Source: an uncultured Verrucomicrobiales bacterium
GTDB lineage: Bacteria > Verrucomicrobiota > Verrucomicrobiia > Verrucomicrobiales > DEV007
DNA length: 64,000 bases
Reading direction: 5' to 3'
Assembly: GCA_937922595.1 (NCBI GenBank)
Contig: CALAIY010000029.1
Location: 1-64,000, forward strand
Part shown: in pieces, positions 1 through 64,000 of the stretch
Numbering within the stretch: the stretch's first letter is position 1
Layout: every line of letters begins with the position of its first letter
Notes under the pieces: generated by a model
The model's input: the letters and a program-made list of their open reading frames with translations, nothing else
What the model was told of the DNA's origin: nothing
Databases searched by the model: none
Program-made: the position numbers and the translations under genes

Positions 1-31
1 ATATCTCCTCCGCCAATTCGAACACACTACT

Positions 32-1084
32 ATGAAAGCCGCCAGAAAATTCCTAACGGGCATCGCGCTCGCAACTTTAGCCGCTTCCGCGCCGACTGTG
101 CAGAGTGCGACGACCTATTCTCAGGTGCTTGGGTATTATACGATTAGTGCTCCTGGTGGTACCAGTGCGTGGACTGCTGGTCTTGTAACCAAAAGATTAT
201 TTCAGGGTAATGCGGGAGTCACTGATAGCGGTGCAACTTCCACGCTTTCCGTGGCAAATAGTGATCTCACCTCGCTTGGAACGTTGTCCAATCATTTCGT
301 TGAAATCCTCAATGCGGGGAGCTGGACGGGATTAACTGCAAACGTAACAGGAGTTTCTTCAACAGGTGCGTCGAGTTCTTCTCTAACTGTTGATCTTGCG
401 CTCGTGGATATCACCGGTCTTGCTACCGTTAGTTTTCGCCTTAGAGAACACGTCACCATCGAGTCACTATTTTCAGACGGAGCTGGATTTGTGAAAGTTC
501 AGGATTCTGTGACACTTTTTTATCAGGATGGCAGCACTCGGGATTTTCTTTACGGCGATCCAACTTTCTCGGGGCAACCTGATATATGGTTTGACGCGGG
601 AACCTTTGCTGCGCCAGTCGGAAACCTCACACGAATTATCCCAGGGCAGGGATTTCTACTCACACTCCAGTCGCCTTTATCCATTGTTGTCGGTAAAGCG
701 GGAGTTACCTATGTAAAGGATACTCCTACATTTGTTCCCGTAACTGCAAATTCTGTGAATCTTGTCGGCCTTGTAAATCCTTTGGTTTCGATTGATCAAG
801 CCACCGATCCTCAGAAGTTTACGCTAAATGAAGCTGGTTTTCTAACTGGTTTAAGAGCTTTTGATGATGCCGTTTCTGTATATTCTGTTGATGGCTCGCT
901 GACTGAGACGGGAAGTTACATTCTAGATCCGTTTGATCCATCGGGTCCCAGACTAACGGATTTTTCAGGAAGCTCCAGTGTCGATGATGGCGAAACCACA
1001 GTGAACACCGGTAACGCGATGATTATTGGCGTAACTTCAAATGGGCTTATCCCTCTCAACTCACTAGTCCCTTCCCAAAACTAA
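32..1084 (+). CDS. Secreted protein, TIGR02597-like
   Basis: A 350-residue protein with a clear Sec signal peptide (basic start, hydrophobic core to about residue 24, AQSA-type cleavage region). The mature part opens with a G-Y-Y-T-I segment after the signal, is rich in Ser, Thr, Gly and Val, and looks beta-stranded. It contains a stretch around NHFVEILNAG followed by hydrophobic beta strands. This layout resembles the uncharacterised TIGR02597 family that I know mainly from Verrucomicrobia; the match is by recognition and not by alignment. The next gene starts 8 bases downstream, so the two are probably co-transcribed. No catalytic motif is visible and the function is unknown. The 5' upstream region is almost wholly outside the window. 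Confidence 0.75.
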   Translation: MKAARKFLTGIALATLAASAPTVQSATTYSQVLGYYTISAPGGTSAWTAGLVTKRLFQGNAGVTDSGATSTLSVANSDLTSLGTLSNHFVEILNAGSWTGLTANVTGVSSTGASSSSLTVDLALVDITGLATVSFRLREHVTIESLFSDGAGFVKVQDSVTLFYQDGSTRDFLYGDPTFSGQPDIWFDAGTFAAPVGNLTRIIPGQGFLLTLQSPLSIVVGKAGVTYVKDTPTFVPVTANSVNLVGLVNPLVSIDQATDPQKFTLNEAGFLTGLRAFDDAVSVYSVDGSLTETGSYILDPFDPSGPRLTDFSGSSSVDDGETTVNTGNAMIIGVTSNGLIPLNSLVPSQN

Positions 1085-1092
1085 TCACTGCC

Positions 1093-1674
1093 ATGTTAAA
1101 ATCACTCCTACTCACAAGCTGTCTAGCATTCACCTCTTCATCGTTTGCAACTACGCTGACCTTTACCACGGGTGGTGGAGCCACATTTCAGACCTCAGAT
1201 AGCACTGTTGTTCCGAATGGAACATCTGTGAGAATTGGTTTTTTTGCGGGAAGAACTCTAGACGAATCGTCATTCCGTAATGTCTCTTTTTCAGAATTGG
1301 AAGGTGACTTCATGGAAGTCGGATCGATAAATCCGGAATCGGGTTCGGGAGTGGGAGCTGTCGTAACCAACAGTGGTTCGGCTGGTGGTCAAATCAGGGA
1401 GGTTAATGATGATGCTCGATTTGTCCCTGTAGATACTCAACTGTCTGTGTGGGTAGCCGTAGATGATGAATTATCGATTATTACGAGTAGTACATGGGTC
1501 ATTCCTAGTAGCTCTTTGTCGCCATTAGTCTTGAATGCAGGGAGTGCGCCACTTACAGCGCTTGTTGGTGAGGCTGATACTCAAGGTATTCGTGCTGCCG
1601 CAGTCCCAGAGCCATCCTCCGCAGGTCTCATCGCTCTTGCTGGTCTCGGGCTCATTGCTCGCCGCCGCCGCTAG
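1093..1674 (+). CDS. PEP-CTERM sorting domain protein
   Basis: A 193-residue secreted protein. The N-terminal 19 residues form a signal peptide. The last 23 or so residues are a textbook PEP-CTERM tail: VPEPSS, then a hydrophobic stretch rich in Ala, Leu and Gly, then a terminal ARRRR cluster. In the known system an exosortase recognises the PEP motif and processes the protein at the inner membrane for surface display; no exosortase is encoded here. The middle region (about residues 20-168) is Ser/Thr/Val-rich without recognised domains. It follows the preceding secreted protein at 8 bases and is closed by a strong terminator, so the pair is likely one transcript. Confidence 0.85.
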   Translation: MLKSLLLTSCLAFTSSSFATTLTFTTGGGATFQTSDSTVVPNGTSVRIGFFAGRTLDESSFRNVSFSELEGDFMEVGSINPESGSGVGAVVTNSGSAGGQIREVNDDARFVPVDTQLSVWVAVDDELSIITSSTWVIPSSSLSPLVLNAGSAPLTALVGEADTQGIRAAAVPEPSSAGLIALAGLGLIARRRR

Positions 1675-1695
1675 GTTGCGATTTTGATTTTTTTG

Positions 1696-1725
1696 AAGCC
1701 GGGGTCTTACGACCCCGGCTTTTTT
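1696..1725 (+). terminator. Intrinsic terminator after PEP-CTERM gene
   Basis: An 11-base perfect stem (1696-1706 pairing with 1711-1721), GC-rich in the middle, with a 4-base TTAC loop and a following T-run. It lies 22 bases after the stop codon of the PEP-CTERM gene. Confidence 0.93.
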
Positions 1726-1826
1726 GTGTCTGGGGATCGAGATTGGCGGTTGCGTGGGGGGGTGGGTTTGGGGTATTCGGCGGTGCGCGGGTTTCGCGCG
1801 GTTTCATTTAACACCCTTCTTTTATT

Positions 1827-2321
1827 ATGGCTCTTTCTATTGGTACTTCTGCTCCCGATTTTAAACTGACGACGTTGACTGCTGATGGTCCGGCGCATGT
1901 GTCGCTTTCTCAGCACAAGGGTTCGCCTGTGTTGCTGTTGTTTGTCCCGATGGCGTTTACTGGTGTTTGCACGGAGGAGCTTTGCTCGGTTTCTGGTGCG
2001 ATTGGGGATTATGAGGCGCTTGATGCGACGGTGATCGCGATCAGTGGCGACAATCCATTTGCTCAGGCTGCATGGGCGGAGAAGGAGGGCATCAAGCTCA
2101 CTTTGGCTTCGGATTACGAGCATACGGTGGCTGCTGCTTATGGTATCGCTTACGATAGCTTCCTCCCGGAGAAGAATTTGGATATGGGAGGAGTGCCGAA
2201 GCGGAGTGCTTTTGTCGTGGATAAGGAGGGCGTGATCCAATATACGGAGAGCAGCGATAATCCTGGCCAGCTCCCGGATTTCGATGCGATTAAGGCGAAG
2301 CTTGCGGAGCTTAAGGGCTAG
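1827..2321 (+). CDS. Peroxiredoxin (AhpE/BCP-like thiol peroxidase)
   Basis: A 164-residue thioredoxin-fold peroxidase that reduces hydrogen peroxide and organic hydroperoxides, presumably in the cytoplasm since no signal is present. The active-site loop reads PMAFTGVCTEELC, giving the conserved P41, T45 and peroxidatic C48. A second cysteine at 53 lies in the same helix, as in AhpE-type and some BCP-type enzymes. The conserved C-terminal strand (GGVPKRSAFVVDKEG) is present and length is normal for the family. It stands alone between two terminators, so it is probably monocistronic. The exact subfamily (AhpE versus BCP) is inferred from the loop only. Confidence 0.93.
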   Translation: MALSIGTSAPDFKLTTLTADGPAHVSLSQHKGSPVLLLFVPMAFTGVCTEELCSVSGAIGDYEALDATVIAISGDNPFAQAAWAEKEGIKLTLASDYEHTVAAAYGIAYDSFLPEKNLDMGGVPKRSAFVVDKEGVIQYTESSDNPGQLPDFDAIKAKLAELKG

Positions 2322-2344
2322 CGAGCCGGAGCTGAATTTTGATG

Positions 2345-2378
2345 CGCCGCCGGGGAGGATTTCCCGGCGGCGTTTTTG
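2345..2378 (+). terminator. Intrinsic terminator after peroxiredoxin
   Basis: A 10-base perfect GC stem (2345-2354 with 2363-2372), an 8-base loop and a T-rich tail, 23 bases after the peroxiredoxin stop. Confidence 0.92.
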
Positions 2379-2411
2379 TGTGAATCGTTGTTTTTGAGCT
2401 TAGAGTGTTGG

Positions 2412-3041
2412 ATGGACGGGTTTCATTTTAAGCGGCGGGGGATGTTGAAGTTGGCTCTGGCTGGCGTGGTTTTTCCGAGATGTGGCAATGCTTCCCAGGC
2501 ATCGATTTCGCCAAATTCGATTGCAGGGTTTACAAAACTCCGGAAGCCGGTGCGTGATTTGATCACGGATGCGCTGGCGATGACGCGTCAGGGGCTGACT
2601 TACAAATTTGGCTCGGCGGATCCGGCGAATGGGGGGATGGATTGCTCGGGGGCGATTTATTACCTTCTGAGGAAGCAGGGGCTCGATACGGTGCCGAGAG
2701 TTTCGTATCAGATTTACAATTGGGCGGTGAAGACGAAGGCGGCGAAGGGAAAGGGGGCGAATTCGCTTAGTGATCCTTCACTTAAGGATATTGAGCCGGG
2801 GGATCTCCTTTTTTGGAGTGGGACTTATCGGCCGAAGACGCCGAGGAATCCGCCGATTACGCATGTGATGCTCTATCTCGGGCGGGAGGCTGTGGGTGGG
2901 CGGCAGGTGGTGATGGGGGCGAGTGAGGGGCGTCGGTATGCGGGGAGGAAGCAGGCGGGGGTGAGTGTGTTTGATTTTAAGGTGCCGAAGGCGAGTTCGA
3001 AGGCGAAATTTTGGGGGTATTGTCCAGTGCCTGGGCTTTGA
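2412..3041 (+). CDS. NlpC/P60-family cysteine hydrolase
   Basis: A 209-residue secreted or membrane-anchored C40-type peptidase, probably acting on peptide stems of peptidoglycan. The nucleophile lies in MDCSGAIYYLL (C78) and the partner histidine in ITHVMLYLG (H151); both match the family. The N-terminus carries an Arg pair before a short hydrophobic segment (RRGMLKLALAGVV), a Sec or weak Tat-like signal. I chose the ATG at 2412 because the longer frame opens with a TTG at 2376 that sits in the tail of the preceding terminator. No SH3 or LysM domain is visible, so it is a single-domain enzyme. The following gene starts 48 bases later on the same strand. Confidence 0.88.
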   Translation: MDGFHFKRRGMLKLALAGVVFPRCGNASQASISPNSIAGFTKLRKPVRDLITDALAMTRQGLTYKFGSADPANGGMDCSGAIYYLLRKQGLDTVPRVSYQIYNWAVKTKAAKGKGANSLSDPSLKDIEPGDLLFWSGTYRPKTPRNPPITHVMLYLGREAVGGRQVVMGASEGRRYAGRKQAGVSVFDFKVPKASSKAKFWGYCPVPGL

Positions 3042-3089
3042 GGTGTGAAAAGTGAATGGTGAAGGGGGAAATCTCGGTAGTGTGCGCGG

Positions 3090-3692
3090 ATGATTCAATC
3101 TTTGGCGGTTTATTGTGGTTCGAGTACGGGCGCTGATTCGCGGTTCGTGGAGATGGCGAGTGCCCTTGGGGCGGTGATGGCAGAGCGAGAGGTGCGGCTG
3201 GTCTATGGTGGTGGTGGCGTGGGCTTGATGGGGGCGGTGGCGGATGCGGTGCTTGCGGGTGGGGGCGAGGTGATGGGGGTGATTCCGCAGTTTCTCCAGG
3301 ATAAGGAGCTCGGCCATAAGGGGGTGACGGAGATGGTGGTGGTGGAGACGATGCACGAGCGGAAGACGGCGATGATGGAGTATTCCGATGCATTTATTGC
3401 GCTGCCGGGCGGCTATGGGACTTTGGAGGAGCTTTTTGAAGTGCTGGCGTGGAGCCAGCTACAGCTGCATGCAAAACCGGTGGGGGTAATGAATGTGGGT
3501 GGCTATTATGATGGGCTGCTCACGTGTCTGGATCGGATGGTGTCGGATGGGCTTTTACGGCAGGCGGAGCGGGAGCGTCTCATTGCCTGTCCAAGCGCGG
3601 AGGGGGCGATGGATGCGCTTGCGGCTTGGAGTCCTCCAAAGTTAGCCAAGTGGGAAGATCCGGAATTTTGGACGGAGGGGGAGCTCCGGTAG
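3090..3692 (+). CDS. LOG-family nucleotide phosphoribohydrolase
   Basis: A 200-residue Rossmann-fold protein of the lysine-decarboxylase-like/LOG family (TIGR00730 type). It has the opening strand SLAVYCGSSTGAD, the VYGGGGVGLMGAVADA loop, and the diagnostic PGGYGTLEE motif. Characterised members cleave cytokinin riboside monophosphate or related nucleoside monophosphates to free base and ribose phosphate. In bacteria without cytokinins the physiological substrate is usually uncertain, and that applies here. Length is normal. It sits between the NlpC/P60 gene and the VWA gene, all on the plus strand with short gaps. Confidence 0.9.
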   Translation: MIQSLAVYCGSSTGADSRFVEMASALGAVMAEREVRLVYGGGGVGLMGAVADAVLAGGGEVMGVIPQFLQDKELGHKGVTEMVVVETMHERKTAMMEYSDAFIALPGGYGTLEELFEVLAWSQLQLHAKPVGVMNVGGYYDGLLTCLDRMVSDGLLRQAERERLIACPSAEGAMDALAAWSPPKLAKWEDPEFWTEGELR

Positions 3693-3714
3693 GCGTGCTG
3701 GGCGTTAATTTTTT

Positions 3715-6327
3715 ATGATGTCGATGGACTGGGAATATCCGAATTTATTGCTGCTGCTGATTCCGGCATTTGCCTTGTTGGTGTGGTTTGATGCGCGCTC
3801 GAGGCATCCGATGGGGGCGGGGCGGAGGCGTGCGTTGCTTATTGTGAGGGCGATTGGAATTGCGTGTGGAATTGCGGCTTTGGCGAATCCTGCACGGGTG
3901 CTTACGAGTGGCGCGCGGGCGGTGGTCTTTGTGCTGGATCATTCGAAGAGTCTTGGTGAGGAGGGGGTGGCGCGTGTGGTAGAGCAGGCGAAGGCGCTGC
4001 GGGATGGATTGGATGCCGGTGTGGAGGTGGGCTTTGTCACGGCGGGGGAGACGCCCACACTTATTGCGGTGCCGGGGGAGGGGAGGGCTGCTGTGATCGA
4101 GCCGCAATTAGCCACACTCGAATCGCAGGGGGCGCAGACGAATTACGCGTCTGCGGTGGTGCTTGCTCAAGGGCTTTTTCCTGCGGGAGTGGCGCGGAAT
4201 ATTGTGGTGGTGGGTGATGGGGAAGAGACGGCGGGGAGCTTGGAGGAGGCGGCGCGACAGGCGGCGCTTTCGGGGGTGAAAATCCATGCGCTTGCGGTAG
4301 CGGGTGATCCCCGGCCAGACGTCCGCGTGGTGAGCGCGACGCCAAGTAAATTCCGCGCTTCAGAGGGGGCGGCGATTGAGATCGAAGCGGTAGTGGAAAG
4401 CTCAGTCGATGGCGAGGGGCGGGTGCGGCTTTTCGAAAATGGAATCGAGGTCGAGCGGATGGAAGTGGTTTCGCTGAAAGCGGGGGAGGCGGAGCAGCTG
4501 ATCTTCAAGCGCACGCCGCCTTCTCGTAAGATTTATACCTATCGGGTGGTGGCTGAGGGGTTTTCCCAAGATGCGATTCCTGAGAATAATGAGGCGCTGG
4601 CGATCGTCGATGTGCGGGGAAAACCGCTTTTTCTATACGTCGAGGGAGATCCGCTGGAGGCGGCACCGCTTCAGGATGCGATGAACAAAGAGGGGCTGCG
4701 GCTGGAGGTGCGTCCGCCTTCAGGTATTCCGCGGACGCTGCGTGAATTTGCGGGCTACGACGGTGTGATTCTTTCCGATGTCCCGGCGCATGTGCTTGGT
4801 GAGCAGTCGATGGAGGCGTTGCGCGATTACGTGGAGAAGCTGGGTGGAGGTCTGGTGATGATTGGCGGAGAGAATTCATTTGGGGTGGGGGGCTACTACA
4901 GGACGCCGATTGCGGATGTGCTGCCGGTGAAGCTCAAAAGTCCGGATCAGGAGGAGTCCCAGAGCTCAGCACTTGCTCTTGTGTTGGATCGCTCGGGCTC
5001 GATGGCGGGGCAGAAAATGGAGCTTTGTAAGAGTGCTGCAGCGGCTACTGCCGAAATTCTCACGAAAAAAGACTTCATTGGCGTCTATGCATTTGATTCG
5101 CAGGTGCATGTGGTCGTCCCGATGACGCGCGTCACATCGCCCGGCGCAATCGCTGGCCAAATCGCTACCCTTACGCCTGGTGGGGGGACGAATGTGATGC
5201 CTGGCATGACCCAGGCTCGGCTCGATCTGAGTAAGGTGAAGGCGAAGCTGAAGCACATGATTGTGCTTACGGACGGACAAACCTCTGGGGACGGCTACGA
5301 GGCTCTCGCGTCCCAGTGCCGGGCCGAAGGGATCACGATTTCGACGGTCGCAATCGGTGGCGGCTCGCAGGTTGGTCTACTTCAACGTATCGCTTCCGCT
5401 GGAGGGGGGACGGCTTACGCGACCGCTGATCCGGCGGCGCTCACCCGAATTTTCACTCAGGACACGCTCACACATACTGGGCGCATGATTCGTGAGGAGC
5501 CGTTTGAGCCGGTGCTTGCCGAAGCGCACCCGATGCTACGCGAATGGGATTCTGCTGCCGCGCCCCCGTTGCTCGGCTATGTGAAAACCATTCGTCGTCT
5601 CACGGCACAGATGCCACTGGCTACCGATACGGGGGATCCGCTTCTGGCGCACTGGCGGTTTGGTCTCGGGAAGGCGACTGCTTTCACATCGGATGCGAAA
5701 AGCCGTTGGGCGGCACTTTGGATCAGCGGTTGGCCCGGCTATTCGCAGTTCTGGGGGCAGGTGCTTCGCGAGACTGGGCGCCCGCCTCAAGGGCAGCTTA
5801 TGGATCTCGAACTCACCGGAAAAAGCGGCGAGATTCAGGTCGCTGTGGATCTCCTGGAAGATGCCGCGAGCTTTAAAAACAATGCTGCGGTAAAATCTGA
5901 AGTGTTTTTTCTCCCGCCAGATGGTTTGGGGGGCGGTATGCAGCCAGTGGCTACCTCGGCGCTCGAGCAGGATGGGCCGGGTCGCTACACGGGACAATTC
6001 ACTCCAGAAAAACCGGGCGTCTATCTCGTCCGCGCTCGCTCTGGGGCGCGCACAGTTTCTGCTGGTATTGTGCACAATCCCTCTACGGAAGGGGCGTCTG
6101 GGACGCTCAATCTGCCACTGCTAGAGAAGGCTACGGCGACTTCTGGAGGAGCGCTGTTGGCCTCTGCCTCCGCTGAGATTCCTCTTGGTAAGGACGTTGT
6201 GGAACGCTATTCGGAGTTTTGGCCGTGGCTCGTCGCAGCGATGCTGGTTCTCTTTTTTATCGACCTTGTTATCCGGAGGTGGGAAAATGTGCTCGGTGTC
6301 GTGGCCGCGCTGCGTGATGGTTCTTGA
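3715..6327 (+). CDS. Membrane protein with two VWA domains
   Basis: An 870-residue protein anchored by two N-terminal hydrophobic segments (about residues 11-24 and 40-56) and one near the C-terminus (about 838-855). The arrangement recalls BatA/BatB-like and glutamine-amidotransferase-like VWA proteins. A first VWA-like domain starts at the MIDAS-type motif DHSKS (75-79). A second has a canonical DRSGS (425-429) followed by the GGGTNVMPG threonine loop. The region between includes a segment resembling a class I amidotransferase fold (YDGVILSDVPA, then GGGLVMIGG). The sorting of substrates or partners is unknown. No MoxR ATPase, BatD or TPR gene accompanies it in the window, which is unusual for Bat-type systems. 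The second ATG codon (3718) is an equally possible start. Confidence 0.8.
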   Translation: MMSMDWEYPNLLLLLIPAFALLVWFDARSRHPMGAGRRRALLIVRAIGIACGIAALANPARVLTSGARAVVFVLDHSKSLGEEGVARVVEQAKALRDGLDAGVEVGFVTAGETPTLIAVPGEGRAAVIEPQLATLESQGAQTNYASAVVLAQGLFPAGVARNIVVVGDGEETAGSLEEAARQAALSGVKIHALAVAGDPRPDVRVVSATPSKFRASEGAAIEIEAVVESSVDGEGRVRLFENGIEVERMEVVSLKAGEAEQLIFKRTPPSRKIYTYRVVAEGFSQDAIPENNEALAIVDVRGKPLFLYVEGDPLEAAPLQDAMNKEGLRLEVRPPSGIPRTLREFAGYDGVILSDVPAHVLGEQSMEALRDYVEKLGGGLVMIGGENSFGVGGYYRTPIADVLPVKLKSPDQEESQSSALALVLDRSGSMAGQKMELCKSAAAATAEILTKKDFIGVYAFDSQVHVVVPMTRVTSPGAIAGQIATLTPGGGTNVMPGMTQARLDLSKVKAKLKHMIVLTDGQTSGDGYEALASQCRAEGITISTVAIGGGSQVGLLQRIASAGGGTAYATADPAALTRIFTQDTLTHTGRMIREEPFEPVLAEAHPMLREWDSAAAPPLLGYVKTIRRLTAQMPLATDTGDPLLAHWRFGLGKATAFTSDAKSRWAALWISGWPGYSQFWGQVLRETGRPPQGQLMDLELTGKSGEIQVAVDLLEDAASFKNNAAVKSEVFFLPPDGLGGGMQPVATSALEQDGPGRYTGQFTPEKPGVYLVRARSGARTVSAGIVHNPSTEGASGTLNLPLLEKATATSGGALLASASAEIPLGKDVVERYSEFWPWLVAAMLVLFFIDLVIRRWENVLGVVAALRDGS

Positions 6328-6377
6328 ATTGTTTCGGATTTCCTGATTAAATAGAGTCCCAAAGTATCCTTATTTCA

Positions 6378-7040
6378 TTGGCTGCCTCCAATCCCCATGT
6401 CTCTGAGCCTCCTGCTCCTACGTCGCTAGCGTTTCTTTGCCCCGGGTGTGCGAATCGTCTTACGGTTCCAATTTCCCTTGCTGGTGTGGCTGGGCCGTGC
6501 CCTCATTGTGCGATTACTATCCAATCTCCGGCTTTGCCCGTAGAACCATCTCACGCGGCACTAGCAAAGTCTGCGCTCGTTGCCCCGCCACTTCCAGTAT
6601 CTCCGACTACGACCGGCTCTGAGGGCATTCAGCCTCGCGGGGGTTCTCGCCCTCCCAAGATTAATATTCGTTCGGTAAGCAGCATCGACTGGGCTTCTGA
6701 AGATGCTCGTGAGGCGTCACGTAGGGTTCGCTCCGACGTGGGGGCTGCAGAGCGGATTGATCACCGTATCGAGAAAGTTACGAAATCAGATCGGTTCGAA
6801 AATGTCCGCGCTATCCTTAGTGTTATAGCAGTGGCCACTATGGCTGGCACCATTTTCTTCATGGCAAAAACAGGCTGGGGAAACCCAGAATCTTCCGTCG
6901 CCGAGCCCGTTAATGAGCCGGTGAGTACTACCCAATACGTTAGCTCCCAGCCGCCGACTCAAAGCCCCAAGGCCTATCCTTGGCGAGAGCCACTCCCTGA
7001 GGTGAAACGCGATGAAGACGATCCATTTTTTAACGAATAG
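6378..7040 (+). CDS. Zinc-ribbon single-pass membrane protein
   Basis: A 220-residue protein of unknown function. Near the N-terminus it has two CxxC-type knuckles (LCPGCANRL and GPCPHCAITI, about residues 22-46), typical of a zinc ribbon. A Pro/Ser-rich linker and one transmembrane helix (about residues 152-172) follow, then a polar acidic tail. The frame has an in-frame stop (TAA) at 6348 and no ATG before the ribbon, so the start appears to be the TTG at 6378. Similar small zinc-ribbon membrane proteins are common in Planctomycetes and Verrucomicrobia. It lies between the VWA protein and the two-component pair; no functional link can be shown. Confidence 0.65.
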   Translation: MAASNPHVSEPPAPTSLAFLCPGCANRLTVPISLAGVAGPCPHCAITIQSPALPVEPSHAALAKSALVAPPLPVSPTTTGSEGIQPRGGSRPPKINIRSVSSIDWASEDAREASRRVRSDVGAAERIDHRIEKVTKSDRFENVRAILSVIAVATMAGTIFFMAKTGWGNPESSVAEPVNEPVSTTQYVSSQPPTQSPKAYPWREPLPEVKRDEDDPFFNE

Positions 7041-7059
7041 ATTCGAGAGGCGTAACCGA

Positions 7060-7077
7060 TTGTGACAATATTGTGAC
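7060..7077 (+). promoter_or_regulatory. Pho-box-like direct repeat
   Basis: Two perfect copies of TTGTGAC (7060-7066 and 7071-7077) are separated by 4 bases, giving the 11-base periodicity expected for tandem PhoB/OmpR-family binding. It lies 49 bases ahead of the preferred start codon (7127) of a PhoB-like regulator, so autoregulation is plausible. The half-site differs from the E. coli Pho-box consensus. Confidence 0.55.
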
Positions 7078-7126
7078 GGAACTTAGGTTCCCATCTGCGC
7101 GCTTTACCCCTACATATCGATCTACG

Positions 7127-7831
7127 ATGCGAGATCCCGATACCTTTGAAAGTCAGCAAACGCTCCTCGTGGTCGATGACGAGCAAGACATTCTCGACCT
7201 CGTTTCGACAAATCTTCGTCGAGTAGGCTTTACCGTCGTCACTGCATCTGATGGCATCGAAGCACTCGAAGTCGCCCAGAAGATGAAGCCAGATCTAATC
7301 GTGCTCGATCTTATGCTTCCCGGGAAAGACGGTTTCGCTGTAATCAAAGAACTTAGACAAGATTCGAAGATGCGGCGGATACCGGTGCTTATGCTCACCG
7401 CAAAGGGGGAAGTCTCAGATAAGATTGCCGGCCTCGAGATTGGTGCCGATGACTATCTCACCAAGCCCTTCAGCCCCCGTGAGCTGACCCTCCGGATTCG
7501 CGCTATTCTTAAGCGTTCGAGTCATGTCCTATCTGAATCCTCTCTCGAAAAAGAAAATTTCCGAATCGAACGCGATTCGATGCGGTTTTATTTAAAGGGA
7601 AAGCAAATAGATCTTACCTCCACGGAATTTAAGTTGCTCCGCCTTCTTCTCGAAGCCGACGACCGCGTTCAAGAGCGGGAGCACCTCCTCCGCGAAGTCT
7701 GGGGCTATAATGATAGCACGATGACCCGCACCTTAGACACTCACGTGAAACGGCTTCGCGAAAAACTTGGTGATTTTGCCGATTGCATACAGACCGTGCG
7801 TGGCGTCGGCTACCGGTTTAGCGCCCGTTAG
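7127..7831 (+). CDS. Response regulator, OmpR/PhoB family
   Basis: A 234-residue transcription regulator. The receiver domain (about residues 10-128) has the acidic pair DDE near 17-19, the phospho-acceptor D61 in VLDLMLPG, the conserved T in MLTAKG and K in YLTKPFSP. The C-terminal winged helix (about 145-234) shows the family pattern LTSTEFKLLRLL and ends with VRGVGYRF. I chose ATG 7127; the longer GTG frame from 7073 would start inside the Pho-box-like repeat. The sensor kinase follows 34 bases downstream. PhoB-like function in phosphate control is inferred from domain type, the kinase partner and the upstream repeat; no pst or phoU genes are in view. Confidence 0.88.
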   Translation: MRDPDTFESQQTLLVVDDEQDILDLVSTNLRRVGFTVVTASDGIEALEVAQKMKPDLIVLDLMLPGKDGFAVIKELRQDSKMRRIPVLMLTAKGEVSDKIAGLEIGADDYLTKPFSPRELTLRIRAILKRSSHVLSESSLEKENFRIERDSMRFYLKGKQIDLTSTEFKLLRLLLEADDRVQEREHLLREVWGYNDSTMTRTLDTHVKRLREKLGDFADCIQTVRGVGYRFSAR

Positions 7832-7865
7832 TTGGCCAATAAGCCTTTTTACTAACTTCACTCCA

Positions 7866-9077
7866 ATGCTCGAAACTGCGCTTTCCCTCGCCTGCATTAT
7901 CCTTGCCAGCGCCACTGCCGTTTTATGGCGACGTCTCAAGCGTCTTCGCCAGGAGGTATCTGAAGGTATCCCTCAGGAGCCTACGGAGGCGAGTAAGCCT
8001 AGTGGCTTACCTAGTTCCGAAATGCTATCGGGTCTCCTCGATACCTTAGGTGAAGCCTGTATTATTATCGATTCGCACCAGAAAATAGTCTTTACCAATG
8101 AGGCGGTATCTACCTTATTTGGCGGTCTGATTCTTCGTCCCGGAAGTCCACTGAGCTCCGTTATTCGCGACCACAAAATTCTTGATCTTGTAGGCAAAAC
8201 TACTGCTTCAGGAATTGCCGCTGAGCGTGAATTTACCCTTATCAATGGCACTACTCAGTTTCTTCAATGCTCCATGGCTCCGATCATACTTTCCAGTGAA
8301 ATTGCCGCTCAGGGGTGTTTTAGCCTTGTTGTCCGGGACATGACTGCCGAGCGTGAGACCGAGCAGATAAGGAAGGATTTCGTTGCCAATGCCTCGCATG
8401 AGCTCCGTACTCCGCTCTCGATCATCAATGGTTATCTAGAGAATCTGCTTGATGGGGTCCTTGAGCCTGGTGAAGAAACTGCCCGCGCTCTCGAGACCAT
8501 GGCGCGTCACGGTGAACGGATCACCCGAATCGTCGAAGATATGCTCACCATTTCTCGCTTTGAATCGAGTGACTCCGAAAGCCTTCGGGCTCTTCGCTCC
8601 AAATCTTTTGATCTTGCCGACTGCGCCGCGGATGTCATCAGCCGCCTGGCTCCCGTAATTGAAGAAAATAAGACCATCATTCAGATCGATATCCCTCCTG
8701 AGGCTGCTGCGCTCCATGGTGATCGTGGCTATTGGGATCAAGTGATCTTCAATCTCGTAGATAATGCCATTAAGGAAAATATCAGTAGGTCTATCAAAGT
8801 CACTATTTCCGCGAGCAATCTCGCTGATGGAAGTTCTCAGATCTTCATTTTCGACGATGGCGTTGGCATCCCCTCTGCTCACATTCCCTTCGTCTTTAAG
8901 CGGTTTTACCGTGTCGCTAAGCACCATAGCGGTAGCAAAATAAAAGGCACTGGCCTTGGGCTGTCTATCGTCAAGCGTGCCGTCGAGGCGCATGGAGGCA
9001 CCATCGTCCTCACCAGCACGCCTGGTATCGAGACGAAATTTACCATATTGGTGCCCCCTTTGGAGGAGGTTGCATAG
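7866..9077 (+). CDS. Sensor histidine kinase, PhoR-like
   Basis: A 403-residue kinase with one N-terminal membrane helix (about residues 2-18), a PAS-like domain (about 55-160), a HisKA domain with phospho-acceptor H178 in NASHELRTPLS, and a HATPase domain with the N box (NLVDNAIKEN), DDGVGIP and GTGLGLSIVKR motifs. The short membrane anchor without periplasmic domain, plus PAS, HisKA and HATPase, is the architecture of PhoR-type kinases. I placed the start at ATG 7866 because earlier in-frame candidates overlap the regulator gene. It should phosphorylate the preceding regulator; the pair is co-oriented at a 34-base gap. Confidence 0.9.
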   Translation: MLETALSLACIILASATAVLWRRLKRLRQEVSEGIPQEPTEASKPSGLPSSEMLSGLLDTLGEACIIIDSHQKIVFTNEAVSTLFGGLILRPGSPLSSVIRDHKILDLVGKTTASGIAAEREFTLINGTTQFLQCSMAPIILSSEIAAQGCFSLVVRDMTAERETEQIRKDFVANASHELRTPLSIINGYLENLLDGVLEPGEETARALETMARHGERITRIVEDMLTISRFESSDSESLRALRSKSFDLADCAADVISRLAPVIEENKTIIQIDIPPEAAALHGDRGYWDQVIFNLVDNAIKENISRSIKVTISASNLADGSSQIFIFDDGVGIPSAHIPFVFKRFYRVAKHHSGSKIKGTGLGLSIVKRAVEAHGGTIVLTSTPGIETKFTILVPPLEEVA

Positions 9078-9163
9078 AGCGACATTCTAGAGCTTTGCTT
9101 TACGCAAACGATCGGCGGCGCTAGCTTTGGGGCTCATACGCCCTCGTCGGGTCGCGCTCGCCA

Positions 9164-10306
9164 ATGAAGTTGCTTCGCTACAGTCTCGCCCTCATCCTCG
9201 GAGCCCTCTCGGCATCCCTCCTTTTTAGTGGAGGTACTCTCATACTGATGGCTGGCACCACTGCCGGGAGAATTATAGGAGCCATGTTGCTTCTAGGCTC
9301 CATCGCCCTCTCTGCTGAAATTTTCGCCCTTTGCGCGCCCACTCGTAGGCGCCGAAGCCCATTTCGCAAGCTCGGGTTTATTGCCCTTATCACCCTTGGA
9401 TGCGTCTTCGTCTCTCTCCTCCGAATCCGGGGAGGGGATACCTCCACCGCTAGACGATCAGGTCTTATCTCTTCTTGGGCTGGAGGCAAGCAGCCTATCG
9501 AAAGTCGGGTGCTCTCGCTACTTCCCGAAGTTGATTTCGTGAAAATTGCCTCAGTCATCACTCCCTACATTGATCGTGAAATCACCCCGGAAGAGGCTTC
9601 CAATGTTCAATCCGCTGTTCAGCACACGTACTTTAAGATGCAGGCAGATTCCACATTTCTGGCCGCTCCAGGCGCTCTTTCATACGCGCTCAAAAGTGCT
9701 CTTGGCGGTAATCCTTCGGGACATACTTTCACGTTTGCACCCGCCGTAAGTGATGAGGAGCCTCTTCCTGTTCTTCTCATTCTTCACGATAGCCCGGGAA
9801 ATCTCAAAGCGGCTCTTTGGCCATGGCAACCTTGGTCCGAGCGCGGCGGTTTCATTATCGCCGCCCCCACCTCCGGTGGCGGCGAATGGACGGCAGAAAG
9901 CACACGCTCGGCAATTCGCCTAGCGCTCAGAGAACTCAATGCCCACCCAAATGCAAAAATCGACGATATAACCCTCGTCACAGTGGGCACGGCCGTCCGC
10001 GCGATTCCCGCATCTCTCGATTTATTGAAAACAGATGTTACTCAGCTCGTCGCCATTTCCCCCTCAGAATTCGGGGATGACTTGGTTGGCCAGATTTCTG
10101 GTATGCGTCTTCTCATTCTTCATGGCGGAGCAAAAGATCCTCGCATTCCTTTTGCCGATCTTCAGAAAGCTGTCGAGCCCCTGCAAAGCCCCGGGGACGT
10201 TACTGTCACCAAATTCCCAAACGCAGGCCGCTTCCTCCTGCTGACGCAAGGGGAAGCGGCTGCCTCCGAAGTCGCTAGCTGGCTAACAGCGCGGCCTCGT
10301 AAATAA
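9164..10306 (+). CDS. Membrane protein with degenerate hydrolase-like domain
   Basis: A 380-residue protein with three N-terminal transmembrane helices (about residues 6-31, 37-57 and 71-88) and a soluble C-terminal half (about 195-380) patterned like a phospholipase/carboxylesterase alpha/beta hydrolase. It has an opening strand LPVLLILHDSPGN, a segment before the expected nucleophile elbow, and HGGAKDPRIP resembling the acid-residue loop. At the elbow the sequence reads VTVGTAVRA where GxSxG is expected, and the region where the catalytic His is expected reads FPNAGRFLL. It may therefore be a non-catalytic relative. Function is not recognised. It lies 86 bases after the PhoR-like kinase and converges on the cassette A gene. 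Confidence 0.6.
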   Translation: MKLLRYSLALILGALSASLLFSGGTLILMAGTTAGRIIGAMLLLGSIALSAEIFALCAPTRRRRSPFRKLGFIALITLGCVFVSLLRIRGGDTSTARRSGLISSWAGGKQPIESRVLSLLPEVDFVKIASVITPYIDREITPEEASNVQSAVQHTYFKMQADSTFLAAPGALSYALKSALGGNPSGHTFTFAPAVSDEEPLPVLLILHDSPGNLKAALWPWQPWSERGGFIIAAPTSGGGEWTAESTRSAIRLALRELNAHPNAKIDDITLVTVGTAVRAIPASLDLLKTDVTQLVAISPSEFGDDLVGQISGMRLLILHGGAKDPRIPFADLQKAVEPLQSPGDVTVTKFPNAGRFLLLTQGEAAASEVASWLTARPRK

Positions 10307-10320
10307 ATCGATCAAGCCTC

Positions 10321-13300
10321 TTATGGAGAGAACTCCTTCGTATTGACTACGCGGTATTCGTAGTAGTTATCGAGGCGTGGAAGCTCGTTCGGATTAGCAT
10401 CGAATCCGAGATATTCGGGAAGCTCTCGGTTCGGATCAATGAATCGCTCGATTACAGCAGAGCCACGGTAAGTTGAAGTGACGCGGTCCTTACCTTCCTC
10501 CCACTTATTTGGAGCCGACGAGCGTGCTTTGCGAAGCACCTGCACCGTCATATGCACGGTAAAGGTATTCGATTTGGTCGTGAGGCGACCATAGATATTT
10601 GCATATGGGCGCTCTAGCGAGTTATCGCCAGTAAGTTTTCGATTATCCCACCAGACTCGGATGTTTTCTTGGGAGTCATCTTGCCCATTCGCATCTGTTC
10701 GGATTTCTTCGCCATCGAATTCTGGTGCGTCAGGCCCGGCAGGATAGAGGAAATTTTCACAGATCTCAGATTCTGTGATGAACGCTTGTCCACCAGCGAA
10801 GCGAGCATCAAATTGTTTGAGCGTTTCTTCCGCATTGATTTTGTAATAGTGATCTCCGCTAGATTTTCCTGGTTCTTTGTAGGTACGGCTATCTGAATCT
10901 GGAATGGCGAGGAGTCTCTCGCTTTTCAGCACTGCGTGCATTGCTGTTGCACGTTTAATGTAGTTATACGGGATCATTTCATAGTTCATGTTCACCTTTC
11001 CAAGAGTAGAAAGAGGCTCGCTAATTGGGAATGGATCCACAATAGGCATCCAGAAAAGATCAAGCCAAAGGTGATCGGGTGCATAGATCGCACCTACTTC
11101 TAGTTCATTTCCAGATTCATCAATGATATTGAAATTCTCCTCCATAGCGACACCGCGCCTGCCGAAGTGGATTCGATCATCTTCATTAGATTGGAGGTCT
11201 GGGCGGAAGAGCAGGGTGGACCAAGGGACGTTCGCTTGAAGCATATTCGGCAATGAGCCAAACATCACCGGTGAGGGGATCATCTGGTTCGGTGAGAATG
11301 TTGCGTCCACTTGTCCTTTATCGAAGCGGCTCCGGTAGTCGAATTCCTCAGCCTTATCTACATTGAAGTAGGGAACCTTCCCGAAGCGTGCTTCCTCAAG
11401 GCGGAGAGGGTCCGCGCCGTCGTCGGCTTTATTTGCGTAAGCTCCATCACGGGCTGCTCCGGTGCCATTGTCAAAATCGCGAGTGAGAGCCGGATCGTAG
11501 GCAATATTTTCCATGCCCGGACGTTTTTTTACTTCGGCTGAAAGGAATCCATCATTGTTTTTGTCGATTTTTTCATCCTCTTCAGGATTGAATGTCATAT
11601 CGGGCTCGAAGCCTGTATTACCGTAATCGACTTTCGCATAGGAACGGTCACCATCGACATATTCATTCAGCGTGTCGATTTCATCAAACTCCGATAGAAA
11701 CGTCGCGCCTAGTGCGCCGCCTAAGCCTTGGAGTTCAGAAGCGGCCTCACCTGGTGGAGTCTCTGAAGAGCCATAAGGATTTGAGAACATAAGCGAGTGT
11801 GCTTTGAGGCCATAGCGAGCATCAGGGGTTCCATTTCGGTCTCGAGCCTGTATTGGACCTGAAAGTAAACTTTGATCAGCAAGTGGGTGGAGACGCCATA
11901 GTTCTTTTGGCACAAATGCACGCCCCGTGAGGTGGCGAATGTCTCCGTGACGCGGAATCATCGAGATAACAGTGTCTGCGTCGTTGATAACATCAACACG
12001 GCGGTGGTTTCCTGGGTAGGTTCTCTCGGGTTCATTTGCTCCTGCTCGGTTTAGGCGTCTTCCCCAGCCTCCCCAATCTGCAATACCATGCCTCCTTCCT
12101 CGATAAGGAGCGTTGGGAATGGGGATTGCTTCAATATCGCCTCCTGCATTCGTCTCAAATGACACTTCGATTACTTGTATGATGTCCTCCTTGCCGTCGG
12201 TATTTCGATCTTGCTCATCATAGAGAACGAATTGAATGGGAGCCAGGTTTTTAGGGCGCAATAAGCTCATGGATGCACGATTTTCATTTTTTTGAGTAGC
12301 CGCTAAGGATGATGTGTTGGACGTCAGCACGATCGGTTTTTGGGCGTAAAAGGGTCTAATCGTAGATGTTCCATTTGTAAGTTCACCGCTTTCTTCATAC
12401 TCGGAAACATCTTCCCTTGGGAACCTAAGGATACGATAGCCCCCGGAACCACCCCAGCCGAAGAAGCCTTTTGGAAGATCCCCTTTATAGCGCTCTGGAT
12501 CAGAGACACCTTCTGGGAGCGACTGAATCAGTGGGCCAATCGGTGTGTCGGCGCTGATTGTGCCGTAATTACCCCAATAAGTGATTGGGTTTTCGAATTT
12601 TGTGTAATCGTCCTTTAAGCTATAGCCGTTCCATTCTGTATAGAATCCTCTTCCTGGGTTGGTTACATTGATATTATCTTTACGGCGATAGTATTTGTCG
12701 TTGTTGTAGCTCCCTGAGGGAAAGCGCCCCCAGGCACCTTTGTATCCAGGCTCGCCTGGATCTGCGTTTCCTAGGTTCGGATCGTTCGTTACCATGCGGA
12801 CTGCAAGTTTTGGGTGAATCTGGTGGAACCCTTGCATCGGAGACGAGAGTTCGAATAGCATTCCCACCTGAATATAGCGGAGCCAACGATTTCTTGCGCT
12901 CTCCAAGAATGCAACCGGGTGGCGTGCCAATTCTCGCCTATCGCCACTGCCGTAGTCGCTACCTTGACTATTTCTTTCACCTATAGCAGGAACTATATTT
13001 TCAAATTTAGGAGCTGTGCTAGGGGCTGCCCATGGATCATTTCCGGATCCAAGTGTTCCTGGTGTTACTAGTTTAGCTTCTGCCGAACAAAAGGCGACAA
13101 GCGCGACTTCAGAAATAGTGTAATGCCTTCCCATTCCCTTGAGCGTGGGTCTTTGGCCGTATTCGTGCCATTCTAAAGGTTCAGGAGTCTCTTCTTCAAT
13201 GTTAGGATTTACCATTGTGAGTGCCGCAAGCTGGCCGAAGGCGTTGAATTTTCCGTCTCCCTGATTACGGAATGGATCGGCGTAGGGTGATGACACGGAG

Positions 13301-14982
13301 GAATCGTGCATGTTGACCGTATGAATGTAATCGAGGATCATGAGCGCGATTGCCGTGTGGTCGCGATAGCAATCGTTGTTTACTTCGACAAATGGATCGG
13401 TATTAAAATCGTTAGGAGTGGGGTTGTTTTTTGGAATTTCGTAAGAGTTAACTCCGGTGTTCCCGCCGTATTTTTCGGCTAGCGTGGTTCCGTAGTAGGG
13501 AAGTTTTGCATAGGTTTGATCGAGGATATACTTGAGTAGCTTTGCGTTTCCCTGATCATTGACGGTGTATAACTCGTTAATTGGGTTTTCAGCGAATTCG
13601 CGTTGGACGATGAATTCCATTGGGCCTTTGGCGCTCGTTAGGGTTGAGCAGAATGACATCGTTGCATCGTAGGCGCTGCGGTAGACGCCTAAGGCTGGGT
13701 CGTCGTCGATCGGCCACGTCGCGACGCGTGGTTTGCCGTGAATATTTACCTCTGGTGCTCGACTTCTCGCGGTGAGAAATCCGCGGGCTCGTTCGAGGTT
13801 GTCTAGATCGATTACACCACCGGTAAACGCTTCCTGCTGATCCCTAGTGATTCGAAATACCATTTCGTCAATCGATGGGTAAAGACGATCACGATCCAGT
13901 TCGACAGGTTTTTGGGCAACGATCCGACCTGCCTCCGAGCCCCCAAACGCGACTTTTGGGGTAAGGTCGTAGATTTCGATGAGATTGGCGACTTCGAGAG
14001 TTTTTTCGTCATCGAGTTTGACGCTTCCGTCATCCGGGTAGTAGCCAGGGAAGAAGATACTGCTGAGGCATGTGGTAGCGGGATGGCCGGAGTAGCGATA
14101 GAGTTCGTTGAAGGCTGGTTGGCGTTCGCCTCGATCAAGTGCCGCAGATACAGCAGAGCGAGGGATGTCCCAGGGCGCGGCTTCTGAGGCGACATTGATG
14201 TTCACTTTGCAGGTTTCGTCATCTACCCAGTAGCCAAAGCGAGCGACCATGGGATTGTCTTCCGACGGCACTCCAGATCCCGAGTAGTGTCCAGAAGAGC
14301 TTAATGTTCCGATCGAGCCATCTTGCAGCATGTAGAGCCATTCGACTGGCATTGGGAGAAGTCTGCCTGATTGAATCTCGTTGATGCTCGATCCTGGGGC
14401 TTTTTCTGTGTTAATTTTGAAACCCTCGACTTGATCAACCCATTGCGCTCTAGGATCGAGGATGGGGAACGAGATGGAGTCAATCGTGGAGCCTGCTCCG
14501 TAGCGGATGGCTGGAGCGTTAAGGTCGACGAATCTCGAAGGTTCTTTGTCGTAGCCTAGTGAAAATATTGCGGAGTCGACAATTTCTGCCTCGCTAGTAA
14601 CGACACTTTTTGCAGATGAATAAAGTCGGTGGGCGCGCGTGAATCCAGTTTCATCATAATTTCGGATCATGCCCGGCTGAGATGTCCAGGTGAATCCTGG
14701 GCTTTCTGCGCCTTCTTCAGAAGAGGGAAGTTTTGTTGCTGCCTTTAGTTGAGCTACGGCCAGGCTCGTTACCGTATTTGCGAGGTCTTGTGAGCGAATG
14801 CTCTGGGACGTGATGCTCGCGGTGCGCATCTCTCTCATCGAGGTGCTGAGAATGGCGATCACCAGGATAACCATGAGGGAAAGCACGAGAAGAACCGTGA
14901 TCAGTGCTATCCCTTTTCTTTTTTTACCACGTTTGGAGTTTGATCCTTCTGGGAGAGATTGGGAGTCGGGGGTCGCTTTCAT
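10321..14982 (-). CDS. Verru_Chthon cassette protein A
   Basis: A 1553-residue protein. After a basic N-terminus (KRGKKRKG) there is a long hydrophobic helix beginning GIALITVLLVLSL (about residues 24-46), followed by a region like PilX/type IV pilus accessory proteins. The rest is a very long, Asp/Asn/Tyr-rich extracytoplasmic region without recognised enzyme motifs. Size, N-terminus and neighbours match the Verru_Chthon cassette protein A family (TIGR02600). The partners B, C and D lie next to it, here on the opposite strand. Known annotation groups these as a conserved four-gene set of unknown function with pilin-like membrane anchors. Base composition is more AT-rich than most neighbouring genes. 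The start is the ATG at 14982. Confidence 0.88.
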   Translation of the reverse strand: MKATPDSQSLPEGSNSKRGKKRKGIALITVLLVLSLMVILVIAILSTSMREMRTASITSQSIRSQDLANTVTSLAVAQLKAATKLPSSEEGAESPGFTWTSQPGMIRNYDETGFTRAHRLYSSAKSVVTSEAEIVDSAIFSLGYDKEPSRFVDLNAPAIRYGAGSTIDSISFPILDPRAQWVDQVEGFKINTEKAPGSSINEIQSGRLLPMPVEWLYMLQDGSIGTLSSSGHYSGSGVPSEDNPMVARFGYWVDDETCKVNINVASEAAPWDIPRSAVSAALDRGERQPAFNELYRYSGHPATTCLSSIFFPGYYPDDGSVKLDDEKTLEVANLIEIYDLTPKVAFGGSEAGRIVAQKPVELDRDRLYPSIDEMVFRITRDQQEAFTGGVIDLDNLERARGFLTARSRAPEVNIHGKPRVATWPIDDDPALGVYRSAYDATMSFCSTLTSAKGPMEFIVQREFAENPINELYTVNDQGNAKLLKYILDQTYAKLPYYGTTLAEKYGGNTGVNSYEIPKNNPTPNDFNTDPFVEVNNDCYRDHTAIALMILDYIHTVNMHDSSVSSPYADPFRNQGDGKFNAFGQLAALTMVNPNIEEETPEPLEWHEYGQRPTLKGMGRHYTISEVALVAFCSAEAKLVTPGTLGSGNDPWAAPSTAPKFENIVPAIGERNSQGSDYGSGDRRELARHPVAFLESARNRWLRYIQVGMLFELSSPMQGFHQIHPKLAVRMVTNDPNLGNADPGEPGYKGAWGRFPSGSYNNDKYYRRKDNINVTNPGRGFYTEWNGYSLKDDYTKFENPITYWGNYGTISADTPIGPLIQSLPEGVSDPERYKGDLPKGFFGWGGSGGYRILRFPREDVSEYEESGELTNGTSTIRPFYAQKPIVLTSNTSSLAATQKNENRASMSLLRPKNLAPIQFVLYDEQDRNTDGKEDIIQVIEVSFETNAGGDIEAIPIPNAPYRGRRHGIADWGGWGRRLNRAGANEPERTYPGNHRRVDVINDADTVISMIPRHGDIRHLTGRAFVPKELWRLHPLADQSLLSGPIQARDRNGTPDARYGLKAHSLMFSNPYGSSETPPGEAASELQGLGGALGATFLSEFDEIDTLNEYVDGDRSYAKVDYGNTGFEPDMTFNPEEDEKIDKNNDGFLSAEVKKRPGMENIAYDPALTRDFDNGTGAARDGAYANKADDGADPLRLEEARFGKVPYFNVDKAEEFDYRSRFDKGQVDATFSPNQMIPSPVMFGSLPNMLQANVPWSTLLFRPDLQSNEDDRIHFGRRGVAMEENFNIIDESGNELEVGAIYAPDHLWLDLFWMPIVDPFPISEPLSTLGKVNMNYEMIPYNYIKRATAMHAVLKSERLLAIPDSDSRTYKEPGKSSGDHYYKINAEETLKQFDARFAGGQAFITESEICENFLYPAGPDAPEFDGEEIRTDANGQDDSQENIRVWWDNRKLTGDNSLERPYANIYGRLTTKSNTFTVHMTVQVLRKARSSAPNKWEEGKDRVTSTYRGSAVIERFIDPNRELPEYLGFDANPNELPRLDNYYEYRVVNTKEFSP

Positions 14983-15032
14983 TTGTTGGGAGAGGATGTT
15001 GGTTCTCGGGGAAGGCCTAATGATTGCCGGTT

Positions 15033-15113
15033 ATTTACAATGTATATACGGAAATCTGTCGTTTCGCTAGGGGAAACTTCTCAAAAATAGAATACAATGT
15101 ATTTGCATTGTAG
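15033..15113. promoter_or_regulatory. Candidate operator in divergent cassette promoter region
   Basis: The 172-base AT-rich gap between cassette A (minus) and B (plus) holds three copies of a 7-mer. TACAATG is at 15036-15042, TACAATG at 15093-15099, and its inverse CATTGTA at 15106-15112. The last two form a perfect 7-base inverted repeat with a 6-base centre. The copies fall between both start codons, which suits shared control of both transcripts. No matching regulator is identified. Confidence 0.45.
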
Positions 15114-15154
15114 TGCGGTGTCTGTTTCACTTCAAAGAAGAATCATCTCAAATA

Positions 15155-15715
15155 ATGAAATTTCTCACATCAGCTAAGCAATTCTCGGATCCTCGTTTTT
15201 TGAAGCGGCGTGATCACTTTGTGAGAGGGTTCTCATTGATTGAAGTGACGATTGCGCTGGGGATCGTGGCTGCTGTTTTAGTGCCGTTAATGGCCATGCT
15301 GCCAGAAAGTGTGAGAACGATGCGAGATGCTACTGATCTCACGACATCATCTCGAATTCTTGAGGAGATGATGAATGAGGCTCAAATGACTGATTATCAG
15401 GATCTTCGGAGGTTTGCTGCTCGTGAGCGCTATTACGACGAGCAGGGAAATGACATTACTAGTAGCTATTCTCAATACGCTGAGCAGCACTATTATACGG
15501 CGCGTGTTCGTATTAGTGGCCAAAATGGAATCAGTAGAGTCGCGCTTCCCGGAGACAGTGGATTGATTGGGCCCGTTGCCTCAGCGGTAATAATTGATGT
15601 GGCAGTAACTCGTGGTGACAAAAGCTTTAATTTCAATGACGATGACAACCGTCGCGATATTATTTCATTTGTTGGAGTGGTCGCTAATTTGTCAGGCAAG
15701 GAGAATTTTGAATAA
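15155..15715 (+). CDS. Verru_Chthon cassette protein B
   Basis: A 186-residue prepilin-like protein. A short basic leader ends in RGFSLIEVTIALGIV (around residues 20-34), the standard prepilin peptidase and N-methylation type motif with E at +5. A hydrophobic helix and a polar C-terminal region follow. It matches the Verru_Chthon B family (TIGR02598), PilV-like in form. The GTG at 15113 lies in the operator-like repeat, so I use ATG 15155. The stop overlaps the start of C (TAATG), indicating translational coupling. No prepilin peptidase, ATPase or secretin is found in the window, so assembly would need genes elsewhere. Confidence 0.87.
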   Translation: MKFLTSAKQFSDPRFLKRRDHFVRGFSLIEVTIALGIVAAVLVPLMAMLPESVRTMRDATDLTTSSRILEEMMNEAQMTDYQDLRRFAARERYYDEQGNDITSSYSQYAEQHYYTARVRISGQNGISRVALPGDSGLIGPVASAVIIDVAVTRGDKSFNFNDDDNRRDIISFVGVVANLSGKENFE

Positions 15716-16812
15716 TGAATTTTATGAAACGTTCGAGAGAAGAGTCTGTTGGGAGTGAGGCTACTAAAGTGGTTGCCTTCAGTGTATTGGAATTGCTTGT
15801 CGCGATGACGATCCTTTCGCTGCTGCTTGCGTTGGTTTTATCCATGCTGAACATGACGCAGGCTACTTGGCGGCAAGTGACGGCGACTTCGAGTCAGTTT
15901 AGGGAGGCCGGTCTCGCGATAGAGACGATGCGGAGACGACTTAGACAAGCCGTTCTTAATACATATTGGGATTACGAACGAGATGCGCCGGGGGAGCCTC
16001 CAGTGAACTATCGAAGGGCTTCAGAATTGCACTTTATCAGCGGTCCAACCGAGCAAATTGTTTCGCAGGCTTCCGAGCAAACCTTTCCTACTCATGGAGT
16101 GTTCTTTGTCGCACCTTTTGGTTTCACTAGTCAGAAGGCAAAATACGAGACGTTTTCTGAAACGATGAATGCCTGGGGATTCTTTATCGAATATGGGGAT
16201 GATAGAGCGGAGTTGCCGCCGTTTTTGCGAGATATTATAGCGGAACGTTATAGCTATCGATTGAAGGAGTTTCGCCAGCCTACTGAAGATCTAGAATTAT
16301 TTGAAAATGCCTCTACGTCGGGAAATGGTGCTGATTCGTCTGCGGCAGCAAGAAAGTGGTATGCGCAGTGGGTGCGTGACGATCAGGGGCGCTACAAGCG
16401 TACGCTTGCTGAAAATATTGTAGCACTTATCATTATGCCGATGGAGGCATCAGGAGGCTTTGGAAGGCCGAACATTTCAATTGCACCACGATATTTGTAT
16501 GATTCTAGATCAGGAAGTAATGATCCTGACGATGTGGAATCCACCTTGCACCTTCTTCCCCCACTACTTCGTGTAACGGTGGTTGCATTCGATCAGGAGA
16601 CACTCACGAGGATTGGGCTTGGTAGTGATCCTCCTGAAATCATGAATCAGCGTTGGTTTAAAAGAGCTGGAAAATACGATGATGATATTAAAGCGATGGA
16701 AAAGTCGTTTAATGATGATGGATATGGATTTCGAGTTTTCACTACCGTTTTTCCAATGCGTGCTGGGCGGTGGTCGGGATCTTCCAGTGAATCCACCGAA
16801 CCAAGCGAGTAG
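15715..16812 (+). CDS. Verru_Chthon cassette protein C
   Basis: A 365-residue prepilin-like protein matching the Verru_Chthon C family (TIGR02599), PilW-like in form. About 25 residues precede a hydrophobic helix opening AFSVLELLVAMTILSLLL, with the conserved Glu five residues after the presumed cleavage point. The site itself has Ala in place of Gly at -1, a tolerated but less common variant. The large C-terminal part is mixed and lacks recognised domains. The start codon overlaps the B stop and D begins 3 bases after the C stop, so B-C-D form one operon. Confidence 0.86.
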   Translation: MNFMKRSREESVGSEATKVVAFSVLELLVAMTILSLLLALVLSMLNMTQATWRQVTATSSQFREAGLAIETMRRRLRQAVLNTYWDYERDAPGEPPVNYRRASELHFISGPTEQIVSQASEQTFPTHGVFFVAPFGFTSQKAKYETFSETMNAWGFFIEYGDDRAELPPFLRDIIAERYSYRLKEFRQPTEDLELFENASTSGNGADSSAAARKWYAQWVRDDQGRYKRTLAENIVALIIMPMEASGGFGRPNISIAPRYLYDSRSGSNDPDDVESTLHLLPPLLRVTVVAFDQETLTRIGLGSDPPEIMNQRWFKRAGKYDDDIKAMEKSFNDDGYGFRVFTTVFPMRAGRWSGSSSESTEPSE

Positions 16813-16815
16813 AGA

Positions 16816-17541
16816 ATGATGCATACGAAAATCGATATGAAAGATCAAAGTCGGAAAACTGGAGGCTTCTCTATGATGGAGCTACTAATTGTGATTGGAA
16901 TTATTGGAATGGTTGCCGGTCTGGCTGTGCCGGCGATGAGTGATGCGATGAAGGGCACTGCACTTTCGAGTGCTGCGGATGAGCTTCAGGGGCAGCTTGC
17001 GTATGCTGCGCAACTTGCGTCGGTGGAGCGTCGTGATGTGCTTGTGCGATTTTACAAAGTGGAGGATGATTCGCTCCCGGGGAACGAGGAGGAATTTCGT
17101 GCGTTCCAGGTGGTTGAGCGAAAGTCTTCGATTGAGTCCAGTTCAAGTAGAGAGAATCAGGAAGACGTCACCCCGCTGACGAAGGTTTTCTGGTTTCGAG
17201 AAGGGATTATTATCAGTGGTAATCCCAAATATTCGACAATTGTCACGGATGCTCGCCTGGAATGTAATCGGAAAGTGCAAATTCCATATAGAACCCAGAG
17301 GCTTGGGCGTAAGACTCGCGCGGTCGATTGTTTTTCGATCGAATTTCGCGCTGGAAACAGCACGAATCTCGATTCTCAGGAAGCTGGAGGACAAGATACG
17401 GGATTCGGAAAACGGCAGCTTTGGTTTCTCACGGTGATGGATGAGGCAGTTGCGGCGGCTTCGGAGAGCGGTCTTCCTCCCAACTTTATTACGCTGCAGG
17501 TGGATCCATTTAATGCGAATGTGCGACGCTTCCAACCGTAG
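16816..17541 (+). CDS. Verru_Chthon cassette protein D
   Basis: A 241-residue prepilin-like protein matching the Verru_Chthon D family (TIGR02596), similar in form to GspH/FimT minor pseudopilins. The N-terminus is a basic leader followed by GGFSMMELLIVIGIIGMV, a canonical prepilin cleavage motif and helix. The C-terminal domain (about residues 50-241) has no known active site. It ends the B-C-D operon. The 91 bases downstream are AT-rich, with only a weak GAGG/CCTC stem before a T-run (near 17551-17581). Confidence 0.87.
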   Translation: MMHTKIDMKDQSRKTGGFSMMELLIVIGIIGMVAGLAVPAMSDAMKGTALSSAADELQGQLAYAAQLASVERRDVLVRFYKVEDDSLPGNEEEFRAFQVVERKSSIESSSSRENQEDVTPLTKVFWFREGIIISGNPKYSTIVTDARLECNRKVQIPYRTQRLGRKTRAVDCFSIEFRAGNSTNLDSQEAGGQDTGFGKRQLWFLTVMDEAVAAASESGLPPNFITLQVDPFNANVRRFQP

Positions 17542-17632
17542 TGGTGGGTGAGGTGGCTTTAAAAAACAAAACTCCTCTTTTTTTATTGTAATTATAGTTT
17601 AGGTTCACTGAGTTCTGATAAATCTGAATTTT

Positions 17633-18568
17633 GTGATATTTTGGCTTTTAAGCGCCTTTAGGCTCCGTATTTCGCTGGTTGCAACCGTAGGGGTGGCGCT
17701 GGTGGTGAGCTGTGGGGCTTTGAGGGCAAAGGGAACTGGGGAGGTTCCTGGTGAGGGACACGATATTTTTATATTTTCTGATGTCGCTGATGGCGGGCCG
17801 ATTCCTGAGTGGAAGTGCGCGAGTGCACTGGAGGCTTGGGAAAGGGAGCTTTCAGAAAAAATTGGCGAAGAGGTGAGGGTCTCGATTGTGCCGAGTGTGC
17901 AGGGGGGGGCTGGATTGAAGATGATGGGGACTCCGAGTGTGGCAGTGGTTCCGGTGGTGGAGATGGGGCGCTGTGAGGGGATGATTCCGGAGTTTCTTGT
18001 GGAGCATGAGGATGGGCTTTACTCAAAATTTATGCTGATCGCTCCGCGCGGGGGGGTGATTGTGCAGGGGGATGAGCCGACACAGGTTGGACTGTTTGAT
18101 TCTTCGATTACGATGACTTGGAATGGGCGGGTGTGGGCTCGCTCGATATTGCCGGATGTGGAGACAGGCTTGTTCCGAGTAGTGCCGGAGAGTGGTGGTG
18201 TGGTGATTCCAGTGTTTTTTGGACGGGCGGCTTATGGAGTTGTGGATAAGGAGGGGTTTCAGGCTGAGATTCTTAGAAATCCGCAGGTGGAGGATAAGGT
18301 GGAGGTGATCGCGGAGTCGCCTCCGATGCTTGGGAATGCTGTTTTGATAAGGGAGGATTTGAGGGCACCTATGGCTGAAAAAATTCGGCGAGAGCTTGCG
18401 TTGTCTTCGAAAGGGAAAAATGGGGCGATCGTTTTTAGTGTGCTGGGGTGGCGTGCGCTAAGGCCTGTGGAGGAAAAAGAGGTGGAGTTGATTTCCGAAA
18501 ATTTGGCGATGCTGGCTGGTGACGATGAGAAGAGTGCTACGGCGGAGATGAAGGGAGGAAAAAAATGA
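17633..18568 (+). CDS. PhnD-like substrate-binding protein, probable lipoprotein
   Basis: A 311-residue extracytoplasmic protein. The N-terminus is hydrophobic after two arginines and contains VVSC at about residues 24-27, a fair lipobox, so C27 may be lipidated. The mature part has the pattern of PhnD/TauA-like periplasmic binding proteins: DIFIFSDVADG start, GLKMMGTPSVAVVPVVEMG hinge-like segment, and LLDSS-type strand pairs. No transporter permease or ATPase is nearby. Instead, the 3' end overlaps the start of a histidine kinase by 4 bases. This suggests it works as a ligand sensor for that kinase. The start is a GTG; the ligand is unknown. Confidence 0.7.
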   Translation: MIFWLLSAFRLRISLVATVGVALVVSCGALRAKGTGEVPGEGHDIFIFSDVADGGPIPEWKCASALEAWERELSEKIGEEVRVSIVPSVQGGAGLKMMGTPSVAVVPVVEMGRCEGMIPEFLVEHEDGLYSKFMLIAPRGGVIVQGDEPTQVGLFDSSITMTWNGRVWARSILPDVETGLFRVVPESGGVVIPVFFGRAAYGVVDKEGFQAEILRNPQVEDKVEVIAESPPMLGNAVLIREDLRAPMAEKIRRELALSSKGKNGAIVFSVLGWRALRPVEEKEVELISENLAMLAGDDEKSATAEMKGGKK

Positions 18569-19983
18569 GATCTACGCGATCGGATCTGACACGGCGAACT
18601 TCAATTTTGAGGAAGGTGGTGGTGATGGCGTGTCTGGTGGCGTCGCTTTCTGTGATTATCTTTGCGACTTTTATGGCTGCGCATGAGCGCAGGAGTGCGG
18701 TGGATGAGCTGGCGGTAGATGCTTCAGCTCTTGCTCAGTTGGCTCGATCACTATGTCTTTTGGAAATAGCTAATGAGAATTTTTCGGGTGCAATCGCCAC
18801 GGCTCAGTCACTTTTGGATCGGGAAAAGCAGCTTATTCAGATTGATCTCGGTTTTGGGTCTGGCGAGAATGTTGAGGTGCGTGAGGATAGCTGGAAGTCT
18901 GTTGTTTTTGAGAAGGCGGTTGTGGAAGTGCCGACGATGTTGGAGGAGACTGTTTTAGCGTTACGGGAATTGATTTATCCTGATCTAGTGAGTGTTTCGC
19001 GGACGGAAAATATTATCGGGGAGAGTGGCTTGGGTGGGATGGTGCGGGTGTATGTGGAGCCTTTGGCTAAGCCGACTGATGCGGCGATGGTGCGGTATGC
19101 GCTGACGGGGAAGGTGGGAGGTCTTTCGTTGGCGTTAGGTGGTTTTTTTGCGTTTTTCTATGCGCGGAATCTTACTCGGCCGGTGAAGGCTTTGCAGCGC
19201 TTTGCGGGGAAGGTTGCTTCGGGGAAGCTGGATACTCGGTTTGAGCTGAAATCAGATGATGAGTTTGGGGATCTCGCGGAGTCGTTGGTGACGATGGTGC
19301 AGAATCTTGATCAGAGTCAGAAGAAGTTAATGAAGTCGATGCGGTTGGAGGCATCGCATCGGGAGAAGGACGTGCTTTTACGTGAGATTCATCACCGGGT
19401 GAAGAATAATATGCAGATTTTGACGAGCCTTTTGCGACTTCAGAGTCGACGTACCGAATCGCTGGAGATGAAGGGGGTGCTCAATGATAGTGAGGCGCGA
19501 ATTCGCTCGATGGGGCTTCTTCACGAGAAGCTTTATCAATCGGATAGTATTTCACGAATCGATTTGAAAGGGTATTTGGAGACACTTGTTTTTGAATTGC
19601 AGAGGATGAATACGACGCATAAGCATCCAGATTTGAGGGTTACTGCTCAGGGGATCATGCTTGGATTGGATTCTGCGTTGCCTTGTGGATTGATCGTGAC
19701 TGAGCTTGTTTCGAATGCGTTTAAGTATGCGTTTAAGGATGAGAAGAAGCCGGTAGTGGTAGTGAATGTTTCGAAGCAGCCGACTGGTGAATTTTCGCTA
19801 GTGGTGTGGGATAATGGGTGTGGGATGCCGGATGGAATAGATATCGGGACGGGGACTTCGCTGGGGCTTAGGCTGGTGCGAATGCTGACGGAGCAGTTGA
19901 ATGGCGAGGTGAGTTTTTCTGCGGAGCAGGGGACGCGATTCGAAATTCGATTTAAGGAGTCAGAATATAAAAACCGATACTAG
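18565..19983 (+). CDS. Membrane sensor histidine kinase, HisKA_2 type with HAMP
   Basis: A 472-residue kinase. Two membrane helices (about residues 17-38 and 183-200) flank an extracytoplasmic domain of about 145 residues. A HAMP domain (about 200-255) leads to a HisKA_2 dimerisation domain with EIHHRVKNNMQ (H276/H277; the His before RVKNN is the likely acceptor). The HATPase has N-box residues in LVSNAFKYAF, WDNGCGMPDG and the GTSLGLRLV loop. This class often signals to atypical receivers. Its start overlaps the preceding binding-protein gene, and a receiver/hybrid kinase follows 44 bases later. The periplasmic domain may read the occupancy of the binding protein; that is inference. Confidence 0.88.
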   Translation: MRSTRSDLTRRTSILRKVVVMACLVASLSVIIFATFMAAHERRSAVDELAVDASALAQLARSLCLLEIANENFSGAIATAQSLLDREKQLIQIDLGFGSGENVEVREDSWKSVVFEKAVVEVPTMLEETVLALRELIYPDLVSVSRTENIIGESGLGGMVRVYVEPLAKPTDAAMVRYALTGKVGGLSLALGGFFAFFYARNLTRPVKALQRFAGKVASGKLDTRFELKSDDEFGDLAESLVTMVQNLDQSQKKLMKSMRLEASHREKDVLLREIHHRVKNNMQILTSLLRLQSRRTESLEMKGVLNDSEARIRSMGLLHEKLYQSDSISRIDLKGYLETLVFELQRMNTTHKHPDLRVTAQGIMLGLDSALPCGLIVTELVSNAFKYAFKDEKKPVVVVNVSKQPTGEFSLVVWDNGCGMPDGIDIGTGTSLGLRLVRMLTEQLNGEVSFSAEQGTRFEIRFKESEYKNRY

Positions 19984-20027
19984 CCATATTTTCAACATCC
20001 TGTATTGTTGCAATCCCCAAATTTTTT

Positions 20028-22667
20028 ATGAGCCAAAGCACCCCGCTTCCTGAAAAGCTACTCGTTGTTGATGATGAACGCATCGTCGCGGAAGATTTGT
20101 GTGAGTGTCTTATGGGAATGGGCTTCGAGGTGTGTGGACCGGCGAAATCGGGGCCGGAGGCGGTGGCTTTGGCGCATGAGCATAAGCCGGATCTGGTGCT
20201 GATGGATATTGTCCTTCAGGGGGATATGGATGGGGTGGATGCGGCGAGGCTGATTCGTGATCAGCTGGCGATTCCGTGTATCTTTCTTTCTGCGTATTCG
20301 GACAAGGGGGTATTGGATCGTGCGAAGAAGATTAATCCGTTGGGGTATATTGTGAAGCCGTTTCAAGAGGAGGGGCTTCGTACGACGGTGGAGGTGGCTT
20401 TGCATCGGGTGCGGATGGATCGGGCGGTGAGTACGAATGCGGAGTGGTTTGGGACGACGTTGATGAGTATTGCGGATGCGGTGGTGGCTGTGGATGGGGC
20501 AGGAGTGGTTACTTTTGTAAATCAGGCGGCGGAGAAATTGGGAGGACGTGTTTCATCAGGGATTGTGGGGCGTCCGGTGGCGGAGGTGTTTGGGCTGGTT
20601 GATCTTGAGAAAGGTGGGGCTCCTATGGGGCATCCTGTGGTGGATGCGATTGCTTCTGAGAAGGAGGTGCGGTGGAATGATAATCGCTCGGGCTTGGTTA
20701 CTGAGGCTGGAGATGTGGTCCCGGTGGAGGCGGTGGCGTCGCCGATTCATGGGAAAGAGGGCGGGATTGTTGGTGCGGTGTTGATTCTTGCAGATATTAC
20801 GGAGCGCAGGCGTGCGGAGCAAGATCGGGAGAAGCGCTCCCGTGAGCTTGAGCATTTGGTGCAGGCGCGGACGCGTGAGATTCAGAAGGTGAATACGAGC
20901 CTGGCGGGTGAAATTGAGGAGCGTAAGCGTGTGGAGGAGGCGTTGCGCTATCGGATGGGGATTCAGCAGTTTGTGCGGACGGTGATGAATCGTTTTCTTA
21001 CGGCAGAGCCTGCGGAAACTGATTCGGCTATTGATGCGACGCTTTCTCAGTTGGGGAGTTTTTCGGGGGCGGATGCTGTGTTTCTTGTCGAATTTTCTCC
21101 AGGTGTGCGTAGCCGGGAAGATGAGGTGGTGCTTACGCATGAGTGGAGGCGTGATGGCGAGCGGCTTTCGGCTTCGTCTGGTGGGAATTTAAAGATGCTG
21201 GGCGATTGGGCGCGGCAAATTGGTGAGGGGGCGAGTGATACGGTTCTCGTGGCGGATCAGGGTGGGGCTGCTTCGGCTATTGCGGATGCGCGAGGGGCGC
21301 AGACGACGCTTTTGGTGCCGCTGGTGGCTGCGGGCAGAATTAGCGGTTTCTTAGGGATCGATGCGAAGGCTCCTACGAGAAAGTGGTCGCGTGAAGATGG
21401 GGGTCTCCTTCGGATGGCTGCTGATGTGTTACTTACGGCAAGGCGTCGGGAAAATCAGGCACAGGAAAATGAGCAGCTCATTCAGCAGCTGTATCAGGCG
21501 CAGAAGATGGAGGCGATTGGTAAGCTTTCGGGTGGGATCGCGCATGATTTCAATAACATGCTTTTGCCGATTATTGGCTATAGCGATCTTTTGATTCAGA
21601 AGGCTACGGAGGCGGGGATTGAGACGTCTGAGGAGCTTTCGGAGATTCGGCGCGCGGCGAAGCGTGCGGCTGGGCTTACGCGGCAGATGCTGACGTTTTC
21701 TCGGAAGCAGGTGGTGCAGAAGCGGGTGATTCACGTCCGTGAGCATCTTGCGGGAGCAGAGGTGATGCTGGCGAGAATTATTGGTGAAGATTTTAAATTG
21801 GTGACTCGTTATGCGGAGGGTATCCCGCCTGTGAGCGCAGATCCTGGGCAGCTGGAGCAGGTGCTGATGAATCTTGTGGTGAATGCGCGGGATGCGATGC
21901 CGCAGGGTGGCTCGATTTTCTTGGCTACTGCTGCGGTGGATTCTGCGAAATTTGCGGTGCCGCTGCTTGGTGGTGCAAAACCGGAGGGGATGTATGTGGC
22001 GGTGACGGTGCGGGATACGGGGGTGGGGCTGGATCCGGCGATCAAGACGAAGATTTTTGAGCCGTTTTTCTCGACGAAGGGTGCGGATGGAACAGGGCTA
22101 GGGCTGTCGGTGGTTTATGGGATTATTGAGCAGCATGATGGTGGGCTGAATGTGGAAAGTCGCGAGGGGCAGGGATCTGCGTTTACTGTGTTCTTGCCTG
22201 CGGTGGAGGCGACGCCGGAGATGATTTCGGAGGCGTCGAGCAGTGATGAGAGTCCTTCGGTGATTGAGAAGGGCAAGGGCGAGCGGATTTTGCTAATCGA
22301 GGATGAGTCTGCGGTGCTCCAATTTGTGAGCCAGGCGCTTAGCCAAAATGGATATGAGATCGTGACGGCGATGTCTTGTGCGGAGGCGCGGGAAGCGTTC
22401 TCCCGTGAGCGCGGCCGTTTTGATATGATCTTTAGTGATGCGGTGCTTCCTGATGGAAATGGTGTGATGCTACTGGATGAATTCTTGAAGGTGAATCCGG
22501 GACTTCCTGCATTGCTGAGTAGCGGATATACGGATAAGGATTCGTTGGTGGAGCTGGCAAAGCAGCGTGATATTACGTTCCTTCAGAAGCCTTATTCACT
22601 CCCTGTCCTGATGCAGACTGTGCAAGAGGTGGCAGGGGCAAAGGGGATGGCTATGGAGCTTACTTGA
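20028..22667 (+). CDS. Receiver-PAS-GAF hybrid histidine kinase with C-terminal receiver
   Basis: An 879-residue soluble protein. Domains in order: receiver (about 8-128, phospho-acceptor D60 in VLMDIVLQG); PAS (about 135-262); coiled coil (about 262-310); GAF-like (about 320-470); HisKA (H506 in GGIAHDFNNML); HATPase with NLVVNARDAMP and GTGLGLSVVYG; and a second receiver (about 755-875, acceptor D804 in FSDAVLPDG, K in LQKPYS). The N-terminal receiver probably takes phosphate from the upstream HisKA_2 kinase, and the C-terminal one would pass the signal on. No transcription-factor output domain is present, so an external output protein is expected. It is co-oriented with the sensor genes at a 44-base gap. 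Confidence 0.9.
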   Translation: MSQSTPLPEKLLVVDDERIVAEDLCECLMGMGFEVCGPAKSGPEAVALAHEHKPDLVLMDIVLQGDMDGVDAARLIRDQLAIPCIFLSAYSDKGVLDRAKKINPLGYIVKPFQEEGLRTTVEVALHRVRMDRAVSTNAEWFGTTLMSIADAVVAVDGAGVVTFVNQAAEKLGGRVSSGIVGRPVAEVFGLVDLEKGGAPMGHPVVDAIASEKEVRWNDNRSGLVTEAGDVVPVEAVASPIHGKEGGIVGAVLILADITERRRAEQDREKRSRELEHLVQARTREIQKVNTSLAGEIEERKRVEEALRYRMGIQQFVRTVMNRFLTAEPAETDSAIDATLSQLGSFSGADAVFLVEFSPGVRSREDEVVLTHEWRRDGERLSASSGGNLKMLGDWARQIGEGASDTVLVADQGGAASAIADARGAQTTLLVPLVAAGRISGFLGIDAKAPTRKWSREDGGLLRMAADVLLTARRRENQAQENEQLIQQLYQAQKMEAIGKLSGGIAHDFNNMLLPIIGYSDLLIQKATEAGIETSEELSEIRRAAKRAAGLTRQMLTFSRKQVVQKRVIHVREHLAGAEVMLARIIGEDFKLVTRYAEGIPPVSADPGQLEQVLMNLVVNARDAMPQGGSIFLATAAVDSAKFAVPLLGGAKPEGMYVAVTVRDTGVGLDPAIKTKIFEPFFSTKGADGTGLGLSVVYGIIEQHDGGLNVESREGQGSAFTVFLPAVEATPEMISEASSSDESPSVIEKGKGERILLIEDESAVLQFVSQALSQNGYEIVTAMSCAEAREAFSRERGRFDMIFSDAVLPDGNGVMLLDEFLKVNPGLPALLSSGYTDKDSLVELAKQRDITFLQKPYSLPVLMQTVQEVAGAKGMAMELT

Positions 22668-22681
22668 TCGTTGATCGGTGG

Positions 22682-23659
22682 CTAGCGGATCGTGATTTTT
22701 GCGCCGGGGCGGAAGAGTGTTGGGAGGCGGATGGCGTCCCAATTGGCGAAGCGAATGCAGCCGGCTGAGCGGGAGCGACCGATGGTGTGGGGGCTGCTGG
22801 TGCCGTGGAGGCCGATTCCAGATTTGCTGGTGCCACACCAGATGATGCCTACGGGGGAGTTGGGGCCGGAGGGGATCATGAGGTAATCGTCCGAGCGTTT
22901 CCCTTCTTGGAGCATGCTTTTATCGTAGCGAAACTCAGGGGTGGTGATCATGTTTTTGAGCGTCCATTCACCCCGGTGGATGAATTTTTCTTTTCCGGGA
23001 GTGATGGGAAAGGATGCTACGAGGGATTGAGTGGTGGGATCCCAGATGGTGGCCATTTTTTCGCTGGTATCGACGACGATGTGACGAGTGGAGAGGCCAT
23101 TGGCTTTGCCGTAGGATTTGTCTTTGGCGACGCTTTCGATTTTGAAGGGGGTGACGTTGGGGACTTTGACGGTGGTGCCGATGCTGTAGGATGAGCCTGG
23201 ATTGAGCTCTTTGATGTAATCTTCGTGGGTGTGAAAGCGCTCGGAGAGTAATTCTGTGGTGCGGCGGTAGGGGAGGGTTTTTCGCTCGGCTTGCTTGGGG
23301 TAATCGTAGGGGAGGGTGCTATCGACGAATTTTTTGTCGGAAGCGGTGATGGTGTAGGTGGTGAGAGGCTCGGGGATGGCGAGGGCGGCGCGCTTTAGGA
23401 TGGGGGCCCAATTGTGGATGGGCTGAATGCTTTCTTTGGTGTTGTAGTGGGCGACGGCTTTGCGGGTGAATTCGCCGACGCGGCCATCGATGAAGCCGGG
23501 GCCAAAGAGGCTTTGATCGAGGAAGATCTGGGCTTGGGTGATGAGTGTGCGGTCTTTGGGCTCGGCGGTGAACTCGTGACCTGAGGCGGTTTTCTTCCCA
23601 GCTAGGGCTGCGGGGAGGAGGGATAGAAGAGCAAAAGCGGTGAGTATGCCGGTGTTCAT
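22682..23659 (-). CDS. L,D-transpeptidase with peptidoglycan-binding region
   Basis: A 325-residue secreted enzyme of the ErfK/YbiS/YcfS/YnhG (YkuD) family, which forms 3-3 peptidoglycan crosslinks or attaches proteins to peptidoglycan. The signal peptide ends near LAG (residue 21). A peptidoglycan-binding-like region (about 35-75) and a LysM-like middle part (about 135-180) precede the YkuD domain. The signature runs from H285 (HGTSSP) to catalytic C301 (SAGCIRF). Length is normal for a two-domain member. It converges with the hybrid kinase 14 bases away and lies directly downstream of the GH63-like gene on the minus strand. Confidence 0.92.
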   Translation of the reverse strand: MNTGILTAFALLSLLPAALAGKKTASGHEFTAEPKDRTLITQAQIFLDQSLFGPGFIDGRVGEFTRKAVAHYNTKESIQPIHNWAPILKRAALAIPEPLTTYTITASDKKFVDSTLPYDYPKQAERKTLPYRRTTELLSERFHTHEDYIKELNPGSSYSIGTTVKVPNVTPFKIESVAKDKSYGKANGLSTRHIVVDTSEKMATIWDPTTQSLVASFPITPGKEKFIHRGEWTLKNMITTPEFRYDKSMLQEGKRSDDYLMIPSGPNSPVGIIWCGTSKSGIGLHGTSSPHTIGRSRSAGCIRFANWDAIRLPTLFRPGAKITIR

Positions 23660-23673
23660 GTGTTTAGGATCGG

Positions 23674-24876
23674 TTAAATACCGGCTAAACGCAAGGGCGC
23701 GAAATGGTCGGGAGCGCTAGCTGTTGTGATTTCGAGCATGTCTTGAATGAGGAGGTTCCACCCGATAAATCCGCCGCCTTTGCCGTCGGGGGATTGCTCG
23801 GGGGTGGGCGCGAGTGGGGTGCCGGTCTCGGCGCAGTAGTTTTCGTGCATGGAGCCACATGCGTCGAGGTCGGTGAGGCAGAGTTTGGCGACGCGGGTGG
23901 CGAGATCGGCGGCTTGGGTGGTGAAGCCGTAGCGATGGAGGGCGAGGGTGTAGAAGTAATTCGCGATGGGCCAGATGGGGCCGCGCCAGTTGGAGTAGGG
24001 ATCGATGATGGGGGCGTTTGAGTAGGTGCGATCTTGCCTGGATAGGGAGCGGGCTCCCCATTGGGTGAGAAGGTGTTTCTCGGAGAGGAGGTGTTTTTCA
24101 AACATCGTGGCGGCTTGCTCGGGGGTGGCGAGGCCGGCCCAGAGGGGGACGAAATTCGAGTAGCTGATGGCATGAACTCTTGCTCCGGTGTCGCGGCGGC
24201 GATTGAGGAAGGTGCCGGTGGTGTGGCACCAGAGGTGTGCTTGGAGGGCGGTGCGGATGTGATCGGCTTCGGCTTGGAAGGTGGTGGCATCGGCGGTGTG
24301 GCCGAGGCGGAGGGCGAGTGTGGCGAGGGCGGAGTATTCTGCGTGCTGGAAGGCGTTGAGATCGCAGGAGAGGAAGAGGCGATTGGTTTCGGGGCGGGAG
24401 GAGTCGGCGGGGTTGTTGTCCGCGCCGGATTGCATGGCGTTGTCCCAGAAGTAGAGGCCGGTGGCGGTGTCTCGGTGGGTTTTTTCGCGGCGGCGGACGA
24501 TTTGACAGATTTCGTCGTAGTGTGGTTTTACCCAAGCGTCATCGCTTTCGAGTCGCCCTGCGGCTTCGGCGGCTTGAGCCATGAAGGGTTTTAGGGTGAA
24601 ACTGCGGTGTCCAGATTCGCGGCGCTGGGGGGTGATGCAGCCGGCTGGGTAGCCGAGTTCTTTCGTGGCGCTTACGAAATTGAGAACCCAGTAGCGAAGG
24701 TATTCAGGCTGTTTTCGCCCTGCGAGGTGGACGGCGATGAAGTAGCCGTCCCAGTCCCAGAGCTGCTGGTAGAATCCGGCGGGGACGCCGTAGGGGTGGG
24801 GGATGAGGCCTGAGGCTTCGCGGAGTGTCGTGGGGCGAAGGCGATCGAAGTGGGGCGTAATGGGGACGTCCAGCAT
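23674..24876 (-). CDS. GH63/trehalase-like glycoside hydrolase
   Basis: A 400-residue cytoplasmic enzyme with the (alpha/alpha)6-barrel pattern of MGH1/trehalase-like hydrolases. Visible signatures include YQQLWDWDGYF near the start, FWDNAMQSGADNN in the middle (the family's general-acid loop), IDPYSNWRGPIWPIANYF, and a C-terminal part with HENYCAETGTP. GH63 and related enzymes of this size act on mannosylglycerate, glucosylglycerate or other small alpha-glucosides; I cannot tell which here. The gene lies 8 bases after the aspartate kinase gene, reading on the minus strand, probably as part of one transcript with the L,D-transpeptidase. Confidence 0.85.
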   Translation of the reverse strand: MLDVPITPHFDRLRPTTLREASGLIPHPYGVPAGFYQQLWDWDGYFIAVHLAGRKQPEYLRYWVLNFVSATKELGYPAGCITPQRRESGHRSFTLKPFMAQAAEAAGRLESDDAWVKPHYDEICQIVRRREKTHRDTATGLYFWDNAMQSGADNNPADSSRPETNRLFLSCDLNAFQHAEYSALATLALRLGHTADATTFQAEADHIRTALQAHLWCHTTGTFLNRRRDTGARVHAISYSNFVPLWAGLATPEQAATMFEKHLLSEKHLLTQWGARSLSRQDRTYSNAPIIDPYSNWRGPIWPIANYFYTLALHRYGFTTQAADLATRVAKLCLTDLDACGSMHENYCAETGTPLAPTPEQSPDGKGGGFIGWNLLIQDMLEITTASAPDHFAPLRLAGI

Positions 24877-24884
24877 TGGGCTGC

Positions 24885-26111
24885 TTAGATCATGTGAAGC
24901 TTGAATGCTGCGTGCACAATTTGTGCGGCGCGCTCGATATCAGCTCCGTCTACGGTGACGGAGATTTTGATCTCGGAGGTGGAGATCATCTGAATATTGA
25001 TGTCTGCGCTGGCAAGGGCGTCGAACATCTGGGCGGCGACGCCGGAGTGTGAGCGCATGCCGATGCCGACGACGCTGAGCTTTGCGATTCCATCTTGTGG
25101 GGTGAAGCGGGTCTCTCCGCCGAGGGATTCGATCACGTGGGCGACGGCGTCGCGGGCTTTGCCGAGGTCGTCGCGGTGAAGGGTGAAGGAGATGTCGGCG
25201 AGGCCGGTTTTCGATACGTTCTGCACGATCATATCGATATTGAGTTGTGCTTCGGCGATGGCGGAAAAGACGCGCGAGGCGGCTCCGGGCTTATCGGGCA
25301 CGTTTTCGATAGTGACCTTGGCTTGGTCGCGTTCGAGGCTGACGCCGCGAATGACGACGCTTTCCATGGAGGAGTTTTCTTGGGTCACGAGGGTGCCGGG
25401 GTTGTCGTTGAGGGAGGAGCGAACTTCAAAATTGACGTCGAACTTATTTGCGAATTCGACTGCGCGGTTTTGCATCACTTTGGTGCCCGAGGAGGCGAGT
25501 TCGAGCATTTCCTCGTAGGCGATGGTTTCGATTTTCTGGGCGTTTGGGACGACGCGTGGGTCGCAGGTGTAGACGCCATCGACGTCGGTGAGGATTTGGC
25601 AGAGGTCGGCTTTTACTGCGGCAGCGATGGCGATGGCGGAGAGGTCTGAGCCGCCGCGTCCAAGGGTGGTGATGTGTCCATCACGGTCGATTCCTTGGAA
25701 ACCGGCGATGATGACGATGTGCCCGGAATCGAGTAGCTCGTGGATTGCCTTGGGCGAGATGTTTTCGATGCGGGCTTTGGTGTGAACGCCATCGGTGGTA
25801 ATCCCTGCTTGAGCTCCGGTGAGTGAGCGCGCTTTGCCGCCCATTCCGTTGATCGCCATGGAGGTGAGGGCGATTGTCTGCTGCTCGCCGGTGGCGAGGA
25901 GCACGTCCATTTCACGCTCGGGTGGGGTGGTGTCGCCGGATACATCCGTGGCGAGGGTGACGAGGGTATTCGTGACTCCGCTCATTGCAGATACTACGCC
26001 GATTACTTGGTGGCCTTCTGCTTGGGTCGCGAGAAGTCGCCGGGCTACATTTTGGATGCGCTCGGGGGTGCCGACGGATGTGCCGCCGTATTTCTGGACG
26101 ATGAGGGACAA
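24885..26111 (-). CDS. lysC: Aspartate kinase
   Basis: A 408-residue cytoplasmic enzyme that phosphorylates aspartate, opening the lysine, threonine and methionine pathway and, in this group, diaminopimelate for the cell wall. The N-terminus SLIVQKYGGTSVG is the family signature. The catalytic domain runs to about residue 245, including GRGGSDLSAIAIAA. Two ACT-type regulatory domains follow (about 265-408; AKVTIENVPDKPGAAS and KLSVVGIGMRSHSGVA), as in feedback-inhibited forms. I set the start at the TTG at 26111-26109, immediately before SLIV. The longer frame adds 29 atypical residues and makes the protein too long. No lysine riboswitch pattern was seen in the 130-base leader up to the tRNA. 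Confidence 0.92.
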   Translation of the reverse strand: MSLIVQKYGGTSVGTPERIQNVARRLLATQAEGHQVIGVVSAMSGVTNTLVTLATDVSGDTTPPEREMDVLLATGEQQTIALTSMAINGMGGKARSLTGAQAGITTDGVHTKARIENISPKAIHELLDSGHIVIIAGFQGIDRDGHITTLGRGGSDLSAIAIAAAVKADLCQILTDVDGVYTCDPRVVPNAQKIETIAYEEMLELASSGTKVMQNRAVEFANKFDVNFEVRSSLNDNPGTLVTQENSSMESVVIRGVSLERDQAKVTIENVPDKPGAASRVFSAIAEAQLNIDMIVQNVSKTGLADISFTLHRDDLGKARDAVAHVIESLGGETRFTPQDGIAKLSVVGIGMRSHSGVAAQMFDALASADINIQMISTSEIKISVTVDGADIERAAQIVHAAFKLHMI

Positions 26112-26241
26112 GGTAGAAAAGAGTGGAGCGGATGTGGATAGCAGAAGGCGACGGGAAAGAAAGGGATTTTCCCTTGCGGAAACGCGACCAGGAGGCAAGG
26201 GTGCGCGCCCGCTAGAGATCGACTCCTAGCTTTTGTAATAA

Positions 26242-26331
26242 GGACAGGTGCCAGAGTGGTCGAATGGGCACGCCTGGAAAGCGTGTGTGCCAGCAATGGT
26301 ACCGTGGGTTCGAATCCCACCCTGTCCGCCA
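26242..26331 (+). tRNA. tRNA-Ser (anticodon GGA)
   Basis: The acceptor stem GGACAGG (26242-26248) pairs with CCTGTCC (26321-26327). The anticodon stem CACGC/GCGTG encloses the loop CTGGAAA, giving anticodon GGA. There is a long variable arm typical of serine tRNAs and a TTCGAAT T-loop. The terminal CCA is encoded at 26329-26331. Confidence 0.96.
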
Positions 26332-26371
26332 CTTTTCGAGGAATCGAGTGCTGAGAACGTGATTTTTTCTG

Positions 26372-26896
26372 ATGAAACTTCTTCTATTACATTTCGCGGT
26401 TTTACTCTTGATCCCGGTGTCTGCTTTTGCGCGGGTTGGAGAAACTTTGGAGGAATGTGTGGAGCGCTACGGTGAGCCGGTGGCGACTGTCCAAAAGAAG
26501 CTTGAGGAAAGCGATGATGAGGCGAAACGCTTTCTTAAAGGGAAGGTTGCAATCACGATAGAGTTTAAGCGAGGGAAAGCGTGGCATATACGGTTTGAGC
26601 AAAGGCGTAGTTTTAGCGTCGATCTGCTTCAGGGGCTTTTGTCGGCAAACGTGGGTGCCACGAAGTGGGAGGGGCCGCATAAGTATGATGAAAAGCAGTT
26701 TTGGATGTCCGCGAATAAGGAGCTTCATGCGGTGTACAATCCGCTTCAGGGAGCTTCTCGGCTTATGATTCTTAATGATAAGGCGTTGAAAGCACTGGAG
26801 GCGGAGCGTCAAAAGCGAATGAAGCTTGTGGGGACTATCGAGGCCGATGAGTGGGTGGATGCTTTTTACGGTGCTCCGAAGGCTGAGGGTTTTTGA
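26372..26896 (+). CDS. Small secreted protein of unknown function
   Basis: A 174-residue protein with a clear signal peptide (hydrophobic [20 protein letters not shown]). The mature part begins [16 protein letters not shown], a pattern common in short secreted proteins of Planctomycetes and Verrucomicrobia. It continues with a predicted beta-rich segment ([19 protein letters not shown]) and a charged helix. No enzyme motif is visible. It precedes eboE by 7 bases on the same strand, so it may belong to the ebo transcript; it does not look like EboA or EboB. It starts 40 bases after the tRNA-Ser. Confidence 0.6.
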
Positions 26897-26903
26897 TAGA
26901 TCT

Positions 26904-28064
26904 ATGCGCCTTAATCACGGTATTCAGCTCGCTTACTGCACCAATATTCACCGAGGCGAGACGTGGGAGGATACGCTCGCGGGGCTCGAAGCACATACGT
27001 TGCGGGTAAGGGAGCGCGTCTGCCCGGCTGGGGAGGACTTCGCAATTGGTCTGCGACTGAGTGCGGAGGCCGCAGCGGTTCTTGCTCGGCCGGAGGAGCT
27101 GGATCGCTTTCGAGGTTGGCTTGATAAAAATGGGTGCTCGGTATTCACGATTAATGGGTTTCCCTATGGGGCGTTCCACGGCCAGCGGGTGAAAGAGCAG
27201 GTCTATGCTCCCGATTGGACGGATCGTAGGCGGGTCGATTATACGAAACAGCTTTTTACCATTCTTAGTGCTCTCGTTTCTGAAGCGGGGGAGGGGAGCG
27301 TGAGCACACTTCCCGGATCGTTTAAAGAATTCATCACGGATGATGGGAGCCAGGGCGATGCTATTATCTCGAATCTTGCTGAGGTGTGTGAGCATATCGA
27401 ATTGCTTGCGGGAAAAACGGGGCAAGATCTTCATCTTGGGCTTGAGCCAGAGCCACTTGGGTGGTTTGAGACAAGCGGCGAGACGGTCGCATTTTTTGAG
27501 CGTTTTCGAGCGGCTCACGGACACCGTTTTGATCAGCAGCTCGGAGTAAACTACGATTGCTGTCACCTTGCTGTAGAGCATGAAACGGCGGATGCGGCCA
27601 TCGGCGCTCTTAGGAAATCAGGCACCCGCATCAGTAAGCTTCATCTTAGCTCCGCGCTGGCGCTCGATCCCACTGCCGAAAATCTTGCCCGGCTGAGGGA
27701 TTTTTCTGATGATGTGTATCTTCACCAGGTCGTTGCGAGAGGGGGAGATGGGAGTCTCACTCGGATCAAAGATCTTCCTGCGGCGCTCGCCGCGCCACCG
27801 GAGAATGCGGAAGAATGGCGTGTGCATTTTCATGTGCCACTTCACGCATCCTGTGGTGGCGGTTTCCGCGATACGCGGGATCACGTTCTTGGGGCGATGG
27901 ATCTTCTCGCCGCTGAGCCATCTCTCTGTCGGCATCTCGAGATGGAGACCTACACGTGGGAGGTGCTGCCTGCGGAACTCCGGGAAGGGGATGTGGTAGA
28001 TCAGCTCGAGCGCGAATACGAATGGACGCTTGGCGAACTTCGGTCGCGCGGCCTCGCATCTTGA
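26904..28064 (+). CDS. eboE: EboE-like TIM-barrel metabolite traffic protein
   Basis: A 386-residue protein with a xylose-isomerase-like TIM barrel, matching EboE. It opens HGIQLAYCTNIHRGETW, has LHLGLEPEPLGWFET with likely metal-binding acids, NYDCCHLAVE, and KLHLSSAL. EboE is a conserved component of the ebo (EDB) cluster, which in cyanobacteria is needed to move scytonemin precursors to the periplasm; the biochemistry is not settled. I chose the ATG at 26904; earlier in-frame codons overlap the preceding gene. EboC follows 15 bases later. No pigment biosynthesis gene is seen nearby. Confidence 0.88.
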   Translation: MRLNHGIQLAYCTNIHRGETWEDTLAGLEAHTLRVRERVCPAGEDFAIGLRLSAEAAAVLARPEELDRFRGWLDKNGCSVFTINGFPYGAFHGQRVKEQVYAPDWTDRRRVDYTKQLFTILSALVSEAGEGSVSTLPGSFKEFITDDGSQGDAIISNLAEVCEHIELLAGKTGQDLHLGLEPEPLGWFETSGETVAFFERFRAAHGHRFDQQLGVNYDCCHLAVEHETADAAIGALRKSGTRISKLHLSSALALDPTAENLARLRDFSDDVYLHQVVARGGDGSLTRIKDLPAALAAPPENAEEWRVHFHVPLHASCGGGFRDTRDHVLGAMDLLAAEPSLCRHLEMETYTWEVLPAELREGDVVDQLEREYEWTLGELRSRGLAS

Positions 28065-28079
28065 GCTTAGCTCCCACCT

Positions 28080-28943
28080 ATGCTCCGCGCGCTTCTCGAA
28101 CTTTCCCGCTTCGCCAACGTCCCTTCGATCTGGACGAATTGTCTTGCTGCCTGGTGTATTGTCCAAGGTGACCTCGGCGCTTCATTCTTCTGGGTCGCGG
28201 CTGCGGCATCGCTCGTTTACATGGGCGGCACATTCTTGAATGATGCCTTTGATAGCACCTGGGATCGTGAGCACCGCCCATCTCGCGCGATTCCCTCCGG
28301 CCGTATCCCAGCCGTCGCTGTCTGGGGAATTGGGGGGGCGATGCTTGCAAGCGGAACCACCATTCTTGCGCTTTCACCGGGCGCGGGAAATACCTCATTG
28401 CTCTGGCCACTGGCTCTCGCTGCCGCAGTGCTCCTCTACGACGCTATCCATAAAAAAACGGCGCTCGGCGTCATCGTCATGGGAGCCTGTCGCTATCTTC
28501 TTTTCATCGCTGCCGCAGAGATCGCCGCCCCGGGCTCCGCCGGGAAACCGTGGATTCACCTCATCGGCGCCGGCACCGGGCTCTACATTATTGGCCTCAG
28601 TCTCACTGCTCGGGGCGAAGCTACTGGCGGCGGCGCGCCCGCCCACGGACTTGTGCTTCTTCTTGCTCCGATGCTCGTGCATGTCTACGCCCTCCTTAAG
28701 GCTCCGGGGTATTTCTTCCCTGTGATCGCCTACGTGATTTTTGTAGCTTGGTTGATTTACACCCTCAAGAAGCTCAAATCGAAAAGCTCAACGCGAATCG
28801 AAGATACCGTGTCCCGGCTGCTTGCCGGAGTTGTTCTCATCGATTTTGTCACCGTATCTCATACGGATCTCTTCCTTGCGTGCATTGTGCTTGTCGCATT
28901 CCTCAGCTCGCTCGTGCTGCAGAAAGTTGCTCCGGCGACGTAG
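28080..28943 (+). CDS. eboC: EboC-like UbiA-family prenyltransferase
   Basis: A 287-residue integral membrane protein with about eight hydrophobic helices. The first aspartate-rich UbiA motif is LNDAFDSTWDREHRPSRAI (about residues 57-75), which binds Mg-prenyl diphosphate in the family. Length and position between eboE and eboD identify it as the EboC group. UbiA proteins join prenyl chains to aromatic or other acceptors; the acceptor for EboC is not established. It starts 15 bases after eboE, and eboD begins 79 bases downstream. Confidence 0.88.
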   Translation: MLRALLELSRFANVPSIWTNCLAAWCIVQGDLGASFFWVAAAASLVYMGGTFLNDAFDSTWDREHRPSRAIPSGRIPAVAVWGIGGAMLASGTTILALSPGAGNTSLLWPLALAAAVLLYDAIHKKTALGVIVMGACRYLLFIAAAEIAAPGSAGKPWIHLIGAGTGLYIIGLSLTARGEATGGGAPAHGLVLLLAPMLVHVYALLKAPGYFFPVIAYVIFVAWLIYTLKKLKSKSSTRIEDTVSRLLAGVVLIDFVTVSHTDLFLACIVLVAFLSSLVLQKVAPAT

Positions 28944-29022
28944 TTGAATAGCGAGCGCAATCCCGAGCGTAAGTCTGTGCGCGCCTTCTCATTTGGGCGT
29001 ATATTTCCGCCCTCCTCCCCGC

Positions 29023-30174
29023 ATGGTTTCTCAGCACACGATCCGCCTCGAATTCTCCCACCGCGTCTTTCCCACGCGCGACGTCTTTGCTTCCGAAAAT
29101 CGAGTCCTTAGTGATCTCATCGGGGATCATGCTGAAGACCGGCCAACGAAAATTCTCTTCATCGCGGATGCCAATGTCCTCGCCGCTCGGCCTATGCTCG
29201 CTAGTGAAATTGCAGATTTTTGCACCGCCTCTGGCGGAAATATTCTGCTCGCAGCGCCCATCTTCCCAGTCCCTGGCGGCGAGCCCGCCAAAAACGATTG
29301 GTCGCTCGTCGAAAAAATCTGGGCCGAGATCAACCGAGCTAAGCTCGACCGCCATTGCTACGTCGTGGCCATCGGCGGCGGCGCGGTGCTCGATCTTGTG
29401 GGCTTTGCCGCAGCCACCGCGCACCGCGGGATTCGGCACATTCGAATGCCCACAACGACGCTCAGCCAAGGCGATGGAGGCGTCGGGGTGAAAAACGGCG
29501 TGAATTTCTTCGGCAAGAAAAACTGGATCGGCACATTCACCATCCCCTTCGCTATCATCAACGACTACGCCTTCCTCGATCTCCTCCCCGAGCGTGAAAA
29601 GCGCGCCGGCATCATCGAAGCGATCAAAGTAGCCCTCATTCGCGATGCCGATTTTTTCTACGAACTCGAAGCAAATGCCCCAGCCCTCGCTGCGCTCGAA
29701 ATTGCCGCCCTCGAGCGCGTCGTCGAGCGAGGTGCGGAGCTCCATATCGAGCACATCGCCACCTCCGGAGATCCCTTCGAATTCGGCTCCGCTCGCCCGC
29801 TTGATTTCGGGCACTGGATCGCACACAAGCTCGAGCAAGTTTCCGACTTCGCCGTGGGGCATGGAGAAGCAGTCGCCATCGGGATCGCCGCCGATCTTTT
29901 CTACTCCGTAGAAGCTGGAATTCTCGATGAGGAGACCGCCCAGCGAATCATCGGTTTTATCGAAAAAATCGGCTTCGCCACCTACTCCGAATACCTCAAA
30001 AACGACGTCATTCTCCAAGGGCTCGAAGAATTCCGCGAGCACCTCGGCGGCGAACTCACGATCACCCTCGTCCCCGAAATTGGGAAAAAGCTCGAAGTCC
30101 ACGAGATGAATCGCGAGCACATCCTCACCGCCCTCCGCCGCCTGCAGGAGAGGGAATCGAGCACTTGCAGTTGA
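29023..30174 (+). CDS. eboD: EboD-like sugar phosphate cyclase (dehydroquinate synthase family)
   Basis: A 383-residue enzyme of the dehydroquinate synthase/sugar phosphate cyclase superfamily. It has the NAD-binding GGGAVLDLVGFAAAT loop, the MPTTTLSQGDGGVGVKNG active-site stretch, and metal-ligand His residues in the C-terminal half (LDFGHWIAHKLE and VGHGEAVAIG). Such enzymes cyclise heptose or similar sugar phosphates; the natural product for EboD is not settled. The start is ATG 29023; the longer frame adds 10 residues without a better ribosome site. It is not likely to be the housekeeping aroB, since the context is ebo and the typical AroB PTTLL(A/S)Q(V/I)D motif is altered. Confidence 0.87.
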   Translation: MVSQHTIRLEFSHRVFPTRDVFASENRVLSDLIGDHAEDRPTKILFIADANVLAARPMLASEIADFCTASGGNILLAAPIFPVPGGEPAKNDWSLVEKIWAEINRAKLDRHCYVVAIGGGAVLDLVGFAAATAHRGIRHIRMPTTTLSQGDGGVGVKNGVNFFGKKNWIGTFTIPFAIINDYAFLDLLPEREKRAGIIEAIKVALIRDADFFYELEANAPALAALEIAALERVVERGAELHIEHIATSGDPFEFGSARPLDFGHWIAHKLEQVSDFAVGHGEAVAIGIAADLFYSVEAGILDEETAQRIIGFIEKIGFATYSEYLKNDVILQGLEEFREHLGGELTITLVPEIGKKLEVHEMNREHILTALRRLQERESSTCS

Positions 30175-30238
30175 TCACGAAGATGGATTTCTTTGGGTGT
30201 GGATTGGAAGCCATGATAAAATGCTTAAAGGCCAGTAA

Positions 30239-31606
30239 ATGAAGCGCACCGCCATCCTAAATATCGTCGGCCTGGCGAATCGCCACCTCACCGAGGCTAG
30301 TCTTGCTCCGCGTCTTCACGCGTTTGCACAATCGAATACCGCGCGTGCCATCGATCCGATAGTCCCCGCACTTACGTGCAGTGCGCAAGCAACCTATCTC
30401 ACTGGTTTACCTCCACGAGATCATGGGATCGTTGCCAATGGGTGGTATGATCGCACGCTCACGGAGCATCAATTTTGGAAGCAAAGTAATCACCTTGTGT
30501 CCGGCGAGAAGTTATGGGAAACCGCACGCCGCGAACGTCCCGGTTTCACCTGCGCGAAGTTATTCTGGTGGTACAACATGTATGCCACTGCGGACTTCAC
30601 CGCGACGCCACGTCCGATGTATCCCGCCAGTGGGAAGAAAGTCTTCGATATCTATACCGAGCCAGCTCAGGATCGATTTGATGTGCAGGCCGAAAAAGGA
30701 AAATTTCCCTTTCCGAATTTTTGGGGGCCGATGGCCGGCGTGAAATCAAGTAAGTGGATTGCCGACTGCGCAAAATGGTATGAGGAAAAATACGCGCCCG
30801 ATACATCGCTCGTCTATCTTCCCCATCTAGATTACGATCTTCAGCGTTTGGGGGCGGCGGGGGAGGCCTCTGCACTGCCAGAGATTGATACAATTTTTGG
30901 TGATCTTCTTGATTACTACACGTCGAAAAATGTGGAGGTCGCCGTACTCTCTGAATACGCGATTACGAATGTCGATCGTCCAGTCCACCTCAATCGCCTT
31001 TTTCGAAAGAAGGGATGGCTTCGCATCAAGGATGAGCTTGGCCTCGAAATGGCGGATCTCGGAGCGAGCAAAGTCTTCGCCATTGCCGATCACCAAGTGG
31101 CACACATCTACGTGCAGGATGAATCGCTTCTCCCGCAAGTCCGCGCCGTCCTCGAATCCTGTGATGGGGTAGGAGAGGTGCTCGATGAGGAAGGTAAAAA
31201 AGCAGCCGGCCTCGATCATGCTCGCTCCGGTGAATTCATTGCCGTCGCAGATGCTCGAAGCTGGTTTACCTACTACTATTGGGAGGATGATGCCGTCGCT
31301 CCCGATTTTGCCCGCTGCATCGATATTCATCGAAAAATTGGCTACGATCCCGCAGAGCTTTTTTTCGATCCCAAGCTCACCGCTCCCAAGCTTCGCGCCG
31401 CCGCCCGCCTCCTTCAGACCAAGCTCGGCTTCCGCACGCTTTTCGATGTCGTCCCGCTCGAGGGGGCTCTCGTAAAGGGATCTCACGGTCGGCGCCCCGA
31501 ATCCGAAGCCGATTGGCCGGTGCTCATCGGGCAGTTTCCCGCAGGGGATGCTGTATTTTCAACAGATGTTCGCGATCTCCTGCTCGGCCTTCTCTTGAAA
31601 TCTTAG
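30239..31606 (+). CDS. eboF: EboF-like nucleotide pyrophosphatase/phosphodiesterase
   Basis: A 455-residue alkaline-phosphatase-superfamily protein matching EboF. The nucleophile region reads VPALTCSAQATYLTG (T46 as likely nucleophile), followed by RDHGIVANGWYDR. Further acids and histidines for zinc binding are in YLPHLDYDLQ, ALSEYAITNVD and IADHQVAHIY, as in nucleotide pyrophosphatases. There is no signal peptide, so it is cytoplasmic, as for other EboF proteins. It ends the ebo run; a Minf_1886-type gene follows 28 bases later. Confidence 0.87.
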   Translation: MKRTAILNIVGLANRHLTEASLAPRLHAFAQSNTARAIDPIVPALTCSAQATYLTGLPPRDHGIVANGWYDRTLTEHQFWKQSNHLVSGEKLWETARRERPGFTCAKLFWWYNMYATADFTATPRPMYPASGKKVFDIYTEPAQDRFDVQAEKGKFPFPNFWGPMAGVKSSKWIADCAKWYEEKYAPDTSLVYLPHLDYDLQRLGAAGEASALPEIDTIFGDLLDYYTSKNVEVAVLSEYAITNVDRPVHLNRLFRKKGWLRIKDELGLEMADLGASKVFAIADHQVAHIYVQDESLLPQVRAVLESCDGVGEVLDEEGKKAAGLDHARSGEFIAVADARSWFTYYYWEDDAVAPDFARCIDIHRKIGYDPAELFFDPKLTAPKLRAAARLLQTKLGFRTLFDVVPLEGALVKGSHGRRPESEADWPVLIGQFPAGDAVFSTDVRDLLLGLLLKS

Positions 31607-31634
31607 CCGCCCGCACCGAGAGTTCTCCCCTGCC

Positions 31635-32093
31635 ATGAAAGACAAGAAATTTGAAGACGCCGTCCGCAAAGTCGCCACCGATGATGCGCGCTTTCACGCG
31701 GACGCCTATTTCTTGCTCCAAGAAGCGCTGCGCTACACCGTAGAGCAAATCGGCTCAGACGAAGGAGAGGGGCGACACGTCTCGGCCAGTGAGCTGCTTG
31801 ATGGATTCCGTCGCTACTCGCTCAATGAATTTGGCCCCATGGCCGTCGCCGTTCTCGAAGATTGGGGCGTCACGCAGACCGGCCACGTCGGCGCAATGGT
31901 GTTTAATCTCATTGATGCTGGTATCTTTGCAGGCTCCGAAGAAGATCGCCTCGAAGACTTCGAAGACGTCTTTCCCTTCGGTGATGCCTTCGAAGAACCT
32001 TTTCTTCCCGCAGTCAGCAAGCGGCAAATCACTCCTTCCGCCGACGGCGAAACGTCCCGGCAATCCCAGTCAGATCCCTCAAATAAAGCGTGA
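31635..32093 (+). CDS. Minf_1886-type protein
   Basis: A 152-residue cytoplasmic protein. The N-terminal 110 residues match the uncharacterised Minf_1886 family seen in Verrucomicrobia and Planctomycetes: KFEDAVRKVATDDARFHADAYFLLQEALRYT, an S-x-x-E-L-L helix, and EFGPMAVAVLEDWGV. The tail is acidic, then polar and probably disordered. Function is unknown. The stop overlaps the GTG start of the M16 peptidase by 4 bases, so the two are translationally coupled. Confidence 0.82.
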   Translation: MKDKKFEDAVRKVATDDARFHADAYFLLQEALRYTVEQIGSDEGEGRHVSASELLDGFRRYSLNEFGPMAVAVLEDWGVTQTGHVGAMVFNLIDAGIFAGSEEDRLEDFEDVFPFGDAFEEPFLPAVSKRQITPSADGETSRQSQSDPSNKA

Positions 32094-34702
32094 GCAATTC
32101 CCTCCCCGGCACCGCCGGTTTTTCCTCCCCCGAAGCTGCCCCATCAGCGCCCGCAGCCCTCGGTTTTCCAGCCACCGATGCCCAGATTCACGAGTTCCCC
32201 AATGGGCTCGAACTCATCACCAAAGTAGACCGCTCAGCGCCCGTCGCCAGCGTGCAAGCCTGGGTGCGCACCGGCAGCATTCACGAATCACAGCACCTCG
32301 GAGCCGGAATTTCGCACCTCGTCGAGCACCTTGTTTTCAAAGGCACCACGAAGCGCAGTTCCGATGAAATCGCCCAGCACATCCAAGACGGCGGCGGCTA
32401 TCTCAATGCCTACACCTCCTTCGATCGCACCGTCTATTGGGTCGATACCCCCGCCGCTGGCGCGGAAACCGCCCTCGATGTCATCGCAGGCTTAGTCACC
32501 GATGCGCAGTTTCCTGAGGACGAATACGAGCGGGAAAAAGACGTCATCCGCCGCGAGATCGATATGGGAAAAGACGATCCCGGCCGCGCCTCCAGCCAGC
32601 TCGCCTTAAAAACAGTCTTCCGTGAGCACCCATTCCGCGAACCCGTAATCGGCCATCGCGAACTCTTCGATACCATCACCCGCGACGAAGCCTTCTCCTA
32701 CTACAAGACCCGCTACGCGCCCAACAACGTCTTCTTCGTCGTCACCGGAGACATCGACCCCGAAGCCATCCGAGCTCAGCTCGAAACGCTCTTCTCCGAA
32801 ATTCCGCGCGGTCCGCTCGTGCCCCCGCCCATCGCCGCCGAGCCTGCCCAGCTCGGTTGCCGCGAAGCCACCCGCACCTTCCCCACCGGTCTCTCTAAAT
32901 TTCACCTCGCCTGGCGCGTCCCCGGCCTCACCCACCCGGACGTGCCCGCACTCGACGTCCTTGCCGGGATTCTTGGTGATGGCCGCAGCTCGCGCCTCTA
33001 CCGCCCGCTCCGCGAAGAACAATCACTCGTCCACGGAATCGGTGCCAGCGCCTACACCCCAGGCACCGAAGGTGTCTTCTTCGTCTCCGCCGATTGCGAC
33101 CCAGAGAAACGCACCGAAGCCATCTCCGCCGCCCTCGAAATCATCCGCGACGTCTCCGAAAACGGCGTCACCCAGGCCGAAGTCGATAAAATCCGGCGCG
33201 GCCTCCTCGCCGATGAATTCGATAGCCTCACCACCACCCGCGGGCTCGCCGCCACCCTCGGCTCCGATTACCTCTACACCGGCGACCTCGATTTCACGCG
33301 CCACGCCCTCGCCGCCCTCAGCGAAGTCACCCCAGCCGCCGTCCAAGCCGCCGCCGCGAAATACCTCGATCCCAAAAAGATCACCCAAGCCTCCCTCATC
33401 CCGCCTCCAGCGGAAACCGCCGGCTCCAGCTCGGTAAGCGCCCCTAGCATCGGCACCAAAACCGCCGATCCAGTCCTCACCACCCTGCCCAACGGCCTCC
33501 GCCTCCTCGTCCAAGAAGACCGCCGCGTCCCCCTCTTCGATTGCTTCGCCACCTTCCTCGGCGGCTCCCTCTCCGAAGGAGCCGCCGGCACCCGATCCGG
33601 CCTCACCGCCCTCACCGCCAACGTCCTCACCAAAGGCACCACCACCCGAAGCGCCGCCGAAATTTCCGACCTCATCGAAGGCCTAGGCGGCCGCATCGGC
33701 TCCAACGCCGGCAACAATTCCTTCTCCCTCTCCGCCGGCACGATGTCTCCCGATTTCGCCACCACCGCAGATCTCTTCGCCGACGTCCTCCTCCGCCCAG
33801 CCTTCGCCGAGCCAGAAATCGCCCGCGAGCGCGACGCCATGCTCGCCGCCCTCACCCGCGAAGAAGACCACCCCCTCCGCATCGCCATGCGCCAAATGCG
33901 GAAAAGCCTCTTCGGCGATCACCCCTACGGCACCCCGCCATCCGGCACCGAAGCCTCCATCCCCGGCCTCACCCCAAGCGGCATTACCGACTTCTACAGC
34001 GCCCACGCCACCGGCCAGAATGGCGTCGTCACCGTCTACGGAGCTGTCGATCCCGCAGAAGTCGCCGATCGCCTCGGCACCGCTCTCGCCACCCTCCCCA
34101 GCGGCACCAAGACCGATCCCACCGCCTCCCAAGCGGATGAAACCAGTTTCCCCGCCCCCAGCACCACCACCCTCGAGCGAGACAAAGAACAAGCCGTCCT
34201 CGTCGTAGGCTTCCGCACCCCCGGCCTCTTCGGCTCGGACCGGCTCGCGCTCGACCTCATCGAAGAATCGTGCAGCGACATGGCCTCCCGCCTCTTCGCC
34301 CGAATTCGAGAAGAACTCGGCCTCGCCTACTACGTCAGCTGCGGCCAAATGCACGGCCTCGAAGCCGGCATGTTCCAATTTTACCTAGGCACCTCGCCCG
34401 AGCAACTCGACCTCGCCCAAAGCGAGCTCCTCGCCCAGATCCAACAGCTCGCCCAAGGCGACCTCCAAGAAACCGAATTCACCCGAGCCGCCGCCACCCA
34501 CCTAGGAAAACTCCAACTAGGCCTTCAAAGCAGCGCCGCCCGCGCCCGCCACGCCGCCCTCGATGAACTCTACGGCTACGGCCACCGCCACACCGCCGAG
34601 CTCCCCACCCGAGTCGCCGCCCTCACCCTAGAAGACGCCCGCACCGCCGCCGCCCGCATCTTCAGCACTGAGCCCACCATCGTACGCGTCCTCCGAAGCT
34701 AA
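32090..34702 (+). CDS. M16-family metallopeptidase, double-domain
   Basis: An 870-residue protein holding two tandem pitrilysin-like halves. The N-terminal half carries the inverted zinc motif HLVEH (76-80) and downstream E residues (REIDMGKDD). The second half (from about residue 465) repeats the fold but lacks the HxxEH motif, as in inactive C-terminal halves of M16 enzymes. No signal peptide is visible. The start is the GTG that overlaps the preceding stop. M16B enzymes degrade peptides or process presequences; the substrate here is unknown. Its codons end strongly in C, giving a C-rich plus strand. Confidence 0.93.
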   Translation: MSNSLPGTAGFSSPEAAPSAPAALGFPATDAQIHEFPNGLELITKVDRSAPVASVQAWVRTGSIHESQHLGAGISHLVEHLVFKGTTKRSSDEIAQHIQDGGGYLNAYTSFDRTVYWVDTPAAGAETALDVIAGLVTDAQFPEDEYEREKDVIRREIDMGKDDPGRASSQLALKTVFREHPFREPVIGHRELFDTITRDEAFSYYKTRYAPNNVFFVVTGDIDPEAIRAQLETLFSEIPRGPLVPPPIAAEPAQLGCREATRTFPTGLSKFHLAWRVPGLTHPDVPALDVLAGILGDGRSSRLYRPLREEQSLVHGIGASAYTPGTEGVFFVSADCDPEKRTEAISAALEIIRDVSENGVTQAEVDKIRRGLLADEFDSLTTTRGLAATLGSDYLYTGDLDFTRHALAALSEVTPAAVQAAAAKYLDPKKITQASLIPPPAETAGSSSVSAPSIGTKTADPVLTTLPNGLRLLVQEDRRVPLFDCFATFLGGSLSEGAAGTRSGLTALTANVLTKGTTTRSAAEISDLIEGLGGRIGSNAGNNSFSLSAGTMSPDFATTADLFADVLLRPAFAEPEIARERDAMLAALTREEDHPLRIAMRQMRKSLFGDHPYGTPPSGTEASIPGLTPSGITDFYSAHATGQNGVVTVYGAVDPAEVADRLGTALATLPSGTKTDPTASQADETSFPAPSTTTLERDKEQAVLVVGFRTPGLFGSDRLALDLIEESCSDMASRLFARIREELGLAYYVSCGQMHGLEAGMFQFYLGTSPEQLDLAQSELLAQIQQLAQGDLQETEFTRAAATHLGKLQLGLQSSAARARHAALDELYGYGHRHTAELPTRVAALTLEDARTAAARIFSTEPTIVRVLRS

Positions 34703-34794
34703 AAAAGCCTCATCGCACCACCACTAATTTGAACCCAAACCGCGAGGTTCCTTGCATAGCCAAATGGAAGGCATTAAGGAATCCACGCACAAAG

Positions 34795-34875
34795 GCCGAC
34801 GTGGCGGAACGGTAGACGCGGCGGATTCAAAATCCGCTTCCTTCGGGAGTGCGGGTTCGATTCCCGCCGTCGGTA
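34795..34875 (+). tRNA. tRNA-Leu (anticodon CAA)
   Basis: The acceptor GCCGACG (34795-34801) pairs with CGTCGGT (34868-34874, one G-T), followed by discriminator A. The anticodon stem GCGGA/TCCGC encloses TTCAAAA, giving CAA. A variable arm with a CTTCGGGAG hairpin and a GGTTCGATTCC T-arm are present. CCA is not encoded. Confidence 0.96.
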
Positions 34876-35012
34876 CTTATTTGGAATAAACGAGTTAGGA
34901 ATTCAGGGGTCACACTCTAATTTTAGCCTTCTTCTTTACGTCTCTGGTAAAAGTCTAGCCAGTTAAAGATCTGAGACTCGTTTTGGTTGTTGTTGCTGTG
35001 GTCGGGGCATTT

Positions 35013-36449
35013 TTACTTTTTGAAGAGGGATTCCAGGAGGATTGTGGTGTCGGCGAGTTCTAGGGCGTAGGGGGTTTCTTTGATGCCTTGGGTGGTGATG
35101 AAGGTGTTGATGAGGCTTTTTTTTGTGCCGGTGTGCTGCAGGAAGGTTTCGCGGCGGGCGCGGAGGGTGGTGGCGTATTTTTTATCGATGATGAAGGGGG
35201 CTTCGGTGAATTTCATCTCGCAGAGGTTGATGCAGGAGTCGGCGCGGTCGATGAGGAGATCGATTTGGGTGCCGGTGTCTGATGGATTTTTGGGGCGGTG
35301 GATCCAGGAGGATGTTTCGGTGGATACGGCGGCGATTCCTAGGGCGGCTTTTATCTGGGGGAGGTGTTTCATGCAGAGTTCCTCGAAGGCGAGGCCGCTC
35401 CAGGCGCGCCAGGCGGGACGGGTGCGCATTTTTTGCCAACTGCCGGAGTCGGCGCGTGAGCGTTCGATCCATCGGAGGTAGAAGCGGGAGTATTCATCGG
35501 AGAGGCGGTAGAGGGTGTCTTTTTTCTTCTTTCCGAAGGGTAGGTAGCTGCGGATGAATCCGGACTCTTCGAGTTCGCTGATGAGGGTGGTGAGGCGACC
35601 GCTGCTGGGGAGGTTGGCTGCTGTGGCGACTTCGTGGTGGGTGAGCGATTTTTTTGCGAGAGCGCGGACGACGTTGATATGGCGCTCGGGTGAATCGAAG
35701 AGGGCGGGGTAGAGCAGATTGAATTCGTCGCGGAGTGGGGCGCCGGGCTCGAAGCAGATACGGTCGAGCGTTTGTGCGGGTGATTCTCCGCGTTTCACGA
35801 AGGTGAGGTAGTATGGGATGCCGCCGAGGGCCATATAGAGTTCGGCGATGCCCATGGGGGTGAGAGCGGTTTTCTTGTGTTGTAGGAATTCCTGGGTCTC
35901 GGCGAGGGTGAAGGGATCTAGGCGGATGCGGTGGGTGATGCGGTTGTGCAATCCTCCGCGGTCGTGGATGAATTTGCGGATCATCCATGAGGCTGCGGAT
36001 CCACAGACGATGAGGACAAGGTTTGGTCGCTTGGAGGCCCATGCGTTCCAGAAGTGGTCGAGGGCGGGGAGAAAGCGGGAGCGGGGGCTGGCGAGCCAGG
36101 GAAGCTCGTCGAGGAAAAGGACGTGCTTTTTGTTTTTTGGGAGGGTGGCGAACCACTCGGCGAGTTGGCTAAAGGCCGCTTTCCAGGATTTGGATGCGGT
36201 GCTGAATTTTCCGCCTGAGGCGAGGGAAAGGGCGCTGGTGAAGGTTTCCAGCTGCTCTTTGAGGGGGGCGTCTTTGGTGCCGGTGAGTTCAAAAATGAGC
36301 TGCGGCTCTAGGGCTTTGCGGATGAGATAAGTTTTCCCGACGCGGCGCCTGCCATAGACCGCGATGAATGCTGGGTCTCCAGAGGCGAGAATATCATCGA
36401 AGATTGCGCGCTCTCGGTGCCGCCCGATGAGTGGAGTGGGTGGTTTCAA
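35013..36449 (-). CDS. DUF234-type AAA+ ATPase
   Basis: A 478-residue ATPase of the archaeal-type/DUF234 group. The P-loop is GRRRVGKT (33-40) and the Walker B is FLDE (111-114). Sensor-like GSAASWMI and an HNRITHRIRLDPF segment follow. The middle has a winged-helix-like part (LTHHEVATAANL). The C-terminus (about 330-470) resembles the DUF234 domain, sometimes related to restriction-nuclease folds. Members occur in many archaea and bacteria, often as isolated or expanded genes with unclear roles. The only plausible start is TTG at 36449, as an in-frame TAA lies 18 bases upstream. An array of dyad repeats abuts and partly overlaps its 5' end. Codons end in C on the coding strand. Confidence 0.85.
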   Translation of the reverse strand: MKPPTPLIGRHRERAIFDDILASGDPAFIAVYGRRRVGKTYLIRKALEPQLIFELTGTKDAPLKEQLETFTSALSLASGGKFSTASKSWKAAFSQLAEWFATLPKNKKHVLFLDELPWLASPRSRFLPALDHFWNAWASKRPNLVLIVCGSAASWMIRKFIHDRGGLHNRITHRIRLDPFTLAETQEFLQHKKTALTPMGIAELYMALGGIPYYLTFVKRGESPAQTLDRICFEPGAPLRDEFNLLYPALFDSPERHINVVRALAKKSLTHHEVATAANLPSSGRLTTLISELEESGFIRSYLPFGKKKKDTLYRLSDEYSRFYLRWIERSRADSGSWQKMRTRPAWRAWSGLAFEELCMKHLPQIKAALGIAAVSTETSSWIHRPKNPSDTGTQIDLLIDRADSCINLCEMKFTEAPFIIDKKYATTLRARRETFLQHTGTKKSLINTFITTQGIKETPYALELADTTILLESLFKK

Positions 36450-36451
36450 AG

Positions 36452-36640
36452 TGGCGAAATCTTACCTGAAATGGATATATTTCGCCAGATATAAAATCTA
36501 TATTTGGCGAAATGTAGGTATTTTTAGAGGGATTTCGCCAAATATAGAAACTAACGCTATTCTTATTTGCTCACTTGAAGGATTCTATATTTGGCGAAAT
36601 GTGGGTGTTTTGGGGGCGATTTCGCCAAATATAGAATTCT
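36452..36640. repeat. Array of dyad repeats, arm ATTTCGCCAAATATAGA
   Basis: Six arms of the 17-base motif alternate in orientation in 189 bases. Inverted arms are at 36444-36460 (degenerate; the last 9 bases, TGGCGAAAT, are perfect), 36497-36513 and 36585-36600. Direct arms are at 36479-36495 (three changes), 36532-36548 and 36619-36635. Each inverted arm is followed by a direct arm at exactly 18 bases, three times, forming three dyad units (about 52 bases each). The first unit reaches the start codon of the ATPase gene. The last ends at the stop of the next gene (36639). No copy is seen at the other end of the ATPase gene. Confidence 0.9.
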
Positions 36641-37772
36641 AGCGGCCTACGGTGCCGCTTGCTTTGGCTTTGATTTTGAAGACGAAGAAGGGGGGGCGGG
36701 TGGCGTCGGTGCCGGCGTTTAGGGCGCGGGTGCGGTGGAGCTGGCAGGTGAAGAAGTGGAGGCGGCCGTCGGTGCCGAAGCAGAGGCCGCCGGGCCAGAG
36801 GAAGTTGGGGTCGGTGTCGTAGGGGGCGTATTTACGCTCTTTTTCATCGATGATGCCGATGGCGTTGTTTTCGATGTCGGCGAGGTAGATGTTGCCTTTG
36901 GCATCGAGCGAGATGTCGTCGCAGACGGGTTTTTCGGCGTAGCCTTCGATGCGGCTGGCGAGTTCTACGGGGCGGAGCTTGGTGTTGTTGAGGTGCTCGG
37001 TGGCGATGCGGTAGAGGGTGCGGCCTTTGAGGGGGCCGAAGTAGAGCCAGCGGCCTTTGCGATCTACGGCGATGGGGTTTACTCCGGTCTGGGGCTGGAC
37101 GGTGGAGCCATCGGGGCGGCGGGCTTGAAAGGGCCTGCCTTCGATGGTCATGGGCATGTCTTCGGGGATGACGGAGAAGTGTCCTTGGAGGACGCGGCGG
37201 TAGCCGCCGGTGTCGCGGTTTACAATGATGATTGCGGCATCGTCTCCGGATGCGGGATCGGCGATGTAGAGGATGGGGCGCTCGGGATCGAGGGCGAGAT
37301 CATTGAGGTAGGAGGTGGAAAGTGTGGCGGGGGTGGGGAGGTGGATGACGCGGTGGAGCTTCTTTTTACGGGTGTCCCAGGCGACGATTTTGGGGACGGT
37401 CTCGCCTCGGCGGCCATTATCGAGCATCCAGACGACGCCATCCATGTCGGATTCGAGCCCTTGTACGGCGTCGAGGGTGATGGGGGCGGTTTCCGCATTG
37501 CGGCTGATGGCTTCGGTGGGGAAGGGCTTGATTTCGCCTTTTTTGGTGACCTCGATGACGCGATCCACCGGGTTGTAGTATTGGTGGAGGCTGATGATGT
37601 AGCTGCCTTTGGGGGTGATGGTCATTCCGCCGGGGCCGACGCTGAGTTCCAGCTCGATTTCGGGTTCGCGGGGGCGGGCTTGGGTGGCGGTGGAGCCGAG
37701 GGTGATGGCGAGGCCTATGAGGAGGGTGGCTTTGCGGAGGGGATTTTGAAGGCTCGATGTGGTTTTTCCCAT
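36639..37772 (-). CDS. Secreted royal-jelly/yellow-family-like protein
   Basis: A 377-residue secreted protein with a signal peptide ending near TQA (about residue 33). The mature part has the six-bladed beta-propeller pattern of the major royal jelly protein/yellow and SMP-30-like families: LDAVQGLESDMDGVVWMLDNG, LNDLALDPERPILYIADPA, CDDISLDAKGNIYLADIEN, WPGGLCFGTDGRLHF. Bacterial members are mostly uncharacterised; some are annotated as dopachrome tautomerase-related by homology to insect yellow. The start used is the ATG at 37772; the longer frame overlaps ptsI. It lies 22 bases after ptsI and may be the last gene of that operon. Confidence 0.78.
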   Translation of the reverse strand: MGKTTSSLQNPLRKATLLIGLAITLGSTATQARPREPEIELELSVGPGGMTITPKGSYIISLHQYYNPVDRVIEVTKKGEIKPFPTEAISRNAETAPITLDAVQGLESDMDGVVWMLDNGRRGETVPKIVAWDTRKKKLHRVIHLPTPATLSTSYLNDLALDPERPILYIADPASGDDAAIIIVNRDTGGYRRVLQGHFSVIPEDMPMTIEGRPFQARRPDGSTVQPQTGVNPIAVDRKGRWLYFGPLKGRTLYRIATEHLNNTKLRPVELASRIEGYAEKPVCDDISLDAKGNIYLADIENNAIGIIDEKERKYAPYDTDPNFLWPGGLCFGTDGRLHFFTCQLHRTRALNAGTDATRPPFFVFKIKAKASGTVGR

Positions 37773-37794
37773 GTCCGGTGTCCAGGCTTTCACT

Positions 37795-39585
37795 TTAGGA
37801 GAGGAGCTCGGGGTAGAGCTTTTCGCCCATTTCACGGAGGGTGGCGGCGATTTTTTTCGGGTCGGGCTCGGATTCGATGGCGGCGACGATGGCGGCGCAT
37901 TCGGTGGTGACGAGTTGCTGGACGGCGTATTTCACGCGGGGGAGCGAGGCGGCTCCGACGCTGAGTTCATCGATTCCGAGGCCGATGAGGAGGGGGATGT
38001 AGAGGACGTCTCCGGCCATTTCGCCGCAGATGCCGGCCCAGATGTTGTTTGCCTTGGCTGCGCTGATGACGTGTTTGAAGAGCCGGACGATTGAGGGGTG
38101 GGTGGGCTCGTAGAGATCGGCGACGCTCTCATTGAGTCGGTCGACGGCCATGGTGTATTGGATGAGGTCGTTGGTGCCGACGCTGAAGAAGTCTACGTGG
38201 GGGGCGATGAGATCTGCGGTGAAGGCGGCGCTGGGGACTTCGATCATGACGCCGATTTTGATGTCTGCCCGGAATTCGATTTTTTCTTGGACGAGCTCCT
38301 TCATGCAGGTGGCGACGATGGTATTGGCGCGGTGGACTTCACCGACACCTGAGATCATGGGGAACATCATGCCGACACGGCCGTGGGCGCTGGCTCGGAG
38401 GATGGCTCGGATCTGGGTCTTGAAGATGGCTTCTTCGCTGAGCGAGACGCGGATGCCTCGCCAGCCGAGAAAGGGATTGGGCTCTGAGGGGATGGTTCCT
38501 GCTGAGCCGCCGAGAAGCTTATCTCCACCGAGGTCGAAGGTGCGGAAGATGACGCCGTGGCGTCCTGCTGCTTCGGCGGCAGCGATGTAGACTTTGGCTT
38601 GCTCGTCTTCGCTGGGGAGATCGGTGCGATTGAGAAAGAGGAATTCGGTGCGGTAGAGGCCTACGCCTTCGGCTCCAGAGGATTCGATGAGGGGGAGGTC
38701 TTCGGTGAAACCGATGTTTGCCGAGAGCACGATGTCTTTCCCGTCTCGGGTGCGGCAGGGGGTGTCGCGGATGCTGACGAGGCTTTTGGTGAGGGCGTCT
38801 TTTTCGGTTTTAAGTGCGGCATATTCGGCGGCTGTTTCTGCGGTGGGGCAGAGGATGAGCTGGCCGGAGTAGCCATCGAGGATGATGTCTTCGCCGCTGC
38901 CGATGGTGTCGCGAATGCCGGGGAGGCTGACGACGGCTGGGATTCCCAGGGCGCGGGCGAGGATGGCGGTGTGGGAGGTGGTGCTGCCGGATTCGGTGGC
39001 GAAGCCGAGTACTTTGGAGCGGTCCATCCCGGCGGTGTCGGATGGGGTGAGATCGTGGGCGATGACGATGTGCTCGCCGGTGACATCATCGAGCTTCCCA
39101 GGGAAGGCGTCGCCAACGAGGTGGCGGACGACGCGGCGGGAGATGTCGTACATGTCCGAGCTGCGGTCTCGGAAGTATTTGTCGTTGAGTTTTTCGAGTG
39201 ATTCGATGTAGCCGCGAATTACCTGGTAGTAGGTGGCTTCGGCGCAGGTCTTTGTTTCGCGGATGCGTTTTTCGACTTCATCGAGCACCATTTGGTCGTT
39301 CACCATGAGGAGGTGGACTTCGAAGATGGCGGCTTCTTGGCCGATCTCTTCGCTCATTTGCTCGTGGAGCTTCTGGATCTCGCTACGGGTGGTCTCGATG
39401 GCGGCGTGGAAACGCTGGATTTCGGCATCGATGGTTTCCGCCGGGATCCGGCGGCGGGCAGGGGAGGTGAGAGCTCCTCCTTCGACGACGGAGACTCGCC
39501 CACGGACGATGCCGGGCGATACTGCGATGCCTTTGAGCCGAATTTCGGCTAGGGCGACGGAGTGTGTATTGACTGGGGCGGACAC
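37795..39585 (-). CDS. ptsI: PTS enzyme I (PEP-protein phosphotransferase)
   Basis: A 596-residue cytoplasmic enzyme that transfers phosphate from phosphoenolpyruvate to HPr. The phospho-His motif is GSTTSHTAILARALGIPAVV, with H205 as the acceptor. The PEP-binding barrel includes TEFLFLNR, GVMIEVPSAA and GICGEMAGD with its conserved Cys. Length is typical for enzyme I without a GAF domain. It follows HPr by 48 bases in the hpf-hprK-HPr-ptsI order. No sugar-specific EII component is in the window, so a regulatory role is likely; that is inference. Confidence 0.94.
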   Translation of the reverse strand: MSAPVNTHSVALAEIRLKGIAVSPGIVRGRVSVVEGGALTSPARRRIPAETIDAEIQRFHAAIETTRSEIQKLHEQMSEEIGQEAAIFEVHLLMVNDQMVLDEVEKRIRETKTCAEATYYQVIRGYIESLEKLNDKYFRDRSSDMYDISRRVVRHLVGDAFPGKLDDVTGEHIVIAHDLTPSDTAGMDRSKVLGFATESGSTTSHTAILARALGIPAVVSLPGIRDTIGSGEDIILDGYSGQLILCPTAETAAEYAALKTEKDALTKSLVSIRDTPCRTRDGKDIVLSANIGFTEDLPLIESSGAEGVGLYRTEFLFLNRTDLPSEDEQAKVYIAAAEAAGRHGVIFRTFDLGGDKLLGGSAGTIPSEPNPFLGWRGIRVSLSEEAIFKTQIRAILRASAHGRVGMMFPMISGVGEVHRANTIVATCMKELVQEKIEFRADIKIGVMIEVPSAAFTADLIAPHVDFFSVGTNDLIQYTMAVDRLNESVADLYEPTHPSIVRLFKHVISAAKANNIWAGICGEMAGDVLYIPLLIGLGIDELSVGAASLPRVKYAVQQLVTTECAAIVAAIESEPDPKKIAATLREMGEKLYPELLS

Positions 39586-39633
39586 GCTACACTGAACGCG
39601 AGGGTCGCGCCCGGGCCAACGGGGAATGTCCCT

Positions 39634-39921
39634 TTATGAATCTGCTTGAAATCCGCCGCCGATGAGGTCGCCCACGGCTGTGATGGCATCGGCTGCATCG
39701 CTGCCTTCAGCGGTGACGGTGATGACGGAGCCTTGGCCTGCGGCGAGCATCATGAGTCCCATGATGCTTTTGCCATTTACTTGCTCGTCGTCTTTCTCTA
39801 CCCAGATTTCGCATTCGAACTGATTGGTGAGCTTTACAAACATCGCGGCAGGCCTGGCGTGGAGGCCGAGCTTGTTAGAAATGGTGAATTCCTTGGTTTC
39901 CGTCGTTGCTGTACTTTCCAT
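39634..39921 (-). CDS. HPr phosphocarrier protein
   Basis: A 95-residue HPr with phospho-acceptor H21 in GLHARPA and regulatory S52 in NGKSIMGLMML, corresponding to Ser46. It can therefore be a substrate both for enzyme I and for HPr kinase, whose gene lies just upstream. Compared with typical HPr the N-terminus has a 6-8 residue extension. I use the ATG at 39921, since the longer frame overlaps hprK. Both partners, HprK and PtsI, flank it at short distances, giving a self-contained module. Confidence 0.94.
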   Translation of the reverse strand: MESTATTETKEFTISNKLGLHARPAAMFVKLTNQFECEIWVEKDDEQVNGKSIMGLMMLAAGQGSVITVTAEGSDAADAITAVGDLIGGGFQADS

Positions 39922-39964
39922 CTGATAAAAGGGTCTTTGTGAGCCTCTAGTAAATCTAGAGCGA

Positions 39965-40942
39965 CTAATAAATGGTGCCGCCATCCATGGAATTCAAGAG
40001 CTTCTTCTCGAAGTCCATGGCTGCGTTGTAGCCGAGGCTTTTAAGTTTTTGATCGAGCGCGGCAATTTCGACCAGGCGAGCTATGTCGCGGCCTGCGGCT
40101 ACGGGAAGTTCGACGAATGGGATTTCGATTCCTAGGATTTCGGTGGTTTGGAGAGAATCTTTTCCGCCGATGCGCTCGACGTTGTTGAGATCTTCTCCGG
40201 CTTTGAGCTCGATGACGAGATCGAGGCGTTTCCGCAGGCGGAGTGCGCCGATGCCGAACATTGCGGTGACTTTGATGAGGCCGATGCCACGGACTTCCAT
40301 GGTGTTTTCCCCGAGCTTGGGGGCACTGCCGATGATCTCACGGCCTTCAAATTCGCGGAGGTGGACGAGGTCGTCGGCGACGAGGCTGGCGCCGCGCCCG
40401 AGGAGGCCGACGACGGTTTCGCTTTTGCCGGAGCCGCTGGTGCCGCGGATGAGAATGCCGATGCCTTGTACATCGACCATGGATCCATGCATGCTGCATG
40501 AGGCGGCGAAATCCATTTCTAGCATGATGGTGGCGGCATTCACGAATTTCATCGTGCTGGTCGGCGTTTCAAAGACGGACACGCCGGCTTCGGCGGCAGC
40601 ATTCATGAAGGCGATGGGGAGCGAGAGCCCGCGAGAGACGACGATGCAGGGGATTTCCAGTGCGCAGATTTCGCGAAAATGGGCGAGAGCTTCACCGTCC
40701 GGATCGTCCTGGATGTAGGAGAGCTCGCTATTCCCCATGATCTGGAGTCGCTTGAAGGCGAAGTAGCTGAGGAAACCGCTGAGGGCGAGACCTGGGCGAT
40801 TCAGCGTGGGCTCGATGATGTGCCGATCCAGCCCCTCTTCGCAACCAACAAGCGTCAAATCGAGACGCTCGCGGTGCGATTCATAAAATTGCCCCACGGT
40901 GATGTGGGAGGGGCGACGTATTTTGAGGGGCGGACCGGGCAC
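39965..40942 (-). CDS. hprK: HPr kinase/phosphorylase
   Basis: A 325-residue enzyme that phosphorylates HPr on serine and reverses this with phosphate. It has the N-terminal domain (about 1-130), then CSMHGSMVDVQGIGILIRG with the catalytic His, and the P-loop GTSGSGKSE. The HPrK signature region (GIEIPFVELPVAAGRDIA) is near the C-terminus. I chose the GTG at 40942, 13 bases after the hpf stop, giving the expected length; the open frame extends into hpf. The HPr gene follows 43 bases later. HprK is known from Firmicutes and also from several Gram-negative groups. Confidence 0.92.
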   Translation of the reverse strand: MPGPPLKIRRPSHITVGQFYESHRERLDLTLVGCEEGLDRHIIEPTLNRPGLALSGFLSYFAFKRLQIMGNSELSYIQDDPDGEALAHFREICALEIPCIVVSRGLSLPIAFMNAAAEAGVSVFETPTSTMKFVNAATIMLEMDFAASCSMHGSMVDVQGIGILIRGTSGSGKSETVVGLLGRGASLVADDLVHLREFEGREIIGSAPKLGENTMEVRGIGLIKVTAMFGIGALRLRKRLDLVIELKAGEDLNNVERIGGKDSLQTTEILGIEIPFVELPVAAGRDIARLVEIAALDQKLKSLGYNAAMDFEKKLLNSMDGGTIY

Positions 40943-40955
40943 AGTGGAGGTGTTT

Positions 40956-41585
40956 TTAGGAGGAGGCCTCAGCCTTATCTTCTGGGATCTCAGGCTCGAT
41001 GGTGCCGTAATCGCCGTCTTTGCGACGGAAGACGATGGCAAGCTTGCCGGTTTTTGCGTTTTGGAAGCAGACGAAAGGTTTTTCGCTGAGTTCCAGATCC
41101 ATGATTGCTTCGTCTGGGAAGAGGGGGCGAATCCGGTAGTTTTCCTGGTGCACGATGAGTGGCTCTGGGATCTCATCATCTGGCTCGCCTTCGAGTGCTT
41201 TATCGAGCGTTTCCTGGGCGTAGACGGATTCTTCTAATTCGCGGAAGCTCTGGTGCTTGCGAGGGCGATGCTTCCGCGAAAGCATGCGTGTCTTGTATTT
41301 GCGCATCCGGCGCGCGATTTTCGAGATCGTCTCATCGAGGGCCTTGTAGATATCTTCGGCTTCGGAATCTGCTTCGATGGTGATGTGATCTGCGCAGTAG
41401 AGGATGATTTCGGCGTATTGGCGGTGCTTCTCAGGCACATCCAAGATGACGCGGGCGCTAATGATGCGGGGGTAATCGAGATGGAGGCTCTCGATTTTCT
41501 TCATCGCCGCTTCGCGCATGGATTCGGTGATGCTTACGTGGCGTCCGGTGACGGTGACAGGGAGGTTGACGTTGGCTGTCTGCAT
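40956..41585 (-). CDS. hpf: Ribosome hibernation promoting factor, long form
   Basis: A 209-residue protein of the HPF/YfiA family. The N-terminal S30AE domain (about 1-105) carries VTGRHVSITESMREAAMKKI and basic RMRKYKTRM. A linker leads to the C-terminal dimerisation domain of long HPF (SEKPFVCFQNAKTGKLAIV, about 165-195). Long HPFs dimerise 70S ribosomes into 100S particles under slow growth. The gene lies between lptB and hprK, as the rpoN-hpf-pts clusters of proteobacteria do, but rpoN is absent here. It starts 59 bases after lptB. Confidence 0.94.
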   Translation of the reverse strand: MQTANVNLPVTVTGRHVSITESMREAAMKKIESLHLDYPRIISARVILDVPEKHRQYAEIILYCADHITIEADSEAEDIYKALDETISKIARRMRKYKTRMLSRKHRPRKHQSFRELEESVYAQETLDKALEGEPDDEIPEPLIVHQENYRIRPLFPDEAIMDLELSEKPFVCFQNAKTGKLAIVFRRKDGDYGTIEPEIPEDKAEASS

Positions 41586-41644
41586 AATGTCTTTTTCTGG
41601 TGTTCGGGTTCGTGGATCGCTCGCGCCGCAGCGCGAGTGCCCAC

Positions 41645-42364
41645 CTACATCGAGAACCGGTCGCCCAAGTAGAGCTCCCGGCTCAGGGGATCGTTTACGA
41701 GGAAATCGCGCGTGCCTTCACGCTCGACTTTCCCTTCAAAAATAAGATACGCACGGTCGACGATGGAGAGTGTCTCCCGCACGTTGTGATCGGTAATTAA
41801 AATGGCCAGACCTGCCTCGCGTAGCCCTGCGATAATCTCCTGGATCTCGCTCACCGCGATTGGGTCCACTCCGGAAAACGGCTCGTCGAGCATGAGTAAT
41901 TTCGGCTCGGTGACGAGTGAACGCGCAATCGTGAGGCGGCGCTTTTCTCCGCCGGAGAGCGTGATGGCATGATTTTTAGCGAGCCGGGCGATGCCGAAAC
42001 GTTCCATTAAGCCGTGGCACTTCTCTCGCTTCTCTTCTTTCGAGATCGGCTGGGTCTCCATCACGGCCATGATATTATCTTCGACTGTGAGTTTCCTGAA
42101 AATGGATTCTTCTTGTGGGAGGTAGCCCATGCCGAGACGCGCCCGCTTGTACATCGGCATGTGCGTCATATTCTCCCCATCGAAGACGACGTGTCCTCCA
42201 TCCGGCTGCACAAGGCCTACGATCATGTAGAAGCTGGTCGTTTTCCCTGCTCCGTTTGGGCCGAGTAGGCCTACGATTTCGCCCTCGCGGACGTTGATAT
42301 CGACGCCATTGACTACTGCTCGCCCATCGTAGATTTTTTTGAGCCCATCGGTGCGGAGTAGCAT
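41645..42364 (-). CDS. lptB: LPS export ABC transporter ATPase
   Basis: A 239-residue ATPase that powers lipopolysaccharide extraction with LptF/LptG at the inner membrane. The Walker A is GPNGAGKTT, the signature LSGGEKRRL, and the Walker B LMLDEPFSGVDPIAV. The C-terminal region (ILITDHNVRETLSIVDRAYLI) is standard LptB. I chose ATG 42364 because a good AGGGG ribosome site (complement of 42370-42374) sits 5 bases before it and the length matches the family. The longer frame adds a low-complexity 31-residue start. It follows lptA in the operon; the permease is at 60-62 kb. Confidence 0.93.
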   Translation of the reverse strand: MLLRTDGLKKIYDGRAVVNGVDINVREGEIVGLLGPNGAGKTTSFYMIVGLVQPDGGHVVFDGENMTHMPMYKRARLGMGYLPQEESIFRKLTVEDNIMAVMETQPISKEEKREKCHGLMERFGIARLAKNHAITLSGGEKRRLTIARSLVTEPKLLMLDEPFSGVDPIAVSEIQEIIAGLREAGLAILITDHNVRETLSIVDRAYLIFEGKVEREGTRDFLVNDPLSRELYLGDRFSM

Positions 42365-42499
42365 CGGCACCCCTGAAAAACGGTCGGCTTGAGGGATGGG
42401 ATTCGGCGTAGCAGCCGGAGAGCCGGCGGCGGGGGAAGCGGAAGCAGGAACCATCACTCGAAATATCGCGAGCCAGCGCGACCGAGCAAGGGAGAAACG

Positions 42500-43522
42500 C
42501 TACTTCTTCGTATCTCCTTTTTGGAAGCCGCTCGTGGTCTTGCCGGTGGCGGTGAGGCCACCGTTTTGATCGATTTTGATTACGGCGCTCTCCTCGGTCG
42601 CCGTCATGCGGTATTTGCCCTTCTGCACTTGCGGCCAGATGTACATTTCGATGTTCTCCGAGTCCGCGTAGAAGATTGCTTTCTTACATTGGCCGAGCTG
42701 CATTTCACCGGTTGATGCTGGTTTTTCGATTTTCACCATTCGGCCGGTCGCGATCACTTTATCGATTTCGCCAGCGCCAGACTCGCCTGGTGCAGCATTT
42801 TTTTCGGCGGTAGACTTCGCTGCGGATTCAGGCTTGAAAAAAACTTCCAGCTTATCGCACTCCAGATCGAAGCCTGGGTGATCTACTTTTACATTGCCTT
42901 CGAAAATGGCGATGCGGGCTTTCGCGTCGAAATACGCAACGTCGTCGCAGGTAATGACGATCTGCTTTTTATCGTCAATGGTGACGGTCTTCGGATTCCG
43001 CGCTTTGCGCTCGGGAATGGTGATCTTTGAGGGGTCAAACGTCCCGGTATCGACTTCCACTGGCGTCGTGGTGGTTTCCGCCTGGGCGGTGGGGACTGAG
43101 ATAGGATCAGGCAGAGCCACCGGCTTCGCTGCAGGTGTGGGCTTCTTCGGCGGCTTCGGCGCGGATCTTGCGGCCTGGCCTGCCGCGATGAGTGCCGCTG
43201 CCTGGGGGGATGCGCCCTTGAGAAGGCTCTGGACACGTGCGTCGCCGATGGCGCGGTTTTTGATGCTATCGATGCTGTTGATTTCTTTGCCGTTTGCTAC
43301 GGCAGCCTTCACCTTATCGAGGATGCCCGTGGCTTTTGCTGCGGCTTCCGCTGAGCGGATTTTTTCAAGTGCCGCTTCGCGCTTCTGATTGTCTTTAGCA
43401 ATCGTCATCACTTCGAGCGCCTTTTGGAGAGCTGCTGAGCGTGTCTCATCCGAGATTTCTTGAGCCTGCGCCATCGGTAGAACCGCAGCTAGCAGGAGTG
43501 TCGTGAAAATACGGGCGTTCAT
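42500..43522 (-). CDS. lptA: LptA/OstA-like LPS transport protein
   Basis: A 340-residue periplasmic protein with a signal peptide (residues 1-20). Residues 21-160 form an Ala/Lys-rich, partly helical and Pro-rich extension not found in short LptA. The C-terminal half contains an OstA-like beta-jellyroll: IVITCDDVAYFDAKARIAIFEG, VKVDHPGFDLECDKLEVFF, VIATGRMVKIEKPAS, and AIFYADSENIEMYIW. LptA bridges the periplasm in LPS transport. It overlaps the preceding lptC-like gene by 4 bases, and lptB follows. Identity is well supported by domain and context. Confidence 0.85.
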   Translation of the reverse strand: MNARIFTTLLLAAVLPMAQAQEISDETRSAALQKALEVMTIAKDNQKREAALEKIRSAEAAAKATGILDKVKAAVANGKEINSIDSIKNRAIGDARVQSLLKGASPQAAALIAAGQAARSAPKPPKKPTPAAKPVALPDPISVPTAQAETTTTPVEVDTGTFDPSKITIPERKARNPKTVTIDDKKQIVITCDDVAYFDAKARIAIFEGNVKVDHPGFDLECDKLEVFFKPESAAKSTAEKNAAPGESGAGEIDKVIATGRMVKIEKPASTGEMQLGQCKKAIFYADSENIEMYIWPQVQKGKYRMTATEESAVIKIDQNGGLTATGKTTSGFQKGDTKK

Positions 43523-44019
43523 TTGGATTTGGGAGCGGGCTTTTTAATGACGGCAGAAGGATTGGTGATGACCATGCGGATGTCGCCAGTCATACGGCAG
43601 ATATTTTGGTTCGTATCATAGACCATGGTGTCGCCCTCCAAAGTGAAGGACTTGCCTTTGATGACGGTGCGCTCATTGCTCGAAAGCTGCTCGGAAGGCA
43701 TGTGGTAAAGTGCGGTGAGTAGCTTGATCGTGTAATCGATGTGTCCATTCGGGCTGTAGAGCTCGATGAGCATGTCTTTGATATCGAGATTCTCCTCGTC
43801 CCGGCGAACCATTTCTTTGGGAACCAGCACCGTGGAGAGCTTCCCATTTTCGAAGATCGGATAAGTGACTCCGCGGTGAACCTTCCCCTGGGGAAGGATG
43901 TTGCTCAGAGCGCTAAGCCCTCCTTTTGAAGGTTTCGGCTCCTTCTTTTTAGACTTTTCGGCGAATGCTCCGGCGATGAGAGCTGCATTGATTGCAATAA
44001 TGGCGATGAGTCTTTCCAT
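43519..44019 (-). CDS. LptC-like periplasmic protein
   Basis: A 166-residue secreted or single-anchor protein. The signal-like helix MERLIAIIAINAALIAGAFA precedes a basic KKKEPK stretch. The C-terminal region (about 80-155) contains a jellyroll-like segment (IKGKSFTLEGDTMVYDTNQN, then MTGDIRMVI) in the LptC/LptA superfamily style. It takes the expected lptC place upstream of lptA and lptB, with a 4-base overlap to lptA. I therefore consider it a divergent LptC; direct family assignment is tentative. The ATG at 44019 (after a longer in-frame start) is preferred because it begins the signal helix. Confidence 0.65.
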   Translation of the reverse strand: MERLIAIIAINAALIAGAFAEKSKKKEPKPSKGGLSALSNILPQGKVHRGVTYPIFENGKLSTVLVPKEMVRRDEENLDIKDMLIELYSPNGHIDYTIKLLTALYHMPSEQLSSNERTVIKGKSFTLEGDTMVYDTNQNICRMTGDIRMVITNPSAVIKKPAPKSK

Positions 44020-44146
44020 GGCGAAGTGGTGAGCCCGCACGAAACTCCGCTACGGTCGAGCGCGCAATAGCGGATTTTTTGGCGATCTCTCCTTTGATTC
44101 GCCGCATCTCGGGCAAAGGAAATGATTTCGTGGATCGCGATTACCC

Positions 44147-44524
44147 TTAAGCGGGAAGTGCTAGGAATTGCTCCATGCTTTTTGCGAGCAGGGTGGGGGA
44201 GAAGGGCTTGAGGATGATCTCGTTTGCTCCGGCGTCGCGGAGGGATTGGGCTACTTCTTGCTCGCGGAGTCCGGTGACGACGATGATGGGGATGTCTTTG
44301 AGATCGGGGTCGGCGCGGAAGGCTTGGGTGAGCTGGAGGCCGTTTTGGCCGGGTAGGTCGTAATCAAGGATGGCGAGATCGGGGGCGACTTCGGCGGCGT
44401 GATCTAGGGCGCTGGCTCCATCGGGGAAGAGTGCGGTTTCGTACCCGGCACGGGTGATGATGAGGTGGTGAAGACGGAGGGTGACGGCTTCGTCATCGGC
44501 AACAAGGATTTTCTTTGTGCTCAT
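44147..44524 (-). CDS. CheY-like single-domain response regulator
   Basis: A 125-residue stand-alone receiver. It has the acidic pair D10-D11, phospho-acceptor D54 in AILDYDLPG, the T in IIVVTGL and K in IILKPFSP. Without an output domain it must act by protein contact or within a phosphorelay. It lies 9 bases downstream of the fused HATPase/GAF/SpoIIE regulator on the minus strand, so the two are probably co-transcribed and functionally linked. Its kinase is unknown; the hybrid kinase at 20 kb is not evidently linked. Confidence 0.92.
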   Translation of the reverse strand: MSTKKILVADDEAVTLRLHHLIITRAGYETALFPDGASALDHAAEVAPDLAILDYDLPGQNGLQLTQAFRADPDLKDIPIIVVTGLREQEVAQSLRDAGANEIILKPFSPTLLAKSMEQFLALPA

Positions 44525-44533
44525 TCTTCTTAT

Positions 44534-46327
44534 CTAAAGGATGCGGTAGTGGAGGAGGGTCATGTCGTCCGAGTGGTGGGAGGTGCGGCATGTGGCGAGC
44601 TCGAGGATTTCGTTCCAGAAGGTGTCGGGATCGTGGCGGGCGTGGAGGGCGGCGAGGCCTACGAGGTTTTCCCAGCCCCACCAGGTGGTGCCGTCGTTCC
44701 ATTCGTAGAGGCCGTCGGTGACCATGAGGAGGGTGTCTGGGTAGTCGGGGTTGTTTGGTGCGAGCTTGAGGGAGGTGGTGGTGTATTCGGCGTCGAGAAA
44801 GAGGCCGAGGGGGGGGCCGGTGGGCTCGATCTGAGCGGCGGGGCCGGCGGGGGAGAGGGCGAGGACGGGGCAGTGCCCGGCGCTGGCGATTTCGGCGATG
44901 GCGGTGCCGGTGGCGTCATCACGTTTTACGCGGGCGAGGGCGCAGGTAATGAAGGTGGTGAGGGGCTCGAGCTGTGCGGTGAGGGCGAGATTGAGGGTGC
45001 GAAGGAGATCGCCAAGGGGCTTTTCGGCGTTTTCGGGGCGTTCGAGTTCGATGTGGAAGACGGTGCGGAAAAGGGCAGCGAGCATGGCTGCGGAAACGCC
45101 TTTTCCCATGACGTCGATGGTGCAGAGGACGAGTTGGCCGTGGGCGTCGAGGCGGGCTTCGAGGTAATCGCCGGCGACTTCGTAGATGCTTCGGTGGCGG
45201 AGGGTGATTTCGTGGTAGGGGGATGTGGGGGCGGGAGGGGGAAGGAGAAGGGTGCGCTGGATATCGGCGGCGATTTCGAGTTCGCGGAGGGCGCGGGATT
45301 CGTCGTCGCGGTGGACTTGGAGGTTGGCATTGGCGAGGGCGATGCCGAGGAGGTCGGTGAGGGTGCGGAGGTTTGAGAGTTCTGTGGGGGTGAAGGCGGA
45401 GGGGCGGTTTCGCGCAGCGAGGACGACGCAGCCGAGGGTCTTCCCATCGGCGATGATGGGGAAGGCGCAGCCGTGGGAATAGTGGTGAAGCTGGGGGTCG
45501 CCAGCGATTGAGGAATCGCGATCCCAGATGGTGGAGGAGGATGTGGCGAGGACGTTGGCTACGGTGGGGGGGGCGTGTTCGTGGGTGAGGACGTCGCGGC
45601 AGGTGGCGAGTTCATCTCGGATTTCGGGTAGAATGGTGGGGGCGAGGAAGACGCGGAGAAAATCGGGGGCGGGCTGCTGGACGAGTGCGATATTTTCAAT
45701 GGCGGATTCGAGAAGCGATGCCGGACCGTTGGCGCTGATGAGTGCGGTACCAAAGCGGTGGAATGCGGACATGCATTCGTAGGCGGTGGCGAGCTCGATA
45801 AGCACTCCATCGAGATCGGCGGAGCCGGGAAGTGGTGTGGTGAGAAATGGGTAGCGTTTTCTCAGGATTTGGCGGTAGCCGAGTGGGCTGCTCCAGTGTT
45901 CGTGGGTGTCGCAGAAGTCGGCTATTATGTATAAACCCCGACCGGAGGAGGCGAGGGGATCTTCGGGAAGGAAGGGGGCGTGAGCGAGATTGGAGGGGGG
46001 GCCGGAGCCGGGATCGGTGATGGCGAGACAAAGCTCGGCGTCTTCGGCCCACCATTCGAGAGTGATGTGAAGGTAGGGGTCTTCGAGGGCTCCGTGGCGG
46101 ATGGCGTTGGTGGTGGCTTCGGTGAAGGTGAGTTCCCAACGCGGGCGATCTTCATCAGGAACTCCCGATGCGGCAAGGAAACCAGCGAAACTTGCTCGGA
46201 CAGTGGGTAAGGCTGTGAGATCTGCTGCGATGCGTGTGCGATGGCAGGTGAGCGGAATTGTGAATCCGGAGGCGCTACCGGAATTAGGGGGGTGGCCGCC
46301 GTAGCTGTGCTGGGGGGAGGGCTCCAC
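44534..46327 (-). CDS. HATPase-GAF-SpoIIE partner-switch regulator
   Basis: A 597-residue cytoplasmic protein fusing three modules. The N-terminal HATPase_c_2 domain (about 15-135) is of the RsbW/SpoIIAB type, with ATTNAIRHGAL and the GRGLYIIADFCD lid region. A GAF-like domain (about 175-330) follows, then a coiled segment, then a PP2C-type SpoIIE phosphatase (about 385-595) with VAGDYLEARLD, TIDVMGKGVSAAML and LLMVTDGLYEW. In known systems the kinase phosphorylates a STAS antagonist and the phosphatase removes it; here both activities are in one chain. A STAS gene lies 2.1 kb away on the opposite strand. The start is GTG. Confidence 0.9.
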   Translation of the reverse strand: MEPSPQHSYGGHPPNSGSASGFTIPLTCHRTRIAADLTALPTVRASFAGFLAASGVPDEDRPRWELTFTEATTNAIRHGALEDPYLHITLEWWAEDAELCLAITDPGSGPPSNLAHAPFLPEDPLASSGRGLYIIADFCDTHEHWSSPLGYRQILRKRYPFLTTPLPGSADLDGVLIELATAYECMSAFHRFGTALISANGPASLLESAIENIALVQQPAPDFLRVFLAPTILPEIRDELATCRDVLTHEHAPPTVANVLATSSSTIWDRDSSIAGDPQLHHYSHGCAFPIIADGKTLGCVVLAARNRPSAFTPTELSNLRTLTDLLGIALANANLQVHRDDESRALRELEIAADIQRTLLLPPPAPTSPYHEITLRHRSIYEVAGDYLEARLDAHGQLVLCTIDVMGKGVSAAMLAALFRTVFHIELERPENAEKPLGDLLRTLNLALTAQLEPLTTFITCALARVKRDDATGTAIAEIASAGHCPVLALSPAGPAAQIEPTGPPLGLFLDAEYTTTSLKLAPNNPDYPDTLLMVTDGLYEWNDGTTWWGWENLVGLAALHARHDPDTFWNEILELATCRTSHHSDDMTLLHYRIL

Positions 46328-46339
46328 GGGGGGGACGAT

Positions 46340-47572
46340 TTATGAAGGGGAGCCGGAGGCTGTGAGGTCGTCTACCGGGGTGATGCTACCGACCTGGACG
46401 CTGTGGAGAGATGCTGAATCGGAGGGGGATTTCGATCGTGATTTGTCGGCCTGCTTGATGAGTTCTTTGAGGAAACTGCGGCATGCGGGAATGACTTCTT
46501 CGGCAGGATGGGTGCTTTGATAAACTGCGTGAAGGGGCTCCATTGCATCGCGGACGGTGTGGCAGCCGTGAGCATCGGCTAGGGAGATGGCTCCGACTTG
46601 CGCGCTGGAGAGGATCTTTGTCCATTCGGGATCGAGGGCCTCAAGGTCTTGACTTGATCGCGGGAGGACTCCGTAGAGGCGACCACGTCCGAGGACGGCG
46701 TCACGTATTTTGGGGAGGCGGGCGGCTGCGAGTTCGGAGATTCCGCCGGTGGCTTTCAAAAATTCGAGCTTGGCCCATGCATAGAGGGCTTCGGCGCGCT
46801 CAGAGATTGGCGGTTTTGCGGATTTTTCGCTGGTGCGCTCTGATGTTTCCCAGCCATCGGCTAAGAACGCTTCGATTTTCGGGACGAGACCTCGGTGACG
46901 GAGGTTCGCAAGGAGGCCACCCTGGAGGTAGCAGTGGTCGAGCGCGGTGTGCATTCCTAAGATTGTACGGGGGGCGACCTTGCTGTAGGCGACGAGGTTG
47001 CCCCCGGCGATCATGGAGCCTGCTCCGATGGATGCGTAGGGACCGATTTCGCATTCCTCGCCAATGATTGCTCCGTCGCCAATGTAGACGGGAAATTTAA
47101 GTGTGGCGGATGGGTGGACGCTTGCGCCGCGACCAATTGCGAGGTCGATGCCATTTGCGGCTCCTTCGGGTGCTTTTGTGATGGCGGTATCGAGCCATGA
47201 TCGCTCAAGCGCGAACCAGTGATCGAGGAGTTTCCAGCCATCGCTGGGGGCGATGCCAGAAGGGTTCCACCAAGGGAGGCCGGTCACGGGGAGGGCGCTG
47301 CGTACTCGGGGATCGGACGCGTTTTTGATCGGGATTACTTCCCATTCGATGGGCCACAAGGTGGCTTCACTCATTGCTTTTCGGATCGCATCGGGGCGGT
47401 CCGCGACGAAGATTTGGAGGGTGAGTAGGCGTTGGTTTACCGCGTGATCAAGCCAATGGTAGATCAGCGGTTGATCGCCAATTTGCCAGAGGGCAAATGG
47501 CTTTGGAGAGGCCAATACAGTATCGACCTGCCCCCAATCAGGGAGAAGGAGCTGGAGAATTTTCTCGGACAT
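46340..47572 (-). CDS. Degenerate nucleotidyltransferase with hexapeptide-repeat domain
   Basis: A 410-residue protein. The N-terminal 120 residues look like a sugar-nucleotidyltransferase fold (PFALWQIGDQPLIYHWLDHAV, LQIFVADRP) but lack the GGxGTRL loop needed for nucleotide binding. A left-handed beta-helix of hexapeptide repeats (about 150-215: ASVHPSATLKFPVYIGDGAIIG, then EIGPYASIGAGSMIAGG) follows. The C-terminal half has no recognised domain. It begins 1 base after the sugar transferase stop, so it is presumably part of exopolysaccharide synthesis, possibly as a regulator or acyltransferase-like protein. Exact function is unknown. Confidence 0.6.
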   Translation of the reverse strand: MSEKILQLLLPDWGQVDTVLASPKPFALWQIGDQPLIYHWLDHAVNQRLLTLQIFVADRPDAIRKAMSEATLWPIEWEVIPIKNASDPRVRSALPVTGLPWWNPSGIAPSDGWKLLDHWFALERSWLDTAITKAPEGAANGIDLAIGRGASVHPSATLKFPVYIGDGAIIGEECEIGPYASIGAGSMIAGGNLVAYSKVAPRTILGMHTALDHCYLQGGLLANLRHRGLVPKIEAFLADGWETSERTSEKSAKPPISERAEALYAWAKLEFLKATGGISELAAARLPKIRDAVLGRGRLYGVLPRSSQDLEALDPEWTKILSSAQVGAISLADAHGCHTVRDAMEPLHAVYQSTHPAEEVIPACRSFLKELIKQADKSRSKSPSDSASLHSVQVGSITPVDDLTASGSPS

Positions 47573-47573
47573 T

Positions 47574-48299
47574 TTAGTATGCTCCGCGTCCGAGAAGGAC
47601 AGCGGGGACGGTGGCGAATAGAATTTTTAGATCCTGCATGAGACTCTGCGAATAGATATATTGAAGATCGAGCCGCACTTGGCCTTCGAAGGGGATATCT
47701 GAGCGGCCGCCTACTTGCCAGAGGCATGTGATCCCTGGCTTCACTGAAAGCCGGCGCAGCTGGAACGCATTGTATTGGCTCACTTCTTTCCAGACGTGGG
47801 GACGCGGCCCGACAAGCGACATTTCTCCGAGCACGACATTCCAGAATTGTGGCATTTCATCGATCGAGAGCTTTCGAATGATTCCGCCAACCCGAGTGAT
47901 GCGGGGATCACGTTTCATTTTGAAAGTGACGCCTTCTGCTCCGTGCTCGTTTTGGGCACGGAGTTTTTCCATGAGCTCATCTGCATTGGTGACCATTGAT
48001 CGGATTTTCCAGCACCAGAACGTCTGCCCTCCTAGCCCGTAGCGAAGCTGTTTATAAAAAACCGGTCCACGGTCTTCGATTTTGATGCACAGCGCGACGA
48101 ACCCAATTAGCGGCGAGAGCGCTGCGAGTGCTCCTAGCCCTCCAATGATATCCACGGCGCGCTTGAGTGCTGCAGCTGATCCCACGGCGGACTTCCAAAG
48201 AAACCGTCGCATGATGTTCTGCCGTTTCCAACGGGAGACGACGCGTGGGTCTGATGCTCCGATCCAATGATCAGCTATTGTGATTTCATTCAGCGGCAT
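47574..48299 (-). CDS. Polyprenyl-phosphate sugar-1-phosphate transferase (bacterial sugar transferase)
   Basis: A 241-residue monotopic membrane enzyme that moves a sugar phosphate from UDP-sugar to undecaprenyl phosphate, starting an exopolysaccharide or glycan repeat. One membrane segment (about 52-72, IGGLGALAALSPLIGFVAL) precedes the catalytic core: KIRSMVTNADE, KMKRDPRITRVGGIIRKLS, DEMPQFWNVVLGEMSLVGPRPHV, and RLSVKPGITCLWQV. It is the short (PglC/WcaJ catalytic domain) form without the extra N-terminal helices of full WcaJ. It leads a four-gene minus-strand operon (48.3 to 44.1 kb) ending in signalling genes. Confidence 0.92.
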   Translation of the reverse strand: MPLNEITIADHWIGASDPRVVSRWKRQNIMRRFLWKSAVGSAAALKRAVDIIGGLGALAALSPLIGFVALCIKIEDRGPVFYKQLRYGLGGQTFWCWKIRSMVTNADELMEKLRAQNEHGAEGVTFKMKRDPRITRVGGIIRKLSIDEMPQFWNVVLGEMSLVGPRPHVWKEVSQYNAFQLRRLSVKPGITCLWQVGGRSDIPFEGQVRLDLQYIYSQSLMQDLKILFATVPAVLLGRGAY

Positions 48300-48415
48300 A
48301 CGGGAAGGCGAACTCTAAAAGTTTTATGAAAAACGTGGATAAATTGAATATTATGACTTAAGGTAAGCGAGTCGCGCTCTTGAGGCAATATTAATATCAT
48401 AAAAACTATAACAAA

Positions 48416-48745
48416 ATGGTCGTCCAAGCTGATCTCAATGAAGGTCATGATCTTTCTCTCGCCCTTGAAGCTAAAACTCTTGAGGCTGCGAATGTAAGCC
48501 AGTTCCTCTCCCAGCTCGAAGAGGCCGGTGGAGTTCCCTATCAGAGTGCTATCATCGATCTTGGGAGCATCGAAATGATCGATTCCTCGGGAGTCGGAGC
48601 GCTTCTTCAGGTGCACAAGCGTCTCGGTGAAAGCTGTGGTCCAGTGGTTCTCAAGAATGTGGGCTCGGCGGTTGTGAGCGTTCTCGAGCTTCTTCGCCTC
48701 CATCGCGTTTTTGAGATCGAGGTGAGCCGCCCGGAGGGAGGCTAA
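48416..48745 (+). CDS. STAS-domain anti-sigma factor antagonist-like protein
   Basis: A 109-residue single-domain STAS protein. The signature IDLGSIEMIDSSGVGALLQV contains S57/S58, the site phosphorylated in SpoIIAA/RsbV-type proteins; S58 is the conserved one. It is the likely partner of the kinase/phosphatase fusion at 44.5 kb. No sigma factor or second anti-sigma gene is visible, so its target is unknown and may be the exopolysaccharide machinery itself. It is divergent from the sugar transferase with an AT-rich 116-base gap. Confidence 0.92.
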   Translation: MVVQADLNEGHDLSLALEAKTLEAANVSQFLSQLEEAGGVPYQSAIIDLGSIEMIDSSGVGALLQVHKRLGESCGPVVLKNVGSAVVSVLELLRLHRVFEIEVSRPEGG

Positions 48746-48822
48746 CTGTCGTCCTTGGGGGCTGTGCCCCGAGTTGGTTGCGTCGCCCGGCCATCTCGCG
48801 AGACTCCACGACCTGACAAATC

Positions 48823-50244
48823 GTGGTATTTTCCTCGCACATCTTTATATTCTACTTTCTGCCGCTGGCGCTGCTGCTTTATTACGCAGCTCCGAAAGCG
48901 CTTCGGCACCCTGTGCTCACTGGGTTGAGCTATGTCTTTTACGGCTGGTGGAATCCGTGGTTCACGCTGCTGATGCTTTTTTCCACGGTGATTGATTACG
49001 CCTGCGGCAAACAGATTACTTCAGAAGGCGCGCCTCAATCCAAGCGGAAGCTTTTCATGTGGGTCTCCATTGGGGTGAACCTCGCCGTGCTCGCGTTTTT
49101 CAAATATGCAGCCTTCGGTGCCTCCACGGCAAGTGGTGTCATTTCATTTTTCGGCGGCGATCCTGTCGCTGTGCCGGCTTTTCTATCCCAGGTCGTGCTT
49201 CCGGTGGGGATCAGCTTTTATACCTTTCAATCGATGTCTTACAGCATCGATCTCTACCGAGGCCACGCGGTGCCCGCGAAGTCTTTTGGGGATTTCGCCT
49301 GCTACGTCAGCCTGTTTCCCCAGCTAGTCGCCGGACCAATCGTGAGGTATGGCAGCGTCGCGGATCAACTCCAAAACCGCCCGCACACCGTCGAGGGCTT
49401 CGCACTTGGACTCAGTCGTTTCAGCCTTGGCTTTGCCAAAAAGATCTTCTTGGCAAATCCGATGGGCGGCATCGCCGACGCGGCTTTCGCTGCCGGTGAT
49501 GGCTCGCTCGGCACCGCTGCCGCTTGGTTTGGCGTTGCTGCATACGCCTTCCAGATTTACTTCGATTTCTCAGCCTACTCGGATATGGCAATCGGCCTTG
49601 GTCGTATGTTTGGCTTTCGTTTTCCGGAAAACTTCGATTCGCCCTACAAATCTAAATCGATTACCGAATTTTGGCGCCGCTGGCACATCTCGCTCTCTAG
49701 TTTTCTCCGCGATTACCTCTACATTCCACTCGGTGGAAACCGCCTTTCCCATGGCCGCACCTACGTCAATCTCATGACCGTCATGGTGATCGGCGGCCTC
49801 TGGCACGGAGCCTCCTGGAACTTCGTTTTGTGGGGCACCATCCATGGAGGCTGGCTCGCTTTCGAGCGCCTCATGGGGCGTGATAGCTTCTACGCCAAAG
49901 CCCCCACAATCGTCCGCACGGCGATTACCTTTCTCATCGTCCTCATCGCCTGGGTCTTTTTCCGTGCCGAAGACTTCACCGTCGCCAGCCGCTACCTGGG
50001 AGCCATGTTCGGCTGGGGAGGGGATGCTGCTACGGCTCCACTTCTCAGCGCCACACTATTTACCCCATACCGCCTCCTCACTTTCGGAATCAGCGCCATC
50101 GCCGCCTTCTTCCTTCCCAATACCCAAAAAATCCTCACCGTTCTCACCCCAGTAAACCTCTTCGGCTCCATCCTCCTCCTAGTCGCCAGCCTCGCCGTCC
50201 TCTTCTGGCAGGGATTCAACCCCTTCCTCTACTTCCAGTTCTAA
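48823..50244 (+). CDS. MBOAT family O-acyltransferase, AlgI-like
   Basis: A 473-residue polytopic membrane protein. The start MVFSSHIFIFYFLPLALLLYY is the usual AlgI/DltB-like N-terminus, and the start codon is GTG. About ten membrane helices are visible. The catalytic region reads GLWHGASWNFVLWG, with the invariant His of the MBOAT family, preceded by EFWRRWHISLSSFLRDY. Such proteins transfer acyl groups, often acetyl, to extracellular polysaccharide. It is followed 1 base later by an AlgJ/AlgX-like gene, the usual partner. Together they suggest O-acetylation of the local exopolysaccharide. Confidence 0.93.
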   Translation: MVFSSHIFIFYFLPLALLLYYAAPKALRHPVLTGLSYVFYGWWNPWFTLLMLFSTVIDYACGKQITSEGAPQSKRKLFMWVSIGVNLAVLAFFKYAAFGASTASGVISFFGGDPVAVPAFLSQVVLPVGISFYTFQSMSYSIDLYRGHAVPAKSFGDFACYVSLFPQLVAGPIVRYGSVADQLQNRPHTVEGFALGLSRFSLGFAKKIFLANPMGGIADAAFAAGDGSLGTAAAWFGVAAYAFQIYFDFSAYSDMAIGLGRMFGFRFPENFDSPYKSKSITEFWRRWHISLSSFLRDYLYIPLGGNRLSHGRTYVNLMTVMVIGGLWHGASWNFVLWGTIHGGWLAFERLMGRDSFYAKAPTIVRTAITFLIVLIAWVFFRAEDFTVASRYLGAMFGWGGDAATAPLLSATLFTPYRLLTFGISAIAAFFLPNTQKILTVLTPVNLFGSILLLVASLAVLFWQGFNPFLYFQF

Positions 50245-50245
50245 A

Positions 50246-51766
50246 ATGGCGATGAAAAACCCATATGAAGACGAAAAGGACCTCTCAGAGATTCGGGTAA
50301 GCCCCACCATCTGTTGGGCAGGGATTATCTTTTTTCTGCTCGTTTGCTGCGTCCCGCCGATTTTCCGGAATTTTACCGCTGAAAAAACGGCCGCCGTAAT
50401 CTTCAAAAATAAGAGTAAACTCCCCTTCACCCAGCACCTGAGGGCAGCCGAAAAGACCATCGAAGACGCGCCCTTCACCATTCCCCCGCGTAAAGCGCTA
50501 CAGAAGCTGGCCACCTCCATTCTTCAGGAAGGCAATTCGAAAACGATCATCGGTAAAGGCGGCTTTCTATTCCTTCGCCCCGGCGTCGAAGCGCTTACTG
50601 GCACCGGTCCGATTCAGCCGCCACCTCTCGGTCCCGCCTCCGATCCCTCTCTTAAAAAAGCGCACGGCCCTGCTCCTGCGATCAAGCAATTCGCCGCAGA
50701 TCTCAAAGAGCGCGGAATTCGACTCCTCCTCGTCCCCATTCCGATCAAGCCCACGATCTATCCCGAGAAAATAGCGGATCTCACCGCGCCGCTCACGCAT
50801 CCGGATGCGGCAGCCTTTTACGCAGATCTCGACATCGAAATTCTCGACCTTACAGATGCTTTCATCGCCGCAAAGAATCACCGCCAAGTCTACCTTAAGC
50901 AAGATACTCACTGGACTCCGGAGACCATGCAGGTTGCAGCGAAAGTCGTAGCTGCCGAGCTTGCTGAATTTAAGGGGGATACAGAATACACTCTCACTTC
51001 CGTGAAACGAAGTCACATCGGCGACCTCGTAAAGAAGCTCGAGATTGAAGAACACTTTAAGGAAGAAGAAGTAACGCTTCAGGTAGTTTCAGGAAAAACT
51101 CGAGATACCAAATCTCCCATTCTTCTTCTGGGCGATAGCTTCGTAAATATCTTCGGTGATCCCGCCATCGGCTTCGGCGATGGCAGCGAAGATCGCATCA
51201 ACGCCGGCTTCGCCGAGCATCTTGCCGCCGCCCTCAAAAGGCCCATCGATGTCATTGCGAAAAATGGTGATGCCTCCACCGGCGTTCGCCAAGATTTCGG
51301 AAAACGGCCGGACAATGAAGTCCGCGCAAAAAAAGCCGTCATCTGGTTGATCGCTGCTCGCGATCTCTTCTATCCTCCGAAGCTAGCCGCAGAAAACAAC
51401 GTCTCCTGGAGCAACGTTTCTTGGAGTTCCCACTCAAAAGAGGAAACGCAGGAAACTCCCGGAATCCTCACAATCGAAGCGACCCTAAAGCGCGCCGCCG
51501 CCTATGCCGATCCCAGCCAGGTCGTCTACCCAAGTAGCACCTACGAAACTGAGTGGGAAACCTCCGAGGGGGAAGTCTACCGCGTGAAATTATGGGCATT
51601 TAAAAAATCCAAAAGAGTCCCCACGGGAAAACTGGAAATTGGGAAGACTTACCGGCTTAAACTAGTTCCCGAGGAAACCGTGCCAGCCGCTGCCAGCGCC
51701 CAAAGCGCCTCTCTCGAAGGTGATCCTTATTTCGGGGATACTTATTTTTCTGAGCTCGTAGAATGA
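50246..51766 (+). CDS. AlgJ/AlgX-like acetyltransferase-related protein
   Basis: A 506-residue protein with one N-terminal membrane anchor (about 25-47, TICWAGIIFFLLVCCV) and an extracytoplasmic SGNH-like domain. Visible elements are GKGGFLFLRPGVE, a GIRLLLVPIPIKPTIYPEK strand, DTHWTPETM with the catalytic Asp-x-x-His, and LLLGDSFVNIF as the Ser motif. These match AlgJ/AlgX-type proteins that accept acetyl groups from the MBOAT partner. Residues 435-490 form an extra beta domain not seen in short members. It follows the MBOAT gene by 1 base. Confidence 0.85.
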   Translation: MAMKNPYEDEKDLSEIRVSPTICWAGIIFFLLVCCVPPIFRNFTAEKTAAVIFKNKSKLPFTQHLRAAEKTIEDAPFTIPPRKALQKLATSILQEGNSKTIIGKGGFLFLRPGVEALTGTGPIQPPPLGPASDPSLKKAHGPAPAIKQFAADLKERGIRLLLVPIPIKPTIYPEKIADLTAPLTHPDAAAFYADLDIEILDLTDAFIAAKNHRQVYLKQDTHWTPETMQVAAKVVAAELAEFKGDTEYTLTSVKRSHIGDLVKKLEIEEHFKEEEVTLQVVSGKTRDTKSPILLLGDSFVNIFGDPAIGFGDGSEDRINAGFAEHLAAALKRPIDVIAKNGDASTGVRQDFGKRPDNEVRAKKAVIWLIAARDLFYPPKLAAENNVSWSNVSWSSHSKEETQETPGILTIEATLKRAAAYADPSQVVYPSSTYETEWETSEGEVYRVKLWAFKKSKRVPTGKLEIGKTYRLKLVPEETVPAAASAQSASLEGDPYFGDTYFSELVE

Positions 51767-52486
51767 CGAAGGAATCCTCTTGAGTGAGAGTCTTACTCGG
51801 TGCCTTATTAGGGATAATACCACCGCGTAAAATACTCTGGTACAACGAGCTAACAAGAGGAGGCTGAGTGTCATCTAAAGGAAGTCCCAACTCTTCCACG
51901 TATTAAACACCCTCTCGGTAATGATATTGTGATTGCAAAATGTATAAGAAGAGGTTTACTGAATATTAACCCCTAATTCCCCAAACCCCCATCATCCTCT
52001 CGATGAAACGCTCGATCTCATGGCTCTGCGTAATTTTTATGAGTTCACAACTAGCGTCTTTCAATTTCATTTAAGAGTAGATGGATCACACGATGAACAC
52101 TAGGTCCTTTGAGTTTACAGTACAAGTCGGGGGGCGGAGGAAATACCCCAGATTTCATTGTAAATGATGGCATTTAAGAAGGCGTAGCTGGCAGATTTCA
52201 TTCACCTAGTTACTCGCTGGGCAACCAGCGATCTTTCCCAGATACAATCAGTAAAATCAGAGCTTCTATCCTGTTTCAACAGCAACGTGGGAGTTTTTTG
52301 CAGGGAGCGCGCTACATTTTAGAATATCATGACACGCTGGCCAAAGACCAAGAAAAACACGTAAGTAATCTGCTCGGCGAATCTGGTGCGAAAAAAACAA
52401 CAACGCGACCACACTTTTTTGATCGAATCGAGGTGATGTTTATTAATTAACCTTGGTGCTGATTTTTTCATTTTAATTTATATTTT
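51767..52486. other. Gene-poor stretch, 720 bases
   Basis: No conserved gene is recognised. The stretch is AT-rich and lacks a coherent codon pattern over most of its length. An open frame without a proper start codon is present at 52178-52450 and is reported separately. The minus-strand open frame near 51657-51899 overlaps the AlgJ-like gene and lacks similarity. No tRNA, rRNA or clear terminator is seen. Part of it must hold the promoter of the giant gene at 52487. Confidence 0.6.
52178..52450 (+). pseudogene. Possible 5'-truncated gene remnant
   Basis: A 90-codon open frame ending in TAA at 52448-52450, bounded upstream by an in-frame stop at 52175. It contains no ATG or GTG start near its beginning; only a TTG lies internally and an ATG is near its end. 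The reading contains protein-like segments (SFPDTISKIRASIL, RYILEYHDTLAKDQEK) with helical character. I do not recognise the family. It may be the 3' end of a lost gene, or a chance open frame. Confidence 0.3.
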
Positions 52487-55400
52487 ATGCTACTGCCCTA
52501 CCGTGCCGTGATGGCTGCAGGTGCAGCGCTTTTTGCTGCTGCGCCTGCTTCCTCTGCCTTCGATTCCATAGTTGTATTTAACGAGGTTCACTACAACCCG
52601 GGCACCGCAGCGATGGCGACCCCGGAGTTTGTCGAACTCTATAATCAAAATGCCGTTAATATTGACATGAGTGGCTGGCGTTTGACTGGGGGGATTGATT
52701 ATACATTTCCCGAGGGCACCGTGATCGACGGTCGCAGTTACGCTGTCGTTTCCATTGATCCAACGATGATATCTGGCGCTCTTGGTCCGTTTGTTGGAGC
52801 CCTGGCTAACGGAGGCGAAACCATTCGCTTACGAAATAACAACCGCCGTATTATGGACGAGCTGAGCTACGATGATCGGGCTCCTTGGCCTGTTGGCGCT
52901 GATGGCTCAGGTGCCACATTGTCCAAAAAAGATCCAATGCGTTCTGGTGCCGTGCCAGAACATTGGACTCACAGCTTGGAAATCGGAGGAACGCCTGGGA
53001 ATGTCAATTTCTTGGAAGACGTATTTGATGGAAGAATTGAAAATGTAGCTTTGGGGAAGACTGTGATCTCTGGCAGTAGTGCATACGACAATAAGGCGTT
53101 TAACGAGGTCTACAGCCCAACGGGAGACTTCCGAGCACAAAATGTTACCGATGGTAGTGTAAGTGATGAATTCGGAGTGAATTATTGGCTGGGTTCTAAT
53201 AACGATCCCAGCCAGGACTTCACCTTGGATCTTGGGCAGAGTTACAACATCAGGCAAATTCGCTTACGAAATACGCATAATGCACAATTTAATGATCGAG
53301 GTACCCTTGGATTTCAAATTTTGGCATCAAATGTTGTAAACGCCTCGAACCAGCTTTTTGACCCGCAGGCAATTTTGATCGGCTCTTTGTCCAATGTCGC
53401 GGGGCAAGATCCAATTCCTGCTGAAATTTACACCGCAGCGAATGGACTTACTGAAATTACTGCTCGCTACCTTCGGTTCAACTCATTCTCGGCTATTAAT
53501 AATGACGCTGGTCTCAATGAAATCGAAGTCTACACGACCCGTGATCCACAATTGGGATTTTCTGGTGAATCTCAGCTTTGGATTAATGAAGTGGGAGGCA
53601 CCGCAGGATCCAGTTTTTGGATTGAGTTGTTCAATGCAGGTGGAGGCGCTCTGGATCTAGAGGGCTATGTTCTCACCTTTGAAGACGCTGGTGAATATGT
53701 GTTTCCTGCGGGGCAAATCATCGCTGCCGGTGGCTGGCTGGTAGTTGATTCGGCCACATTGAATCTCGCTATGGCACCGACTGATGGTGAAAACTTATAT
53801 CTCTACCAGCCCGGTAAAAATGAGCTGCGTGATGCTGTTCGCATTGATGATTTAAGTATCGCGCGCGTACCTGATGGTAGTAAAAATATTTTTGGTGTTG
53901 GGGATCCTGCTGAGGTTAGCCAAGGAGCCGCGAACTCGGTCACGGTTCCGAATAGCATTGTTATCAACGAGATCATGTATAATCATCGGCCGCAATATGC
54001 CAATGTCGGTGATATACCTTCTACTCCTTACGTCGAAAATGAAGAGGAGTGGGTGGAGTTGCACAACCCTACTGCCGCAGCGGTAGATATCAGTGGATGG
54101 GAGCTTTACCGAGCGGTTGATTATGAATTTCCCGATGGAACCAGCATTCCGGCAGGTGGATACCTCGTTGTTCCTAAAGATCTCAGCGATTTTACTGCCA
54201 AGTTTCCAACTGTTACCGCAGTAGGAGGATACAGTGGCTCACTCTCAAACCGTCGCGAACGTCTAATTCTTCGTGATACATTTAATAATCCTGTCGACGA
54301 AGTCGCCTACTTCGATGGCAAGCCTTGGCCATCGTCCGCCGATGGCGGCGGCTCTAGCATAGAGCTTCGCCACCCTGAGATTGATAACAGTATCCCTGCA
54401 TCTTGGGCTGCGAGTGACAATTCTGCGACGTCGAGCTGGCAAACTTACGAATACACACTCACGGCAGAGACTCCCACCTATAGCCCCTCTCAAAACGGCT
54501 TTCATGAGCTGCGCATCGGCCTTTTAGACGCGGGTGAGGTCTTGATTGATGATGTTTCAGTGGTCGAAGACCCGAACGGCACAAACCTCGAGCTTATCGC
54601 GAATGGATCCTTTGCTAACGCGGCGGGCTGGCGCTTGCTGGGCACACATCAAGATTCTGAAGTTGTCTCGGATGCTGGTGATAGCGTGCTTAAAGTTGTT
54701 GCCGCTGATCGGTTCAACTATCTCAACAACCTCATCGAAGTAAACCTCACGAACGGAGGGGCTTTACGCCCGGTTGTTAGCGGTCGGAGCTACAAGGTTA
54801 GCTTTCGTGCAAAATGGTTGTCGGGATCTCCTCAGTTTCGCTTCGAGCTGTATTACAACAAGCTAGCTAAACTTGTTGTACTTGACCAACCTGCCGCTCA
54901 CGGAACTCCAGGTGCACAAAATTCCACTTACAGTGCAACACTTGGTCCTGATCTTTCAGGATTGCTTCATAGTCCTCCCGTTCCCTCTGCTGGGGATCCG
55001 GTAGTTGTGAGTGTTGATGCTGCAGATCCAAACGGGCTTGGTTCACTTTCCTTGCGCTATTCGGTAAACGCAGGTGCATTTCAGAATGTCGCAATGAGTG
55101 TGGGGGCGGATGGACGCCATCAGGCTACTATTCCGGCTCAATCGGGTGGCTCGAAAGTGCAGTTTTATGTTCGTGCAATGGATGGATCTGGGAACGTCTC
55201 GTTCGCTCCGCCGCTTGGGCCGGATTCTCGTGCCATTGTCGAGTTTGATAATGCGATCGGTGGGGGCACTAAGCAGTCAATCCGTATTAACATGCTCTCT
55301 TCAGATTCAAATGCACTTCACAGCCCAGACCTACTTTTAGACAATAAGCCGAAAGGCTGCACTATTATTGTAGATGAAGAGACCATTGCCTACGATGGAG

Positions 55401-57442
55401 CTATGCGTTTGCGGGGAAGTATGTTCAGTCGTCGAAATGCGAGCACAACAGGCCTGAATATAAAATTTCCTGCCGACCGGCGCTTCCGTGATATCCATTC
55501 GAGTGTTCATGTTAAACGTGGAGATTTGCGCGAGATTCTCGTGAAACACATTATTAATGCTGCTGGTGGACTCCATGACAGCTACAACGATATTGCCATA
55601 CTGGACGGGCATATTAGTGGCCAGAGTGGGGTGGTTCGTCTTGAGATGGCGCGCTTTGGGCGGAATTACCTAAGAGGATTACCTGGTGGCGACGGCACAG
55701 ACGGAACGGTGTTTAAGATGGAGGGGATTCGAGTATTCGAAAAAACGCAGGATGATACAAGAGATAGTCCCAAAATCCCGTTTCCAATTGATTGGGTTTC
55801 TGAGTTTGACCTTGCGGATCAAGGCGATGATCAGGAAGTTTATAGGCACAACATTCGTATAAATAGTGGTCTCGATCGCGACGATTACAGCGGCGCGATG
55901 GCGATGTGTAAACTTTTCAGTCTTGAGGGGCAAGCGTTGGAAGATGCTGCTCCGTCTGTGATTGATGTGGATGTATGGACGCGGAAGTTTGCCATGTTGG
56001 CGCTGTGTGGCATCACCGACACATACTCCCAGGGGAATCCGCATAACTGCAACTTCTACGCTGGGCCTGATGGTCTCGTCGTTCCTATCCCTTGGGACTG
56101 GGATCATACCTTTGCCCTGTCCACTACTGCGTCACTATTCGGGGATCGTAATGTAGCGAAGCTTTTCGCTCGACCGGTGTATCGGCGCCTCTATTATGGG
56201 CACTTACACGATATCGTCACCACCACCTTCAATAGTAGCTACATTTCTACCTGGGCAAGCCACCTTGGTTCGTGTGCTGGCGAAAACTACGGAACCTCCG
56301 TTTCCTACATCAATAATCGTAGTAATTATGCGCTTAGTCAGCTCCCCTCTAATGTACCTTTCATAATCACGACTAATGGTGGTTCGAATTTCAGCACAAA
56401 TGGTTCAACCGTGACGCTTTCGGGCAATGGCTGGATTAATGTCCGTGAGTTTATGATCAGTGGCTTTTCTGATCCGTTCGTGCCGACGTGGACTGGTGCT
56501 GATGGTTGGGAGATCAATGTTCCGGTTGCTCCTGGGGCAAATGAGCTAGTGGTCACCGCGATTGATCACCAGGGAGGCGTTGTGGGAAGTGATGCGATCA
56601 CAGTTACGAGCAATAGCAGTGTAGAGCTTGCGTCCTCGAGCAATTTAGTCGTCTCGGAGATTAATTACCATCCTGAAGTGAATTCAGACGAAGAGTTCAT
56701 CGAGCTGCAGAACATTCACCCATCTGCAACAATCGATCTGAGTGGCGTTGTTTTCACTGACGGTATCGAGTTCGAATTTCCCGCTGGCATGGAATTAGCC
56801 TCTGGTGCGCGTATTTTGGTGGTGCGAGATCCTGTTGCTTTTGGGGCGGCTTACGGTGCCGGATTGCCGATAGCGGGCAGCTTCGCCAATTTGTCTGCAC
56901 TTTCGAATTCCGGTGAAATGATTGTCCTTGAGGCTCCGGGTGGCGCGGTCATTCGTGCGTTCACTTACGACGACAAATTTCCTTGGCCAGAGTCACCGGA
57001 TGGTGAAGGAGCAAGTCTTGTGCTTGTGAATCCGATTTCTGATCCTGATCATGCAGTTGCTGCGAACTGGAGGCCGAGCGTCGCCGCTGGAGGCAATCCT
57101 GGAGCGAGTGATGCCACTACTTTCCCCGGTGGCGATCTGCTCAGCTACGCATTTGCTGGCGAGTCGGCTACGCTCGAGTTTGATGCCGATGGGCACGTTC
57201 TTTTCAGTTTCCCTCGAAATCTCGCTGCAGATGATATCAGTTACGCGATCCAAACTTCGACTGATATGGTTCAGTGGGATGATGGTGGAATGGTTTTCAT
57301 GGGGCATTCGATTACTGATCTCGGAACGGGTTTTGCTATAATGAGCTTTCGCTCGGAAAATCCGATGTCGGCAGTCGGCAATCGTATTTTTGCCCGCATT
57401 ATGATATCGGGCAGAATAATCTGCGAGGCCTGCGACAAGTAA
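52487..57442 (+). CDS. Giant secreted lamin-tail/CotH protein
   Basis: A 1651-residue secreted protein. A signal peptide ends near residue 24. Domains in order: lamin-tail domain LTD1 (about 27-160; NEVHYNPGTA, FVELYNQN); a discoidin-like galactose-binding region (about 190-350); LTD2 (from about 362); LTD3 (from about 488; INEIMYN, EWVELHNP); a carbohydrate-binding-like region (about 640-800); an Fn3-like segment (about 815-900); a CotH kinase-like domain (about 905-1250, with VPIPWDWDHTF near 1200); and LTD4 (from about 1385). CotH proteins phosphorylate surface proteins in spore-formers, but verrucomicrobial ones are uncharacterised. No PEP-CTERM tail is seen at the end. Confidence 0.87.
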   Translation: MLLPYRAVMAAGAALFAAAPASSAFDSIVVFNEVHYNPGTAAMATPEFVELYNQNAVNIDMSGWRLTGGIDYTFPEGTVIDGRSYAVVSIDPTMISGALGPFVGALANGGETIRLRNNNRRIMDELSYDDRAPWPVGADGSGATLSKKDPMRSGAVPEHWTHSLEIGGTPGNVNFLEDVFDGRIENVALGKTVISGSSAYDNKAFNEVYSPTGDFRAQNVTDGSVSDEFGVNYWLGSNNDPSQDFTLDLGQSYNIRQIRLRNTHNAQFNDRGTLGFQILASNVVNASNQLFDPQAILIGSLSNVAGQDPIPAEIYTAANGLTEITARYLRFNSFSAINNDAGLNEIEVYTTRDPQLGFSGESQLWINEVGGTAGSSFWIELFNAGGGALDLEGYVLTFEDAGEYVFPAGQIIAAGGWLVVDSATLNLAMAPTDGENLYLYQPGKNELRDAVRIDDLSIARVPDGSKNIFGVGDPAEVSQGAANSVTVPNSIVINEIMYNHRPQYANVGDIPSTPYVENEEEWVELHNPTAAAVDISGWELYRAVDYEFPDGTSIPAGGYLVVPKDLSDFTAKFPTVTAVGGYSGSLSNRRERLILRDTFNNPVDEVAYFDGKPWPSSADGGGSSIELRHPEIDNSIPASWAASDNSATSSWQTYEYTLTAETPTYSPSQNGFHELRIGLLDAGEVLIDDVSVVEDPNGTNLELIANGSFANAAGWRLLGTHQDSEVVSDAGDSVLKVVAADRFNYLNNLIEVNLTNGGALRPVVSGRSYKVSFRAKWLSGSPQFRFELYYNKLAKLVVLDQPAAHGTPGAQNSTYSATLGPDLSGLLHSPPVPSAGDPVVVSVDAADPNGLGSLSLRYSVNAGAFQNVAMSVGADGRHQATIPAQSGGSKVQFYVRAMDGSGNVSFAPPLGPDSRAIVEFDNAIGGGTKQSIRINMLSSDSNALHSPDLLLDNKPKGCTIIVDEETIAYDGAMRLRGSMFSRRNASTTGLNIKFPADRRFRDIHSSVHVKRGDLREILVKHIINAAGGLHDSYNDIAILDGHISGQSGVVRLEMARFGRNYLRGLPGGDGTDGTVFKMEGIRVFEKTQDDTRDSPKIPFPIDWVSEFDLADQGDDQEVYRHNIRINSGLDRDDYSGAMAMCKLFSLEGQALEDAAPSVIDVDVWTRKFAMLALCGITDTYSQGNPHNCNFYAGPDGLVVPIPWDWDHTFALSTTASLFGDRNVAKLFARPVYRRLYYGHLHDIVTTTFNSSYISTWASHLGSCAGENYGTSVSYINNRSNYALSQLPSNVPFIITTNGGSNFSTNGSTVTLSGNGWINVREFMISGFSDPFVPTWTGADGWEINVPVAPGANELVVTAIDHQGGVVGSDAITVTSNSSVELASSSNLVVSEINYHPEVNSDEEFIELQNIHPSATIDLSGVVFTDGIEFEFPAGMELASGARILVVRDPVAFGAAYGAGLPIAGSFANLSALSNSGEMIVLEAPGGAVIRAFTYDDKFPWPESPDGEGASLVLVNPISDPDHAVAANWRPSVAAGGNPGASDATTFPGGDLLSYAFAGESATLEFDADGHVLFSFPRNLAADDISYAIQTSTDMVQWDDGGMVFMGHSITDLGTGFAIMSFRSENPMSAVGNRIFARIMISGRIICEACDK

Positions 57443-57651
57443 TCCTAGCTTAGCCTACTGGTATGACCGTAAAAAATAGTCATTTTTTGGTCTCTGTCAG
57501 TTGTACAGACGATATTTCAGCCGTATTTCTTAAAAGTGGTTAATCTAAAGGGTGGTAACTCAAAAGCAGGGTTTTTGTATCTAAGCCTTTATAGAAAAAT
57601 TGCGATATGTCGGAATGATTCTGGGCCGATTCTGATTCCTGTATAGTTACT

Positions 57652-57855
57652 ATGAATTCCCGAGCTAAACGCAGCCTCTTCGGTAAGATGAAGGAGTCTT
57701 GGTTCTCTAACTTTCTTGAGCTTCCCAATGGCATCCCAAGCCACGGCACTTTCGAGAGGGGCATCTCATTGCTCGGCCCCGCCAGCTTCCTGGAAGCATT
57801 CATTACCTGGATCGCTGGCGTGCGGCAGCTCTGCGGCGACGGCGAGGTGCTATAG
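57652..57855 (+). pseudogene. ISAs1-type transposase N-terminal remnant
   Basis: A 67-residue open frame starting MNSRAKRSLFGKMKESW. The stretch FLELPNGIPSHGTFERGISL matches the N-terminal DDE_Tnp_1-associated domain of ISAs1-family transposases, and is followed by a helix ending FLEAFITWIAGV. It is cut off by a TAG at 57853 without the catalytic domain. A full-length ISAs1 transposase is around 370 residues, so most of the gene is lost. No inverted terminal repeats were identified. Confidence 0.65.
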
Positions 57856-58011
57856 CTGGAGGTCGCGGAAGGCTGGGAGTGGGTGGGCTACGCGGAAGAA
57901 GACGCCACAAAGTTGCAGGGGAAAGAATTGGTGAAAGCGAGGAGCAAACTAGCGGGGTGGGATGAAAGCTACCTGGTGAAGTTGTTTACTTCGAATTTGG
58001 ATGCGTAAGCC

Positions 58012-58350
58012 TTGGATGCAATCGAGGGGACGAGGTTCGTCTACATTATCACGGAGATGAGATTACCGCCTTGGGTGATCGTGCTTATTTATAAGCCCCG
58101 TTGGGATATCGAGAAGATATTCGATGAGTTTAAAAATAAACTAGGGGAACGGAAATTGTGGGGAAATCGAACGGCGGAAATTCCGGAGCGAGGGTGAAAA
58201 GAGCCGCGGGGCGCACTATGTAGCCACGGCGATTCAGAGGTTGATGGTGCGGAGCGTAAAATTCATCAGGTGGTTTGCGTGATCATATTTACCGCGAAGT
58301 TCCGTGGGAGGTTTCACTGGAGCGATTGAGGCATGTCTGCGTCAATTATT
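58012..58350 (+). pseudogene. IS4-type transposase C-terminal remnant
   Basis: An open frame to 58197 contains VLIYKPRWDIEKIFDEFKN and KLGERKLWG, matching the C-terminal YREK-like part of IS4-family transposases (Y-x-x-R-W-x-I-E-x-x-F-x-E-x-K). After a frame change the following bases (about 58218-58280) read AHYVATAIQRLMVR, like the family's final helix, and then decay. The N-terminal and middle parts including the first Asp are missing. It is a different family from the ISAs1 remnant next to it. Confidence 0.65.
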
Positions 58351-58385
58351 GAGACTGAGTTTTTTTTCTACAGCGATGTTTTTTT

Positions 58386-59357
58386 TTACTGCGGAAGGGG
58401 CTGGGGGGAGGCGTCGGCTTCGAGGTCGCCGAGGGCGTATTGGATTCCGGCTAGGTAGTGGCGGAGGATTTGGGGGTGCCAGTAGGTGGTGTTGTTGTGG
58501 CCGAAATTTGTGTAGAATACGCGGCCTTGTTTTTGGGGGTGGATCCAGGAGACGGGTGGATGGGGCTGGGCGAGGGCTTTTTCTTTTTGGTTTTCTTTGA
58601 AGTGTTTTCCCTGGAGGTTTTCTTCTTTGCTCATGTCTAGGCTGATGAGGACTCGGGAGCGCTGGCGGGAGAAGGTGCCGGGGGCGTAGGCGTAGACTTC
58701 GTCGCGGTGGGTGAAGGGTTGGTTGCCGAAGGGGAGGTTGATGGGGTGGCGGGGGGATTCGGGCTTGAAGATCCAGGTGCCGGGGGCGGTCCAGGGGTGG
58801 CCGTTGAAGCGGCCTCCGAGCATTTTTTGGCCGGGTTTCCATCCTTTGCAGGCGTCGGATGCGGCGTGAATTCCGATGAGGCCTTTGCCGGAATTGACGA
58901 ATTTGAGGAGGGCTTTTTGGCCGGATTTGCCGATGGTTTGTTCGAAGCTGGTGGTGTTGTTTAGAAGGAGGGCGTCGAATTGGGCGAGGCTGGCATCGGT
59001 GAAGGTGGCGGGATCATCGGTGAGGGTGGCGTGGTAGGCTCCGCTTTTTTGGCCGAGGTGCTGGAAGGCGTAGTTTGCGGTGGCGATGCTGGCGTGGGGG
59101 TATTGGCAGCGGTAGAAGATGAGGAGCTTTCTTGGGGATTTGGGGGGCTCTGCTGTTTTGGGGAGGGCTTTATCGATGAGGGCTTTTTCTTTTTGGGTGG
59201 GGGCGAAGTGGCCGAAGAGGATGGCGCGTTTTTCGGGCCATTCGAATTTTGTCCAGCCTTTGGGCGCGCGGTCGCGCTTGCTCCCGAATTTTTCGATTTG
59301 GGCGGTGGCGAATAGGGGGAGGGTGAGGGCGAGGAGGAGTAGAGATTTAAGGTGCAA
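58386..59357 (-). CDS. ThuA domain-containing secreted protein
   Basis: A 323-residue protein with a signal peptide (about 1-19). The ThuA-like class I glutamine-amidotransferase-fold domain (about 70-310) contains LLIFYRCQYPHASIA, LAQFDALLLNNTT, NSGKGLIGIHAASDACK, and RVFYTNFGHNNTTY. ThuA proteins are named from trehalose utilisation, but most, including secreted ones in Planctomycetes and Verrucomicrobia, lack a proved activity. The next gene upstream on the minus strand lies only 3 bases away, so an operon with the uncharacterised 196-residue protein is likely. Confidence 0.85.
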   Translation of the reverse strand: MHLKSLLLLALTLPLFATAQIEKFGSKRDRAPKGWTKFEWPEKRAILFGHFAPTQKEKALIDKALPKTAEPPKSPRKLLIFYRCQYPHASIATANYAFQHLGQKSGAYHATLTDDPATFTDASLAQFDALLLNNTTSFEQTIGKSGQKALLKFVNSGKGLIGIHAASDACKGWKPGQKMLGGRFNGHPWTAPGTWIFKPESPRHPINLPFGNQPFTHRDEVYAYAPGTFSRQRSRVLISLDMSKEENLQGKHFKENQKEKALAQPHPPVSWIHPQKQGRVFYTNFGHNNTTYWHPQILRHYLAGIQYALGDLEADASPQPLPQ

Positions 59358-59360
59358 GAT

Positions 59361-59951
59361 TTAAGCTTTAGGTTCTGATTCTGTTTCCTCGGTTTCCTCG
59401 GTTTCCTCGGTTTTCTCTGTGTTTTCTTCTGGGGGGCGGCCTCCGTTTTCTAGGAGGGCGGCTACTTGGTCTTGGACTGCTTCTACTTGATCGAGGTGGA
59501 GCTGGGGGTCGCGGATGATGATGACGTCTCCGGTGGTTTTGTGCTCGTAGATGAGGAGCTTGGAGTCTTCGGTTTGTTGGGTGTCTGTCTGGCGCAGGAT
59601 TTTGCTGCGCTCGAGCATGACGGCGAGGATGTAGCGGGCGTTTTCGGTGAAGCTTTCGTTTTCTTCGACGAGGCGGCGGAGGATGTCTTGGGGGGATTCT
59701 TTGCCGATGGTTTCTTCTTCTTCGGTTTCTTTTTTTTCTGGGGGGATGTATTCGGTTTTCCAGAAGGAGAAGGGCTTGATCTCATCGGCGAGGGCTTCCC
59801 AGGCTTCGTGGGAGTAGTCGTTGCGGGTGAGGTCTTTGCTTTTGGGGTCGATGAAGAGGGCGGTGGTGAATTCTTCGCCTTCGGTGAAGGCGCGTCCGGT
59901 GTGGGCGCAGGTGTGGGCGCGGGAGCGGATTTTCCAGTCTTGGTTGATCAA
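59361..59951 (-). CDS. Uncharacterised 196-residue cytoplasmic protein
   Basis: A protein of unknown function without signal peptide or membrane helix. The N-terminal part (WKIRSRAHTCAHTGRAFTEGEEFTTAL, read as separate parts) has a Cys/His-Thr pattern seen in uncharacterised proteins of Planctomycetes. A helical middle (about 85-125, DILRRLVEENESFTENARYILAVML) and an acidic, low-complexity tail (TEE repeats, about 175-190) follow. The tail is encoded by a 9-base tandem repeat. It is flanked by LptF/G and ThuA genes on the same strand with gaps of 43 and 3 bases. Confidence 0.65.
   Translation of the reverse strand: MINQDWKIRSRAHTCAHTGRAFTEGEEFTTALFIDPKSKDLTRNDYSHEAWEALADEIKPFSFWKTEYIPPEKKETEEEETIGKESPQDILRRLVEENESFTENARYILAVMLERSKILRQTDTQQTEDSKLLIYEHKTTGDVIIIRDPQLHLDQVEAVQDQVAALLENGGRPPEENTEKTEETEETEETESEPKA
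59383..59418. repeat. 9-base tandem repeat in coding tail
   Basis: Three perfect copies of GTTTCCTCG (59383-59409) and one degenerate copy (59410-59418). On the minus strand they encode Thr-Glu-Glu units in the acidic tail of the 196-residue protein. Copy number could vary without frameshift. Confidence 0.9.
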
Positions 59952-59994
59952 TTTAGGAGGGGGAAGGTTAAAGGGGGAAAAGGGAAAGGGTGGC

Positions 59995-61860
59995 TTATGC
60001 GGGGCGTTTTTTGAAGAGGGATGCTATGCTTGGGATGTCGCGGTTGCGCGAGCGGAAGTGGAGGAGGATGAGGCCGATGCAGGCTGCGATGATATTGACG
60101 CTCCAGGCGGCGGGGGTGGGCCACATGCGGCCGCTGCTGCCGAAGGCGAGGCTGATGGCGGTGAAGAAGTGGATGAGGAAGTAGATGAAGACGCAGGATG
60201 CGACGCCGCCGAGGACGCCTCGACGGCTGAAGACGATTCCGAGGGGGGCGGCGACGAGGGCGATGATGAGGCAGCGGAAGGGGAGGGCGATGCGGGAGGC
60301 GCGCTGGGTCTTGAAGGCGGAGAGTTCGGATTCGGGGAGGTCGGCGTTGGTATCGAGGTAGGAGCGGAGTTCGGGGACGCCGAGGAATTCGGGGTTTAGG
60401 TTGTGCGATTGGAGTTTCCAGGGGGTTTCTTCCCATTGGGTGATGCGGAGGGGCTCTTGGTGGGTGATGGGGACGGCGATGCCGCGGGCGTCGAAGTCTT
60501 CTCGGGTGGTGCAATCGAAGAGATTCCACATGCCGAGGGGGGCATTTTCTCCGGGCTCGAACCAGCTGGCACGTCTGGTGGACCAGGTCTTTTCTACCTC
60601 GCCGTTTTCATCAAGCTGGAGGATTTCGACTTGGGACATTTTGTTTTTCCCGTTCATGTCGATGGGGATGGAGCCGACGTACCAGATGCGGTTGGCTTCG
60701 CGGTTGACGAAGAGGACGCGTTGGGCGGAGGTCTTGCTTTTTTTGATGTTTTTTTCGTCGAGGCTTTGGAGGAGTTCTTCTTTTTGGCGTTCGGCTTGGG
60801 GGGCCCACTCGTAGTTCATGGCGAGTGAGATGAGGGTGGCGTAGGCGGCGATGGAGAAGATGGGGAGGAGGATTCGGGGGGTGCTGATGCCGGCTCCTAG
60901 CATGGAGATGAATTCATTGGTGCGGGACATGCGCCCGAGGGTGTAGAGGGTGGCTAGGAGGATGGAGATATCGAGGGTGAGGACGATGATCTGGGGGAGG
61001 CGGGCGAGGTAGAAGCCGATGAGGATGCCGGCGGTGGGGGGGATTTCGGCGTCGATGAAGTCTGGTCCGTTGTCTGCAAGGTCGATGATGAACCAGATGG
61101 AGATGAAGCCGATGAGGCAGAGGGCGAAGGGGGTGAGGAAGCTGCGGACGATGTATCGGTCGAAGGTATTGGCTCGGGTGTAGAGGCAGAGGGCGATGGG
61201 GGGGGAGATGATGACGAGGGAGACGAGGGCGAGCTTGATGAAGTAGGAGAGTGGGGTGGTGGCTTCGCCTTGGAAGCTGGTGGTGGCGTCGCGGTAGCCG
61301 GTGAAGATGTCCCAGGTGAGGTAGGCGGCGAGGCTGATGAGGCTGGCGGTGGCGAGGAGGGCGAGTTGCTTTTTCCCGCGGTGCTGGAGGAGGCCGATGA
61401 GGGCGGCGGGGGCGAGCCAGAGGAGGAGGGTGGAGAAGTGCTTCCAGGCCCAGGTGAAGGCGGTGTCGGAGAAGAAGACGTCGGCTTTTTTTGCGTCGGG
61501 GGATTCGAACCAGGTGGTGTTTTCCCAGGTGAGGTTGGCGGCGGCTTGGGGGGCGTCGGATCGGGCGGTGAGGGCGACGATGAGGGTGCCTAGGAGGAGA
61601 AGGGCGAGGGGGAGCCAGCGCTGGGTGGTGAGCCAGTGGAATGCGGTGGTGAGGTGGGCGCCGGTATTGCTGGAGAGGCGCTGGATGGTGGCGAGGGCGT
61701 GCCGGATTTTGGTGGTGTCGCGGCGGGAGGTGTGGTGTTTTTCGGGGGGTGGCTGGGGTGTGGTGCCGGAGGAGGGGGCTTGCTCGGCGATGATGGCTTG
61801 GGCGAAGCGACCGGGGGATCGGTGCTTTTTGCGGACGTTTTTCTTTGGGGGGGGCGCCAT
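59995..61860 (-). CDS. LptF/LptG-like permease with N-terminal extension
   Basis: A 621-residue membrane protein. The C-terminal 390 residues, from about 233 (FDRYIVRSFLTPF), match the YjgP/YjgQ permease family: three helices, a periplasmic jellyroll region, and three more helices with ALPFRCLIIALVAAPLGIVFSRRGVL. The first 232 residues are extra: a basic Pro-rich tail and four further membrane helices (about 82-99, 142-159, 165-182, 205-227). Such an extension is not standard. It presumably works with the lptC-A-B operon at 41.6-44 kb as one of the two permeases. I placed the start at the ATG at 61860. Confidence 0.83.
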   Translation of the reverse strand: MAPPPKKNVRKKHRSPGRFAQAIIAEQAPSSGTTPQPPPEKHHTSRRDTTKIRHALATIQRLSSNTGAHLTTAFHWLTTQRWLPLALLLLGTLIVALTARSDAPQAAANLTWENTTWFESPDAKKADVFFSDTAFTWAWKHFSTLLLWLAPAALIGLLQHRGKKQLALLATASLISLAAYLTWDIFTGYRDATTSFQGEATTPLSYFIKLALVSLVIISPPIALCLYTRANTFDRYIVRSFLTPFALCLIGFISIWFIIDLADNGPDFIDAEIPPTAGILIGFYLARLPQIIVLTLDISILLATLYTLGRMSRTNEFISMLGAGISTPRILLPIFSIAAYATLISLAMNYEWAPQAERQKEELLQSLDEKNIKKSKTSAQRVLFVNREANRIWYVGSIPIDMNGKNKMSQVEILQLDENGEVEKTWSTRRASWFEPGENAPLGMWNLFDCTTREDFDARGIAVPITHQEPLRITQWEETPWKLQSHNLNPEFLGVPELRSYLDTNADLPESELSAFKTQRASRIALPFRCLIIALVAAPLGIVFSRRGVLGGVASCVFIYFLIHFFTAISLAFGSSGRMWPTPAAWSVNIIAACIGLILLHFRSRNRDIPSIASLFKKRPA

Positions 61861-61942
61861 CTGGTGGGTCTTCTTCGAGCGTGGGAGAGGGGGCGTCAAG
61901 TTGCGCGAGTGGGGGGCGTGCGCTAGCGGATGGGACCACGAA

Positions 61943-64000
61943 ATGATTGCACTGCGGGACGCGTTTGCCCCGGGGAGTTTCCCCGGATTTATTGGCGACT
62001 ATTTTTCAGAAACCGGGAGGCTGTCGCACTCGCGTGATTTTGAGTATCGTGCGGAGCAGCAACAGATGGCGGAGGCGGTGGCGCGGGGGCTGGAGTCGAG
62101 CGATCCACTTGTGGTGGAGGCGGGGACTGGGGTGGGGAAGTCGCTGGCGTATTTGATTCCGGCGGCGTTTTTCGCATTGCGGAATAAGCGGAAGGCGATC
62201 ATTACGACGCATACGATCAATTTGCAGGAGCAGTTGGCGGCGAAGGATATTCCGCTGGTGAAAAAATTATTGGGGGAGGATGATGAGTTGAAGGCGGTGT
62301 TGTTGAAGGGGCGGCAGAATTATTTGTGCCCGACGCGATTGGAGGGGGCGATGGAGACTTCGGGGGATCTTTTTTCGACGAGTGAGGTGGAGGAGATGCG
62401 GGCGCTGTGGGAGTGGGCGTCGGTGACGGAGGATGGGACGCTGAGTGATCTGGATTTCCATCCGTCGCCGAAGGTGTGGGCGCAGGTGTGTAGTGAGGCG
62501 CATGCGTGTACGGCGAAGCGGTGTGGGCCGACGGGGCGTTGTTTTTATCAGGAGCTGCGGAAGCAGGCGGCGGATGCGAATTTGCTGGTGATGAATCACA
62601 CGTTGTTTTTCACGTTGCTGGGGCAGAATGCGATTCCTGGGGATGATGCAGATGTGGGGGCGGCGGCTTCGGAGGATGAGGAGCCGGGGTTTTTATATCC
62701 GGGGGATTTTGTGGTGTTTGATGAGGCGCATACGTTGGAGAATATTGCGGCGCGTCAGCTGGGGCTGCGGGTGGCGCAATCGAGTGTGCGGTTTGATGCG
62801 CAGCGTCTGTATAATCCTCGGACGCGGAAGGGGCTTTTTGCGATGGCTCGGAGTGCGGAGGGGATCAAGGCGGTGGCGGGGCTTTTGGATGCGATGGAGA
62901 TGTTTTTCGCGGAGGTGGAGGGGCGCTGCACTTTCCGTGGACCGGCTCGGGAGTATCGGGTGCATGATATTGGGCTGGTGGAGGATACGATTTCGGGGGC
63001 GCTTCTTGAGGTGGAGAAGGTGGCGAAATCGGCTTCGGAGGATGCGAGGAGTGAGGCGGCTGCGGCGGAACTTAATGAGATGGCGCGGCGGATGCGATCG
63101 GCGCGAGCGGGTGTACAGGCGTTTCTCGATCAGGGGCTGGATGAGCATGTGTATTGGGTGGAGCGGACGGGGGGAGGGGATCGAGGGGTGCCTTCGATCG
63201 TCTTGCATGCGGCTCCGGTGGATGTGAGCGAGGTGCTGGAGCGGATTCTTTTTCGTGAGGGGCGGGAGTGTATTTTAACGAGTGCGACGCTGGGGGTGGG
63301 GGATGCGAATCTGAATTATTTCCGCCAGAGGGTGGGGGCGATGCGGGCGCGGGCGCTCCAGATTGGGAGCCCTTTCGATTACGAGAGCCAGATGAAGCTT
63401 TATATTGCGAAGGAGATGCCGATGCCGAATGACAAGCTTTACGCGGAGGCTTTGCATCGCTGGATTGCGTATTTCTTGGAAAAGTCGGATGGGCGGGCGT
63501 TTGTGCTTTTCACGAGCTATCGCCAGATGGCGGATGCGGCTGATGCTTTGGGCGGGTTTCTCGAAGAGAATAATTGGACGCTTTTGCAGCAGGGGAAGGG
63601 GAAGCCGCGGCATCGGCTTATCGCTGAATTTCGCGAGGATACGCATAGTGTGCTTTTCGGCACGGATAGCTTTTGGACTGGGGTGGATGTGCCGGGTGAG
63701 GCGCTTTCGAATGTGATTGTGACGCGGCTTCCTTTTGCGGTGCCGGATCATCCGCTCACTGCGGCTCGCCTTGAGCAGATTGATGAAAATGGGGGAAACC
63801 CCTTTATGGAGTATTCGGTGCCGGAGGCGGTGCTTAAGCTTCGGCAGGGGATTGGGCGACTTATTCGCTCTTCACGTGATGAGGGAATTGCGGTAATTCT
63901 AGATAATCGGGTGCTCACGAAACGTTATGGGCAGGCGTTTGTGAAGGCGCTTCCGGTGCGTCCTGAAATCGTGGAGGGGCAGGGGCTTGATTATTCGGGG
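61943..64000 (+). CDS. DinG/XPD-like ATP-dependent helicase, 3' end beyond the window
   Basis: At least 686 codons from ATG 61943 to the right edge, still open. It has the Walker A AGTGVGKSLAY (K66), THTINLQEQL, the FeS-like cysteine cluster (C in YLCPTR, then ACTAKRCGPTGRCFYQ), DEAH at 260-263 (VVFDEAHTLE), and helicase motifs V/VI in FWTGVDVPGEALSNVI and RQGIGRLIRS. This is the DinG-type superfamily 2, 5'-3' DNA helicase group that removes D-loops and R-loops. Codon use is strongly G-ending. It is divergent from the LptF/G gene with an 82-base gap. Confidence 0.93.
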   Translation, partial: MIALRDAFAPGSFPGFIGDYFSETGRLSHSRDFEYRAEQQQMAEAVARGLESSDPLVVEAGTGVGKSLAYLIPAAFFALRNKRKAIITTHTINLQEQLAAKDIPLVKKLLGEDDELKAVLLKGRQNYLCPTRLEGAMETSGDLFSTSEVEEMRALWEWASVTEDGTLSDLDFHPSPKVWAQVCSEAHACTAKRCGPTGRCFYQELRKQAADANLLVMNHTLFFTLLGQNAIPGDDADVGAAASEDEEPGFLYPGDFVVFDEAHTLENIAARQLGLRVAQSSVRFDAQRLYNPRTRKGLFAMARSAEGIKAVAGLLDAMEMFFAEVEGRCTFRGPAREYRVHDIGLVEDTISGALLEVEKVAKSASEDARSEAAAAELNEMARRMRSARAGVQAFLDQGLDEHVYWVERTGGGDRGVPSIVLHAAPVDVSEVLERILFREGRECILTSATLGVGDANLNYFRQRVGAMRARALQIGSPFDYESQMKLYIAKEMPMPNDKLYAEALHRWIAYFLEKSDGRAFVLFTSYRQMADAADALGGFLEENNWTLLQQGKGKPRHRLIAEFREDTHSVLFGTDSFWTGVDVPGEALSNVIVTRLPFAVPDHPLTAARLEQIDENGGNPFMEYSVPEAVLKLRQGIGRLIRSSRDEGIAVILDNRVLTKRYGQAFVKALPVRPEIVEGQGLDYSG

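Follow-up and report, generated by a model that had tools for sequence, protein, structure and literature searches.

Three tandem dyads fill the 189-nt gap (36452-36640) between the stop codon of an MRJP gene and the start of an ATPase-nuclease gene in the window, as we call the whole 64,000-nt stretch of DNA analyzed here. This array probably provides cognate operators for the adjacent ATPase gene, bound by the predicted winged helix of its own product for autoregulation. An autoregulatory operator array was among the possibilities raised in the first-pass annotation, and sequence comparisons favor it, since such dyads occur family-wide, are private to each gene, and coincide with or immediately precede promoters and start codons.

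The dyad array and the adjacent ATPase-nuclease gene

The features discussed below are the following (window coordinates):
35013..36449, minus strand: gene for a 478-aa protein with an AAA+ (STAND/ORC-like) ATPase, a winged helix, and a PD-(D/E)XK nuclease, TTG start; PDC-S27/PF01637
35502..35726, minus strand: predicted winged helix-turn-helix (AlphaFold secondary structure) spanning residues 242-316, which may read the dyads
35013..35444, minus strand: predicted PD-(D/E)XK nuclease domain, invariant E356, D397, and E411-x-K413
36452..36493, no strand: dyad 1 (gene-proximal), TGGCGAAAT - 18 nt - ATTTCGCCAGATATA, from the sequence
36497..36548, no strand: dyad 2, TCTATATTTGGCGAAAT - 18 nt - ATTTCGCCAAATATAGA, dyad score 17.0
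36579..36640, no strand: dyad 3, AGGATTCTATATTTGGCGAAAT - 18 nt - ATTTCGCCAAATATAGAATTCT, dyad score 19.5

The sequence confirms the three tandem dyads with 18-nt centers reported beside the ATPase start by the first-pass annotation. The six arms of a 17-base motif that it also described hold for dyads 2 and 3, which have the full 17 nt on both sides, but not for dyad 1, whose gene-side arm is degenerate and short (paired arms TGGCGAAAT, 36452-36460, and ATTTCGCCA, 36479-36487, separated by 18 nt), with the partner arm running on to 36493. As claimed, dyad 1 runs up to the TTG start codon at 36449, ending 2 nt from it. The arms of dyad 2 (36497-36513 and 36532-36548) are complementary at 17/17 positions, and those of dyad 3 (36579-36600 and 36619-36640) extend over 22 nt with 95% complementarity, the outer end reaching the MRJP stop codon. 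One of dyads 2 and 3 probably arose by duplication of the other, as they share 89% identity over 53 nt. Selection or duplication had been proposed as the origin of the repeated spacing; both appear true, given these near copies and an architecture conserved across the family. A scan of the whole 64-kb window for imperfect dyads with spacers of 3 to 30 nt found none scoring at least 13 beyond the array. A genome-wide motif search, suggested earlier as a check, argued against a generally repeated motif; the sole occurrence of the ATATTTGGCGAAAT-centered dyad in the 3.27-Mb assembly is the window array. No sigma-70-type promoter was found in this array. On the plus strand, the arms of the adjoining dyads 1 and 2 make a terminator-like stem with a T-run (36476-36516).

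The ATPase had been called DUF234-type; its Pfam match is PF01637 (ATPase_2), and DUF234 itself was not matched. PADLOC identified it as the candidate PDC-S27 (PDLC04984; E = 1.6e-184, 612 bits, residues 6-476 of 478). PDC-S27 is a single-gene phage-defense candidate combining an ATPase with PD-(D/E)XK, common in Archaea and Bacteria (3503 and 4562 counts, respectively), and validation of most PDCs is still pending (PMC12988326). The likeness consists of the whole-protein HMM match and of the fusion of the ATPase to a PD-(D/E)XK domain that retains its catalytic residues. Across 40 homologues, G33-T40 of Walker A, D114 and E115 of Walker B, and the nuclease residues E356, D397, E411, and K413 are all invariant. 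The AlphaFold model (pLDDT 82) comprises AAA+, a winged helix at about residues 242-316, and a PD-(D/E)XK core. The winged-helix region (helices 254-264, 271-277, and 284-295; strands 299-302 and 313-316) has relatives in Orc1/Cdc6 and PF01637 structures. A sequence search for a solved relative of the ATPase returned none. By structure, the best matches to the model are the archaeal PF01637 ATPases SSO1545 (2FNA) and PABY2304 (2QEN), with solved chains of 350-352 residues against 478 for the longer window protein, followed by Orc/Cdc6 initiators, NLRs, Apaf-1, MalT, and Avs3; these relatives include the DNA-binding Orc1/Cdc6 proteins and the transcriptional regulator MalT. Just past the 3' end of the ATPase gene lies a tRNA-Leu(CAA) gene (34795-34876); many relatives have a tRNA-Leu(CAG) gene after MRJP instead.

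Upstream dyads among homologues

Homologues were taken from whole genomes of the phylum, their starts were located, and the 200 nt before each start were scanned for the highest-scoring imperfect dyad, a score of at least 10 defining a strong dyad. This comparison, which the first-pass annotation had proposed for related ATPase genes, revealed strong upstream dyads in 76% of 83 distinct homologous genes, a sample that is not fully independent (it holds a few close orthologues) and in which start codons were inferred; 53% reach a score of 12. Neither outcome named by the first-pass annotation as refuting its reading, a general repetitive element or a lack of arrays at orthologous genes, was therefore obtained. 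Scores of at least 10 were obtained for 1% of dinucleotide shuffles, 0-4% of coding stretches, and 4.4% of the 136 genes that served as controls, taken from the window and the same loci. Related DUF4143 ATPases, also used as a control, have dyads in 23% of cases (n = 30), and the feature is thus much weaker there. About a quarter of the homologues have no clear upstream dyad, and the same is true of archaeal plasmid copies and of the copy in Wolbachia phage WO. This last copy (L247, MN180249.1, 1492-2955) is a 42%-identical PDC-S27 homologue located among head genes. A search of viral contigs with the single ATPase protein gave no match, and a profile search gave 10 loci.

Dyad centers lie at a median of 82 nt upstream of the start and mostly within about 120 nt. 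Many members have a strong promoter directly downstream of the tandem dyads (e.g., TTGACA-18-TATAAT in L138; also L137), some carry extra arms over the -35/-10 region (L086, L107, and L114), and in the window, L003, and L073 such arms abut the start codon. On average, dyads overlap predicted promoters no more than expected from their placement. Downstream of the gene, scores of at least 10 were found in 18% of the homologues, mainly close relatives; these downstream dyads are beyond what autoregulation alone explains.

Shared geometry and private motifs

Alignment of 35 subfamily-1 arrays on the dyad center revealed that pairing is confined mainly to positions about 9-22 bp from the center, within a common base frame of A at positions 9-11 (69-76%), G/C at 12-15, and A/T at 19-22. 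This spacing would set half-site centers about 31 bp, or three helical turns, apart. The core motif varies from gene to gene: it is TATATTTGGCGAAAT in the window and TATAAGTGGCCAAA, ACTTTTGACTATA, TGTCACATTATT, AACTTGACTAAATC, or others elsewhere. Protein pairs with at least 60% identity have similar motifs, and below 60% motif similarity is mostly at background; motif and protein are co-inherited and co-vary, as expected for operators. Domain-resolved co-variation, with few informative pairs, did not attribute motif similarity to the winged helix over other domains. An ATPase with 42% identity on an Emticicia plasmid (Bacteroidota; L238) is accompanied by ATTATATTTGGCGGAAT-18-ATTCCGCCAAGTATAAT, nearly the motif and center of the window.

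Exclusivity was assessed by pattern searches, and in these the sites proved specific to the gene of their putative regulator, another property expected of operators. The genome of the window (G000, the 3.27-Mb assembly) is unusually rich in such ATPase genes and related ones, with 14 DUF4143 and 8 PF01637 matches. Five paralogues in it have five different motifs, each limited to its own locus save for single two-mismatch matches; the genome-wide check of the motif of paralogue C108, TGTCATTTAGTCGCCC, supports this exclusivity. All 14 exact matches to TATAAGTGGCCAAA in 49 genomes lie in dyads flanking an ATPase gene or, in G003, an ATPase remnant. Likewise, 9/9 matches to ACTTTTGACTATA in 18 genomes adjoin ATPases. 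Six belong to known carriers; the other three mark a new locus found by the motif alone, about 110 nt from the start of an ATPase that shares 72% identity with a known carrier. The window 17-mer has 43 exact matches in 85,000 species genomes, near the estimated chance number, none of which stands beside a relative of the window ATPase or has a matching dyad.

Probable operators and alternative roles of the arrays

In the operator arrangement that we infer, the winged helix would read a half-site of about 14 bp with an AT-rich outer edge, a gene-specific core usually containing GC, and an A-rich inner edge. Two subunits of the ATPase itself would bind in inverted orientation at the ~31-bp spacing, and tandem dyads would accommodate several cooperatively bound dimers that adjoin or cover the promoter and start codon. 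The ATPase would in this way set its own low level, with repression thought likelier than activation, and its specificity would drift along with the protein, giving each gene lineage its own motif.

It is improbable that the dyads instead delimit a mobile element of one gene, with the ATPase-nuclease recognizing both ends and moving a 1.5-1.7-kb cassette. Genes bracketed by dyads on both sides do exist (G256, G015, G033, G319, G307, and the window genome's own paralogue C108), and the remnant in G003 (L196, C39, 6903-7230) retains both dyads and only the last 77 codons of the ATPase, directly after an intact hsdM. The ATPases are, moreover, patchily distributed, three genera have them within type I restriction loci, and the PtsI-MRJP pair is present without the ATPase in members of the window's own family, so that the ATPase gene was probably gained here. 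However, eight dyad-bracketed copies have no target-site duplications, the 49 genomes searched with TATAAGTGGCCAAA have no dyad-only copies and not more than one copy each, downstream dyads are missing in most members, the window gene included, and the ATPase has no transposase or recombinase fold. Nor was a clean empty site found, either at the G003 restriction locus or at the window site searched via MRJP; relatives lack the ATPase at the latter, but without giving an exact boundary. The small non-autonomous mobile repeat envisaged by the first-pass annotation, i.e., a dispersed repeat or MITE, was rejected, as dyad copies were not found away from ATPases in the genomes searched; of the marks of an insertion sequence or MITE, neither multiple dispersed copies nor target-site duplication was observed, and the window gene has no downstream terminal inverted repeat. 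Taken together, downstream dyads, the G003 remnant, duplicated hsdM 5' ends, and siting in restriction loci suggest mobility or a wider role. One such locus (L194, G033:C70, 1-3537) contains an intact hsdM start (from ~299 leftwards) and two further hsdM 5' fragments (1894-2254 and 3390-3537), which flank the ATPase and an adjacent gene pair resembling, by eye, a RES/Xre-type toxin-antitoxin, as if modules had been inserted repeatedly ahead of hsdM. In G319 (L195), an hsdM 5' fragment lies on the other side of the ATPase. A non-ATPase gene of L194 also has a perfect 17-nt dyad (AGGGAATAGATCTCTCT, 21-nt center), upstream of 5437 on the minus strand.

Equally doubtful is that the array mainly serves the ATPase-nuclease as a substrate or tether (a self-site, decoy, or scaffold for the inactive state) rather than as a promoter operator; the DNA-bound form would be held off, and cleavage would follow its release or its ATP-driven assembly on DNA. 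The first-pass annotation had listed a site recognized by the nuclease-like C-terminus of the ATPase, and the array might be a site cut by that nuclease. The invariance of nuclease and ATPase residues, arrays that reach four or more arms and sometimes stand at both gene ends, the structural likeness of the model to Avs3, NLRs, and similar STAND sensors, and the defense-candidate status of the ATPase all fit such a role, whereas the location of dyads just upstream of promoters or starts in most members fits regulation. A related speculation, to which we give little weight, is that each ATPase-nuclease is parked inactive on its private array as a tag, that release or ATP-driven assembly after infection frees the nuclease, and that the tags insulate paralogues from one another. 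Stems of 14-22 bp enclosing 18-nt loops ahead of the start, together with one terminator-like structure on the strand opposite to the ATPase gene, could also recall RNA hairpins in a 5' leader (an attenuator or guide-like RNA), which we consider very unlikely. Mismatches between arms are G-U in 54 cases and A-C in 43, and this lack of a G-U excess favors duplex DNA over RNA; base identity is conserved beyond pairing and is common to direct copies, and in many members the best promoter stands on the gene side of the dyads, which would therefore be absent from the transcript. Least credible is that the ATPase is an Orc1/Cdc6-like initiator with the array as its origin, or that the array is a centromere, the partition-like function listed in the first-pass annotation. 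Orc1/Cdc6 proteins are among the closest folds to the model, and haloarchaeal orc/cdc6 genes adjoin linkage-specific ORB repeats (PMC3528665). Several single genomes nevertheless hold 11-22 homologous ATPase matches each (up to 17-22 in one genome), and such numbers disfavor both functions. Coarse GC skew has no origin-like switch confined to the array site, and no ParA/ParB partner was seen beside the ATPase gene. Despite the similarity of fold, Pfam assigns the protein to PF01637 and a nuclease domain is present; to our knowledge, Orc1/Cdc6 proteins have no intact nuclease domain.

Returning to cognate operators, no description of a cis-acting DNA element for the PDC-S27 family was found in the literature searched, which covered a minority of subscription papers. 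By analogy, the nearest conceptual precedents would be the ORB repeats of orc/cdc6 genes (PMC3528665) and the control of a restriction island by RptR (PMC12255303). Haloarchaeal orc/cdc6 origins resemble the present case in that an AAA+/winged-helix gene stands beside family-private repeats conserved only among close homologues; in contrast, the window ATPase belongs to another family, has a nuclease domain, and occurs in many unrelated copies per genome with repeats by the promoter, and its array gives no sign of origin function (PMC3528665). RptR of a type I restriction defense island likewise involves tandem repeats in a promoter bound by the controlling protein; it is, however, a small stand-alone regulator whose one short palindrome is conserved, whereas the putative regulator here is the ATPase-nuclease itself and motifs differ from gene to gene (PMC12255303). 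The alternating inverted repeats next to a gene possibly acting on them are also reminiscent of BIME/REP-RAYT systems. Unlike those, the window repeats have no dispersed genomic copies, and the ATPase is not a Y1 transposase.

What appears new is the association of gene-linked, private putative operators with a large uncharacterized family of defense candidates, in which the effector may be its own regulator. A private site beside the gene offers a handle on these proteins, as it predicts the DNA bound by a PDC-S27 protein, and the private motifs would make a winged-helix specificity code readable from sequence. The DNA motif alone can predict family members, as was done once here at the new ACTTTTGACTATA locus. 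Finally, private motifs suggest how several paralogues may share one cell without cross-talk.
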